Of a stretch of DNA of 64,000 nt, positions 1 through 64,000 are shown in pieces. A program made the position numbers and the translations under genes. Each line of letters starts with the position of its first letter. Within the stretch, counting starts at the first letter, position 1. The notes under the pieces were generated by a model that was not told where the DNA came from, searched no databases, and was given only the letters and a program-made list of their open reading frames with translations. Source of the DNA: Mycobacterium sp. 4858 (GTDB lineage Bacteria; Actinomycetota; Actinomycetes; Mycobacteriales; Mycobacteriaceae); the NCBI RefSeq assembly GCF_900240975.1, contig NZ_LT968775.1, positions 1,550,001-1,614,000 of the forward strand. The letters run 5' to 3'.

Positions 1-47
1 GCCGCCGCTGCGGCGAGCAGTCCGCGAACGCGCGCCCGGCTACTCAT
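1..47 (-). CDS. Start of an exported protein (partial, runs off the left edge)
   Basis: Only about 15 codons are visible. The minus strand reads ATG at 47 into MSSRARVRGLLAAAA, a short Arg-rich start followed by an Ala/Leu run, as at the start of a signal peptide. A GGGGAAG ribosome-binding-like sequence lies 4-10 nt upstream of the ATG. The gene is divergent from the MspA-type porin gene at 234. Its product cannot be told from this fragment; a second exported or porin-like protein is only a guess. Confidence 0.5.
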   Translation of the reverse strand, partial: MSSRARVRGLLAAAA

Positions 48-177
48 CGTCTTCCCCACTGTCGCTCCCGGAAGGGTTGGCCAGGGCAACGATTCTACCG
101 CTCCGGCAAACGAATTGAGTACCTGATTTCCGGCCCCACAGACCAGCCCCGCATCCCATAACGGTTACGAACGCACA

Positions 178-195
178 ACGACTTTGACGAGTCGT
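178..195. promoter_or_regulatory. 6-bp inverted repeat in the porin promoter region
   Basis: ACGACT and AGTCGT form a perfect inverted repeat around a 6-nt spacer, 39 nt upstream of the porin GTG start and inside the divergent intergenic region 48-233. It could be an operator or a 5'-leader hairpin. Nothing else in this gap is clearly recognisable. Confidence 0.25.
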
Positions 196-233
196 GCAGC
201 AAATTTCGCGTCGGCGATCGGGCGGTACGTACG

Positions 234-944
234 GTGTCGCACGTGTGGCCGGTATCCGTGGTCGTCCGTCGCGGTGCGATCGTCGCGTTGTGCGTCGCCT
301 TGTCGGTGATCTCGGCGCCCCCGGCGGCCGCCGATCTGGACGCCGAGAACGCCGCGGCCACCGCGGGACCCTCCGACGAGGGGCGGGTGCCGTCGTCCGA
401 TCCGGTGACCTACACGACGCCCGAGGGCTGGGATTTGACCCTGGGCGCCAAGGACGAGTCGCAAGTTCCCATAGCGCCGCTGACGACGGCGCTCTCGTCT
501 CGCGAATATCTCGCCCGCGGAACGTTCTTCGGTTCGCTGGAAGGGCTCGAACAGCCTCGCGGCGTCCTCGAGGTGGGTTACGAGATCGGCTGCGGAATCG
601 ACATGAGCACATCCAACGGCGTCACCCTCGGGGGCAACGCCGGCGTGACCCCCGGCTTGGGCTTGGCGGGCGTGTTTACCGGTGCGCCGACGCCGGTGCC
701 GTTGGTCACCACCCCGATGAACGGCTTGATCACCGTGGGCCTCAAGCCCGGTGTCGTAGTCGAAGTACCGGTGGCCAAGAAGGAGTTCACTGGCCCGAAT
801 CCGCGGGTCATCGTCACCGGATTCCACGTCAAGATCGATGGGTGCGTGGGTCAGTCGTTCATCCGGTCCTACGCAACGCTGACCCAAGTGACCGACGAAT
901 CCGACGTGGTGCTGTCCTACGTCGGCGTCACCAAAACCGTGTGA
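234..944 (+). CDS. MspA family porin-like protein
   Basis: A 236-residue exported protein of the MspA porin family, which form octameric beta-barrel channels in the mycobacterial outer membrane for small hydrophilic solutes. Residues 1-34 form a signal peptide: basic start, hydrophobic stretch, and an AAA-D cleavage-like site. The family segment GVLEVGYEIGCGIDMS (about residues 112-127) matches the MspA LELGYQIG strand. The C-terminal part is rich in alternating polar and hydrophobic strands. The GTG start gives the complete signal peptide. Two cysteines in the mature part (GCGIDMS and IDGCVG) are unusual for MspA itself and may pair. It converges on the 13E12 gene with no gap. Whether it forms an open pore is not shown by the sequence. 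Confidence 0.82.
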   Translation: MSHVWPVSVVVRRGAIVALCVALSVISAPPAAADLDAENAAATAGPSDEGRVPSSDPVTYTTPEGWDLTLGAKDESQVPIAPLTTALSSREYLARGTFFGSLEGLEQPRGVLEVGYEIGCGIDMSTSNGVTLGGNAGVTPGLGLAGVFTGAPTPVPLVTTPMNGLITVGLKPGVVVEVPVAKKEFTGPNPRVIVTGFHVKIDGCVGQSFIRSYATLTQVTDESDVVLSYVGVTKTV

Positions 945-2384
945 TCAGAAGGGCGGGGGTTCGTCGTCGGCGGGTGGCGCCGGGCCGGTCTGGGCGGTTT
1001 GATTCGCCAGGCGGGTTCGGCGGTTGTGGTGGCGTTCGGTGGCGACGCGCTGGGCCCGGTTCTGCGCACGAGTCCTGTTACGCAGCGGCATCATCGCGGT
1101 GCGCTCGCCGCAGCGCTCGGCGCCGGCGGCGGGGGCCGGCAGGTCGCCGGTGGGCGCGCACAGGCTGGGAAACAGCAGCGCGCTGCCCGGGGCGGTGACG
1201 TAGGTGTGTCCGTCGGGCAGCCGCCAGATGAGGGTGCCGTCGGGCAACTGCTCGTCGCGCCAGCCCCAAAACGTTTTGAGCAAATGATGTTGGCGGCAAA
1301 GGGCTTTCAGGTTCGACGCGTGAGTGGGCCCGCCGTCGTTGTACGGGATCGTATGGTCGATGTCGCAGTCGACGGCCGGCCGGTCGCACCCCGGCGCCCG
1401 GCACGTCAGGTCCCGGCAGCGGACGAAGTCCGCCAGCCGGGTCGAGGGGGTATAGCGCGGTTCGGCCTGCGTCGGGACGCTCACCGGCACCAGCCTCGCC
1501 GAGCCGGCAAGCTCGGCGACCACCTCGGCCGGCACTAGGCCCTCGACGCCGGGCAACACCCCCGGCGCCGCGCCGCGTCCGGCGACCGTGGCCGCCTCGG
1601 CCACCACATGGATCACCACCGCGCTCGGATTTCGCCCACTACCGGCACACTCCGGCGTCCCACACTGACAGCCCAACCGGTCCGCACCGGCGGCCAGCGC
1701 GCCCAGCGCATCGGCCCGCCGCTGTCGAGGGGTGCGTGGGTCGGCGCCACACACGCTGCGCGCCATTTCCCCGAGGCGTCGATCCAGCGCATGTCCGTCG
1801 GCGCCGAACAGGCTGCCGGTCACCCACGCCGTCCCCGACTCGTTGTCTTGCACATCCACAAACCGATCGGCGACCGCCTCCTTGGCCCGGCGCACCGCGT
1901 CGGCGTCCACCAGCACCACCACTCGATCCACGGCCGCGCTCAGCCCGCGTCGGGTCAACGACGGGCGCCGCGACACCAACGCCGCCAGTCGCGCGTCCAC
2001 GCGCGCCATGACGTCGGGGTCGGTGACCAGGTCGGTGCGGTAGACGATCGTCTGAAATGCGCGATAGTCGATATCCCCGGCCTGGAACGCCTTGCCGACC
2101 TCGGGTAGCCGCTCGCGCATCGCCATCGCATAGTGCAGGTAGCTATGCGCCATCGCCAGGCTGCATCCCAGCGCCGCACCGACTTGGGCGGCGACCGCGT
2201 CCCACGCATCGGCGGCCCAGTCCGGCCGCTCGCCCGAATCCCGGCATCGCAAGACAAGCAAGTCACCCACTGCCGCAAGGCGTTCCGCGGCGGCCCGCGC
2301 CTCCGCGCGGCCCGCGTCGCGCACCCGGGCCAGCAGCGCGGCCGACTCCGGCGTCGACCGCGAAGCGTCGGCATATTCGAACAT
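945..2384 (-). CDS. 13E12-repeat family protein, DUF222 plus HNH endonuclease
   Basis: A 479-residue member of the mycobacterial 13E12 repeat (REP13E12) family. The N-terminal two thirds are the helical DUF222 domain. A C-terminal HNH nuclease domain follows at roughly residues 350-410, with CRAPGC, the DIDHTIPY motif, an Asn in SNLKALC and the HHLLKT histidines. The start is taken as the ATG at 2384 (MFEYADAS) because it is the typical family start and is covered by an SOS box. An upstream in-frame start at 2465 lacks family support. The family is multicopy in mycobacteria and is linked to phage integration sites and LexA control. The true function is unknown; DNA cleavage is inferred from the HNH residues. 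Confidence 0.85.
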   Translation of the reverse strand: MFEYADASRSTPESAALLARVRDAGRAEARAAAERLAAVGDLLVLRCRDSGERPDWAADAWDAVAAQVGAALGCSLAMAHSYLHYAMAMRERLPEVGKAFQAGDIDYRAFQTIVYRTDLVTDPDVMARVDARLAALVSRRPSLTRRGLSAAVDRVVVLVDADAVRRAKEAVADRFVDVQDNESGTAWVTGSLFGADGHALDRRLGEMARSVCGADPRTPRQRRADALGALAAGADRLGCQCGTPECAGSGRNPSAVVIHVVAEAATVAGRGAAPGVLPGVEGLVPAEVVAELAGSARLVPVSVPTQAEPRYTPSTRLADFVRCRDLTCRAPGCDRPAVDCDIDHTIPYNDGGPTHASNLKALCRQHHLLKTFWGWRDEQLPDGTLIWRLPDGHTYVTAPGSALLFPSLCAPTGDLPAPAAGAERCGERTAMMPLRNRTRAQNRAQRVATERHHNRRTRLANQTAQTGPAPPADDEPPPF

Positions 2385-2392
2385 AGTTTCGA
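2377..2392 (-). promoter_or_regulatory. LexA SOS box over the 13E12 start codon
   Basis: Read on the minus strand the site is TCGAAACTATGTTCGA. It matches 11 of 12 fixed positions of the mycobacterial SOS box TCGAAC-N4-GTTCGA. The ATG of the 13E12 gene lies within it, so bound LexA would block initiation directly. Several 13E12 genes of M. tuberculosis are known LexA targets. Confidence 0.75.
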
Positions 2393-2547
2393 TAGTAGCG
2401 GGTGGGTGTGACAAGTCGCCGGAGCGGCGGCCGGGCCCCCGAGTCGGGACTTTGCGCAGCCGCAAGGCCGGCCCAACGCGGACGGTTTGCGCCTAACCAA
2501 ACCGGGTACGCACCGAATGCGCTTCGGTCACGACGCGCCGTCGGGGC

Positions 2548-2654
2548 CACCTCGGTTGAAACACACAGCTGGGCGCTTACCAGTTCTCTGGGCAGCCATC
2601 GCGAGTCTTCATCGCGCTGGCTGCCTGAGCGTGTTTCGGTTCAAAAGTGAGGTG
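2548..2654. other. Non-coding stretch with a long nested hairpin
   Basis: Within the 417-nt gap 2385-2801 between two divergent genes. The core is GGCAGCCA (2591-2598) pairing with TGGCTGCC (2618-2625). Inside it CGCGA (2600-2604) pairs with TCGCG (2612-2616), giving 13 bp around a 7-nt loop with one T/C mismatch. Outer arms can also pair: CACCTC (2548) with GAGGTG (2649), and TTGAAACAC (2556) with GTGTTTC plus TTCAA (2631-2644). There is no T run, so it is not a classical terminator. It may be a 5'-UTR structure, a small RNA or the end of a mobile element. The rest of the gap shows only the RBS of the next gene. Confidence 0.5.
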
Positions 2655-2801
2655 ACGCATGGGCAAACCGCCCCGGACCGTCACGGCATGGCGTCGTTCT
2701 CGGTGTGCGGACCACCGCCCGCTCGCGTCATGCCCCACGGGCGCCACCCCGGCCAGTAACTCGGATGACCAGCGATCCACGAGCTAAAGGAAGGCAATCA
2801 A

Positions 2802-3281
2802 ATGTTGTTGTTAGGCAACGGCGGACGGCGCAAGCACGAGGCGATTCAGCTGGGCGAGCGGGCGTTGTACGACGTCGCGCACGGCCGCTTCGAACGCTCG
2901 CTGTCCGGGCTGACGGCCATGGCGGCCCTCGTGACCACGGCCGAGATCTATTTCGAGCACTACAAGGCGAGCTTCGGCAACAAGTGGATGTGGAGCCCGA
3001 TCGTGGTCACCCCGCCGGTGGTGGTCGCCGGAATCGGCGGGGGGTTCTCCCGGCGCTGGGCCAAACTCTGGCTGCCGATCACGGCCGGCATCTACACGGC
3101 CAACGGCCTCATGGGCGAATACCTGCACGCGCGCGGGGGGGCCCGCAAGCCCGGTGGATGGAAGAACGCGTCCTACAACGTGCCCATGGGCCCGCCGATC
3201 GCGGCGCCGGGGCTGATGTGCATGGTCGGCGGGATGGGGCTGCTGGCCTCGATCCTGCGACGCGAGCGGTTCCGGGGCTGA
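2802..3281 (+). CDS. Small membrane protein, first gene of the sugar-oxidation operon
   Basis: A 159-residue protein that I do not recognise as a named family. About four hydrophobic segments can be seen, near residues 36-53, 66-87, 92-112 and 134-154. They suggest a multi-pass inner-membrane protein with short basic loops. The start ATG follows AAAGGAAGG with good spacing. It lies 5 nt before the gluconate-dehydrogenase-subunit-3-like gene and so heads a tightly packed operon. A reasonable inference is a membrane anchor or electron-transfer partner for the downstream flavoprotein, since no cytochrome c subunit is encoded. No haem-binding CXXCH motif is present. Confidence 0.7.
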   Translation: MLLLGNGGRRKHEAIQLGERALYDVAHGRFERSLSGLTAMAALVTTAEIYFEHYKASFGNKWMWSPIVVTPPVVVAGIGGGFSRRWAKLWLPITAGIYTANGLMGEYLHARGGARKPGGWKNASYNVPMGPPIAAPGLMCMVGGMGLLASILRRERFRG

Positions 3282-3286
3282 GCGCG

Positions 3287-4033
3287 ATGGCAGACACCGC
3301 CCGCCCCGACCACCTGCCCAACCTGCGACCGGATCGCAAACCCCCGCACCCGTCCTGGCTGCCCAGACAACGCCGCGGGACCACGCCCCAAATGATCGGG
3401 CGCTACCCGGATTTCGACGTGCTGGAGACGGCCGACACCTGGGACGAGGCCACCAAGAAGGTGGTGCTGGCCCGGCTGGAGCCGCCCGGGCCGCTGCGGT
3501 TCTTCACCGCCGACGAGGAGCCGTGCCTGCGCGCGTTCTGTGACACCGTGCTCGCCCAGGACACCGAGCCGCGGGTGCCCGTGCCCGAGTCGGTCGACTC
3601 CAAGCTCGCCGACGGCCGGCTCGACGGCTACCAGTACGCCGACATGCCCGACGACCGCGACACCTGGCGGCTGGTGCTGCGGGCGCTGGACGAGACCGCG
3701 TCCCGCCGCTACGGCAAGGCCTCGTTCGCCGACGCGGAGCCCGACACCCGCGAGGCGATCATCGACCGGTTCTCCGACGGCGCCCTGGACGGTGGCACCT
3801 GGGAGCGCCTCAACGTCAAGCGCGCGTGGTCGGTGTGCATGCGAATGGTGTTGTCCGGGTTCTACTCTCACCCCTGGGCATGGAACGAGATCGGATTCGG
3901 GGGCCCGGCCTACCCGCGCGGGTTCATGCGCCTGGGCGGCGCCACCGGGGATGCCGCGGCCCGCGAACCATTCGAGACGAGGGGCGCCACGGACGAGGAC
4001 CCGGTCCGCGTGGTGCAACACGGTGAACTGTGA
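3287..4033 (+). CDS. Gluconate 2-dehydrogenase subunit 3-like protein
   Basis: A 248-residue protein resembling the small (gamma, subunit 3) chain that accompanies GMC-type membrane-bound sugar dehydrogenases. Visible features are the FFTADEEPCLRAFCDTVLA segment near residues 68-86 and the C-terminal YSHPWAWNEIGFGGPAYPRGF region, typical of the family. I see no Tat or Sec signal, whereas many homologues are exported. The ATG at 3287 follows the previous stop by 5 nt. Its TGA overlaps the GMC gene start as TGATG, so the two are probably translationally coupled and form one complex. The direct electron acceptor is not evident. Confidence 0.75.
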   Translation: MADTARPDHLPNLRPDRKPPHPSWLPRQRRGTTPQMIGRYPDFDVLETADTWDEATKKVVLARLEPPGPLRFFTADEEPCLRAFCDTVLAQDTEPRVPVPESVDSKLADGRLDGYQYADMPDDRDTWRLVLRALDETASRRYGKASFADAEPDTREAIIDRFSDGALDGGTWERLNVKRAWSVCMRMVLSGFYSHPWAWNEIGFGGPAYPRGFMRLGGATGDAAAREPFETRGATDEDPVRVVQHGEL

Positions 4034-5736
4034 TGGGTGACCGACTCCGCGGACTGCTCAGGGGAGCCGTCGGGCCCAAGGACAACGAATCGCGGTTCCT
4101 GCTCGACGTGCACTCGCGCGACCTGCCCGGCGAGAAGACCATGCAGCGCTACCGCGACGACGACGAGGTCGACCTGGTGGTCGTCGGCGCCGGCGCCGGC
4201 GGATCGGTGCTCGCCCAGCGCCTCGCGCGGGCCGGCTGGCGGGTCGTCATCCTCGAGGCGGGCCCGTTCTGGCACCCCGACGAGGACTGGGTGTCCGATG
4301 AGGCGGGTTCGCACGCGCTGTACTGGACGCAGAAGCGCATCATCGGCGGTGAGGACCCGATCGAGCTGGGCAAGAACAACTCCGGGCGTGGGGGGGGCGG
4401 CTCGATGGTCCACTACGCCGGCTACACGCCGCGGGTCCATCCCAGCGACTTCCACACCTACACCCTCGACGGTGTAGGGGCGGACTGGCCGATCCGCTAC
4501 GAGGACGTCCGCCCGCATTACGAGCGGATCGAGCTGGAGCTGCCGGTCGCCGGGCAGAACTGGCCCTGGGGCTACCCGCATCGTTATTCCTTTTCCCCGC
4601 ACCCGATTTCGGGCGCGGCCGCCAAGCTGTGGCGGGGCGCCATGCAGCTAGGCATCGAGATGCGGGTGGGGCCCGTCGGCATCGTCAACGGGACCTTCGG
4701 TAACCGCCCGCACTGCATCTACCGCGGTTACTGCCTGCAGGGCTGCAAGGTCAACGCCAAAGCCAGCCCGTACGTCACGCACCTGCCCGACGCGCTGGCC
4801 CACGCCGTGGAGGTGCGCGCCCATTGCATGGCGGCGCGCGTCGAACTCGACGACAGCGGCGCCGCACGGGGGGTGGTCTATTACGACGAAGTGGGCGGGA
4901 ACGAACGGCTGCAGCGGGCCAAGGTCGTCGCGATCGCCGGGTACTCCATCGAGACGCCGCGGTTGCTGCTGAACTCGGCCAGCGAGCGCTTCCCGAACGG
5001 GTTGGGCAACAACGACGACCAGGTCGGTCGCTACGTGATGGTGCAGGGCGCCACGCAGTCGGCGGGCCGGTGGTCGGAAGAGGTCCGGATGTACAAGGCG
5101 CCACCCCCGGAGGTGTCCTCGGAGCAGTTCTACGAGACGGACCCGTCCCGCGGGTTCGCCCGCGGCTTCGCCATCCAGACCGTGTCCCCCATGCCGATCG
5201 GCTGGGCCGAACACGTGCTCGCCGACGGGCATTGGGGGCGGGCGTTGCGGGAGTACATGCGCGACTACAACCACTGGGCGACCATCGGCGTGCTCAACGA
5301 GCTGTTGCCGCTGCCGGACAATCGGGTCACCCTCGCCCAGGAGACGGACGCGTACGGCATCCCGGTCGCCAGGTTCGACTACACGCTGTGCGACAACGAC
5401 AAGGCCAACATGGCCTACTCCACCAAGGTGATCGACGACATCCTGCACGCGTCGGGCGCCCAGGACGTGCTGACCATCGAACGGTTCGCCCACCTGATCG
5501 GGGGTGCGCGCATGGGCACCCGCCCGGACAACTCGGTGGTCGATTCCGACCACCGGGTGTGGGGCGTGCCGAACCTGTTCCTCACCGACGGCTCGGTCTG
5601 CCCGACGCAGGGCTCGGCGAACCCGGCGCTGACGATCATGGCGTTGGCTTCGCGGCTGGCCGAACGGATGGCGACCGGCAAGATCGGCAGGGACGCCCCG
5701 GCAAGCCGGCCGGCGAAGGCGGGGGTCCGTGTCTGA
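4033..5736 (+). CDS. GMC family FAD-dependent oxidoreductase (sugar/polyol dehydrogenase type)
   Basis: A 567-residue flavoprotein of the glucose-methanol-choline oxidoreductase superfamily. A Rossmann FAD-binding motif GAGAGG lies at residues 52-57, ending in an acidic ILEAG strand. A GRGGGGSMVHYAGYTPR segment is typical of the gluconate-dehydrogenase branch. The C-terminal GMC domain has LTDGSVCPTQGSANPALTIMA, which closes on FAD. Its partner is the subunit-3-like protein immediately upstream. An oxidation of a sugar or sugar acid with transfer of electrons to the membrane is likely from family and context. The substrate is not established. The ATG at 4033 is preferred over the overlapping GTG at 4030. 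The next gene overlaps its 3' end by 8 nt. Confidence 0.85.
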   Translation: MGDRLRGLLRGAVGPKDNESRFLLDVHSRDLPGEKTMQRYRDDDEVDLVVVGAGAGGSVLAQRLARAGWRVVILEAGPFWHPDEDWVSDEAGSHALYWTQKRIIGGEDPIELGKNNSGRGGGGSMVHYAGYTPRVHPSDFHTYTLDGVGADWPIRYEDVRPHYERIELELPVAGQNWPWGYPHRYSFSPHPISGAAAKLWRGAMQLGIEMRVGPVGIVNGTFGNRPHCIYRGYCLQGCKVNAKASPYVTHLPDALAHAVEVRAHCMAARVELDDSGAARGVVYYDEVGGNERLQRAKVVAIAGYSIETPRLLLNSASERFPNGLGNNDDQVGRYVMVQGATQSAGRWSEEVRMYKAPPPEVSSEQFYETDPSRGFARGFAIQTVSPMPIGWAEHVLADGHWGRALREYMRDYNHWATIGVLNELLPLPDNRVTLAQETDAYGIPVARFDYTLCDNDKANMAYSTKVIDDILHASGAQDVLTIERFAHLIGGARMGTRPDNSVVDSDHRVWGVPNLFLTDGSVCPTQGSANPALTIMALASRLAERMATGKIGRDAPASRPAKAGVRV

Positions 5737-7519
5737 CCGCACGATCGATGTCGAGGTGACCTTTTCCCCGCGGGTGCTGCGCGAGTACGCGCTGCTCGCC
5801 GACGGCGAACGGGGCGCCCTGATCGGTCCGCAGGGCGACGTCGCGTGGATGTGCGCCCCGCGGTGGGATTCCGACGCCGTGTTCTCGAATCTCATTGGCG
5901 GCGATGGGGTTTACGCGATCACCCCGACCGACGTCCGGCACGTGTGGGGCGGCTATTACGAGCCGGGCACCCTGATCTGGCGCAACCGGTGGATCACCCG
6001 CGACGGCATCGTGGAATGCCGCGAGGCGCTGGCCTTCCCGGGCGATCCCGACCGGGTGGTGCTGCTGCGCCGGCTGATGGGCTGCCGCGGGACCGCGCGG
6101 GTGCGGCTGTTGCTGCAGCCGAGCGCCGCGTTCGGCCGGCACGGCTCCGGCGACCTGAGCGTCGACGACGGGGTGTGGAGCGGAAAGTCGGGGCGGTTAC
6201 GGTGGCGCTGGCTCGGCGGCTGCGACGCGCGCGCCGTCACCGGGGCGCGCGGCCACGGGGACGTGCTCGCCTGTGAGGTGACCGTCGACGAGGGCGGTCA
6301 GCACGACTTCGTCCTGGAGCTCTCCGAACGCGCGCTCCCCGACCGGCCGCCCGACCCCGACGTCGCCTGGGACGCAACGGAGGCCGCGTGGCACCGCAGC
6401 ATGCCCGAGCTGACCGGCACCGTCGCCCCGCGCGACGCGCGGCACTCCTACGCGGTGCTGCGCGGGCTGACCAGCAGCGGCGGCGGCATGGTCGCCGCCG
6501 CCACGATGAGCCTGCCCGAGCGCGCACACACCAACCAGAACTACGACTACCGCTACGCGTGGATCCGGGACCAGGTGTACGCCGGCATCGCCGCCGCCAG
6601 CGTCGGGGCGACCGAATTGCTGGACCGCGCGGTCGAATTCGTCGGCGGCCGGCTGCTGGAACACGGACCCGACCTCAAGCCGGCCTACACCGTCACGGGC
6701 GGCAGCGTGCCCAGCGAGCAAACCCTCGACCTGCCCGGCTACCCCGGCGGCACCGACAAGGTGGGCAACTGGGTCAACCAGCAATTCCAGCTCGACGTCT
6801 TCGGCGAGGCGCTGCAGCTGCTGGCCTGCGCGGGCCACGCCGGCCGGCTCGATGTCGAGGGCTGGCGCGCCGCGCAGGCCGCCATCGGCGCGATCGAAAA
6901 GCGTTGGCGGGAGCCGGACGCGGGGATCTGGGAGATCGACAACGAGCACTGGACGCAGTCCAGGCTGGCCTGTGTCGCCGGGCTGCGCGCCATCGCCAAG
7001 GTGGCGGGCGGCGGCACCGAGGTGGCCGCCAGCGCGTCGCTGGCCGACGCCATCCTGGCCGACACCGCCGCCGGCAGCCTGCACCCGCAGGGCGGCTACT
7101 GGCAACGCAGCCCGCGGCTGCCCGGAGTGGACGCGTCGCTGCTGCTGCCTCCCGTGCGCGGGGCCCTGCCCGTCGACGACCCGCGCACCCGCGCCACACT
7201 CGACGCCGTCCGCAGGCAGCTCAGCCACGACGGGTTCGTCTACCGCTTCCGGCACGACGAGCGCGACCTCGGCGACGCCGAGGGCGCCTTCCTGCTCTGC
7301 GGATTCATGATGGCGCTCGCCGAACACCAAATGGGCCATGCCCATTGCGCGATGCGCTGGTTCGAACGCAACCGCGCCGCCTGCGGGCCCCCCGGATTGT
7401 TCTGCGAGGAATACGACGTCAGGCAGCGCCAGCTGCGCGGCAACCTCCCCCAGGCCTTCGCGCACGCGCTGATGCTCGAATGCACGGCCACCCTCGCCGA
7501 CGACGCCCACCATGACTGA
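5729..7519 (+). CDS. Glycoside hydrolase family 15 protein
   Basis: A 596-residue GH15 enzyme: an N-terminal beta-sandwich, then an (alpha/alpha)6 barrel. Family members are glucoamylases, glucodextranases and, in mycobacteria, trehalases; all release glucose with inversion. Key visible motifs are NYDYRYAWIRDQVYA (about residue 271, substrate binding), GIWEID with the likely general acid E402, and the FCEEYD pair E560/E561 with the likely catalytic base. QLRGNLPQAFAHALML then closes the barrel. The GTG at 5729 overlaps the GMC gene, so the two are co-translated. No signal peptide is seen, which favours an intracellular substrate such as trehalose, maltooligosaccharide or a glucoside. It would supply the sugar for the neighbouring oxidoreductases. 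Confidence 0.88.
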   Translation: MSDRTIDVEVTFSPRVLREYALLADGERGALIGPQGDVAWMCAPRWDSDAVFSNLIGGDGVYAITPTDVRHVWGGYYEPGTLIWRNRWITRDGIVECREALAFPGDPDRVVLLRRLMGCRGTARVRLLLQPSAAFGRHGSGDLSVDDGVWSGKSGRLRWRWLGGCDARAVTGARGHGDVLACEVTVDEGGQHDFVLELSERALPDRPPDPDVAWDATEAAWHRSMPELTGTVAPRDARHSYAVLRGLTSSGGGMVAAATMSLPERAHTNQNYDYRYAWIRDQVYAGIAAASVGATELLDRAVEFVGGRLLEHGPDLKPAYTVTGGSVPSEQTLDLPGYPGGTDKVGNWVNQQFQLDVFGEALQLLACAGHAGRLDVEGWRAAQAAIGAIEKRWREPDAGIWEIDNEHWTQSRLACVAGLRAIAKVAGGGTEVAASASLADAILADTAAGSLHPQGGYWQRSPRLPGVDASLLLPPVRGALPVDDPRTRATLDAVRRQLSHDGFVYRFRHDERDLGDAEGAFLLCGFMMALAEHQMGHAHCAMRWFERNRAACGPPGLFCEEYDVRQRQLRGNLPQAFAHALMLECTATLADDAHHD

Positions 7520-7538
7520 CACGAAGGGAGATCAGGCG

Positions 7539-8555
7539 ATGACACCGACCACACAAACGATCGTGATCACCGGGGCCAGCGCCGGCATCGGCCGGGCCAC
7601 CGCCAAACTGTTCGGGCAGCGCGGGGCGAACGTCGCCCTGCTCGCCCGCGGGTCCGCCGGGCTGGACGGCGCCGCCCGCGACGTCGAATCCGGGGGCGGC
7701 AAGGCGCTGACCATCCCCACCGACGTGGCCGACCACGCGGCCGTCGTCGCCGCCGCCGACGAGACCGAGGCGGCCTTCGGACCCATCGACGTCTGGGTCA
7801 ACGTCGCATTCACCTCCGTGTTCGCGCCGTTCCACGAGATCAGCTCCGAGGAGTTCAAACGCGTGACCGAGGTGTCCTACCTCGGGTACGTGCACGGCAC
7901 GATGGCGGCCCTGGCCAAGATGCGGCCCCGCGACCGCGGCACCATCGTGCAGGTCGGTTCCGCGCTCAGCCAGCGATCCATCCCGCTGCAGTCGGCGTAC
8001 TGCGGCGCCAAGCACGCCATCAACGGGTTCACCGAATCGCTGCGCTGCGAGCTGCTGCACGAGCGCTCGAACGTGCGGGTCACGGTGGCCCAGATGCCCG
8101 CGGTCAACACCCCGCAGTTCTCCTGGGTGCTGTCCCGGCTGCCCCGCCATCCGCAACCGGTGCCGCCGATCTACCAGCCCGAGGTGGCCGCCCGCGGCGT
8201 CCTGTATGCCGCGGATCACCCTGGGCGCAAACAATATTGGGTCGGTGACAGTACCGCGGTGACGCTGCTGGCGCAGAAATTCGTGGCGCCGCTGCTGGAC
8301 CGTTACCTGGGCCGCACCGGGTACGACTCGCAGCAGACCGAGGAGCCCGTGCGCGCCGGGCGCCCGCACAACCTGTGGCAGCCGCTCGACGAGGAGCCGG
8401 GCAGCGACCACGGCGCCCACGGCGGGTTCGACGACAAATCGCACACGCTGAGCCCGCAACTGTGGGCGTCGCAGCACGCGATGATCAGCGGGGCCGGCGC
8501 GCTGGGCGCGGCGGGACTGGGCGGGTGGCTCGCCGCGCGCCGGTGGGCCCGATGA
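7539..8555 (+). CDS. Short-chain dehydrogenase/reductase with a C-terminal hydrophobic tail
   Basis: A 338-residue SDR. The NAD(P)-binding TGASAGIG motif is at residues 11-18, and the catalytic residues S141, Y154 and K158 (YCGAK) are present. The C-terminal extension of about 60 residues ends in a hydrophobic, Ala/Gly-rich segment with basic end residues, likely a membrane anchor. The ATG at 7539 is preferred because AAGGGAG lies 8 nt upstream; an in-frame ATG at 7512 overlaps the GH15 stop. The stop overlaps the enolase-family gene by ATGA. A role in oxidising or reducing a sugar-derived intermediate is inferred only from the operon. Confidence 0.85.
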   Translation: MTPTTQTIVITGASAGIGRATAKLFGQRGANVALLARGSAGLDGAARDVESGGGKALTIPTDVADHAAVVAAADETEAAFGPIDVWVNVAFTSVFAPFHEISSEEFKRVTEVSYLGYVHGTMAALAKMRPRDRGTIVQVGSALSQRSIPLQSAYCGAKHAINGFTESLRCELLHERSNVRVTVAQMPAVNTPQFSWVLSRLPRHPQPVPPIYQPEVAARGVLYAADHPGRKQYWVGDSTAVTLLAQKFVAPLLDRYLGRTGYDSQQTEEPVRAGRPHNLWQPLDEEPGSDHGAHGGFDDKSHTLSPQLWASQHAMISGAGALGAAGLGGWLAARRWAR

Positions 8556-9658
8556 GCGTCGACGCCCGCATCGACGACGTCACCGCCCAGTCCTACGAAA
8601 TCCCTACCGACGCACCGGAAGCCGACGGCACCCTGCCCTGGTCGTCGACCACGCTGGTGCTGGCCGAGGTCGCCGCCGGCGGGCGGCGCGGGATCGGCTA
8701 CACCTACGCCGACGGCGCGTGCGCGGAGTTGATCAACGGGCCGCTCGCCGGGACGCTCACCGGACACGGCGCCCTGGACATCACCGGTCGGTGGCAGGCG
8801 ATGGTCCGGGCGATGCGCAACAACGGACGGCCGGGGCTGGTGTCGTGCGCCGTCTCGGCCGTCGACACCGCCCTGTGGGACCTCAAGGGCAAGCTGCTGG
8901 ACCTGCCGGTGTGCCGGCTACTCGGCATGGCACACGACGCGGTCCCGATCTACGGCAGCGGCGGGTTCACCCCCTACGACGAGCGTCAGACCCCCGCCCA
9001 GCTCGAACGCTGGGTGGGCGAGTGGAAGATCCCGCGCGTCAAGATCAAGATCGGCGAGTCGTGGGGCTCCGACGAGCGCCGCGACCTGGACCGGATTGCG
9101 CTGTCCCGCAAGGTGGTCGGGCCCGACGTCGAACTGTATGTCGACGCCAACGGCGGCTACCGCCGCAAGCAGGCGATCCGGGTGGCCCACGCCATGGCCG
9201 ACCACGACGTCACCTGGTTCGAAGAGCCCGTCTCGTCCGACGACCTGGCCGGGCTGAACGAGGTCCGCGACCAGGTGACCCCGGACGTCACCGCCGGCGA
9301 GTACGGTTACGACCTGGCCTACTTCAACCGGATGCTCGCCGCCGGGGCGGTCGACTGCCTGCAGATCGACGTCACCCGCTGCGGCGGCATCACCGACTGG
9401 CTGCGGGCCGCAGCGGTGGCCGCCGCCCACAACGTCGACGTGTCCGGGCACTGCGCCCCCAACCTGCACGCCCACGTGGCCAGCGCCATCCCCAACCTGC
9501 GCCACCTGGAGTACTTCCACGATCACCACCGCATCGAACACCTGCTGTTCGACGGCGCGCTGGCCCCCGACGGCGGCGCGCTGCGGCCGGATCAGCGCCG
9601 GCCGGGTCTGGGCCTGGAGTTCAAACGCGCCGACGCCGAGCACTACCGGAAATCCTGA
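8552..9658 (+). CDS. Enolase superfamily (mandelate racemase subgroup) acid-sugar dehydratase-like protein
   Basis: A 368-residue enolase-superfamily enzyme with all mandelate-racemase-subgroup residues. The KIK bases are K164 and K166. The metal ligands are D198 (VDANGG), E224 (FEEPV) and E250 (AGEYG). The catalytic dyad is D273 with H300 (GHCAPN). These spacings are almost identical to mandelate racemase. Most bacterial members with this set dehydrate aldonic acids to 2-keto-3-deoxy acids, and the upstream sugar-oxidising genes fit that role. The ATG at 8552 overlaps the SDR stop by ATGA. The exact acid sugar cannot be read from the sequence. It is the last gene of the operon. Confidence 0.87.
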   Translation: MSVDARIDDVTAQSYEIPTDAPEADGTLPWSSTTLVLAEVAAGGRRGIGYTYADGACAELINGPLAGTLTGHGALDITGRWQAMVRAMRNNGRPGLVSCAVSAVDTALWDLKGKLLDLPVCRLLGMAHDAVPIYGSGGFTPYDERQTPAQLERWVGEWKIPRVKIKIGESWGSDERRDLDRIALSRKVVGPDVELYVDANGGYRRKQAIRVAHAMADHDVTWFEEPVSSDDLAGLNEVRDQVTPDVTAGEYGYDLAYFNRMLAAGAVDCLQIDVTRCGGITDWLRAAAVAAAHNVDVSGHCAPNLHAHVASAIPNLRHLEYFHDHHRIEHLLFDGALAPDGGALRPDQRRPGLGLEFKRADAEHYRKS

Positions 9659-9734
9659 TCCGATGAATGGACTCCCGCAAAAGTGGGCATTGATATGCGG
9701 AGGACATAGTTACGGATCTGAAGGACAGCCCACG

Positions 9735-10463
9735 ATGACCGTGAACTTTGACGACGAAGCCGTGCAGGGACGCAACGGGGACTCCGCCGACGACGGTTCG
9801 GCGGCCTCGGCGTGTGAGGCGTTCATGTCCGACGCCGTCGACGAGCAAGACCTCAACGCGGTCGATTTGGTTCTGGGCCTGGGCGAGCCGCAGAGCGTCG
9901 GCCGGTTCCGGTTCTTCCTGGACGGGCACCGCTGGGAGTGGTCACCGGCGGTCGCCCGCATGCACGGCTACCAGCCGGGGCAGGTGGAGCCCACCACGGA
10001 CCTGCTGCTCAAGCACAAGCACCCTGAAGACCGCGATCGCGTCGCGGCCGTCCTCGACCGCGTCATGCGGGGCAAGGCGTTCAGCAGCCGCCACCGCATC
10101 ATCGACACCGGCGGGCGCACCCACTGCGTGGTCGTCGCGGGCGACCGGATGCTCGACGACAGCGGGACCCTGGTCGGGACGTCCGGTTTCTACGTCGACG
10201 TCACCGATTCGCTGCAGACCGACATCAACAACGTGCTGTCGGCGGTCGCCGACGCCCGCGCCCGCATCGAGCAGGCCAAGGGCGTGCTGATGGCCGCCTA
10301 CGGCATCTCCGCGGAGCGGGCGTTCGACATTTTGGTGTGGCGTTCCCAGGAGACCAACCTGAAACTGCGCGACCTCGCCGGCCGCTTTCTGGGCGCCCTG
10401 GCCAGCCAGGCGTCGGCGGAGACCCAACGCGAAATCGACCGGGCGCTGCTGACCCTCCAATAG
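9735..10463 (+). CDS. PAS-ANTAR RNA-binding regulator
   Basis: A 242-residue regulator. Residues of about 45-160 form a PAS_3-type sensor (FRFFLDGHRWEWSPAVARMHGY, ending in GTSGFYVDVTD). Residues of about 170-235 form an ANTAR domain (RIEQAKGVLMAAYGISAERAFDILVWRS, then LRDLAGRFL), a three-helix RNA-binding module that causes antitermination at paired hexaloop hairpins. There is no receiver domain, so input probably comes through PAS. The ATG at 9735 is preferred because GAAGGA lies 9 nt upstream; an in-frame ATG at 9663 adds 24 unconserved residues. It follows the sugar operon by 76 nt and could regulate it, but no paired ANTAR hairpins were found. Confidence 0.85.
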   Translation: MTVNFDDEAVQGRNGDSADDGSAASACEAFMSDAVDEQDLNAVDLVLGLGEPQSVGRFRFFLDGHRWEWSPAVARMHGYQPGQVEPTTDLLLKHKHPEDRDRVAAVLDRVMRGKAFSSRHRIIDTGGRTHCVVVAGDRMLDDSGTLVGTSGFYVDVTDSLQTDINNVLSAVADARARIEQAKGVLMAAYGISAERAFDILVWRSQETNLKLRDLAGRFLGALASQASAETQREIDRALLTLQ

Positions 10464-10482
10464 CGCCAGTAGGGTCGGGCCG

Positions 10483-12252
10483 GTGGCGCACCTATTGGGG
10501 GCCGAGGCCGTCCACCTCGAATACCCGACCCAGCTGGTATTCGAATCGGTCACGCTCGGCGTCAACGACGGCGCGCGCATCGGCATCGTCGGGCGCAACG
10601 GCGACGGCAAGTCGAGCCTGCTGCGGCTGCTGACCGGGCAGCTGCAACCCGACTCCGGCCGCGTGACCCGCCGCAGCGGCCTGCGGGTCGGCGCGCTCAG
10701 CCAGGCAGACACCCTGGAGCCGGGCCGCACGGTCGGCTGGACGCTGGTGGGCGAGGCGGCCGAACACCAGTGGGCCGGCGACGCGCGGGTCCGCGACGTG
10801 GTCGCCGGCCTGGTGGCCGACATCGATTGGGACGCAACGACCGCCACGCTCAGCGGCGGCCAGCGCCGCCGGGTCCAGCTGGCGCAGCTGCTGGTCGGCG
10901 ACTGGGACGTGATCGCCCTCGACGAACCGACCAACCATTTGGACATCGAGGGCATCACCTGGCTGGCCGAGCACCTCAAACAGCGCTGGGCGCGCAACAC
11001 CGGCGGGCTGTTGCTGGTGACGCACGACCGCTGGTTCCTCGACGAGGTGGCCACCACGACGTGGGAGGTGCACGACGGCATCGTGGAGCCGTTCGAGGGC
11101 GGCTACGCGGCGTACGTGTTGCAGCGCGTCGAGCGGGACCGGATGGCCGCCGCCACCGAGGCCAAGCGGCAGAACCTGATGCGCAAGGAGCTGGCGTGGC
11201 TGCGGCGCGGTGCACCCGCGCGCACCTCGAAGCCCAAGTTTCGCATCGAGGCGGCCAACCAGCTGATCGCCGACGTGCCGCCGCTGCGCAACACCGTCGA
11301 GCTGGCCAAGCTGGCGACGGCCCGGCTCGGCAAGGACGTGATCGACCTGCTCGACGTGTCGGTCTCGTTTGACGGTCGGCCGGTGCTGCGCGATATCGAG
11401 TGGCGGATCGCGCCGGGCGAACGCACCGGCATCGTCGGGGCCAACGGTGCCGGGAAGTCGACGTTGCTGGGGCTGATCGCCGGCACGGTGACGCCGGACA
11501 CCGGGCGGGTCAAGCGCGGCAAGACCGTGCGGCTGGCGGTCCTGGACCAGCAGGGTGACGCCCTGGCCGGCCTCGGCGACGACCGGATCGCCGACGTGCT
11601 GGGCGGGCTGCGCGGGGGGTACGAGGTCGAGGGCCGCGAGGTGACGCCGGCCCAACTGCTGGAGCGGCTCGGCTTCGGCGGCGGCCAGCTCTCCGCCCGC
11701 GTCGGCGAGCTCTCCGGCGGGCAGCGGCGGCGGCTGCAGCTGATGCTCACCCTGCTGTCCGAACCCAACGTGTTGCTCCTCGACGAGCCCACCAACGACG
11801 TCGACACCGACATGCTGGCCGCGATGGAGGACCTGCTCGATTCGTGGCCGGGCACCCTGATCGTCGTCTCGCACGACCGCTACCTGTTGGAGCGGGTCAC
11901 CGACCAGCAGTACGCCATCCTCGACGGCCGGTTGCGCCACCTGCCCGGCGGCATCGACGAGTACCTGCGGCTGGCCGCGGCGCGCACCGGCGCGCCCGCC
12001 CAGCCGGCGCGCCCCGAGGCGGCGGGGATGTCGGGAGCCGAACGGCGGGCCGCGGAGAAGGAGCTGGCCGGCATCGACCGCCGGCTCGCGCGCCTGGCCG
12101 ACCAGATCGCCGACAAACACCACGAGCTGGCCGGGCACGACCAGGCCGACCATGTCGGCATCGCGCGGCTCACCGCGGAGCTGCGCGCGCTGGAAGATGA
12201 GGTCGCCTCGACGGAGAGTCGGTGGCTGGATCTGTCGGAGATTCTCGAATAA
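10483..12252 (+). CDS. ABC-F family ATPase (Rv1668c/Rv1667c counterpart, intact)
   Basis: A 589-residue soluble protein with two fused ABC ATPase domains and no membrane segments, as in ABC-F ribosome-associated or antibiotic-resistance proteins. Domain 1 has Walker A GRNGDGKSS, signature LSGGQRRR and Walker B LDEPTNHLD. Domain 2 has GANGAGKST, LSGGQRRRLQL and LLLDEPTNDVD. A basic linker between them (MRKELAWLRRGAPARTSKPKFR) fits the P-site tRNA-interaction motif. The C-terminus has a charged coiled coil. By synteny it equals M. tuberculosis Rv1668c plus Rv1667c, annotated there as two pieces of a macrolide-transport ATPase. The start is the GTG at 10483. Ribosome protection is a family inference. 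Confidence 0.87.
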   Translation: MAHLLGAEAVHLEYPTQLVFESVTLGVNDGARIGIVGRNGDGKSSLLRLLTGQLQPDSGRVTRRSGLRVGALSQADTLEPGRTVGWTLVGEAAEHQWAGDARVRDVVAGLVADIDWDATTATLSGGQRRRVQLAQLLVGDWDVIALDEPTNHLDIEGITWLAEHLKQRWARNTGGLLLVTHDRWFLDEVATTTWEVHDGIVEPFEGGYAAYVLQRVERDRMAAATEAKRQNLMRKELAWLRRGAPARTSKPKFRIEAANQLIADVPPLRNTVELAKLATARLGKDVIDLLDVSVSFDGRPVLRDIEWRIAPGERTGIVGANGAGKSTLLGLIAGTVTPDTGRVKRGKTVRLAVLDQQGDALAGLGDDRIADVLGGLRGGYEVEGREVTPAQLLERLGFGGGQLSARVGELSGGQRRRLQLMLTLLSEPNVLLLDEPTNDVDTDMLAAMEDLLDSWPGTLIVVSHDRYLLERVTDQQYAILDGRLRHLPGGIDEYLRLAAARTGAPAQPARPEAAGMSGAERRAAEKELAGIDRRLARLADQIADKHHELAGHDQADHVGIARLTAELRALEDEVASTESRWLDLSEILE

Positions 12253-12259
12253 TGCGACT

Positions 12260-13015
12260 GTGACTTCAGGCCCCACCGAAACCGTTGCCTGCGTAGGCTC
12301 GAGCACCACCGCGGCCAAGGGGGCCTACCGGTGGATCACCGAATTGCAGAATCGGCCGCGCAACAGTCGGTTCCGGTTCGTGAACTTCGGCGTCGGCGGC
12401 GACCTGTCCTTCCACACCGTCCGGCGGCTGCGCCGCGTGACCGCCATCCGGCCCGACCGGGTGATCGTCCTGATCGGTACCAACGACATCCTGGCCGGCG
12501 TCTTTCCGAACTTCCGCAGGGTGGTGCGCGTGTGGAAGGGGCTGCCCGCCGAGCCGACCGCGCGGCGGTTCGAGGAAAACCTGGAACTCATCGCGCGCAG
12601 GCTGCGCCTGGAGACCGGCGCCAGGATCGCGCTGAGTTCCCTGGCGCCCGTGGGGGAAGACCCGCATTCGGGGCACGCCGTCCAGGCTCGGCTCAACGAG
12701 GAGTTCGCCGCCTACAACGCCGCGATCCGGGCGGTGGCGGCGCGGGAGGGGACGGACTACCTCGGGTTCGCCGAGGCGTTCCAGGACCAAATGGTCCGCG
12801 CCGGCACCGCCAAGCCGTTCACCCGGTTCTCTTTCCCGGCGTTCTACCGCGACTACCTGATCCGGGAGGCGGTGCTGCGGCGCAGCTTCGACGAAATCTC
12901 CCGGATGAACGGGTGGGAGTTCCACATCGACGGCATCCACCTGAACACCCGTGGCGGCCTAATCCTCACCGAGGCCGTTCAAGGCTTCCTGGACTCGCCC
13001 GCGGCGGCGAACTGA
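12260..13015 (+). CDS. SGNH/GDSL-type hydrolase
   Basis: A 251-residue SGNH hydrolase. Block I is CVGSSTT, with S14 or S15 as nucleophile and GSS replacing the usual GDS. Block II Gly is in VNFGVGGD, block III is IGTND, and block V is DGIHLN with the Asp-x-x-His pair. The family cleaves ester bonds in lipids, carbohydrates or polyketides. No signal peptide is visible. The GTG at 12260 lies 7 nt after the ABC-F stop, so the two are co-transcribed. It converges on the pks11-like gene at 13021. M. tuberculosis has cyp139 in this position, so this gene is a species-specific neighbour. A thioesterase-like role for the PKS locus is speculative. Confidence 0.82.
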   Translation: MTSGPTETVACVGSSTTAAKGAYRWITELQNRPRNSRFRFVNFGVGGDLSFHTVRRLRRVTAIRPDRVIVLIGTNDILAGVFPNFRRVVRVWKGLPAEPTARRFEENLELIARRLRLETGARIALSSLAPVGEDPHSGHAVQARLNEEFAAYNAAIRAVAAREGTDYLGFAEAFQDQMVRAGTAKPFTRFSFPAFYRDYLIREAVLRRSFDEISRMNGWEFHIDGIHLNTRGGLILTEAVQGFLDSPAAAN

Positions 13016-13020
13016 GCGCC

Positions 13021-14082
13021 TCAGCGCCAGCGCAACAGCACCAGCTCGGAGCTGAACCCCGGGCCCATCGCGACCATCAGCCCGGGGCCGCCGCCGGGCG
13101 GCGGCTTGGCGATGGTGTCACGCAGGATGTGCAGCACCGAGGCCGACGACAGGTTCGCGATCTCACCCAGCGAGCGCCAGGTCAGCTCGAGGGCATCGGG
13201 TGGCAGCTCGAGGCTCCCGGCGATCGCGTTGATGACCTTGGGACCGCCGGGATGGGCCACCCAGGCGCCGATGTCGTCCTTGGTCAGGCCGTGGGCGCCC
13301 AGTAACCGGCTGACGTCGTCGGCCAGGTAGCGGTCGATGAAGTCAGTCAGCTCCGGGGACATCACCAGGTGCAACCCGGCCGGGCTCACGTTCCAGGCCA
13401 TGATGTGCAGCGACTCGGGATACAGGCGGCTCCGGGAGTCGACGATGTCGGGCCCGTTCGGACTCAGCCGGTCGGCGCGACGGTCGCCGACCGCGACCAC
13501 GGCGGCGGCCCCGTCGCCGAACATGGCGGTGCCGACCAGGCCCGACACGGTGGGCTTGACCGCTGGGAAGGTGAGCGAGCACAGCTCGACCGACACCAGG
13601 GCCGCGACGCCGTCCGGTGCGCCGCGCAGATAGTCGTGCAACCGGCCCACGCCCGCCGCCCCGGCCGCACAGCCCAACCCGAAAAGCGGCACCCGACGCA
13701 CGTCCGGGCGCAGTCCCAGCCGACCGGCGACCCGCGCGTCCAGCGACGGCACCGCAACGCCGGTCACCGTGGTGGTGGCGATCATGTCGATGTCCTGCGG
13801 TCGCAGGCCGGCCTCGTCGAGCGCGCCCAGCAGCGCTTCGCAACCGAGTTCGACGGCGTGTTCGATGAAGATCTCGTTGGCCTCACCGAAATCGGTCAGC
13901 GACGGGTAACGCTCCAGCGGCAGGACCAGGTGACGGCTGTTGACCTTGGCGGCGGCGTGCAGCCGCCGCACAACTCCCTCGTGCTCCTTGAGTGCCGGGA
14001 ATTCGACGAGCTGGTCGGTGATTTCGGCCTGGCTGTAACGATGCGGCGGCAACGCTCCGAACACACCCGCGATGACGCTCAT
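13021..14082 (-). CDS. pks11: Type III polyketide synthase, Pks11-like
   Basis: A 353-residue chalcone-synthase-like enzyme. The catalytic triad is C138 (LFGLGCAAG), H277 (VAHPGGPK) and N310 (NLSSAS). M. tuberculosis Pks11 has the same length and extends long acyl-CoA starters with malonyl or methylmalonyl units to alkylpyrones. It is the last gene of the PKS cluster, 124 nt after pks9, and converges on the SGNH hydrolase. The ATG at 14082 follows AGAGGG by about 6 nt. It is a clear paralogue of the type III enzyme at 30015. Product chemistry is from family knowledge; the starter is inferred to come from the type I genes between them. Confidence 0.87.
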
Positions 14083-14102
14083 GCCCAACCCTCTTGCTTG
14101 GA

Positions 14103-14119
14103 TCCCAGCTTGACTGGGA
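14103..14119. other. Hairpin in the pks9-pks11 gap
   Basis: TCCCAG and CTGGGA pair perfectly around a 5-nt loop (17 nt in total), in the 124-nt gap 14083-14206. This gap is much more AT-rich than its surroundings on the pks9 side. A separate promoter or an attenuator for the pks11-like gene is possible; there is no T run. Confidence 0.3.
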
Positions 14120-14206
14120 CTTTCGCCGATCCCCGAAGCTTATGCGGTTCGCGGTATTCCGGCAAAAGATTGACGTATTCGACGTGTGTGTAATTGATTT
14201 GGCGTT

Positions 14207-17200
14207 TCATCGTGTGGCGTCCTCGTCGTCACCCGAATTCAGCGCCATCGCGATCAACGCGTCCGGGGTCAGGGAATCGATCTCGTCACCGCTGATGAGC
14301 GGTTCGGCGACAACGTCTTCCGGCTTACCGGCGAGCAGCAGAAGCTTGTCAAGCAATCCGGCTCTGCGGAGCTCGGCGACCGGGATGCTGCGCAGCGCAG
14401 ACCACAGCTTGTCGTCGTCGGATTCGTCGCCGTCCCCGCGGAACAGTTGCTGCCGCAGATGATCGGCCAGCGCCGCGGGCGTGGGATAGTCGAAGATCAG
14501 GGTCCGCGACAGAGCCAGGCCGGTCGCGGTGGTCAGCCGGTTGCGCAGTTCGACGCCTGTCAGCGAGTCGAACCCGAGGTCGGCGAAGGCGCGGTCGCGG
14601 TCGATGGCCCGGCCATCGGGGTGTCCCGAGACGGCGGCGACGTGCTCGCAGACCAGCTCGACCAGCCGCCTCCGCTGGTCCGCCTGCGGCAGGGCGTGCA
14701 ACCGCTCGGTCAGGTCCGGGGACCGACTCACCTTGGCCGGCAGCGCATCCCGTTTATCCCACAGCCAGAACCGTTGTCGCGCAAACCCGTACGTCGGCAG
14801 GTCGACCCGGCGGCCCCCCGCGCCGGACAGCACGCCCGGCCAGCCGACGCCGACACCGGCGGTGAACAGCCGGCCGGCCGCGTGCAGCAGCGACTCGATC
14901 TCGGGACCGTCCTTGGGCATGGTCACCACCGAGATCGGCCGCTCGGTGGTCAGCGACTGGTCCACCGCCGGGCTCAGCCCACCGCCCGGGCCCATCTCGG
15001 CGAACGCCGTCACCCCCAACGCCTCGGCGGCGCGCACGCCGTCGAGGAAACGCACCGGCCGGCGCACATGTTCGACCCAGTACCGCACGGATCCGTATCC
15101 GGGGGCGGCGGGCTCTCCGAACACGTTGGATATCAGGCAGATTCGGGGTTGTCGCGGTTCGACGCCGGAGATCCGATGCGCGAACTCGTCGAGCATCGGT
15201 TCCATCAACGGCGAGTGGAAAGCGTGCGAGACCGCCAACCGGTGCGTCCGCCGGCCGGTGCCCGCCAGGCGGTCGGCGACCGCGGCAACCGCGTCCCGCC
15301 CACCGGAGAGCACCACCGCGTTCGGTCCGTTGACCGCGGCGATGCTGACGTCCGCGCCCAGCATCGGGGTCACCTCCGCCTCGCCGGCGCTCACCGCCAC
15401 CATGACCCCGCCCGCCGGCAGCCGGGCCATCAATCCGCCGCGGGCCGCCACGCCGCGCGCCGCGTCGGCCAGCGACAGCGCGCCCGCCACACACGCCGCC
15501 GCGATCTCCCCCACCGAATGGCCCAGCACCACATCGGGTGTCACCCCCCACGACCGCCACAGGGCGGCGAGGGCCACCTCGAGAACGAAAAGCGCCGGCT
15601 GCGCGAACTCGGTGTCCTGCAACGACTCCGCATCGCCGCCCCACATCACCTCGCGCAACGGCACCCGCAGGTGGGTGTCCATCGCGGCGGCGGCCTCGTC
15701 GAACGCGCGGGCGAACGCCGGAAACCGGTGATGGAGCCCGCGGCCCATCCCCGGCCATTGCGAGCCTTGGCCGGGGAACACGAAGGCCGTCCTGACCGCC
15801 GGCCCGGCGTGGCCGACCACCAGCCCGGGGGCCGGCTCCCCGGCGGCCAAGGCCGCCAGGTCGCGGGTCAGCGCCTCGCGATCGTGACCCACCAGCACCG
15901 CCCGATGGTCGAACACCGAACGCGTCGTCGCCAGCGACCACGCCACGTCGGGCGCGGTCGCCTCCGAGTCCGCCAGCCATTCCGTGAGCCGCCGCGCCTG
16001 GCTGGCCAGGGCGCGCCCGGAGCGGCCCGACAGCACCCACGCGACCGGCCCGTCGGGCACCCCCGCGGGGGTATCCGGTTGCGCGGGGGCCTGTTCCACG
16101 ACGACGTGCGCGTTCGTGCCGCCCATGCCGAACGACGACACCCCGGCGCGGCGCGCGCGCTCCGTGCTCGGCCACGGCTGCGCGGCGGTGGTGACCCGCA
16201 GCCCCAGGCGATCGAGGTCGGGATTCGCCCCGGCGTGGTTGAGGCTCGGCGGAATCACCGAATGGCGCACGGCCAGCACGGCCTTGAGCAGGCCAGCGAT
16301 GCCCGCGGCGGCGCCGGCGTGGCCGATGTTGGTCTTCACCGATCCCACGTCCAGCGGACGGCCGCGCCCGCCGAACACCTCCCCCAGCGCCTGTGTTTCC
16401 GCCGCGTCGCCGACCCTCGTCCCGGTGCCGTGCGCCTCGACGTAGTCGATGTCGCCGCTGCCCAGGCCGGCGGCGGCAAGCGCCCGCCGGATCACGTCGG
16501 CCTCGGCGGAGACCGAGGGCACCGTCTGGCCCGCGGCGCTGTGCCCCGCGTTGCCCACGGCGCTGCCCCGGATGACGGCATGGATGCGGTCCCCGTCGCG
16601 CAGGGCCGCCGGCAACGGCTTGAGCAGCACCAGGCCGCCGCCCTCTCCACGGACGTAGCCGTCCGCGCGCGGATCGAACGCGTAGGTGTGACCCGATGTC
16701 GACAGCGCCCCGAATTCGCGCTCCAGCATTGCCGTTTCGTCGGCCAGGTTGAGATGGACGCCGCCGGCCAGCGCCAGCGTCGATTCGCCGGAACGCAGGC
16801 CCTCGCACGCGAGGTGCACCGCGGTCAGCGAAGAGGATTGCCCGGAATCGACGGTCATGCTGGGCCCGTGCAACCCGAGGGCGTAGGACACCCTGTTGGC
16901 GATCATTCCCCGGCTGATACCGGCGAACGAGTGGTGGTCGAGGTTGTCGGCGATGTCGCGCAGCGTGAGGACCGCGTAATCGTCGGCCATCGCCCCGATG
17001 TACACCGAAACAGACTCAGCGCGAACGGTTTCCGGCACCACAAACGCGTCTTCGAACGTCTCCCAAGCCAGTTCGAGGGCCAATCGTTGGCGCGGGTCCA
17101 TCGCGCACGCCTCGCGCGGCGAGAGGTGGAAGAAATCGGCGTCGAACTCCGCGACGTCGCCGGGCAGCCGCGTCGCCTCCCGGCCGTCGCGCAGCACGCC

Positions 17201-17269
17201 CCAGAAGTCGCGTGGGTTCTCCGCGCCCGGGAATCGGCATGCGAGGCCGATGATGGCGACGTCGGTCAT
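14207..17269 (-). CDS. pks9: Type I polyketide synthase Pks9, KSQ-AT-ACP loading-type module
   Basis: A 1020-residue protein. The KS domain (residues about 4-420) has H280 (VEAHGTGT) and H317 (NIGHAGA), but the active-site Cys is replaced by Q144 in VDSGQSSSL. This is the KSQ signature of decarboxylating loading modules. The AT domain (about 495-790) has S585 in GHSVGE and HAFH at 682-685, both predicting malonyl-CoA. The ACP carries S902 in LGFDSL. There are no DH, ER or KR domains. The C-terminal 90 residues are helical and acidic (LRSIPVAELRRAGLLDKLL), like a docking tail. The ATG at 17269 is 1 nt after the pks17 stop. Acetyl-starter formation is inferred. Confidence 0.88.
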   Translation of the reverse strand: MTDVAIIGLACRFPGAENPRDFWGVLRDGREATRLPGDVAEFDADFFHLSPREACAMDPRQRLALELAWETFEDAFVVPETVRAESVSVYIGAMADDYAVLTLRDIADNLDHHSFAGISRGMIANRVSYALGLHGPSMTVDSGQSSSLTAVHLACEGLRSGESTLALAGGVHLNLADETAMLEREFGALSTSGHTYAFDPRADGYVRGEGGGLVLLKPLPAALRDGDRIHAVIRGSAVGNAGHSAAGQTVPSVSAEADVIRRALAAAGLGSGDIDYVEAHGTGTRVGDAAETQALGEVFGGRGRPLDVGSVKTNIGHAGAAAGIAGLLKAVLAVRHSVIPPSLNHAGANPDLDRLGLRVTTAAQPWPSTERARRAGVSSFGMGGTNAHVVVEQAPAQPDTPAGVPDGPVAWVLSGRSGRALASQARRLTEWLADSEATAPDVAWSLATTRSVFDHRAVLVGHDREALTRDLAALAAGEPAPGLVVGHAGPAVRTAFVFPGQGSQWPGMGRGLHHRFPAFARAFDEAAAAMDTHLRVPLREVMWGGDAESLQDTEFAQPALFVLEVALAALWRSWGVTPDVVLGHSVGEIAAACVAGALSLADAARGVAARGGLMARLPAGGVMVAVSAGEAEVTPMLGADVSIAAVNGPNAVVLSGGRDAVAAVADRLAGTGRRTHRLAVSHAFHSPLMEPMLDEFAHRISGVEPRQPRICLISNVFGEPAAPGYGSVRYWVEHVRRPVRFLDGVRAAEALGVTAFAEMGPGGGLSPAVDQSLTTERPISVVTMPKDGPEIESLLHAAGRLFTAGVGVGWPGVLSGAGGRRVDLPTYGFARQRFWLWDKRDALPAKVSRSPDLTERLHALPQADQRRRLVELVCEHVAAVSGHPDGRAIDRDRAFADLGFDSLTGVELRNRLTTATGLALSRTLIFDYPTPAALADHLRQQLFRGDGDESDDDKLWSALRSIPVAELRRAGLLDKLLLLAGKPEDVVAEPLISGDEIDSLTPDALIAMALNSGDDEDATR

Positions 17270-17270
17270 G

Positions 17271-19121
17271 CTAGGGGCCGCTCTCTTCGTCGAGGATGGC
17301 GAAGAGCTGGCTCTCGGTGGCGGTGGCGATGTCGTCGTCGAACGGGTCGTCGGGGTGGTCGGGATACGGGGCGGGCGCGGGGCCGGTCAGGCCGGCCAGC
17401 AGGCCCTCCAGCCGGGTGGCGAGCTGCGCCCTGTCGCCGGGGCTGAAGTCGGATCGGCCGAGCAGCGCCTGCATCTCGCGGATCACGTCGTTGAAGCGGG
17501 CCATGCGATCGGGCGGCTCACCGCTCGGCCCGGTGGACAGCTGAGCGTCGAGATGCTCGGCCAGCGCCGCCGGCGTCGGGTGATCGAAGATCAGCGTCGG
17601 CGAAAGGGTCAGCCCGGTCGCGATTTTCAGCCTGTTCCGCAGCTCCACGGCGGTCAGCGAGTCGAAGCCGAGATCGGCGAAGGCTTGCTCGGCGCCGACG
17701 TCCGCGGTGCTGTGACCCAACACCGTGGCGGCATTGCCGCTCACCAGCTCCACCAGCTCACGGCGCCGCTGCTCGGGGGCCAGTCCCTCCAGCCGCGCCC
17801 GCAGACCAGTCAACGACACCATGTCTGTCGGGTCGAGGATCCGCCGCACCGGCCGAGATGCCAACTGGCTCAACAACGGCGGCAGCGCGGCGCCGGCGTG
17901 CGCCAGCGCGGCGGTGTCGAGCCGGGTGGCCACCACGACAGGGGGCTCGGCCAGCAGCGCGGCGTCCAGCAGGTCCAGCGCTTGGCGGGTGGACAGCGCG
18001 GCGAGCCCGGCGCGGCTCATCCGCGCCTTGTCGCGGTCGCCGAGGTGCTGCGTCATGGCCGAGGCCTGCTCCCACATCCCCCAGGCGATGGACAGGCCGG
18101 GCAACCGGTGGGCCCGGCGGTAAGCCACCAGGCCGTCGAGGAAGCTGTTGGCCGCCGCGTAGTTGCCCTGGCCCGGCGCGCCGACGATTCCCGCCATCGA
18201 CGAAAACACCACGAACGCCGCCAGATCCAGCCCCCGGGTCAGCTCGTGCAGGTGCCACGCGCCGTCGACTTTGGACCGCAACACCGTGTCGATGCGCTCC
18301 GGCGTCAGCGACGCGATCACCGCGTCGTCCAGCACGCCCGCGGCATGGAACACCCCGCGCAGCGGGAGGTGCGCCGGTACCTGCGCCAGCACCCGCGCCA
18401 GGGCGTCCCGGTCGCCGACATCGCAGGCCACCACCGACACCTGCGCCCCGGCGCCGCGCAGCTCGGCGACCAGCTCGGGCAGGCCGTCGGCCCCCTCCCC
18501 GCTGCGGCTGACCAACACGATGTGCGGCACCCGGTGGCGGTCGACCAGGTGGCGGGCCACCGCCGCCCCCGCCATGCCCGTCCCGCCGGTGATCAGCACG
18601 GTGCCGCCGCCCAGCCCGGCGGGCCCGTCGGGCATGGTGAGCACGACCTTGCCGATGTGGCGGGCCTGGCTGACGAACCGGTAGGCGTCCGCGGCGCACC
18701 GCACGTCGAAGGCCTTGACCGGCAACGGCTTCAGCACCCCGTCCGCGAACAACCGCATCAACTCGGCCAGCATCTCGGCGATGCGGTCAGGCCCGGCCTC
18801 CATCAGATCGAACGCGCGGTATGCGACATCGGCCAGGGCCGCCGGGTCGCGCAGGTCCGTCTTGCCCATCTCGATGAAGCGCCCACCGGGGGCCAGCAGC
18901 CGCAGCGAGGCGTCGGTGAACTCGCCGGCGAGCGAGTTGAGCACGACGTCCATCCCGGCGCCGCCCGTGGCGGCGGAGAACTCGCGCTCGAAGTCCAGCG
19001 TCCGCGAATCCGCGATGTGCTCGTCGTCCAGACCCATGGCGCGCAGGGTGTCCCACTTGCCGCGGCTGGCGGTGGCGAAGACCTCGGCGCCCCAGTGCCG
19101 GGCCAGTTGCACGGCAGCCAT
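17271..19121 (-). CDS. pks17: Pks17-like 3' part of the split pks8/17 gene (end of ER, KR, ACP)
   Basis: About 616 residues in the frame that continues Pks8 after the break near 19130. It holds the rest of the ER domain, a KR domain and an ACP. The KR has TGGTGMAG, the LDD motif of B-type ketoreductases, S of VVFSSMAG and Y of GNYAAANS. The ACP has S in [11 protein letters not shown]. The C-terminus ([15 protein letters not shown]) resembles a docking tail and is nearly the same as in Pks7. The ATG at 19121 ([10 protein letters not shown]) is the first possible restart and is preceded by a G-rich RBS-like run. Alone this piece has no KS or AT. In M. tuberculosis the same part is annotated as pks17. 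The stop lies 1 nt before the pks9 start. Confidence 0.8.
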
Positions 19122-22100
19122 GCCCACCCCCCGCCCAGGACCGACAACCCGTAATACGCCGTGAGGAACACCACCGGCACGCCGGCGGCGTCGGCGAACG
19201 ACCAGCCCGGTGGCACCCGCGTCACCAGCCGCCGATCGACGACGGCCTCCGACCCCGTCAGGCCCACGATTCCCGTGACCGGGTCGCCGACGGCCAGATC
19301 CGTGATGCCGGGTCCGATCTCGGTCACCAGCCCGGCACCCTCGGCGCCCAGCTGCGCCGCGCCGGGGTACATGCCCAGGGCCACCAACACGTCGCGGAAG
19401 TTCACCCCGGCGGCCGCCACCGCCACCCGCACCTGCCCGGCCGCCAGGTCGGCCGGCGGGCCGGACTCGACCGCCAGGTCCTCCAGCGTGCCGGCGTCGC
19501 CGGCCGCCAGCCGCCACACCGACGGCGGCTCGGGCAACCGCAACACGGGGTGCGCCTTGAGCGGCTTCAGCCGGGCGCCGTGGGCGACGCCGTCGCGGAC
19601 CACCAATTGCGGTTCCCCACAACCGATCACGGACGCGAGATCGAGCGACCCGTCGGTGTCGACCAGCACCACCTGGCCCGGATGCTCGGCCTGCGCCGAC
19701 CGCACCAGCCCCCACACCGCCGCGCCGGCCAGGTCCGGCACGTCCTCGCCGGGCAGCGCCACCGCGCCGCGGGTCTGCACCACCAGCGGCGGGGCGCCCT
19801 CGCCCCGGGACTGCAACACCCGCAGCGCCTCGTGGGTGGCGGTGTACACCGATCCGACCACCTCGGGGCCGCCCGCCGGCGGCCGCCACACCTCGGGTTC
19901 CGCGCCGACGGCGTCGTCGGGCAACGTGATCGGGGACCACACGGCCTCCAACAGTTCCCCGCCGCCGGATCGCGCCGCGACGGCCGCCGACAGCTGCGCG
20001 GCCGAGACCGGACGCGTCACCAGCTCGCGCACCGACAGCACCGGCACACCCGACGAGTCGGCCAGTTCGACCGAGACGGCTCCCTCGCCCGCCGGGGCCA
20101 GCCGCACCCGGACCCGCGACGCCCCGGCCGCATGCAGGCACACCCCCTGCCAGGAGAACGGCAGGACGGTCTGGCCCCGCTCGTCGGCGACCCCCAGGGC
20201 GTGCAGGGCCGCGTCCAACACGACCGGGTGAATCCCGAAGCCGCCCACCGTCACACCGGCCTGCTGCGGGGCCTCCACCTCGGCGAAGGTCTCGGCGCCC
20301 CGGCGCCACACCCTCCGCAGGCCGCGGAAGGCCGGACCGTACCCGTAGCCGCGCGCCGCCAGGTCGTCGTACGCGCCCGTCACGTCGACCTCCGCGGCGC
20401 CGATGGGCGGCCACACCGACAGATCCGTTCCCGGTCCGGGCGCGCCCTCGCTCAGCACGCCCTGCGCATGCACCGTCCACTCCGCGCCGGCCTGCGAATA
20501 CACCGCGACGGCCCGGGATCCGTTCTCGGCGGCGGCGTCGACCACCACCTGCACGCGGACCCCGCCGGCGGCCGGCAGCGGCAGCGGCGCCGACAGCGTC
20601 AGCTCCTCGATCACCGGGCAGCCCACCTCGTCGCCGGCCCGCAGCGCCAGCTCGACGAACCCCGCGCCGGGGAACAACACCGTCCCGGTCACCGCGTGAT
20701 CGGCCAGCCACGGCTGGGCCGCCGCCGACAGCCGGCCCGTCAACACCACGCCGCCCGAATCGGGCCGCTCCACCACCGCGCCCAACAGGGCATGCTCGGC
20801 CGCCGCCAGGCCCAGGCCGGCGGTGTCGCGGGCGCCCATCGACTCCGCCGACAACCAAAACCTGCGCCGCTGAAAGGCATACGTCGGCAGGTCGACCCGG
20901 CGGGCGGCCAGGCCGGCGAACGCCGCGGCCCAGTCGACGTCGGCGCCGGAGGCGAACAGCTGCCCGGCCGCCAGCAGCAGCGAGTCGACTTCGGGGCGGT
21001 CCTTGGGCATCGACACCACCGACACGGCCGGCTCGGCCGCCAGCGACTGCTCCACCGCGGCCGTCAACGCCGCGCCCGGACCCACCTCCAGGAACGCGCC
21101 GCCGCCCAGCGATTCGGCGCACCGCACCCCGTCGACGAACCGCACCGGACGGCGCACGTGCTCGACCCAGTAGTCGGCGGACCCGTATCCGGGCCCGGCC
21201 AGTCGCCCGGTCACGTTGGACACCAACTCGATTCGCGGCGCGCTGGGCGACACCGCGGCCACCACCGCGGAGAACTCCTCGATCATGGGCTCCATCAGCG
21301 ACGAGTGGAACGCGTGCGAGACCGCCAGCTGCCGCACCCGCCTCCCGCGCTCGGCCAGCCGGTCCGCCACGGCCGTCACGGCGGCCCGGTCACCGGACAG
21401 CACCACCGCGTCCGGGCCGTTGACCGCCGCGATGCTGACGCCGCCGTTCAGCAGCGGCGCGACGTCGGCCTCGGCGGCGGTCACCGCCACCATCACCCCG
21501 CCGTCCGGCAGCGCGGCCATCAGCCGGCCGCGGGCGGTCACCACCCGCGCCGCGTCCTGCAGCGACAACACCCCGGCCACGCAGGCCGCCGCGATCTCCC
21601 CCACCGAGTGGCCGATCACCACGTCGGGCGTCACGCCCCACGACCGCCACAGCGCCGCCAGGGCGACCTCGAGCACGAACAGCGCCGGCTGGGCGAATTC
21701 CGTGCTCTGCAACAACTCCGGGTCGCCGCCCCACATCACGTCGCGCAGCGGCAGCCGGGCGTGGGCGTCCACCGCCGCCACGGCCTCGTCGAACGCCTCG
21801 GCGAACACCGGGAAGCGCCGGTGCAGGTCCCGCCCCATCCCGAGCCGCTGCGAGCCCTGACCGGGAAACACGAACACCCGCTTACCGGCCGCGCGCGTGC
21901 GCCCGACGGCCACCCCCCGGCCCGGCTCCTCCGACGCGACGCCCGCGAGCCCCGCCAGCAGGGTGTCGCGGTCGCCGCCGACCAGCACCGCGCGGTGGTC
22001 CAGGGCCGCCCGGGTGGTGGCCAGCGACCAGCCCACGTCCACCGGGTGCAGGTCCGGCTCGGCGTCCAGGTGGGCCGACAGCCGCGCGGCCTGTGCCGCC

Positions 22101-23560
22101 AGCGCGTCGGGCGAGCGGGCCGAGATCACCCACGCCACCACCGTGTCCGGCCGGTCGCCCTGCGCCGCAACGGCTTCGGGGTCCGCGGGGGGTTGCTCGA
22201 CGAGCACGTGGGCGTTGGTCCCGCTGATCCCGAACGACGACACCCCCGCCAGGCGGCGCCCGTCGCGGGCCGGCCACGGCCGTGGCTCGGTCAACAGCGA
22301 CACCGCGCCCGACTGCCAATCCACATGCGGCGACGGCACATCCACGTGCAGCGTCTTGGGCATCACCCCGTGGCGCATGGCCTGCACCATCTTGATCACC
22401 CCGGCCACCCCCGCCGCGGCCGAGGTGTGACCGATGTTGGACTTGATCGACCCCAACCACAGCGGCCGGTCCGCCGGCCGGTCCTGCCCGTAGGTGGCCA
22501 GGAGGGCCTGGGCCTCGATCGGGTCACCCAACACCGTTCCCGTGCCGTGGCCTTCGACCACGTCGACGTCCGCGGCGGTCAGCCCGGCGTTGGCCAGCGC
22601 GGTCCGGATCACCCGCTGCTGCGACGGCCCGTTGGGCGCGGTCAGCCCGTTGGAGGCGCCGTCCTGGTTCACCGCCGAACCCGCCAGCACCGCGAGCACC
22701 GGATGCCCCATCCGCCGCGCGTCGGCCAGCCGCTCGAGCACCAGGACGCCCGCGCCCTCCGACCACGACGTCCCGTCCGCGGCGCCGGCGTACACCTTGC
22801 ACCGGCCGTCCGGCGCCAGCGCCCGCTGGCGGCTGAACTCGACGAACGCGGCGGGCGTGGCCATCACCGTGACCCCGCCGGCCAGCGCCAGGTCGCACTC
22901 CCCGGAGCGCAGCGACTGCGCGGCCAGATGCATCGCCACCAACGACGACGAACACGCCGTGTCGATCGACACCGCGGGGCCTTCCAGCCCCAACACATAG
23001 GACACCCGCCCCGACGCCACGCTCAGGGTCGAACCGGTCAGCCCGTAGCCCTCCAGCTCGCCCTTCACCTCGCCGCCGTAACCGGCATGGATGACGCCGG
23101 CGAACACGCCGGTCGCCGAGCCCCGCAACCCCAGCGGGTCAATCCCGGCCCGCTCCAACGCCTCCCACGAGATCTCGAGCATCAACCGCTGCTGGGGATC
23201 CATCGCCAGCGCCTCGCTGGGCCCTACACCGAAGAACCCGGCGTCGAAGTCCGCCGCGTCGCGCAGGAAGCTGCCCTGCCGGGTGTACATCTTGCCCGCC
23301 GCGTCGGGATCCGGGTCGTACAGCCCCTCGACGTCCCAGCCCCGATCCGCCGGGAAGTCCGACACCGTGTCGCGGCCCTCATTGACCAACTGCCACAGGG
23401 CTTCCGGCGAATCCACCCCGCCCGCGTAGCGGCACGCCATGCCGACCACCGCGATCGGTTCGGACAGCCGGCCCTCCAGCTCCGAGACGCGTCGCCGCGC
23501 CCGCCTGAGATCGGCCGTCAGTCGCTTGAGGTAGTCGACGTGCTGCGAGGTGTCCGGCAT
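18803..23560 (-). CDS. pks8: Pks8-like 5' part of the split pks8/17 gene (KS-AT-DH-truncated ER)
   Basis: 1585 codons, of which about 1475 are in the true frame. An N-terminal coiled coil ([22 protein letters not shown]) looks like a docking helix. The KS has the VDTACSSS cysteine and VEGHGTGT and NIGHTSAA histidines. The AT has GHSVGE and HAFH, predicting malonyl-CoA. The DH has H in LADHAVTG and D in [10 protein letters not shown]. The ER starts normally ([15 protein letters not shown]) but is cut after AYYGLSVL near 19133. There 43 nt present in pks7 are missing, and about 110 out-of-frame residues follow. The lost part includes the NADPH-binding strand. The start at 23560 (MPDTSQ) lies 7 nt after the pks7 stop; 23587 is an alternative. 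The whole locus 17271-23560 may be one gene. Confidence 0.85.
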
Positions 23561-23567
23561 CGTGGTC

Positions 23568-26500
23568 TCAGCGGCCGAGTTCTTCATCGAGGATGGCAAA
23601 GAGTTGGCTTTCGGTGGCGGCATCGAGGTCGGCGTCCAGGCCTTCGGGGTCGGGGTGATCGTCGGGGTCCAGGGTGGCGAGCAGGTTGTGCAGCCGGGCC
23701 CGCAGCGCCGATTTGGCGCCCGCGTCCCAACTGGGCTGGGCCAGCAGGGCCTGCAGTTCGCGGGTGATGTCGGTGAAGCGGTCCATCAGGTCCGGCTGGT
23801 CGCTCGGGCCGGCGGACAGCTGACCGTCGAGGTGCTCCGCCAGCACCGACGGCGTGGGATAGTCGAAGATCAGCGTGGGTGAAAGCGTAAGCCCCGTGGC
23901 GGTTTTCAGCCGGTTGCGCAGCTCGACGGCGGTGAGCGAATCGAAGCCGAGATCCTGGAACGCGCGGCCCGCGTTGATGTCGGCGGGATTCGGCAGCCCC
24001 AGCACCGTAGCCGCGTTGCCGCGGACCAGGTCGACCAGCTCACGCTGTCGCGCCTCGGGGGCCAAGCCGTGCAGGCGCGCCGCGAGCCCGGTCATCAGGG
24101 CGGTCGTGTCGACGTCGTCGATGACGCGGCGGGTGGTGCGGGCGGCCAGCTCGCTCAACAGCGGGGGCAGCGCGGCGGCGTTGTCGGACAGGGCGACCCG
24201 ATCCAGGCGGGCGGCCATCAGCACCGGGGCCTCGACCAGCATCGCGGCGTCGAACGACTCCAGCGCCTGCTCGGTGGACAGTGGCGCGATCCCGAGCCTG
24301 CTCATCCGGGCCTTGTCGCGTTCGCCGAGATGGGCTGTCATCGCCGACGCCTCCTCCCAGAGGCCCCAGGCCAGCGACAGGCCCGGGAGCCCGTGCGCGC
24401 GCCGGTACGCGACCAGCCCGTCGAGGAAGCTGTTGGCGGCGGCGTAGTTGGCCTGGCCGGGAGTGCCCACGATTCCGGCCATCGACGAAAACACCACGAA
24501 CGCCGACTGATCCTGTTCGCGCGTCAGCTCGTGCAGGTGCCAGGCGCCGTCGACCTTGGCCCGCAACACGGCATCCACCCGATCCGGGGTCAGGGACAAG
24601 ACCAGCCCGTCGTCGAGGATGCCGGCCGCGTGCACCACAGCGCGCAGCGGATATTCGTCCGGTATCTGCGTCAGCATCGCCGCGACCGCGTCGCGGTCGG
24701 CGACATCGCAGGCCACCACCGTCACCCGGGCGCCGGCCTCCTGCAGGCGATCCACCAGCTCCGCGACCCCCGGGGCCCCGGCGCCGGCGCGGCTGGCCAG
24801 CACCACGTGGGCCACGCGATACCGGTCGACGAGGTGGCGGGCCAGCGCCGAGCCGGCCATGCCGGTGCCGCCGGTGATCACCACGCTGCCGCCGGCGAGC
24901 CCGCCACACCCACTGAGCACCGCGCCGGGCCCGGACGGGACGGTGAGTGCGACCTTGCCGATGTGCCGGGCCTGGCTGACGAACCGGTAGGCCGCCGAGG
25001 CGCAGCGGACGTCGAAGGTCTTGAGCGGCAACGGTTTCACGGCGCCGTCGTGAAGCAGTTGCACGATCCGGGCCAGCATCGCGGCGGTGCGGTCTTCGCC
25101 GGCCTCCATCAGGTCGAAGGCGCGATACCGCGCGCCCCCGTACCGTTCGGCGACGTCGTGCGGATCGCGGACGTCGGTCTTGCCCATCTCGATGAAGCGC
25201 CCGCCGGGGGCCAGCAGCCGCAGCGACGCGTCGGTGAACTCGCCCGCCAGGGAATTGAGCACCACATCGACACCGGCCCCGCCGGTGGCGGCCGAGAACT
25301 TCTGCTCGAACTCCAGCGTCCGCGAGTCGCCGATGTGGTCGTCGTCGAATCCCATGGCGCGCAGGGTGTCCCACTTGCCGCGGCTCGCGGTGGCGAACAC
25401 CTCCGCACCCCAGTGCCGCGCCAGCTGGACCGCGGCCATCCCCACCCCGCCGGTGGCGGTGTGCACCAGCACCCGCTCGCCGGCACGCAGGCCCGCCAGC
25501 TCCGACAGCCCGTAGAGCGCGGTGAGAAAGACGACCGGCACACCCGCCGCCGTCACCAGCGACCAGCCCTCGGGCACCCGGGTCACCACCCGCTGATCGA
25601 CCACGGCTTCGGACCCGACCACCCCGAGCAGCCCCATGACCGCGTCACCGACGGAGAGCCCGGTCACACCGGGACCCACCTCGACCACCACGCCCGAGCC
25701 CTCGGCCCCCAGCCGGCCACCGCCCGGATACATGCCCAGGGCGACCAGCACGTCCCGGAAGTTCACCCCGACCGCGGCCACCGCCACCCGGACCTGGCCG
25801 GCGTCCAATTCCACCGGCGGGCAAGGGCTCACCACCAGGTCCTCCAGCGTGCCGCCGGCGCCGGCGTCCAGCCGCCAGCCCCCGGGCGGCAGCCGCAGAA
25901 CCGATCCCCTGCGCGCCGGCCGCATCCGGGCCGCGTACGCCACGCCGTCGCGGACCGCCAATTGCGGCTCGCCGCAGCCGATCACCGCCCGCGCGTCGAG
26001 CGATCCGTCCGAGTCGATCAACACCACCCGGCCCGGGTGCTCGGCCTGCGCCGAGCGCACCAACCCCCACACCGCCGCGCCGGCCAGGTCCGTGACGTCC
26101 TCACCGGGGAGCGCCACCGCGCCGCGGGTCTGCACGGCCACCACCGGTGACCCGGCCTCGCCCAACCACGATTGCAGCGCGCCCAGCGCCTCGGTGGTGG
26201 CCGCGTGCACCGAGCGCACCACGTCGCCGCCGTGCGCGCCCGGCCCCCACACGGTGACGTCCCGGTCGAAGCCGTTGCCGCTCAAGGCGACCGGCGACCA
26301 CGCCACCTCGAACAAGCCCTCGGCAGGCGCCGCCGCGAGCGAAAGCTGCTCGGCCGAAACCGGGCGCATCGCCAACGAGCGCACCGACAACACCGGCAGC
26401 CCGGAGCCGTCGGCCAGTTCCACCGACACCGCCCCGGCACCGGAGGGTGTTATCCGGACCCGCGCCCGCGATGCGCCCGCCGCGTGCAACGACACCCCCT

Positions 26501-29500
26501 GCCAGGAGAACGGCAACACGGTCTGGCCCTGCCCGGCGGCCACGCCGATCGCGTGCAGCGCCGCGTCCAGCAACACCGGGTGCATGCCGAAGCCACCGTC
26601 CGTCGCACCGGCGTCGTCCGGCAACGCGACGTCGGCGAAGATCTCGTCGCCCCGCCGCCACATCGCCCGCAGGCCGCGGAATGCCCGGCCATACTCGTAG
26701 CCCCGCTCCGCCAGCCGCGCGTAGGCGTCGCCCACCTCCACCGGCGTCGCCCCCACCGGCGGCCACACCGACATGTCCGCGGCCGGCGCCACCGCCGCCG
26801 CGCCCAACAGGCCCTGGGCGTGCAGCACCCACTCCGACTGCGCGCCGGCCGCGTACACCGACACCTCGCGACGCCCCGACTCGGCGGCGGCGCCGACCAC
26901 CACCTGCACCTGGACGCCGTCCGCGGCCGGCAACACCAGCGGGGCCGACAACGTCAACTCCTCCAGGACACCGCACCCGACCTCGTCGCCGGCGCGGATG
27001 GCCAGCTCCACAAATCCCGCGCCGGGGAACAACACGGTGCCGCCCACCGCATGGTCGGCCAGCCACGGCTGGGCGGCCGTCGACAGCCGGCCCGTGAGCA
27101 CCACGCCGCCGGAGTCGGGCCGCGCCACCACCGCGCCCAGCAGCGCGTGCCGCGCGCCGGCCAGCCCCAGAGTTGCCACGTCTCCCGATCCCGTCGCGCC
27201 GCCTGGCAGCCAAAACCGTTGCCGCACAAACCCGTACGTCGGCAATTCCACGCGCCGCCCACCCAGGCCGGCCATCGTGGCCCGCCAGTCTACCGGTAGG
27301 CCGGCCACGTGGGCCTGACCCGCCGAAAGCCAAAACCGTTGCAGCGAACCGTCGTCGCGGCCCAGGGAGGGGACCACCAACGCGTCGTGGCCGCAATCGG
27401 CCAGCGTCTCCTCCACGGCGGCGAGCAGCACGGGATGCGGGCTGCATTCCACGAACACGCCGTACCCGGAGCCGCAGGCGTTCCGCACCGCCCGCTCGAA
27501 CTGGACCGTCTGCCGGATGCTGCGGAACCAGTAGTCGGCGTCCAGCCCCGCGGTGTCCAGCGGTTCGCCGGTCACGGTGGAGAACAGCGTGACCGAGGAC
27601 GAGCGCGGCTCGATCCCGGCCAGCGCCTCGGCCAGCGCCGCGCCGATGGCGTCGACGTGCCGGGAGTGGGAGGCATAGTCGACGTCGATCCGGCGGGCCC
27701 GCACGTCGCCGCCCTCGCAACACCGCATCAACTCGTCGAGCGCCGCCACCTCACCGGACACCACCACCGCCGAAACACCGTTGACGGCAGCCACATTCAA
27801 CCGATCGCCGAACCCGGCGATCAACTCTTCGGCCCGGGCCACCCCGCAGGCCAGCGACACCATGCCGCCCGCGCCCGCCAACCCCACCAGCAGCCGGCTG
27901 CGCAGCGCGACCACCCGGGCGGCGTCCTCCAGCGACAGCGCCCCCGCCACATACGCCGCCGCGATCTCGCCCTGCGAGTGGCCGATCACCGCGTCGGGGA
28001 CCACCCCCAGCGATCGCCACAACTCCGCCAGCGACACCATCACCGCCCACAGGGCCGGCTGCACGACGTCCACCCGGTCCAGTCCGGGCGCCCCGGGCGC
28101 CCCGCGGATGACGTCGACCAACGACCAGTCCACGTGTTCGGCGAGCGCCTTCTCGCAGCGCTGCAGGTGTTCGGCGAAAACCGGTGAGCTGTCGAGCAAT
28201 TCGGATCCCATGCCGACCCATTGCGAGCCCTGACCGGGAAACACGAACACCGTCTTGCCGACCGGCTGCGCCCGGCCCACCACCGCACCCGCCCCCGGCG
28301 CGCCGGCGGCGAGATCAGCCAGGTCGGCCAGCCCCGCCAGCAGGCGCTCACGGTCCCCGACCAGCACGGCGCGGTGCTCGAACAGCGACCGCGTCGACAC
28401 CAGCGACCAGGCCACGTCGACCGCCCGCACACCCGGGTCGTCGTGCACCCGCGCCAGCAACCGGGACGCCTGGTTGGCCAGCGCGTCGGCCGACCGGGCC
28501 GACAGCACCCACGGCGCGGGCGCGTCATCGCCGGCCGGCGCGGGACTTTCGGGCTCCAGCGGTGGTTGCTCGACGATGACGTGCGCATTGGTGCCGCTGA
28601 TCCCGAACGACGACACCCCGGCGCGGCGCGGCCGGTCCTGCGCGGGCCACTCCCGCGCCTCGGTCAGCAGCGACACCGCGCCGGCCGACCAATCCACGTG
28701 CGGCGTGGGCACATCCACGTGCAACGTCTTGGGCATCAGCCCGTGCCGGACCGCCTGCACCATCTTGATCACCCCGCCGGCGCCCGCCGCCGCCGAAGTG
28801 TGGCCCATGTTGGACTTGATCGACCCCAGCCACAGCGGACGGTCGGCCGGCCGGTCCTGGCCGTAGGTGGCCAAGACCGCCTGCGCCTCGATCGGATCCC
28901 CGAGGGTGGTGCCCGTCCCGTGCCCCTCCACCAGGTCCACGTCCGCGGCGCGCAGGCGCGCGTCGGCCAGCGCGGCCCGGATCACCCGCTGCTGCGAGGG
29001 CCCGTTGGGCGTCGCCAGCCCGTTGGAGGCGCCGTCCTGATTGACCGCCGACCCGCGCAGCAGCGCAAGCACCTGATGCCCGTGCCGGCGCGCGTCGGAC
29101 AGCCGTTCCAGCACCAGCACGCCGACGCCCTCGGAGAAGCCGGTGCCGTCGGCGGCGCCGGCGTACGCCTTGCAACGCCCGTCGGCCGCCAGCGCCCGCT
29201 GCCGACTGAACTCGATGAACATCGCCGGGGTGGCCATCACCGTCACGCCGCCGGCCAGCGCCAGGTCGCATTCGCCGGCGCGCAGCGACCGCGCCGCCAG
29301 GTGCAGCGCCACCAGCGACGACGAACAGGCCGTGTCCACCGAGATGGCCGGGCCCTCCAGGCCCAGCGAGTAGGCCACCCGGCCCGACGCCACGCTCAGC
29401 GTGGATCCGCGCAACCCGTAGCGCTCCAGGTGTCCCGGCACCCGGCCCTGGCCGCCGTAGGAGCCGTGGAAGATCCCGGCGAACACGCCCGTCGCCGAAC

Positions 29501-29942
29501 CGCGCAGCTCGGCGGGGTCGATCCCGGCCCGCTCCAACGCCTCCCAGGACACCTCGAGCAGCAGGCGCTGCTGCGGGTCCATGGCCAGCGCCTCGCTGGG
29601 CGCGATGCCGAAGAAGGCGGCGTCGAAGTCGGCGACGTCGGCCAAAAAGCCCCCGCACCGGGCGTAGGACTTTCCCACCGCGTCGGGGTCGGGATCGAAC
29701 AGGCCGGCCAGGTTCCAGCCGCGGTCCGCCGGGAATTCCGAGACCACGTCACGGCCCTCGACCACCATCTGCCACAGGGCCTCCGGCGAATCCACGCCCC
29801 CCGGGTACCGGCAACCCATCCCGACCACCGCCACGGGTTCGGTTGCCGCGGCGAGGTATTCGCGGGCCTCGCGCTTCAGCCGCTCGTTGTCCTTCAGCGC
29901 CGCGCGGAGCGCCCTGACCAGCTCGTCGGAGTCGCCGGTCAT
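23568..29942 (-). CDS. pks7: Type I polyketide synthase Pks7, KS-AT-DH-ER-KR-ACP
   Basis: A 2124-residue fully reducing module. A short N-terminal coiled coil ([19 protein letters not shown]) precedes the KS, with C206 in VDTACSSS and both histidines. The AT has GHSQGE and YASHSRH, the motifs for methylmalonyl-CoA. The DH has H in LADHAVGG and D in [10 protein letters not shown]. The ER has an intact [21 protein letters not shown] motif. The KR has [11 protein letters not shown], and S and Y catalytic residues. The ACP has S in LGFDSL. The ATG at 29942 is chosen over an upstream TTG at 29960. One pass would add one methyl-branched, fully reduced unit. It is 73 nt downstream of the type III PKS gene and 7 nt upstream of pks8. 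Confidence 0.92.
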
Positions 29943-30014
29943 GAAACGCGGCCCGGGCAAGGAAATGTCATCACGAGGTTTCTCCGAAGGCAGACAAAAG
30001 CAACGCCTTGGGTG

Positions 30015-31076
30015 TCAGTGCCAGCGCAGCAGGACGAGCTCGGAACAGAATCCCGGACCCATCGCGATCATCAGGCCGGGGCTGCCGCTGGGTGGCGGCT
30101 TGGCCCGGGTGTCTCGCAGCACGTGCAGCACCGACGCCGACGAGAGGTTGCCGATCTCGCCCAGCGAACGCCAGGTCAGCTCGAGCGCGTCCGGCGGCAG
30201 GCCCAGGCTCGCGTTGATCGCGTCGATGATCTTCGGGCCGCCGGGATGGCTGACCCAGGCGCCGATGTCGGTGGTCGTCAGCCCGTGCTCCCCGAGGAAG
30301 CCGGTGACGTCCCGCTCGATATGCTCCTCGACCACTTGGGCCAGGTCCTTGGCCAGCACCAGCTCGAAGCCGGCCGCGCCGACGTCGTAGCCCATGGTGC
30401 GCAGCGAATCGGGGTACAGGGTGCTGCGCGAGTCCAGGATCGCGGGCCCGCCGGCGGCCATCCGTTCGGCACGGCGCTCGCCGACGGCCACCACCGCGCC
30501 CGCCCCGTCGGCGAACAGCGCGCTGCCGACCAGGCCGGGCAGCGACGGCTTGTAGCCGGGATAGGTGAGCGAGCACAGCTCGACCGAGATCAGTGCCGCG
30601 GCGGCGTCCGGCGCCCCGCGCAGGTAGTCGTTCAGCCGGGCCACGCCCGCGGCCCCGGCCACGCAGCCCAGGCCGAACAGCGGAACCCGGCGGACGTCGT
30701 CGCGCAGCCCCAGCCGCCCGGCGATCCGGGCGTCCAGGGACGGCACCGCGAGGCCGGTGACCGTCGTCGTGATCAGCACGTCCAGGTCCTGCGGCCGTAG
30801 GCCCGCCTCGTCGAGCGCGCCCGAGAGCGCCTCGCAGCCCAGGTCGACGGCGTTGTCGATGAAGATCCGGTTCGCCACGCCGAAGTCGGTCAGCGTGGGG
30901 TACCGCTCCAGCGGCAGCACCAGGTGGCGGCTGTTGACCTTGGCGCTGGCGTGCAACTGCCGGACGATGTCCTCGTAGCCCTCGAAGTCCGGGATGCCGA
31001 CGAAGAAGTCGGTGAGCTCTCGCTGGGAGTAGCGATACGGCGGCAAGGCACCGGACACGCCCGCGACGACGCTCAT
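30015..31076 (-). CDS. pks10: Type III polyketide synthase, Pks10-like
   Basis: A 353-residue chalcone-synthase-like enzyme with C138 (LFGLGCVAG), H277 (VSHPGGPK) and N310 (NLSSASV). The ATG at 31076 follows AAGGGGTGGG, a strong RBS. It is the first gene of the PKS cluster and lies 103 nt downstream of argH, as in M. tuberculosis where pks10 follows argH. Homologues condense long-chain acyl starters with malonyl or methylmalonyl units to pyrones. It is clearly related to the pks11-like gene at the other end of the cluster; the two probably share a starter supply but may differ in extender or chain length. Confidence 0.88.
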
Positions 31077-31139
31077 TGGTCCCACCCCTTGATGACGAGG
31101 ATCCGGCATGACAGGTTCAGCCGCATCGCTTCAGCCGGA

Positions 31140-31145
31140 ATTCTA
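31140..31145 (-). promoter_or_regulatory. Possible -10 box for the PKS cluster
   Basis: On the minus strand TAGAAT (5 of 6 to TATAAT) lies 64 nt upstream of the pks10-like ATG, in the AT-rich gap after argH. A clear -35 box is not seen. It would let the PKS genes be transcribed separately from the arginine operon. Confidence 0.3.
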
Positions 31146-31179
31146 GTCGGATTGGAATTGACCGGAGCGTAAATGAACG

Positions 31180-33883
<2,704 letters not shown>

Positions 33884-33895
33884 GAACCAATCTCC

Positions 33896-39657
<5,762 letters not shown>

Positions 39658-39686
39658 TTGCTTTGCAAATCCATTACAAGGGCGGG

Positions 39687-42172
39687 CTAGGTGCGCAGTT
39701 CGGCGCCGACCGCGTCGGCGGCGCGTCGCACCGCGGCGTCGCGGGCCGCGCTGGCGTCGTCCTCGGTCAGCGTGCGGTCCGGCGCGCGAAAGCGCAGGGC
39801 GAACGTCAGCGACTTGCGGTCCTCGCCGACCTGCGGGCCGGTGAAGACGTCGAACAGTTGCAGGTCTTCGAGCAACTCGCCGGCGCCCTCCCGGACGGCG
39901 TCGGCCACCGCCTGGGCCGGGACGTGGGCCGGCACCACCAGGCTGACGTCCTGGAACACCGCCGGGAACGGCGACACCCGGGGCGCCGGCAGCGCCACCG
40001 CGATGGGGATCGCGTCGAGGTTGAGCTCGACGGCGCAGGTACCCTTCGGCAGTCCGGAGCGCTCGATCACCGCCGGGTGCAGCTGCCCCGCATGGCCGAC
40101 GACGGTCTCCCCGACGAGCACCTCGGCGCACCGGCCCGGGTGCCACGGCAGGTGCCGGGCGGCCCGCAGGCTCACCTCGACCCCGCTGGCGCGGGCGATG
40201 ATGCGGGCCGCCTCGAACGCGTCGGCGGCCTCGGCACGGCGGCCGGGGCCCCACGGGCCGCGGCGTTCGCGCAGGCCCGCCAGGACGGCGGCCACGTGCT
40301 GCGGCTGGCGGGGCAACGACGCGTCCAGCAGGGCGATCTCGTGGTCGGTGGGCCGGCGGTGCACGGGAATGGGCTGCACGCCGCGGGTCTGCTCGGTCGG
40401 TTGCACCACCTGCGCCAGGGCGTACAGCGCGACGTCCACCAGCCCGCGGGACACGTTGCGCACCAACGCCTCCAGCAGGGCGGGCAGCAGCGTGGTGGCC
40501 AGGTGCGGGCGGTCGGCCTCGAGCGGGTTGAGCACCTGCGTGGTGGCGCGCCGCGGGTCGTCGGCCGGCAGGCCCCACAAATCGAAGACGCCCGCCGGCA
40601 GGAACGGCGTCGGCAGGATCTCGACATACCCGGATTGCGCGAGCGATTTGCCGATGGCGCGGCGACGCTTCTGCACCGCGGTCAGGCCCCGGCCCGCGGG
40701 CGCCGCGGGCAGCACCGACGGGATGGCCTCCAGGCCCTCCAGCCGCAGCACCTCCTCGACGAGGTCGGCGGGCTGCAGCAGGTCGGGTCGCCAGCTCGGC
40801 GGCGTCACCGTCAGGGTGTCGCCCTCGTCGCTCACCGAAGCCCCGATCTGCGCCAGGCGCCTCGCGGCGGTCCCGGGCGGGTAGGCCACCCCGGCGATCC
40901 GGTCGGGCAGTTCGGCGGGGATCCGGATCGGCGGGAGCGACCAGTCGTCGGTCGGCGGGTCGCCCCGCCAGTCGGTCAGCTTCTCCGACACCGCTCCCCC
41001 GGCGATCTCGACGAGCAGCGCGGCGCACCGGTCGAGCGCGGCCACCGAGATGGCCGGGTCCACGCCGCGCTCGTAGCGCCGGGCGGCCTCGCTGGGCAGG
41101 TGCAGCCGGCGCTGGGTGCGCGAGACGGCGGCGGGGTCCCACACGGCGGCCTCGAGCAGCACGTCGGTGGAGTCGGCGCGCACCTCGGTGCTCGCCGCGC
41201 CCATCACGCCGCCGATCGCGGCCGTCGCCCGGTCGTCGACGATGAGCACGTCGGCCGGATCCAGCCGGCGCTCGATGTCGTCGAGGGTGACGACGGTCTC
41301 GCCGGCCCGGGCGAACCGCACGCCGAGGCCGCCGGAGATGCGATCGCAGTCGTGCGCGTGCATCGGGTGGCCGAGCTCGAGCATCACGTAGTTGGTGGCG
41401 TCCACCGCTGGCGAGGTCGCGCGGACGCCGGCCAGCAGCAGCCGGCGTTGCAGCCACCACGGCGACACCGCGGCGGGGTCGATGCCGGTCACGGGCCGCA
41501 GCGCGAAGCGCCGGACACCGGTTTCGGGCTGGACGGCCAGGGGCCAGGCCTCGCCGTTGGCGGGCAAGGGTTTGACGTCCGCGGGGTCGACGAAGTCCAG
41601 GTCGTAGGCGCAGGCGACCTCGCGGGCCAGCCCGCGCACCGACATGCAGTAGCCCCGGTCGGGGGTGATCGCCAGGTGGAAGACCACGTCGTCCAGTCCC
41701 AGCACCGCGGTGCCGTCGGCGCCCGGCTCTGCGGTGCCGGGCGGCAGCACCAGGATCCCGGAATGGTCTGCGCCCAAACCGAGTTCGGCCGCCGAGCAGA
41801 TCATGCCGTCGGAGTCGCGGCCGTAGGTCTTGCGCCTCGCGATGGCGAACCCGCCGGGCAGCGTGGTCCCGGGCAAGGCCACCACCACCAGGTCGCCGAC
41901 GGCGAAGTTGGTTGCCCCGCAGACGATGTCGCGCGGCTCGGGCTCGCCGACGTCGACCTGGCAGGCGCGGATGGGCTTCTTGAAGCCGGTGAGCTCCTCG
42001 ATGGCGGTCACCCGCCCCACGGTCAGCGGGCCGTCGACCGGACCGAGCGCGACCACCTCCTCCACCTCGTGGCCGATCCGCACCAGCGTCTGCTCGAGGT
42101 CGGCGGGGCTGACGTCCCAGCCCGGGGCGCCGGCCGCCACCACTTCCCGCAGCCAGCTGTAGGGGATCCGCA

Positions 42173-42173
<1 letters not shown>
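39687..42173 (-). CDS. pheT: Phenylalanine-tRNA ligase beta subunit
   Basis: An 828-residue subunit of the heterotetrameric PheRS that charges tRNA-Phe. The N-terminal tRNA-binding EMAP-like fold (about 40-150) and the B3/B4 editing domain (about 210-370) are present. The B5 DNA-binding-like domain and the C-terminal FDX-ACB domain (about 735-828, [13 protein letters not shown] onward) that binds the anticodon are also present. ATG at 42173 overlaps the pheS stop by ATGA, so the two subunits are made in step. Usual full length. Confidence 0.97.
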
Positions 42174-45080
<2,907 letters not shown>

Positions 45081-45227
45081 CCGGCCAGGTTATTTCCTCC
45101 CGCCGCAGGCGGGCAATGAAGGCCGTGCGCTTTGTGTCACAGCTCGCAACGTATCGCCTGATCACGGAGGCGCCACGTGGCTGTTCACGCTCGATAACAC
45201 CCGCGGGGGCGCACGGCCGAAATCGTA

Positions 45228-45243
45228 GACAACGTACGTTGTC
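45228..45243. promoter_or_regulatory. Perfect 16-bp palindrome, TetR-type operator candidate
   Basis: GACAACGTACGTTGTC reads the same on both strands and lies 28 nt upstream of the DUF2236 ATG, in the 191-nt divergent gap 45081-45271. The form fits a TetR-family operator. No TetR gene is in the window, so the regulator must be elsewhere. Confidence 0.6.
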
Positions 45244-45271
45244 AAAGTTATCGTGAGCGCAGGAGGCCGAG

Positions 45272-46327
45272 ATGACTGCCATTCCAGCCAAATCCGACGA
45301 TCCGCTCGGGCCAGATTCCCTGACCTGGAAGTATTTTGGCGACCTGCGCACGGGAATGATGGGCGTCTGGATCGGCGCGATCCAGAACATGTATCCGGAG
45401 CTGGGAGCGGGCGTCGAGGAGCATTCGATCCTGTTGCGCGAGCCTCTGCAGCGGGTGGCCCGCTCGGTGTACCCGATCATGGGCGTCGTCTACGACGGTG
45501 ACCGGGCCGCGGCGACCGGGCGCCAGATCACGAGCTACCACCACACCATCAAGGGCGTCGACGCGACCGGGCGCCGGTACCACGCGCTGAACCCCGAAAC
45601 GTTCTACTGGGCGCACGCCACCTTCTTCATGCTGGTGATCAAGGTGGCCGAATACTTCTGCGGGGGCCTGACGGAGGCCGAGAAGCGCCAGCTCTTCGAC
45701 GAGCACGTGCGGTGGTACCGAATGTACGGGATGAGCATGCGGCCGGTGCCCGGCTCCTGGGAGGAGTTCCAGGAGTATTGGGACCGCGTCTGCCGCGACC
45801 AACTGGAGATCAACCAGGCGACCCTGGACATCTTCCGGATCCGGATCCCCAAACCCAAGTTCGTGCTGATGCCCACGCCGATCTGGGACCAGATGTTCAG
45901 GCCCCTGGTGGCCGGCCAGCGCTGGATCGCCGCGGGCCTGTTCGAGCCCGCGGTCCGCGAGAAGGCGGGCATGCGCTGGACGCCGGGCGACGAGGTGTTG
46001 CTGCGCCTATTCGGCAAGCTCGTCGAGCTGGCCTTCCTGGCGGTTCCCGACGAGATCCGGCTGCACCCGCGCGCGCTGGCCGCCTACCGCCGCGCCGAGG
46101 GCCGGCTGCCCAGCGACGCGCCGTTGGTCGAGGCGCCGACGTTCATGGGGCCGCCCCGCGACCGGCGCGGGTTGCCGATGCACTACTTCCCTCCCCATTC
46201 CCGCCCGGCTCTTCGCTCGCCCCTCGACCCGGCCAAGGCGCTGATGGAGCGTGCCGGCTCGCTGGTGCACGGAACGCTGTCACTGGCGGGTCTGCGGCCC
46301 GCCCGGGCGCGCGTCAGGGCCGCGTGA
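45272..46327 (+). CDS. DUF2236 / MpaB family oxygenase-like protein (Rv1645c-like)
   Basis: A 351-residue protein of the DUF2236 (MpaB/latex-clearing-protein-related) family, the same length as M. tuberculosis Rv1645c. Conserved residues include H90/H91 in SYHHTIKG, the YHALNPETFYWAHA segment with H115, and a late QRWIAAGLFEPAVREK helix. Characterised relatives are b-type haem proteins acting as oxygenases, but the substrate here is unknown. The AGGAGG RBS is 6 nt before the ATG. A perfect palindrome upstream suggests a dedicated repressor. Its 3' end overlaps tsnR by 14 nt in convergent orientation. Confidence 0.85.
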   Translation: MTAIPAKSDDPLGPDSLTWKYFGDLRTGMMGVWIGAIQNMYPELGAGVEEHSILLREPLQRVARSVYPIMGVVYDGDRAAATGRQITSYHHTIKGVDATGRRYHALNPETFYWAHATFFMLVIKVAEYFCGGLTEAEKRQLFDEHVRWYRMYGMSMRPVPGSWEEFQEYWDRVCRDQLEINQATLDIFRIRIPKPKFVLMPTPIWDQMFRPLVAGQRWIAAGLFEPAVREKAGMRWTPGDEVLLRLFGKLVELAFLAVPDEIRLHPRALAAYRRAEGRLPSDAPLVEAPTFMGPPRDRRGLPMHYFPPHSRPALRSPLDPAKALMERAGSLVHGTLSLAGLRPARARVRAA

Positions 46328-47105
46328 ACACGCCCAGCGCCTGAGCGCTCTGGTAGAGGCAGATCGCCGCGGCCGACGCAACGTTCAGGCTCTCCGCACC
46401 GCCGGACATCGGGATGCGCATGCGGTGGTCCGCCGCCGCCGCGATTTCGCTTGGCAGTCCCTGTGATTCGGGCCCGAACAACCATGCCGTCGGCCTGGCG
46501 AGCAGGTCGGCGGCCTCGTCGAGGCGCGTCTCGCCGTCCACCGTCGTGGCCAGCACCTGCAGTCCGGCATCGCGCACGGCTCGCAGCGCGGCGACTGTGT
46601 CCGGCGCGGCGACCACCGGGATGGAGAAGATGCTGCCCGTCGAGGCGCGCAGGCACTTGCCGTTGTACGGGTCGACGCTGTGGCCGCCGAGGATGACGCC
46701 TTGGGCGCCCATGGCGTCGGCGATGCGAATGAGCGTGCCCGCGTTGCCCGGCTCGCCGATCTCGACGGCGACGGCGATCAGCCGCGGCGCACCGGCCAGG
46801 ACGTCCGCCAGCCGCGTCGCCGGCATCTCGCAGACCGCCACCAGCCCGGCGGGGGTGACGGTGTCGGACAGCGCCTTTGCGGCCCGCTCACTGACCAGAT
46901 GGACCTGCGCTTGCTGCGCGCCGAGCAACGACGCATACCGCTGCCCGGCGGCTTCGGTGACGAAGACGTCGCGCACGAGGCCGCGGGCGGCGGCCGCCTC
47001 GACCAGGTTGGGGCCTTCAGCGAGGAACCGCCCCGCGCGGCGGCGGCCGACGTGGCGATGCAGTTTGACCGCCGCGGCGACCCGGGCCGAACGTTCGGTC
47101 AGCAG
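46314..47105 (-). CDS. tsnR: SpoU-type rRNA 2'-O-methyltransferase TsnR
   Basis: A 263-residue SPOUT methyltransferase. N-terminal RNA-binding part: KLHRHVGRRRAGRFLAEGPNLVEAA. Then the knot: EIGEPGNAGTLIRIADAMGA (motif 1), LFGPESQGLP (motif 2) and SLNVASAAAICLYQ (motif 3). The first ATG/GTG/TTG in this frame is the GTG at 46976, which would remove about 43 conserved residues. Just upstream in the same frame is the rplT stop codon. Initiation at CTG 47105 (or 47102) therefore seems likely, with GGAGAGG 11 nt upstream inside the end of rplT. It likely methylates 23S rRNA and is co-transcribed with the ribosomal genes. Confidence 0.88.
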   Translation of the reverse strand: MLTERSARVAAAVKLHRHVGRRRAGRFLAEGPNLVEAAAARGLVRDVFVTEAAGQRYASLLGAQQAQVHLVSERAAKALSDTVTPAGLVAVCEMPATRLADVLAGAPRLIAVAVEIGEPGNAGTLIRIADAMGAQGVILGGHSVDPYNGKCLRASTGSIFSIPVVAAPDTVAALRAVRDAGLQVLATTVDGETRLDEAADLLARPTAWLFGPESQGLPSEIAAAADHRMRIPMSGGAESLNVASAAAICLYQSAQALGVFTRP

Positions 47106-47108
47106 GGG

Positions 47109-47504
47109 CTAGGCGGCCTCTCCGGAATCCGACGGGGCGTTGACGTCCTCGGGCAGCGCGGCCCGGGCGACGTCGACCAGCGCCGTGAACGCCGCGGGAT
47201 CGGTGATCGCGATGTCGGCGAGGTTCTTGCGGTCCACCTCGACGCCCGCGGCCTTCAGCCCCTGGATCAGCCGGTTGTAGGTGATGTCGTTGGCGCGAGC
47301 CGCCGCGTTGATCCGCGAGATCCACAGTTTCCGGAACTCGCCCTTGCGCGCGCGGCGGTCGCGGTAGGCGTAGTTCAGCGAATGCAGCTGCTGCTCTTTG
47401 GCTTTGCGGTAGAGCCGCGAGCGCTGGCCGCGATAGCCCTTCGAGGCCTTGAGAATGCTGCGCCTCTTCTTGTGGGCGTTGACCGCCCGCTTCACGCGTG
47501 CCAT
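47109..47504 (-). CDS. rplT: 50S ribosomal protein L20
   Basis: A 131-residue L20. The basic N-terminal extension [15 protein letters not shown] and [15 protein letters not shown] bind 23S rRNA. The globular part has [23 protein letters not shown]. The C-terminal acidic tail ([14 protein letters not shown]) is longer than in E. coli and typical of mycobacteria. Third of infC-rpmI-rplT; L20 represses this operon in other bacteria by binding the leader. Confidence 0.98.
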
Positions 47505-47571
47505 GGGGGTTCCTACTCTCTAAGTAATGGTCGGGTGCCGGCAGCGGCGCCGGCGCTCGGCTTGTTGAAGG

Positions 47572-47766
47572 TCAGCCGTTCAGCAGCTTGTTAACCCGCT
47601 TGGTGTCGTTGGCCGCCACGGTCGTGCGGCCTTCCAGACGACGGGTCCGGGTGGACGGCTTGTGCTCGAACAGGTGCCGACGGTTCGCTTTCTCGCGAAG
47701 GATCTTGCCGGTTCCGGTGCGCCGGAACCGCTTCGAAGCCCCGCTGTGGGTCTTGGCCTTGGGCAT
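47572..47766 (-). CDS. rpmI: 50S ribosomal protein L35
   Basis: A 64-residue, very basic L35 ([21 protein letters not shown], ending in VNKLLNG). ATG at 47766 with AGAGGAAA upstream, 32 nt after infC and 67 nt before rplT. The latter gap has a GCCGGC/GCCGGC stem that may slow or process the message. Usual length. Confidence 0.98.
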
Positions 47767-47798
47767 GTTTCCTCTACTTCTCGCTAGTCAGTCTCAGG

Positions 47799-48404
<606 letters not shown>

Positions 48405-48501
48405 GGGGCCTCCCTTGTTGGGCTTATACGTGTCGTGCCATCACGGCCAGAGCCTGGGTCCGAGTCGGAATGCAGCGGCGGAAACACCACACCACCAGCA
48501 G

Positions 48502-48524
48502 AAAAGCCCCGCACGTAGCAGGGC
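48502..48524 (-). terminator. Terminator-like hairpin in the infC leader
   Basis: On the minus strand a 7-bp stem, GCCCTGC with GCGGGGC (one T-G pair), has a 5-nt loop and is followed directly by TTTT. It lies about 98 nt upstream of the infC start. The position suggests attenuation of the infC-rpmI-rplT operon, as known for this operon in other bacteria. Confidence 0.6.
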
Positions 48525-48580
48525 CCAATGCCGACCGATCACGGCCTGCCATTGGTCAAGCCGCCCGCGTCGCTCGCGGA

Positions 48581-48601
48581 ACAGACATGCGCGATGTCTG
48601 T
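48581..48601. other. Strong hairpin in the infC-lysX gap
   Basis: ACAGACAT and ATGTCTGT form a perfect 8-bp stem with a 5-nt loop. It lies in the 278-nt gap between infC and lysX, upstream of the terminator-like hairpin, and so in the 5' leader of infC. It may take part in an antiterminator or bind a regulator. Confidence 0.5.
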
Positions 48602-48682
48602 GACCGGACCGCAAAGCCTTGAAAAATTCGTGGCCCGCGGTGGGAGTGGGACTCCACTTAACTGTTCCTGGCCTTCGCCGGG

Positions 48683-51600
48683 ATGGTCGTGGACGCCAGT
48701 TTAGCAGCCACGAGGCCGCTTTTCGTACTTCGCCCCCGGCCTCGTTCGGCGGGCGCCGACGCACGTCCGCCACCGGGCGAATTATTGCCGGCCGCTCTTA
48801 GCGCTTCGCCAAGCTTTTCACGGACTGAGGGCATATCCTCGCGGTCTGTGACACTCGCTTCCTCTCGTTCGGGGTCCCGTTCGGGACCCCGCGGCCGGTC
48901 GCAATCCCGGTATCGCTGGGTACCGGCGGCGGCCGGGTGGATCGTGGGCGTCATCGCGACGGTGTCGCTGCTGGCGAGCGTGTCCCCCGCCATCCGGTGG
49001 CTGATCAAGGTCCCACGCGAGTTCATCAACAACTATCTGTTCAACTTCCCCGACACCAGCATCGCGTGGTCGTTCGTGCTCGCGTTGCTGGCCGCGGCGT
49101 TGACCGCCCGCAAACGCGTCGCCTGGTTGGTGTTGCTCGGCCAGATGATCCTGGCCGCCGGCCTGAACGTCGCCGACATCGCCGCGGGCGACAACACCGC
49201 GGCCGAGACCTTCGGGGAGAACCTCGGGTTCTCGGTGCACATCGTCGCGATCGTGCTGCTGGTGTTGGCGTACCGGGAGTTCTGGGCCAAGGTCCGCAAA
49301 GGCGCGCTGGTCAAGGCCGCCGCGGTGCTGGTCGCCGGGGATGTGGTCGGAATCCTGATCTCGTGGGGCCTGGTCGAGTTGTGGCCCGGAACGCTGGCCC
49401 GCCAGGACCGCCTCCCCTACGTGGCCAACCGGGTGGTCGGATTCGCCCTGGCCGATCCGGACCTGTTCACCGGCAGGCCGCACGTGTTCCTCAACGCGAT
49501 CTTCGGCCTGTTCGGCGCGCTGGCGCTGATCCTGGCGACCATCGTGCTGTTCCAGTCCCAGCGCGCCGAGAACGCGCTGACGGGTGAGGACGAGTCGGCC
49601 ATCCGCGGGCTCCTCGAGCTGTACGGCAAGCACGACTCGCTCGGCTACTTCGCGACGCGCCGCGACAAGTCGGTGGTGTTCGCGCAGAGCGGCCGTGCCG
49701 CCATCACCTACCGCGTCGAGGTCGGGGTGTGCCTGGCCAGCGGCGACCCGATCGGCGACCCCCGGGCGTGGCCGCAGGCCATCGACGCCTGGCTGGGGCT
49801 GTGCCAGACCTATGGCTGGGCGCCGGGCGTCATGGGGGCCAGCACGCAGGGGGCAAGGGTCTATCGGGAGGCCGGGCTGAACGCGCTCGAGCTGGGCGAC
49901 GAGGCGATCCTGCGCACCGCGGACTTCCGGCTTTCCGGCCCCGACATGCGCGGTGTGCGCCAGGCCGTGACCCGGGCCCGCCGGGCCGGGCTGACGGTGC
50001 GCATCCGGCGGCACCGTGACATCTCGGCCGAGGAGATGGCCGAGACCATCACCCGCGCGGACGCCTGGCGCGACACCCAGACCGAACGCGGCTTCTCCAT
50101 GGCCCTGGGCCGGCTCGGCGATCCCGCGGACGGGGATTGCCTGCTGGTCGAGGCGATGGACCGCGACGGCGCCGTCGTGGCGATGCTGTCGCTGGTCCCG
50201 TGGGGAACCACCGGCGTCTCCCTGGATTTGATGCGCCGCTCCCCGCAATCACCCAACGGCACCATCGAGCTCATGGTCAGCGAGCTCGCCCTGACCGCGG
50301 AAACCCTTGGCATCAGCCGTATTTCGCTGAACTTCGCGATGTTCCGCTCGGCGTTCGAGCAGGGCGCCCAACTCGGCGCCGGACCGATCGCCCGGTTGTG
50401 GCGTGGGCTGCTGCTGTTCTTCTCGCGGTGGTGGCAGCTGGAGACGCTGTACCGCTCGAACATGAAGTACCAACCCGAATGGGTTCCGCGTTACGCCTGC
50501 TACGAGGACGCGCGCCTGATCCCCCGGGTCGGCGTCGCCTCGGTGATCGCGGAGGGTTTCCTGGTGCTGCCGTTCACCCGGCGCGATCGGGTGCACACCG
50601 GCCATCACCCCGCCGTGCCGCCCAGGCTGGTGGAGTCGGGCCTGCTGCATCACGACGGCTCGGCGCCGGATGTGAGCGAGTTGCAGCAGCAACGCGACGA
50701 CGCGGAGTTGGAAGAGTCGAGGGCCCGCCTACCCGAACAGGTGCGGGTGCGCCTGGCCAAGCTGAAAATACTGCGGCGCAAGGGCATTGACGCCTATCCG
50801 GTGGGGTCGCCGCCCAGCCACACCATCGCCCGGGCGCTGGAGGCCGACGACCAGGAGACCATCTCGGTGTCGGGCCGGATCCTGCGGATCCGCGATTACG
50901 GCGGGGTGTTGTTCGCGCAGCTGCGGGACTGGTCGGGCGAACTGCAGGTGCTGCTTGACAATTCACGCCTGGAGCAGGGGCGCACCGCGGATTTCACCGC
51001 AGCCATCGACCTGGGTGACCTCGTCGAGATGTCCGGGCACATGGGCTTTTCCAAGAACGGCACCCGCTCGCTGATCGTGGGCGACTGGCGGATGATCGGC
51101 AAGTGCCTGCGGCCGCTGCCGAACAAGTGGAAGGGGCTGACCGACCCGGAGGCGCGGGTGCGGACCCGCTACGTCGACCTGGCGGTCAATCCGGAGTCCC
51201 GCGAGCTGCTCACGGCCCGCAGCAGCGTCCTGCGCTCCGTCCGGGAAACGCTGTTCGCCAAGGGCTTCATCGAGGTCGAGACGCCGATCCTGCAGCAGAT
51301 CCACGGCGGCGCGACCGCCCGGCCGTTCGTCACCCACATCAACACCTACGACATGGACCTGTTCCTGCGCATCGCTCCGGAGCTGTACCTCAAACGGTTG
51401 TGCGTCGGGGGCGTGGAGCGGGTGTTCGAGCTGGGCCGGGCCTTCCGCAACGAGGGCGTCGACTTCAGCCACAACCCGGAGTTCACGCTGCTGGAGGCCT
51501 ACCAGGCGCACGCCGACTACAAGGTCTGGATCGACGGCGCCCGCGAGCTCATCCAAAACGCCGCGCAGGCCGCCCACGGCGAGCAGATGGTGCTGCGGCC

Positions 51601-52186
51601 CCGAACCGACGACGGCCACCTCCACCCGGTCGACATCTCCGGCGACTGGCCGGTGAAGACCGTGCACGACGCGGTCTCCGAAGCGCTCGGGGAGCACATC
51701 GATCCCGACACCCCCGTGCCCGTGTTGCGCAAGTTCGCCGACGCCGCCCACATTCCGTATCGGGCGCAGTGGGACGCCGGTGCCGTGGTGCTGGAACTGT
51801 ACGAGCACCTGGTCGAGGACCGGACCGAGAAACCGACCTTCTACATCGACTTCCCCACGTCCGTTTCGCCGCTGACCCGACCGCACCGCAGCCGGCGCGG
51901 CGTCGCCGAGCGGTGGGACCTGGTGGCGTGGGGCGTCGAGCTGGGGACGGCCTACAGCGAGCTGACGGATCCGGTGGAGCAACGGCGGCGCCTGCAAGCG
52001 CAGTCGCTGCTGGCCGCCGGCGGCGACCCCGAGGCGATGGAGCTCGACGAGGACTTCCTACAGGCCATGGAGTACGCGATGCCGCCCACCGGCGGGCTGG
52101 GCATGGGCATCGATCGGCTCGTCATGCTCATAACCGGCCGCAGCATCCGAGAGACCCTGCCATTCCCGCTGGCCAAGCCCCACTAG
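48683..52186 (+). CDS. lysX: Bifunctional lysyl-tRNA synthetase / lysylphosphatidylglycerol synthase LysX
   Basis: About 1167 residues. After a low-confidence N-terminus comes a membrane part with six or seven helices, then a DUF2156 domain ([38 protein letters not shown]) that transfers lysine to phosphatidylglycerol. The C-terminal half is a full LysRS: an OB fold, motif 2 [18 protein letters not shown] and motif 3 [16 protein letters not shown]. tuberculosis LysX has the same build and helps resist cationic peptides. The ATG at 48683 is the earliest start. A GTG at 48848 (VTLASSRSG) starts closer to the conserved part and may be the real one. Divergent from infC. Confidence 0.92.
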
Positions 52187-52217
52187 CCGGCCCGGGGACG
52201 CCCGGCGCGGCCGGGGC

Positions 52218-52238
52218 GAACATTCGGTGAATATGTTC
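52218..52238. promoter_or_regulatory. Inverted repeat upstream of the esterase-like gene
   Basis: GAACAT and ATGTTC pair across 9 nt, 24 nt upstream of the ATG at 52263, in the 76-nt gap after lysX. It could be an operator. The alternative inner pairing ATTC/GAAT overlaps it. Confidence 0.3.
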
Positions 52239-52262
52239 CAGGCCGGTTAACAATGCATCACA

Positions 52263-53768
52263 ATGAATGCCGTGACCGCGTCGACGACCAGCGCCACGGC
52301 GCAGTTGCTGGCAAGTAGTCACACGTCGCTGATGCACGGCTGGCTGCCCACCACGATCCAGGCGGTGACCGCGGTCGTGCTGGCGCTGGCCGTCGGCTGG
52401 CGGTCGCGGCGGTGGCGGACGGTGTGGTTGCCGGCGGCTGCGCTGGCCGGTGCCGCCGTCGCCTACCTGACGCACTGGTACATCGTGGACCGCGGCATGT
52501 CCGACGAGCCCGCGCCGGCCACGCTGTGGCTGTGGATCACGTTGACCGGCACGGCCGTCGCGGTCCTGATCCTGGGGTGGCGCGGCGCCCGCCGCTGGCG
52601 GCGCGGAGCCGGGCTGCTGGCCATCCCGTTGTGCGCGCTGTGCGCCGCCCTGGTGCTCAACCTGTGGGTGGGCTACTTCCCCACCGTGCAGGCGGCGTGG
52701 AACCAGCTCACCTCCGGCCCGCTGCCCGATCAGACCGACCCGGCCACCGTCACCGCCATGGTCGCCAAACGGGCGCGACCACCGCACGGCAGCGTGGTTC
52801 CGGTCGTGATCCCTTCCGACGCATCCCATTTCAAGCACCGTGGCGAGCTGGTCTATCTGCCGCCGGAATGGTTCACCAGCAGCCCGCCGCCGGTGTTGCC
52901 GACGGTCATGATGATCGGGGGCCAGTTCAACACGCCCGCCGACTGGACGCGCGCCGGCAACGCCGTGAAGACGATCGACGACTTTGCGGCCGCCCATGAC
53001 GGCAAGGCGCCGGTCCTGGTGTTCGTCGACTCCGGCGGCGCCTTCAACAACGACACCGAATGCGTCAACGGCGTCCGCGGCAACGCCGCCGACCACCTGA
53101 CCAAAGACGTTGTCCCGTATATGGTTTCCAAGTTCGGCGTCAGCCGCGAGCGCACCCGGTGGGGCGCCGCCGGCTGGTCGATGGGCGGAACCTGCGCCGT
53201 GGACCTGACCGTCATGCACCCCGACATGTTCAGCGCGTTCGTCGACGTCGCAGGCGACTTCTTCCCGAACGCCGGGAACAAGGCGCAGACCATCGCCCGG
53301 CTCTTCGGCGGCAACGCCGACGCGTGGGCGGCGTTCGACCCGACGACGGTGATCAGCCGGCACGGTCCGTACACCGACGTAGCCGGCTGGTTCGCAATCT
53401 CCTCCGAAGGGCCGCCGGCGACGCGCCGCGACCTGCCCGGCACCGATATCGGCGCGATCCGTCTCGCCGGCCGGGAGGCCGCCGCCGACCCCGGCAACCA
53501 GACGGCGGCCGCCTATTCGCTGTGCGCGCTCGGGCGGGCCAACGGGATCGACTGCGCGGTGCTGCCCCAGCCCGGCAAGCACGATTGGCCGTTCGCGGAC
53601 CGGGCGTTCGCCGCCGCGCTGCCGTGGCTGGCAGGGCGATTGGGCACGCCGGGAATTCCCCGGACGCCGTTGCCCGGCGCTCGCCCGCCCGCGCTGCCCG
53701 GCGCCGCCCGGTGCCGTCCGGTGCGCGGGTACGGCGTGCGATCTTCGCGCGGCACTGCAACCCGTTGA
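52263..53768 (+). CDS. Membrane-anchored esterase-like alpha/beta hydrolase (Rv1639c-like)
   Basis: A 501-residue protein. Four transmembrane segments occupy about the first 145 residues. An extracytoplasmic alpha/beta-hydrolase domain of the esterase D / antigen 85 type follows. The nucleophile Ser is in GWSMGGTC, an Asp follows in VDVAGDFF, and the catalytic His is likely in GKHDWPFA. The oxyanion strand is VMMIGGQF. The last 40 residues are Pro/Arg-rich, low complexity, and overlap the next gene. M. tuberculosis Rv1639c is of similar size and position. The substrate is unknown; a cell-envelope lipid or ester is a guess from topology. Confidence 0.8.
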   Translation: MNAVTASTTSATAQLLASSHTSLMHGWLPTTIQAVTAVVLALAVGWRSRRWRTVWLPAAALAGAAVAYLTHWYIVDRGMSDEPAPATLWLWITLTGTAVAVLILGWRGARRWRRGAGLLAIPLCALCAALVLNLWVGYFPTVQAAWNQLTSGPLPDQTDPATVTAMVAKRARPPHGSVVPVVIPSDASHFKHRGELVYLPPEWFTSSPPPVLPTVMMIGGQFNTPADWTRAGNAVKTIDDFAAAHDGKAPVLVFVDSGGAFNNDTECVNGVRGNAADHLTKDVVPYMVSKFGVSRERTRWGAAGWSMGGTCAVDLTVMHPDMFSAFVDVAGDFFPNAGNKAQTIARLFGGNADAWAAFDPTTVISRHGPYTDVAGWFAISSEGPPATRRDLPGTDIGAIRLAGREAAADPGNQTAAAYSLCALGRANGIDCAVLPQPGKHDWPFADRAFAAALPWLAGRLGTPGIPRTPLPGARPPALPGAARCRPVRGYGVRSSRGTATR

Positions 53769-54136
53769 GCGCCTGGACCCGTTGGGCCAGCACCCCGCTG
53801 ATCCTGATCCCGCCGTGGACACGGCGCTGGCGCCATGCGGCGTGGATTGCGTTGTGGCTGGCCGTCAACCCGTTCGTGTTCGGCAGGCCGGCGCACGAGC
53901 GGGCCTGGTCGACCCGGGCGATGCTGGGCGAGGAGTTGTGGATCAGCCGTCGCCCCCGGGACGCTGCCCTGGTGATCGGCGCGCTGACGTCGGTGGCCGC
54001 GCTGTGTGCCGTCGCCGCCGCCGGCCGGCGTCGGGCGCTGTCGGCGGCGGTCGCGATCGCGGTGCAGATGGCGCTCACACTGGTGTACTGGCAACAGATG
54101 GTGCGGTATCTGGAACGGGAGCGTGGCCATGCCTGA
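53711..54136 (+). CDS. DUF6653-like small membrane protein
   Basis: A 141-residue protein with about three or four hydrophobic helices. The segment RHCNPLSAWTRW followed by NPFVFGRP and AWSTRAMLGEELW matches the pattern I associate with DUF6653. The GTG at 53711 is chosen because the conserved RHxNPxSxWTR motif begins upstream of the TTG at 53765 that overlaps the previous stop. The gene therefore overlaps the esterase-like gene by 58 nt. Function is unknown. It runs directly into the next small gene with an 8-nt overlap. Confidence 0.65.
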   Translation: MPSGARVRRAIFARHCNPLSAWTRWASTPLILIPPWTRRWRHAAWIALWLAVNPFVFGRPAHERAWSTRAMLGEELWISRRPRDAALVIGALTSVAALCAVAAAGRRRALSAAVAIAVQMALTLVYWQQMVRYLERERGHA

Positions 54137-54362
54137 GGAACCAACCCCACCCGATCCCGGGTATGACACCGCCGGTGTGCCGACCTTCGAATCGGTCCGC
54201 GAGAAGATCGAAGGTCGGTACGCGACGGCGCAGGGCGCCGCGGAGCTCGACGCCGAGTCCGCGGAGGGCCGGTCGGTCGAGGAACAGTTCGAGGAGCGCG
54301 AACGCGCGGCCGCCGAGCGGTTGAGGCAGATCCGGGAGTCGATGCGCTCCGACGAGCGTTGA
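54129..54362 (+). CDS. Small acidic conserved protein (Rv1638A-like)
   Basis: A 77-residue, strongly charged protein with a Pro-rich start and a predicted long helix (VEEQFEERERAAAERLRQIRESMR). It has no membrane segment and no recognised domain. Position and size suggest M. tuberculosis Rv1638A, recalled and not checked. The ATG at 54129 overlaps the upstream gene by 8 nt, and the AlkZ-like gene starts 1 nt after its stop. Confidence 0.7.
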   Translation: MPEEPTPPDPGYDTAGVPTFESVREKIEGRYATAQGAAELDAESAEGRSVEEQFEERERAAAERLRQIRESMRSDER

Positions 54363-54363
54363 G

Positions 54364-55551
54364 GTGCGCAGATTCACCGTCGACGAGCGGCGTAACCGCC
54401 TGGCGCGCAGGCATTTCCTTTCGGCAAGCGACCCACCACCGCTGACGCGGGTGATCGCCGGGCTGGTGGGGCTGCATGCGACCGACCCCGCGACGCCGTA
54501 TCTGTCGCTGTGGGCGCGCTCCCCCGGCTTCCTGACCGCCGACCTCGAGCTGCAGCTGTACCGGGAACGCGCCGCGGTCAGGCAGCTTGCGATGCGGCGG
54601 ACGCTGTGGCTGGTCGGCCGCGACGACCTGCCCATGATTCAGTCGGCGTCCAGCGAGCGGGTCGCCGAGAACGAGCGGCGCCGGCTGGCCGCCGACGTGC
54701 GCAAGGCCGGTGTGGCCGCCGACGGCGAGCGCTGGCTTGACCGCGCCTGTTCGGCGGTATTGCGCCATCTCGCTGACAGCGGGCCGGCCAGCAGCACCGA
54801 GCTGCGGGCCGCGCTGCCCGAGCTGGCCGGGACCTACGACCCGGCTCCCGGAAAGCGCTGGGGCGGCCAGGTTCCGCTCGCCCCGCGGGTGCTGACGGTG
54901 CTCTCGGCACGAGCCGAAATCGTGCGCGGGCCGAATGATGGGGCTTGGACCACGTCGCGGCCGCGCTGGGCCAGGACCGGCGACTGGCTCGGCCAGCCCG
55001 TCCAGGCCCCACCCCGGCACGCCGCGCAGGCCGACCTGGTCCGCCGTTGGCTGGCGACCTTCGGGCCCGCCACCGTAGCCGACATCAAGTGGTGGCTCGG
55101 CAGCACGCTGACCGTGGCCCGGAACGCCCTGAGCGATATCGGGGCGGTGGAAGTCGAGTTGCAGGGCAGCCCCGGCGGCACCGGCTGGGCGTTGCCCGAC
55201 GACCTCGATCCCGAGCCCGAGGCGGCCCCGTGGTGCGCCCTGCTGCCCGGGCTGGACGCCACCACCATGGGCTGGTTTCAGCGCGAGTGGTACCTCGGTG
55301 ACCATCGCGATGAGGTGTTCGACCGCAGCGGCAACGCCGGACCCACCGCGTGGTGGAACGGACGCGTAATGGGCGGCTGGTATCAAGACGACGGCGCGCG
55401 CGTCCGGCTGCAGCTCCTCGAGGAGCCCGGCCGCGACGGGCGGCGCGCCCTCCAGCGCCGCGCCGACGAGCTCACCGCGTGGCTGGACGGCGTGCGCATC
55501 AACCCCCGCTTCCCGTCGCCGCTGTCGAAAGCCGGCGCCGCCGCGGGCTGA
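54364..55551 (+). CDS. Winged-helix DNA-binding protein, HTH_42 / AlkZ-related
   Basis: A 395-residue protein of the HTH_42 (AlkZ/AlkX/YcaQ-like) superfamily. Family marks are GLVGLHATDPATPYLSLWARSPGF near residue 35, VRQLAMRRTLWLV near 75, a winged-helix region (STELRAALPELAG), and the late block TTMGWFQREWYLG and WWNGRVMGGW. Some members are DNA glycosylases that unhook interstrand crosslinks or bulky adducts. I could not identify the QxQ or QxD catalytic motif with certainty, so activity is open. The GTG at 54364 is 1 nt after the previous stop. It converges on uvrA, which makes a repair role attractive. Confidence 0.78.
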   Translation: MRRFTVDERRNRLARRHFLSASDPPPLTRVIAGLVGLHATDPATPYLSLWARSPGFLTADLELQLYRERAAVRQLAMRRTLWLVGRDDLPMIQSASSERVAENERRRLAADVRKAGVAADGERWLDRACSAVLRHLADSGPASSTELRAALPELAGTYDPAPGKRWGGQVPLAPRVLTVLSARAEIVRGPNDGAWTTSRPRWARTGDWLGQPVQAPPRHAAQADLVRRWLATFGPATVADIKWWLGSTLTVARNALSDIGAVEVELQGSPGGTGWALPDDLDPEPEAAPWCALLPGLDATTMGWFQREWYLGDHRDEVFDRSGNAGPTAWWNGRVMGGWYQDDGARVRLQLLEEPGRDGRRALQRRADELTAWLDGVRINPRFPSPLSKAGAAAG

Positions 55552-55556
55552 TCGGC

Positions 55557-58460
55557 TCAGGCGGTGACTTTGCGACGCCGACTCGACCGCGGCGGCGGGG
55601 CGGCGCGGCCGATGACCTCGGCGAGGAACTTCCCGGTGTAGCTCTCGGGCACCGCGGCGATGTCCTCCGGAGTGCCCTCGGCCACCACGGTTCCGCCCTC
55701 GGCCCCGCCCTCGGGCCCCATGTCGACGATCCAGTCCGACGTCTTGATGACGTCCAGGTTGTGTTCGATGACGATGACCGTGTTGCCCTTGTCCACCAGC
55801 CCGTTGATCACGGTGAGCAGCTTGCGGATGTCGTCGAAGTGCAGCCCGGTGGTGGGCTCGTCGAGGATGTAGACGGTCCGCCCCGTCGAACGCTTCTGCA
55901 GCTCTGCGGCCAGCTTGACGCGCTGGGCCTCACCTCCCGACAGGGTGGGGGCCGGCTGGCCCAGCCGGACGTAACCCAGGCCGACGTCGACGAGCGTGCG
56001 CAGGTAGCGGTGAATGCCGGTGATCGGCTCGAAGAACTCCGCCGCCTCCTCGATCGACATGTCCAGCACTTCGGAGATCGTCTTGCCCTTGTAGTGCACT
56101 TCCAGGGTTTCGCGGTTGTAGCGCGCGCCGTGGCAGACCTCGCAGGGCACGTAAACGTCGGGCAGGAAATTCATCTCGATCTTGATGGTGCCGTCGCCCG
56201 TGCACGCCTCGCAGCGGCCACCCTTGACGTTGAACGAGAACCGGCCCGGTTGGTAGCCACGGACTTTCGCCTCGGTGGTGGCCGCGAACAGGGTGCGGAT
56301 CTTGTCGAACACTCCGGTATAGGTGGCCGGGTTGGACCGCGGCGTGCGACCGATCGGCGATTGGTCGACCCGCACCAGCTTGTCCAGGTGGTCCAGACCC
56401 GTCACCCGGGTGTGCCGCCCCGGGACCAGCCGGGCACCGTTGAGCCGGTTGGCCAGCACCGTGGCCAGGATGTCGTTGACCAGGGTCGACTTGCCGGAGC
56501 CGGACACCCCGGTCACCGAGGTGAGTACGCCCAGCGGGAACGAGACGTCGATGCCGCGCAGGTTGTGCTCGCGGGCGCCGACGACGGTGAGCTGTCGCTT
56601 GCGGTCGACCGGACGCCGGATCGCCGGCATCGCAATGGATTCCTTGCCCGACAGGAAGGCACCGGTGATCGAGTCCTTGTTGGCCAGCAGCTCGCTGTAG
56701 GTCCCGCTGTGCACAATCTGGCCGCCGTGCTCACCGGCCCGTGGGCCGATGTCGACGATCCAGTCCGCGTGCGCGATGGTGTCCTCGTCGTGTTCGACGA
56801 CTATCAGCGTGTTGCCCAAATCCCTTAGTCGCGTGAGGGTTTCGATGAGCCGGCGGTTATCCCGCTGATGCAGACCGATCGACGGCTCATCGAGCACGTA
56901 CAGCACGCCCACCAGGCCGGACCCGATCTGGGTGGCCAGCCGGATGCGTTGGGCCTCACCTCCGGACAGCGTCGCCGCCGCGCGCGACAGCGACAGGTAA
57001 TCCAGCCCCACGTCGAGCAGGAAGCCGAGCCGCGACTGGATCTCCTTGAGCACCTGTCCGGCGATCGCCTGCTCGCGGGTGCCCAGGGTGAGCGCGTTCA
57101 GAAAGTCCGCGCAGTCCGAGATCGACAGCTCGGAGACCTCGGCGATGGACTTGGCGCCCCGGTCCCCCGCGGACAGCGTCACCGCCAGGATCTCCGGCTT
57201 GAGCCGGGTGCCCTCACACTCGGGGCACGGCACGTCGCGCATGAAGCCCTCGTAGCGCTCCTTCATCTGCTCCGATTCGGTCTGCGCCATCTTGCGCTGC
57301 AGGAACGCCAGCACGCCCTCGAAATCGGCGTAGTACGAACGGGTTCGGCCGTAGCGGTTGCGGTAGCGCACATGCACCTGGTGGTCGGAGCCCTCGAGGA
57401 TCGCCTTGCGCGCTTTGGCCGGCAGCTTGCGCCAGGGCGTGTCGACGTCGAAGCCCAGCTCGTCGCCGAGCCCGGCCATCATCCGGGTGAAGTACTCCGC
57501 GGTGTGGCCGGTCGACCACGGCGCCACCGCGCCCTCGGCCAGCGTGCGCTCCGGATCGGGCACCACGAGGTCGGGGTCGACCTCCTTGCGGATGCCCAGG
57601 CCGGTGCACTCGGGGCACGCGCCGTAGGGCGAGTTGAACGAGAACGACCGCGGCTCCAGGTCGTCGACCGCCAGCGCGTGCCCGTTGGGGCAGGCCAGCT
57701 TCTCGGAGAACCGCTGCTCCCGGTTGTGCGCGTCATGCTCGTGGTCGACGAACTCCAGCACCACGATGCCGTCGGCCAGGTTCAGCGCGGTCTCCACCGA
57801 ATCGGTGAGCCGCTGCTTGGCGCTGGCCTTGACGGTCAGGCGGTCCACCACCACCTCGATGTCGTGCTTCTCCTGCTTCTTCAGCTTTGGCGGATCGGTG
57901 AGCGGGTGCACCACGCCGTCGACGCGGACCCGGCTATAGCCCTGCGCGTTCAGCTTCTCGAACAGGTCCGCGAACTCCCCCTTGCGGGTCCGCACCACGG
58001 GGGCGAGCACCAGGAACCGGGTGCCTTCCGGCATCGCCAGCACCTGGTCGACGATTTGCTGGGGCGTCTGACGGGCGATCCGCTCGCCGCAGACCGGGCA
58101 GTGCGGCGTGCCGGCGCGCGCGTAGAGCAGCCGCAGGTAGTCGTACACCTCGGTGATGGTCCCGACGGTCGAGCGCGGGTTGCGGTTGGTCGACTTCTGG
58201 TCGATGGACACCGCCGGCGACAGGCCCTCGATGAAGTCGACGTCCGGCTTGTCCATCTGGCCCAGGAACTGGCGCGCGTAGGCCGACAGCGACTCCACGT
58301 ACCGGCGCTGCCCCTCGGCGAAAATCGTGTCGAACGCCAGCGACGACTTGCCCGATCCCGACAGCCCGGTGAAGACGATCAGCGCGTCGCGCGGCAGGTC
58401 GAGGTCGACGCCCCGCAGGTTGTGTTCGCGGGCGCCCTTGACGATCAGGCGGTCAGCCAC
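55557..58460 (-). CDS. uvrA: Excinuclease ABC subunit A
   Basis: A 967-residue UvrA, the damage-sensing ATPase of nucleotide excision repair. First ATPase: Walker [10 protein letters not shown] at residues 32-39, a zinc module ([16 protein letters not shown]) and signature [15 protein letters not shown]. Second ATPase: [13 protein letters not shown], the zinc finger CEACTGDG and CEVCHGARY, and [12 protein letters not shown] with DEPTTGLH. The GTG at 58460 follows GAGAGAGGG and matches the M. tuberculosis start; an open frame continues to 58517. A PafBC-type promoter lies at 58521-58543. uvrB begins near the window end, on the same strand. Confidence 0.98.
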
Positions 58461-58520
58461 GCTGCCCTCTCTCAATGGATCTTTTAGGTGCTGCAGCCGT
58501 TGATGCGCACGGCGCATTCC

Positions 58521-58543
58521 ATGCTAGGTGCCCATACCGACAA
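58521..58543 (-). promoter_or_regulatory. uvrA: PafBC-type (RecA-independent) DNA-damage promoter of uvrA
   Basis: On the minus strand TTGTCGGTA, 8 nt, TAGCAT matches the RecA-NDp consensus TTGTCRGTG-N8-TANNNT at 10 of 11 non-wildcard positions with R allowed, with exact spacing. Its end is 60 nt upstream of the uvrA start. PafBC drives most LexA-independent damage induction in mycobacteria. Confidence 0.8.
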
Positions 58544-58571
58544 GCAACGTTTGACCAGTAACGTGGCCGCT

Positions 58572-59258
58572 ATGACCGCCCCCGATGAGGTAAGCGACAA
58601 CTACACCGGACACGTCGACCCCGGTACCGCGGCGCGCCGGACCCTACCCGGCGCCACGATCCTAAAGGCTTCGGTGGGCCCTGTGGACAACAATGCGTAT
58701 CTGGTGACGTGTTCCGCGACCGGAGAGACCTTGCTGATCGATGCCGCCAACGACGCGGACACCCTGATCGGTCTGATCCGGGGAAACGCACCCAGGCTGT
58801 CGCTGATCGTGACCAGCCATCAGCACTTCGACCACTGGCAGGCGCTGGAAGCCGTGGCCGCGGCCACCGGGGCACCGACCGCCGCCAACGAGATCGACGC
58901 CCAGGCCCTGCCGGTCAAGCCGGACCGTTTGCTGGCCCAGGGTGACACCGTGGACATCGGCGAGCTGCGGTTCGACGTGATCCACCTGCGCGGACACACG
59001 CCAGGCTCGATCGCGCTCGCCCTCGACGGGCCGGCGACGGGCGGGGTCACCCAGCTGTTTACCGGCGACTGCCTGTTCCCGGGCGGCGTCGGAAAAACCT
59101 GGCAGCCGGGCGATTTCGCCCAGCTACTCGACGACGTCACCACCCGGGTGTTCGGCGTGTACGACGACTCCACCGTCATCTACCCGGGCCACGGGGACGA
59201 CACAGTGCTCGGCGCCGAACGCCCCCACCTGGGCGAATGGCGCGAGCGGGGCTGGTGA
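58572..59258 (+). CDS. Metallo-beta-lactamase-fold hydrolase, glyoxalase II-like (Rv1637c-like)
   Basis: A 228-residue MBL-fold protein with the complete binuclear metal set: H83, H85, D87, H88 (TSHQHFDH), H142 (RGHTPGS), D166 (TGDCLF) and H207 (PGHGDD). The pattern is like glyoxalase II or related thioesterases. The substrate is unknown. The ATG at 58572 is chosen because the protein core starts just after it; an in-frame ATG at 58488 would lie inside the uvrA promoter. It is divergent from uvrA, and its short upstream region suggests a nearly leaderless message. Confidence 0.88.
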   Translation: MTAPDEVSDNYTGHVDPGTAARRTLPGATILKASVGPVDNNAYLVTCSATGETLLIDAANDADTLIGLIRGNAPRLSLIVTSHQHFDHWQALEAVAAATGAPTAANEIDAQALPVKPDRLLAQGDTVDIGELRFDVIHLRGHTPGSIALALDGPATGGVTQLFTGDCLFPGGVGKTWQPGDFAQLLDDVTTRVFGVYDDSTVIYPGHGDDTVLGAERPHLGEWRERGW

Positions 59259-59273
59259 GGCCCCGGTCCCTCC

Positions 59274-59380
59274 GCCGTGGCGATCGCGAGCGCGGCGTGG
59301 CCGGGCGACGCGGGTCGCCACCATCGAGCCGTGGCGATCGCGAGCGCGGCGTGGCCGGGCGACGCGGGTCGCCACCATCG
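59274..59380. repeat. Two-unit 54-bp tandem repeat
   Basis: Two consecutive copies with a period of 54 bp (59274-59327 and 59328-59380), identical over at least 53 positions. Each unit contains GTGGCGA near its start and TCGCCAC near its end, so each can fold into a hairpin. It fills the convergent gap between the MBL gene and the universal stress gene. A VNTR/MIRU-like locus or a double-sided terminator is likely. Confidence 0.85.
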
Positions 59381-59386
59381 GTTTCC

Positions 59387-59830
59387 CTAGGACGTGGTGT
59401 GCACGATCAGGACGTCGACCTTGGCGCGTCGTGAGACGTTGGCCGGCACCGAGCCGAGCAGCCGGCCGGCGATCGTGCTGAGGCCGACGTTTCCGACGAC
59501 CAGCAGGTCGGCCTTCTCGTCCTCGGCCAGCTTGACCAGCGCGTCCACCGGAGCGCCTTCGATCGGGCGCTCCTCGACGTTCTTGGCCCCGGCCTTGTGC
59601 GCACGCTCCTTGGCGTCTTGCAGGATCGCGTAAATCGGCGCGGTGCCGGACACCTTGTAGCTCTCGTCGCGCAGTGCGTCCGCGGCCCGGGTGTCCTCAT
59701 GCTGGGGCAGGTACGCCGAGGCGACGATCAGCTTGGCGTCCGGCCCGGCGATCTGCGCCGCCCTGTCTACCGCGCGCATTGACGAGTCCGAGCCGTCGGT
59801 TCCCACCACCACAGTCTGATAGGCGCCCAT
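59387..59830 (-). CDS. Universal stress protein, cAMP-binding type (Rv1636-like)
   Basis: A 147-residue single-domain USP. It has VVVGTDGSDSS at the start and the nucleotide-binding GNVGLSTIAGRLLGSVPANVS motif (G-2X-G-9X-G-S) near the end. It is very close to M. tuberculosis Rv1636, which was shown to bind cAMP with high affinity and to be abundant. The ATG at 59830 follows GGGAGGG. The upstream leader contains a GGTTGG/CCAACC repeat. It may buffer cAMP made by the cyclase encoded at 44166 and others. Convergent with the MBL gene. Confidence 0.93.
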   Translation of the reverse strand: MGAYQTVVVGTDGSDSSMRAVDRAAQIAGPDAKLIVASAYLPQHEDTRAADALRDESYKVSGTAPIYAILQDAKERAHKAGAKNVEERPIEGAPVDALVKLAEDEKADLLVVGNVGLSTIAGRLLGSVPANVSRRAKVDVLIVHTTS

Positions 59831-59846
59831 TTACCCTCCCAGTTTC

Positions 59847-59862
59847 GGTTGGTCAGCCAACC
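59847..59862. promoter_or_regulatory. Inverted repeat upstream of the universal stress gene
   Basis: GGTTGG and CCAACC pair around 4 nt, 17 nt upstream of the USP ATG. It is a leader hairpin or an operator. The remaining divergent gap up to 60115 shows AT-rich promoter-like stretches but nothing I can name. Confidence 0.35.
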
Positions 59863-60115
59863 CAAGACAGTATCGCGTTTGCCCGTGGCAGAGGGAACAG
59901 ATTAGCGACACCGCGTGGCGCGGCGTGTCCACAATTTGCGGGACATCGCCGAGCCAACGGACAATATCGCCGGTGACAAAACATTCAAATGCGCGGGCCC
60001 GGGGCGGAAAGCGTTGCATAACGCCGGTTTTCGCGGAATGGGGACGCCGGGGGCGAATTGGCCGCCGGCGATTTGTGACGCGGCTGCGCGATTCAGCTTT
60101 ACAGTGACAAGCATC

Positions 60116-61687
60116 ATGTCCATGCCCACCGTCGAGCAGCGCGTCGCGGACCGTGTCGAGGAACCCGCGCCCGCGCGTCCGGCCGGCAGGTTGCTCGATC
60201 CGTGGGCGATCGCCGCGTTCGCGACCGTTGTCAGCGGCGCCTGGGCCTGCCGGCCCTCGTTGTGGTTCGACGAGGGCGCGACCATATCGGCCGCGGCGAG
60301 CCGCACGTTGGCGGAGCTGTGGCGGCTGCTGAGCCACATTGACGCCGTGCACGGGCTGTATTACCTGCTGATGCACGGGTGGTTCGCGCTGTTTCCGCCG
60401 ACCGAATTCTGGTCGCGGGCGCCCAGCGCCCTGGCGATCGGCGCCGCCGCCGCGGGCGTCACGGTGTTCACCAGGCAGTTCTCGACACGGCCGGTCGCGG
60501 TGTGCGCGGGTGTCCTGTTCGCCGTCCTGCCGCGTACCACCTGGGCGGGAATCGAGGCGCGGCCGTACGCCTTCGCGGCCGCCGCGGCGATCTGGCTCAC
60601 CGTATTGCTCGTCGCCGCCGTCCGGCGCAACGGAACGCGCGTGTGGGTTTGCTATGCGCTTGCGCTGATGCTGTCGATTCTGCTGAATCTGAACATGGTG
60701 CTGCTGGTGCCGGTTTATGCCGTAATGGTGCCGCTGCTGGCACCGGCGAAGGCGCGGAAATCGCCCGTCATTCGGTGGGCGATCAGCTCTACCGTCGCCG
60801 TCGCGGCGATGACGCCGTTCTTGGTGTTCGCGCATGGCCAGGTGTGGCAGGTGAATTGGATTTACCCGGTCAGCTGGCACTACGCGTTCGACATCATCCT
60901 GCGCCAGTATTTCGACCACAGCGTTCCATTCGCCATCTGCGCCGCCGTCCTCATCGTGGCGGCGGTCGGGGCCCGGCTGGCCGGCGTTCACCCCCCGGCC
61001 GGCGACGTGCGCCGGTTGCTGATCGTCTGCGCGGCGTGGCTCGTCATCCCCACCGCGCTCGTGGTGATCTACTCGGCCGTCAGCGAGCCGATCTACTATC
61101 CGCGCTACCTGATCTTCACCGCACCCGCGATGGCCGTCATCCTGGCCGTCTGCGTCGTGACGCTCGCCCGCAGGCCATGGCCCATCGCCGGCGTGGTGCT
61201 GGCCTGCGCGCTTGCCGCGGTGCCGAACTACCTGTTCATCCAGCGCTGGCCGTACGCCAAGGAGGGCTGGGACTACAGCCAGGTGGCCGACCTGATCGGC
61301 TCCCACGCCGCCCCGGGTGACTGCCTGATGGTGGACAACACCGTGCCGTGGCGGCCCGGACCGATCCGCGCCCTGCTGGCCACCCGGCCGGCGGCCTTCC
61401 GGTCGCTGATCGACGTCGAGCGCGGGACGTACGGGCCCAAGGTGGGGTCCCTGTGGGACGGTCACGTCGCGGTGTGGCTGACGACCGCAAAAATCAACAA
61501 ATGCCCCGCAATCTGGACCATTACCAATAAAGAAACCTCACTGCCCGACCATCAATCCGGACCGTCATTGCCGCCCGGCCCCGCTTTCGGGCGCGCCCCG
61601 GCTTATCGATTCCCGAGTTATCTCGGGTTCCGCATTGTCGAACGTTGGCAGTTTCATTACTCGCAGGTGGTGAAGTCCACGCGCTGA
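60116..61687 (+). CDS. GT-C type mannosyltransferase (Rv1635c-like)
   Basis: A 523-residue polytopic membrane glycosyltransferase with about ten transmembrane helices. The GT-C catalytic acidic pair is D52-E53 in LWFDEGATISAA, in the first extracytoplasmic loop. A soluble C-terminal part of about 110 residues follows the last helix. In M. tuberculosis Rv1635c uses polyprenyl-phosphomannose to add the first mannose of the caps on lipoarabinomannan. Length and position agree. The ATG at 60116 is chosen as just before the first conserved part; an open frame reaches back to 59915. Confidence 0.87.
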   Translation: MSMPTVEQRVADRVEEPAPARPAGRLLDPWAIAAFATVVSGAWACRPSLWFDEGATISAAASRTLAELWRLLSHIDAVHGLYYLLMHGWFALFPPTEFWSRAPSALAIGAAAAGVTVFTRQFSTRPVAVCAGVLFAVLPRTTWAGIEARPYAFAAAAAIWLTVLLVAAVRRNGTRVWVCYALALMLSILLNLNMVLLVPVYAVMVPLLAPAKARKSPVIRWAISSTVAVAAMTPFLVFAHGQVWQVNWIYPVSWHYAFDIILRQYFDHSVPFAICAAVLIVAAVGARLAGVHPPAGDVRRLLIVCAAWLVIPTALVVIYSAVSEPIYYPRYLIFTAPAMAVILAVCVVTLARRPWPIAGVVLACALAAVPNYLFIQRWPYAKEGWDYSQVADLIGSHAAPGDCLMVDNTVPWRPGPIRALLATRPAAFRSLIDVERGTYGPKVGSLWDGHVAVWLTTAKINKCPAIWTITNKETSLPDHQSGPSLPPGPAFGRAPAYRFPSYLGFRIVERWQFHYSQVVKSTR

Positions 61688-61739
61688 TTTGCGGCATTGC
61701 CGACGGCGTGAACCGCCATTTGTTGGGTAGTTGACCGGT

Positions 61740-62459
61740 ATGCAGAGCTGGCTGGCCGCACCGCTGTTGGGCGGCAACGTGCAAGGCGTCCGACATCTCG
61801 TCGAACTGTTCGTCGCGTTCGGTTTGACCACGCTCATCGGCCTGGAACGCACCATCCAGGGCAAAAGCGCCGGACTGCGGACCCAGACGATCGTGGGAAC
61901 CTCGTCGGCGCTGATCATGCTGGTGAGCAAGTACGGCTTCGCCGACGTGCTCTCGGCCGGCACGATCGCGCTGGACCCGTCCCGGGTCGCGGCCCAAATC
62001 GTCTCCGGCATCGGCTTTTTGGGCGCCGGCATCATCATCACCAGGCGCGGTGCGGTGCACGGGCTCACCACCGCGGCTGCGGTGTGGGAATCGGCCGCCG
62101 TCGGCATGGCCGTGGGCGCCGGATTGCTGCTGCTCGCCATCGCGGTGGTGGCCCTGCATTTCGTCAGCGCGCTGGTCTTCAAGGCGGTCGAAGGCCGGCT
62201 GACGGCACAGCTGCGCGGTACGGTCCGGGTGCAGATCATCTACCAGAACGGCCGGGGCATGCTGCGCGAGGTGCTGCGGATCTGCGGGCAGCGGAACTGG
62301 CAGCTCACCGAGCTGGACGCCGACACGCACGACATCGACGACGGCGAGGTGCGGGTGACGATGACGCTGTCGGGCGCGCAGATCGCGAACGCGCAAGAGG
62401 TGTTCGGTGACGTCGACGGGGTGGTGGCGGTGTTGCGAACCGACGACTACCCCGACTGA
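61740..62459 (+). CDS. MgtC/SapB family protein
   Basis: A 239-residue protein with four or five transmembrane helices (LFVAFGLTTLIGLERTIQGKSAGLRTQ, ASQIV-like GIGFLGAGIII) and a C-terminal ACT-like domain (VRVQIIYQNGRGMLREVLRICG). The LGAGII and GLTTAAAVW motifs are typical of MgtC. Family members aid growth at low magnesium and in macrophages and can inhibit ATP synthase. It lies between the LAM mannosyltransferase and the efflux pump, which are adjacent in M. tuberculosis. The ATG at 61740 is chosen; a TTG at 61731 would add three residues. Confidence 0.88.
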   Translation: MQSWLAAPLLGGNVQGVRHLVELFVAFGLTTLIGLERTIQGKSAGLRTQTIVGTSSALIMLVSKYGFADVLSAGTIALDPSRVAAQIVSGIGFLGAGIIITRRGAVHGLTTAAAVWESAAVGMAVGAGLLLLAIAVVALHFVSALVFKAVEGRLTAQLRGTVRVQIIYQNGRGMLREVLRICGQRNWQLTELDADTHDIDDGEVRVTMTLSGAQIANAQEVFGDVDGVVAVLRTDDYPD

Positions 62460-62471
62460 GCGGGGCGCGGG

Positions 62472-63881
62472 TCAGCCGACCGGCTGCGTCTCGCGCACGC
62501 CGCGGGTCGCGCCGTAGGACACCGCGACACCGGCGGCGCTCAGGGCGGTGAACACCGTGAACAGCCAGTGCGCCGCCATGCCGTCGCCGCCCTTGGCGGT
62601 GTTGACCACCACCCCGGCCAGCCCGGCCGCGATCGCTGCGGAGATCAGCTGGACGGTGTTGATCGCCGCCGAGGCGGCGCTTCCTTCGGCGGGGTCGTCG
62701 ACCGACGCCATCGCGCGCGCCGACAGATGCGGCCAGGCCATCCCGATCCCGGTGCCCGCGACCAGCAGCGCCACCGCCCACAGCGCGGCCGTCCAGGGTG
62801 AGGTGTCGCCGCGCCGCGCGACGGCGGCCAGGGCCAGCCCCGAGGCGGCGACGATCGGCGCCGCCACGATCACCCGGCCGATCGTGCGGGGGCTCTCCAG
62901 CGACGCGCTGAGGATCTCGCTGACCGTCCAGCCGAGCGCCAGCGCGGCGCCCAGGAACCCGGCCGCGATCGGGGTCAGATGCGCCAGCCGCTGGCCGAAC
63001 AGCGGTACGTAGGTGTTCACCATCGCGGCGCCCATCAGCGCGCCCATGGTCAGATAGATCCACTTCAGCGGGCCGGGGCCGAACACGCTGGGCGGCAGGA
63101 TCGCCGTGTGCATGCGCCAGTCCACGAGCACGAACAGGCCCACCAGCGCGATGCCGGCGGCGAGCAGCGCAAACGTCGCCAGCGTGTTGCGCGGAATCTG
63201 GGCGACGCTGACCGCGAGCGCGGCGGCTCCGATCAGCAGCAGCGAGCGCACCGGCACCTTCATCGGCAGCGCGGTGGCGGTGGGCGCGACGCGGATCAGC
63301 GCGACGGGCACCAGCGTCGCCATCAAGCCGGTCAGCACCGCCATCGCCACGAAGGCCCATCGCCACAGGCCGAGCTGGGCGAACAGGCCACCCGTCGTCG
63401 GGCCGACCACCGTGGCCACGCCCCACATCGCCGACACCAGCGCCGACCCGCGGGTCCACAGCGTGCGCGGCAGCGCGGAATTGATGACCGCGTAACCAAG
63501 GCCGGCCAGCAGTCCGCCGGCGACGCCCTGCAGGGCACGCCCAGCTATCAAAACCTGCATGTTCGGCGCCGCCGCGCAAACCAGGCTCGAGACACCGAAT
63601 ACGGCAAGTCCGGTCAGGTAAGACGACCGCGCCCCGGCCCGCAGCAGCATCGGATTGACCATCGCCGCCGCCACCACGGACCCGACGAGGTACAGGGTCG
63701 TCACCCAGGCGTAGAGCCGGCTGCCGCCGATTTCGGCGATCGTGTTGGGCAACAAGCTGGTGGTCAAGAACTCGTTGGTGGCATACAGCGCCACCCCGCC
63801 GGCCAGCAGGATGGAGGTCCTCAGATACCTCGGCCCCAGCAGCTCGTTCCAGCCGCCGGTGACGGTCACGGTGTCGGTCAC
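62472..63881 (-). CDS. MFS drug efflux protein (Rv1634-like)
   Basis: A 469-residue major facilitator with about 14 hydrophobic segments, the DHA2-like pattern. Features are an early YLVGSVVAAAMVNPMLLRAGARSS (loop 2-3), GRALQGVAGGLLAGLGYAVI (motif C region) and a duplicated second half. It matches M. tuberculosis Rv1634, a proton-driven drug exporter. GTG start at 63881. It lies downstream of uvrB on the same strand and converges with MgtC. Substrates cannot be told from sequence. Confidence 0.88.
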   Translation of the reverse strand: MTDTVTVTGGWNELLGPRYLRTSILLAGGVALYATNEFLTTSLLPNTIAEIGGSRLYAWVTTLYLVGSVVAAAMVNPMLLRAGARSSYLTGLAVFGVSSLVCAAAPNMQVLIAGRALQGVAGGLLAGLGYAVINSALPRTLWTRGSALVSAMWGVATVVGPTTGGLFAQLGLWRWAFVAMAVLTGLMATLVPVALIRVAPTATALPMKVPVRSLLLIGAAALAVSVAQIPRNTLATFALLAAGIALVGLFVLVDWRMHTAILPPSVFGPGPLKWIYLTMGALMGAAMVNTYVPLFGQRLAHLTPIAAGFLGAALALGWTVSEILSASLESPRTIGRVIVAAPIVAASGLALAAVARRGDTSPWTAALWAVALLVAGTGIGMAWPHLSARAMASVDDPAEGSAASAAINTVQLISAAIAAGLAGVVVNTAKGGDGMAAHWLFTVFTALSAAGVAVSYGATRGVRETQPVG

Positions 63882-63938
63882 CCTTCTACCGTATGGGGTG
63901 TCTCCTGGGCGCCCATCCGAGATGTGCTGCCAGCAAAC

Positions 63939-64000
63939 TCATTTCAGGCCGGCGGCGTCCATCCCCCGCAGTTCCTTCTTCAGGTCGGCGATCTCGTCGC
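63939..64000 (-). CDS. uvrB: Excinuclease ABC subunit B, C-terminal end (partial)
   Basis: The last about 20 codons read DEIADLKKELRGMDAAGLK and stop. This is the end of the UVR motif helix by which UvrB binds UvrC. The gene continues beyond the right edge. Position next to the Rv1634-like gene agrees with M. tuberculosis. Confidence 0.85.
   Translation of the reverse strand, partial: DEIADLKKELRGMDAAGLK

Follow-up and report, generated by a model that had tools for sequence, protein, structure and literature searches.

A conserved mycobacterial operon with a predicted SigF-type promoter and a candidate phosphate-free route of glucose oxidation

Introduction

What might six tightly packed genes of Mycobacterium sp. 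4858 accomplish together when they encode a predicted sugar dehydrogenase, a glycosidase, a short-chain dehydrogenase and a mandelate-racemase-like member of the enolase superfamily? An initial annotation proposed a glucoside-to-keto-deoxy-acid operon. The nearest known scheme, the nonphosphorylative Entner-Doudoroff pathway, consists of glucose dehydrogenase, gluconate dehydratase, and KDG aldolase. Here, the locus is examined through its protein families, its relatives in other genomes, and its upstream region. Coordinates are positions in the window, the whole 64,000-nt stretch analyzed (NZ_LT968775.1, 1,550,001-1,614,000, forward strand), and gene abbreviations are those of Table 1.

Gene content and layout

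All six genes lie on the + strand. With the starts chosen, neighboring genes share 1-8 bases at four of the five junctions, and 5 bases separate MP from G2D3; the alternative SDR start would leave a 19-base gap after GH15. The initial description of six overlapping genes therefore holds for six real, co-directional genes and is slightly overstated with respect to overlap, because of the MP-G2D3 junction. Its family assignments agree with Pfam matches for G2D3, GMC, GH15, SDR, and MR; MP matched no Pfam family. A PAS-ANTAR gene lies directly 3′ of MR, and its homologue comes after MR in all four close loci mapped (4/4). This gene is possibly co-transcribed with the operon, and membership in the pathway is not claimed for it.

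Table 1. Features of the operon and its flanks in the window
Feature	Position	Strand	Remarks
Predicted SigF-type promoter	2484..2508	+	GGTTT-N15-GGGTA; from aligned upstream regions
Long leader	2515..2801	+	start inferred from predicted promoter; first ~90 bases conserved
MP, membrane protein	2802-3281	+	159 aa; predicted four-helix; candidate third partner of the GMC complex, replacing cytochrome c
G2D3, gluconate 2-dehydrogenase subunit 3 family	3287-4033	+	248 aa; PF13618, 84.1 bits (cut-off 23.4)
GMC, FAD dehydrogenase catalytic subunit	4033-5736	+	567 aa; PF00732/PF05199; alternative GTG start 4030
GH15 glycosidase, trehalase-like N-terminal domain	5729-7519	+	596 aa; PF00723, 141.3 bits; PF19291, 52 bits
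SDR, subfamily PRK07109 (NF005495)	7512-8555	+	347 aa; PF00106; alternative ATG start 7539
MR, enolase superfamily, mandelate-racemase-like, predicted aldonate dehydratase	8552-9658	+	368 aa; PF13378/PF02746
PAS-ANTAR protein, directly 3′ of MR	9663..10463	+	PF03861, PF08447

A predicted sugar dehydrogenase complex

The solved-structure matches of GMC place it in the glucose/fructose dehydrogenase type; the best is a glucose dehydrogenase (1.4e-51), and gluconate 2-dehydrogenase is not among the 60 solved matches listed. In the Burkholderia cepacia glucose dehydrogenase, Cys212, Cys218, and Cys222 are given as the ligands of a 3Fe-4S cluster (PMC6719666). GMC residues C228, C234, and C238 align with these cysteines and are kept in 63/63 rows, and on this alignment they are predicted to be 3Fe-4S ligands. 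The operon shares with the B. cepacia γ-α-β enzyme and with fructose dehydrogenase a GMC subunit, a small PF13618 subunit, the C-x5-C-x3-C cysteines, and the His/Asn pair (H487/N530 in GMC). It differs in having a four-helix MP in place of a multiheme cytochrome c subunit, in a small subunit that lacks a signal sequence, and in Ile229, which stands where the B. cepacia enzyme has Cys213, a residue bonded to the small subunit. By E-value, the best NCBIfam match of GMC is instead MftG (79.3 bits), which would make it an alcohol or mycofactocin dehydrogenase; we find this barely credible, given a score far under the cut-off of 387.45 and the presence of Fe-S cysteines and a G2D3 partner as in sugar dehydrogenases.

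MP has 3546 homologues at E ≤ 1e-5 and is of only moderate hydrophobicity, with a single cysteine. Its AlphaFold2 model (mean pLDDT 83.5) contains four helices, each of at least 22 residues, and structure comparison of this fold gave no informative match. Two histidines, H53 and H109, are invariant across 42 aligned rows. Both MP and G2D3 are present in 19 of the 22 distant loci that have GMC; the 15 fully flanked loci are all among these, and the three lacking them are contigs of 3.5-4.9 kb.

The initial annotation regarded the cytochrome c partner as absent and saw no export signal, and both observations stand, the second for G2D3 and GMC: none of the six proteins contains a CxxCH motif, and neither G2D3 nor GMC of the window begins with a hydrophobic, signal-like stretch. 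Within the first 60 residues of G2D3, the top 19-residue hydropathy is -0.36, with no secretion signal, and inspection by eye of the listed G2D3 and GMC homologues revealed no signal-like N-terminus. The G2D3-GMC-MP complex is probably cytoplasmic, and the GMC dehydrogenase is likely membrane-anchored.

Glycosidase, short-chain dehydrogenase, and enolase-superfamily enzyme

In GH15, E402 and E560, which we take to be the positions of the catalytic glutamate pair, are each kept in 76/77 rows, and E561 is kept in 74/77. The best NCBIfam match is the trehalase TreH1, at 180.6 against a cut-off of 820. A second GH15, 32% identical, is encoded elsewhere in the genome and may be an ordinary trehalase. 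SDR falls within PRK07109 with 488.7 bits (cut-off 264).

Aldonate dehydratases of the enolase superfamily are marked by a K-x-K motif, three acidic metal ligands, and an Asp-His dyad, and MR carries this full set. The residues named at the outset (K164, K166, D198, E224, E250, D273, and H300) are indeed present, each kept in 125-126 of 126 rows (window counted). Among NCBIfam dehydratase families, MR reached no cut-off; the best score was to TalGalacDh (186.5 vs 500), and the gluconate/galactonate dehydratase family gave 107.6 vs 750. Its closest solved relative, 3cyj (355.9 bits), presumably from Rubrobacter xylanophilus, bears only the generic name "mandelate racemase/muconate lactonizing enzyme-like protein", and a literature search found no paper assigning it a function. 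MR is a predicted aldonate dehydratase and may instead be an epimerase.

Conservation of the gene set

Loci counted numbered 136: 40 close (MR at least 80% identical), 86 distant (MR 48-75%), and 10 with GMC and no MR on the same stretch, two of which (L187, L188) come from genomes with MR on another contig. Removal of near-identical entries left 83 distant loci. The gene-order tallies exclude L001-L031, each some 3-4 kb long, and L132-L160. L161 and L083 match in length and are probable duplicates, as are L162 and L087. Within the genus, 37 genomes carry a more distant MR, and gene order was taken from 20 of these (21 loci).

Close mycobacterial loci hold all six genes in the same order in 36 of 40 cases, the other four being cut by contig ends, and distant MR homologues from at least seven bacterial phyla have part of this gene set beside them. 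Since the same set is conserved in relatives, the grouping is not due to chance. The case named beforehand as fatal to the proposal, that homologues are always found apart, did not occur. The initial annotation knew of no such described route in mycobacteria; the gene grouping also extends beyond them.

The wider cluster adds two genes that lay outside the view of the initial annotation: a PoxB-like, thiamine pyrophosphate (TPP)-dependent enzyme and a large FAD/Fe-S dehydrogenase. Halomonas korlensis and Streptomyces xiaopingdaonensis are examples of species with the TPP-MR-FAD/Fe-S arrangement.

Across the 83 distant loci, TPP was found in 63, FAD/Fe-S in 48, GH15 in 41, SDR in 34, GMC in 22, and G2D3 and MP in 19 each. 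Restricting the distant loci to the 64 flanked on each side by 4.5 kb or more gave TPP 55, FAD/Fe-S 41, GH15 37, SDR 29, and the MP/G2D3/GMC triad 15. One or more of TPP, FAD/Fe-S, GMC, GH15, SDR, or a glucose 1-dehydrogenase homologue (GDH) was present in 77/83; of the six loci with none, two (L079 and L104) are cut short.

GDH occurs in 8/86 distant loci (8/83 after removal of near-identical ones), and a search with a single copy matched it to glucose dehydrogenase 2b5w (1.6e-48). Among the 104 neighbor proteins scanned (of 199 listed), two were aldose 1-epimerases. The GDH homologues in eight loci and these two epimerases support an aldose route. Which sugar enters it is a separate matter. 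The substrate of GH15 could be trehalose, a glycan, or a glucosylated solute, with MR acting on another acid sugar such as galactonate, talarate, or a uronate product; the trehalase-like N-terminal domain of GH15 points that way, as do, at scores far under the cut-offs, its TreH1 match and the talarate/galactarate dehydratase match of MR, and as does the possibility that the second GH15 is the ordinary trehalase. In six mycobacterial loci (L113, L115-L118, and L124), however, GDH stands in line with GH15, the TPP enzyme, and MR, which points to glucose, and we consider a different sugar quite unlikely.

Further enzymes of the wider cluster

In Mycobacterium sp. 4858, the TPP gene lies elsewhere in the genome and not at the operon; its product belongs to PRK08273 (1017.7 bits, cut-off 724). 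With 268.8 bits, the pyruvate dehydrogenase [cytochrome] 3ey9 is the solved structure closest to a mycobacterial copy of the enzyme. The enzyme is homologous to the PoxB pyruvate:quinone oxidoreductase over nearly its whole length, but it forms a separate subfamily that is tied to MR. Among 148 congeneric genomes, it was found in 55/56 MR carriers vs 32/92 noncarriers, and in all 19 genomes whose cluster is of the window's type; its presence in those 32 genomes without MR means that it may have another job. The sole MR carrier without it, G031, has MR split into two adjoining pieces whose frames differ, and two genomes with fragmentary MR (G064 and G091), scored as MR-negative, both contain it. 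In distant loci with both genes, the median TPP-MR center distance is 1.5 kb, and a single close relative, L063, carries the TPP gene immediately upstream of MP, at a center distance of 1.6 kb.

The FAD/Fe-S protein is of the D-lactate/glycolate dehydrogenase type. At the 83 MR loci, GMC and FAD/Fe-S co-occur in 4, GMC alone in 18, FAD/Fe-S alone in 44, and neither in 17 (p 2.6e-5); after thinning at 70% MR identity, the corresponding numbers in 39 loci are 2, 8, 23, and 6 (p 0.0015). GMC and GDH occur together in 0/22 GMC loci (p 0.10), a less clear exclusion. These p-values are overstated, because related species are not independent samples. The exclusion of FAD/Fe-S by GMC does not hold genome-wide: among the 19 genomes with the window's cluster type, 6 encode a FAD/Fe-S homologue away from the cluster, while G087 and G093 combine GMC at MR with FAD/Fe-S at another site.

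Because GMC excludes FAD/Fe-S more clearly than it excludes GDH, this pattern favors oxidation of the aldonate over oxidation of glucose. GMC-G2D3-MP could then be an aldonate 2-dehydrogenase, akin to gluconate 2-dehydrogenase, doing the job that FAD/Fe-S does elsewhere; decarboxylation of the resulting 2-keto-aldonate by the TPP enzyme would give a pentose or pentonate, with MR epimerizing or dehydrating an acid at an earlier or later step. The D-2-hydroxyacid dehydrogenase kinship of FAD/Fe-S, its exchange with GMC at MR loci, often beside MR, and its presence in 7/8 GDH loci agree with this scheme. Against it are the glucose dehydrogenase as best solved relative of GMC, the coexistence of both dehydrogenases in 6/19 genomes of the window's type, and the presence of FAD/Fe-S in only 26/56 MR-carrying genomes, as opposed to 55/56 for the TPP enzyme. 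We judge an aldonate 2-dehydrogenase unlikely and retain glucose as the presumed substrate of the complex.

A predicted SigF-type promoter

Upstream of the operon, the predicted promoter reads GTTT-N15-GGGTA in the notation of the SigF table for Mycobacterium smegmatis, a form listed there for many SigF-dependent genes (PMC4694148). Compared with the SigF consensus as quoted in PMC7693655, which has a spacer of 16-17, that of the operon is one base shorter. GGGTA falls in aligned columns of 32/34 upstream regions (window counted), with a mean column identity of 0.87 in the boxes vs 0.55 in the spacer, and 15/34 regions match a strict pattern, where first-order random sequences give 0.29 on average. 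A predicted SigF-type promoter is conserved 5′ of the operon, which is a candidate member of the SigF regulon. A search upstream of the TPP gene of this genome did not find the SigF pattern. For the leader, covariation gave no support for RNA structure, and no Rfam family was matched at its cut-off.

The TPP gene of Mycobacterium sp. 4858 adjoins topoisomerase, hemerythrin, and STAS genes, as named by eye.

Such surroundings and the promoter itself raise the possibility that the genes are adjacent merely as an island of the general-stress regulon, with no single pathway, and SpoIIE, STAS, hemerythrin, and LigD families are indeed among the neighbors scanned elsewhere. The translational packing of the six genes, the short TPP-MR distance, and the genome-wide co-occurrence of these two even when unlinked argue against a mere island, which we hold to be very unlikely.

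Proposed pathway

Our preferred reading, offered tentatively and with a little less than even confidence, is that the operon and the TPP enzyme encoded elsewhere form a predicted phosphate-free, SigF/stress-induced oxidation route from glucose to aldonate to 2-keto-3-deoxy acid, followed by decarboxylation. GH15 likely releases glucose, which the G2D3-GMC-MP complex would oxidize to the aldonate, and MR would dehydrate this to the 2-keto-3-deoxy acid. The TPP enzyme would decarboxylate that acid in a PoxB-like manner, yielding CO2 and a carboxylate or aldehyde and passing electrons to quinone, while SDR may act on a carbonyl intermediate. Electrons from the sugar would run from FAD through the 3Fe-4S cluster and MP to menaquinone on the cytoplasmic side, with MP standing in for the three-heme cytochrome c, perhaps via H53 and H109. 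SigF would turn the route on in general stress, channeling a stored or scavenged glucoside into respiration without ATP-dependent phosphorylation. Gene order and its conservation, the protein families, the conservation of catalytic and Fe-S-ligand residues, the MR-TPP co-occurrence, and the conserved SigF-type promoter are direct results; the substrate (glucose) and the position oxidized by GMC are the least certain steps.

Like the nonphosphorylative Entner-Doudoroff pathway, the operon combines aldose oxidation with an enolase-superfamily dehydratase candidate, and eight distant loci add an archaeal-type glucose dehydrogenase homologue. It departs from that pathway in its predicted quinone-linked oxidation and in the PoxB-like TPP enzyme that goes with MR. 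The genome gave no match to an Eda-family aldolase (PF01081), and its two PF00701 matches (a strong one of 264 bits and a weak one of 48.8) are both away from the operon. The proposal made at the outset is largely supported, if incomplete: its conserved unit, its aldose context, its GMC type, and the lack of cytochrome c hold, whereas it missed the TPP enzyme, FAD/Fe-S, the SigF-type promoter, and the lack of an Eda match.

A bolder version would have a cross-phylum pathway under general-stress control oxidize glucose and deliver its electrons to quinones, with neither phosphate nor CoA involved. MP, a new membrane subunit of a cytochrome-free flavodehydrogenase, would bind heme b or quinone at H53/H109, gluconate would arise on the cytoplasmic face, MR would form 2-keto-3-deoxygluconate, and the PoxB-like TPP oxidase would replace any aldolase, decarboxylating this product to a 2-deoxy C5 acid or sugar. 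We regard this version as unlikely.

Significance

The preferred reading links families without assigned function, from mycobacteria to Nitrospira and Halomonas, into one testable pathway: the "thiamine pyrophosphate-requiring protein", the 3cyj-type enolase-superfamily enzymes, and a membrane protein that matches nothing in Pfam. If true, stressed or starved bacteria would respire sugar without ATP cost, and the sugar dehydrogenases, a group of interest for glucose sensors, would gain a cytochrome-free branch.

Operon organization and regulation

In the window, all six operon genes were found in one shared direction, encoding a 159-residue membrane protein (MP), a gluconate 2-dehydrogenase subunit 3 family protein (G2D3, PF13618), the catalytic subunit of a GMC FAD dehydrogenase, a GH15 glycosidase, a short-chain dehydrogenase (SDR), and a mandelate-racemase-like enolase-superfamily enzyme (MR). 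The initial annotation named these genes correctly but described them as overlapping, while the junctions, if SDR starts at 7512, range between an overlap of 8 bases and a gap of 5. Pfam and NCBIfam bore out its gene families, assigned SDR to subfamily PRK07109, and returned no family match for MP; the seven MR residues it listed are present at the numbers it gave. The host genome is 5.6 Mb. Among named species, those with the most similar MR are Mycobacterium europaeum (94%) and M. seoulense (93%), followed closely by the M. scrofulaceum group.

A search for the gene set elsewhere recovered all six genes in conserved order at 36 of 40 close loci (MR identity at least 80%); at the other four (L038, L040, L044, L052), the contig ends 433–4609 bases from MR on the upstream side. 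Two complete loci appear damaged. Several cluster genes of M. lepraemurium (L069) matched in truncated form only and the cluster looks decayed, and the best GH15 match in an M. interjectum record (L059) spans residues 476–596 only, leaving most of GH15 unmatched; the cluster thus seems dispensable in some lineages.

A predicted SigF-type promoter precedes MP. Its GGGTA box occupies the aligned position in 32 of 34 upstream regions, the boxes are better conserved than the spacer (0.87 vs 0.55), and 15 of 34 regions match the strict pattern, whereas first-order random sequences gave a mean of 0.29. This form is listed for many M. smegmatis SigF-dependent genes (PMC4694148), and the SigF consensus is quoted elsewhere with a spacer of 16–17 (PMC7693655). 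SpoIIE, STAS, hemerythrin, and LigD families each account for two or three of 104 neighbor proteins at other loci. The operon would probably have a general-stress role.

The leader is long, and about 90 bases immediately 3′ of the predicted promoter are strongly conserved among 22 aligned sequences, window included, which gave no covariation support for RNA structure. The next gene, beginning 5 bases past MR, encodes a PAS-ANTAR protein; ANTAR proteins target leader RNAs.

Coordinates of features in the window and of related genes elsewhere
Feature	Location	Strand	Remark
Predicted SigF-type promoter, GTTT-N15-GGGTA	2485-2508	+	upstream of MP
Conserved leader	2515-2600		
Six-gene operon	2802-9658	+	
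PAS-ANTAR protein gene	9663-10463		just 3′ of MR
PRK08273 gene	C8:833263-835044		own genome
Second GH15 gene	G000:C7:444994-446802		own genome
Double MP gene	L102:3152-3967		Nitrospira bin

The predicted flavodehydrogenase complex

In Burkholderia cepacia glucose dehydrogenase, a 3Fe-4S cluster is held by Cys212, Cys218, and Cys222, and Cys213 forms a bond with the small subunit; secretion signals of such complexes are predicted on the small subunits (PMC6719666). The GMC protein of the window aligns C228, C234, and C238 with the cluster ligands, and these cysteines occur in 63/63 alignment rows, whereas Ile229 occupies the Cys213 position. In agreement with the initial annotation, the N-termini of G2D3 and GMC show no signal-like stretch; for the small subunit, this departs from GDH/FDH complexes. 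The Ile229 substitution and the N-termini fit a cytoplasmic enzyme. Because two defining features, a multi-heme cytochrome c subunit in the operon and a secretion signal on the small subunit, were looked for and not found, the complex is not placed among known GDH/FDH complexes.

MP accompanies GMC at all 15 distant loci having GMC and full flanks. Away from MR, it lies beside GMC and G2D3 in other Actinomycetota (L191, L193, L196) and beside GMC at L195, where G2D3 was not detected. Its AlphaFold2 model comprises four helices, each of at least 22 residues (mean pLDDT 83.5). H53 and H109 are conserved without exception across 42 rows and, by eye, in more remote sequences; they may form a heme b or quinone site. 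The Nitrospira gene carries two MP copies in one reading frame, each with both histidine motifs (by eye). Loci L190–L194 and L196 (Actinomycetota, about 50% G+C) hold GMC–G2D3 pairs, or triads with MP, away from MR; L192 and L194 yielded no MP, and there the pair adjoins a small cysteine-rich protein.

Partners of MR across genomes

Neighbors of 83 distant MR genes (48–75% identity, near-identical loci removed) were sought by tblastn. A PoxB-like thiamine (TPP) enzyme, PRK08273, lies near MR in 63 loci, an FAD/Fe-S dehydrogenase of ~1000 residues in 48, GH15 in 41, SDR in 34, GMC in 22, G2D3 and MP in 19 each, and a glucose 1-dehydrogenase homologue (GDH) in 8; these counts are lower bounds because many contigs are short. 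Six loci, two on short stretches, showed no partner. Frequent orders are TPP-MR-FAD/Fe-S (e.g., Halomonas, Nitrospira, Noviherbaspirillum, a planctomycete bin, and several actinomycetes), TPP-MP-G2D3-GMC-MR (mycobacteria L128–L131), and TPP-MR-MP-G2D3-GMC (a Chloroflexota bin, L111). Judged by organism name, hosts with such neighbors fall in Actinomycetota, Pseudomonadota, Nitrospirota, Chloroflexota, Planctomycetota, Gemmatimonadota, and Acidobacteriota. Several of these hosts are known from metagenome bins, which can be mislabeled. LigD primase-type DNA repair genes adjoin MR at three actinobacterial loci (L080, L082, L090; assigned by eye), and a molybdopterin oxidoreductase-like gene (labeled by eye) is near MR at seven (L077, L096, L119, L123, L125, L126, L177).

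The TPP enzyme is absent from the window's operon. Elsewhere, the genome has one PRK08273 copy above cut-off (1017.7 bits), whose neighbors, identified by eye from their translations, are topoisomerase, hemerythrin, and STAS genes; in a close relative (L063), the TPP gene is directly upstream of MP. Across 148 genomes of the genus, the TPP enzyme is present in 55 of the 56 that have MR, including 19/19 with the window-type cluster, and in 32 of the 92 that lack MR (Fisher p about 2e-16, a significance inflated by relatedness). In the sole exception (G031), MR is split into two adjacent pieces in different frames. The TPP enzyme is the most faithful MR partner found here. FAD/Fe-S is less tightly tied, occurring in 26/56 MR carriers (E ≤ 1e-100) and 6/19 genomes of the window's cluster type, and is absent from the window's own genome (best match 45.7 bits). 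Its gene adjoins the TPP gene in G017, G062, and G100 (by coordinates), which suggests that MR moved out of an ancestral TPP-MR-FAD/Fe-S operon into the GMC operon.

Substrate and proposed pathway

The leading reading is that GMC would oxidize glucose at C1. Among solved structures, a glucose dehydrogenase matches GMC best; the one GDH neighbor tested has matches to glucose dehydrogenases of solved structure (best 1.6e-48), and six mycobacterial loci have GDH in line with GH15, the TPP enzyme, and MR. Aldose 1-epimerase accounts for 2 of 104 neighbor proteins scanned. The main rival, that GMC would instead oxidize gluconate at C2, draws on an apparent exchange of GMC for FAD/Fe-S, which is of the D-lactate/glycolate type: 4 MR loci have both, 18 GMC only, 44 FAD/Fe-S only, and 17 neither (p 2.6e-5; 2, 8, 23, and 6 after thinning at 70% MR identity, p 0.0015). 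Unlike this exclusion, that of GDH (0/22 GMC loci) is not significant. However, strict replacement is broken in two genomes (G087, G093), where the triad of MP, G2D3, and GMC is at MR and FAD/Fe-S elsewhere. The second GH15 of the window's genome (32% identity) is possibly its ordinary trehalase.

The initially proposed mycobacterial route, phosphorylation-free from glucoside through glucose and aldonate to a 2-keto-3-deoxy acid, appears, judging by sequence, to be broadly correct, but it omitted the TPP enzyme as faithful MR partner, and the system extends beyond mycobacteria. We file the system as a putative new form of nonphosphorylative sugar oxidation that would use a cytochrome-free GMC complex.
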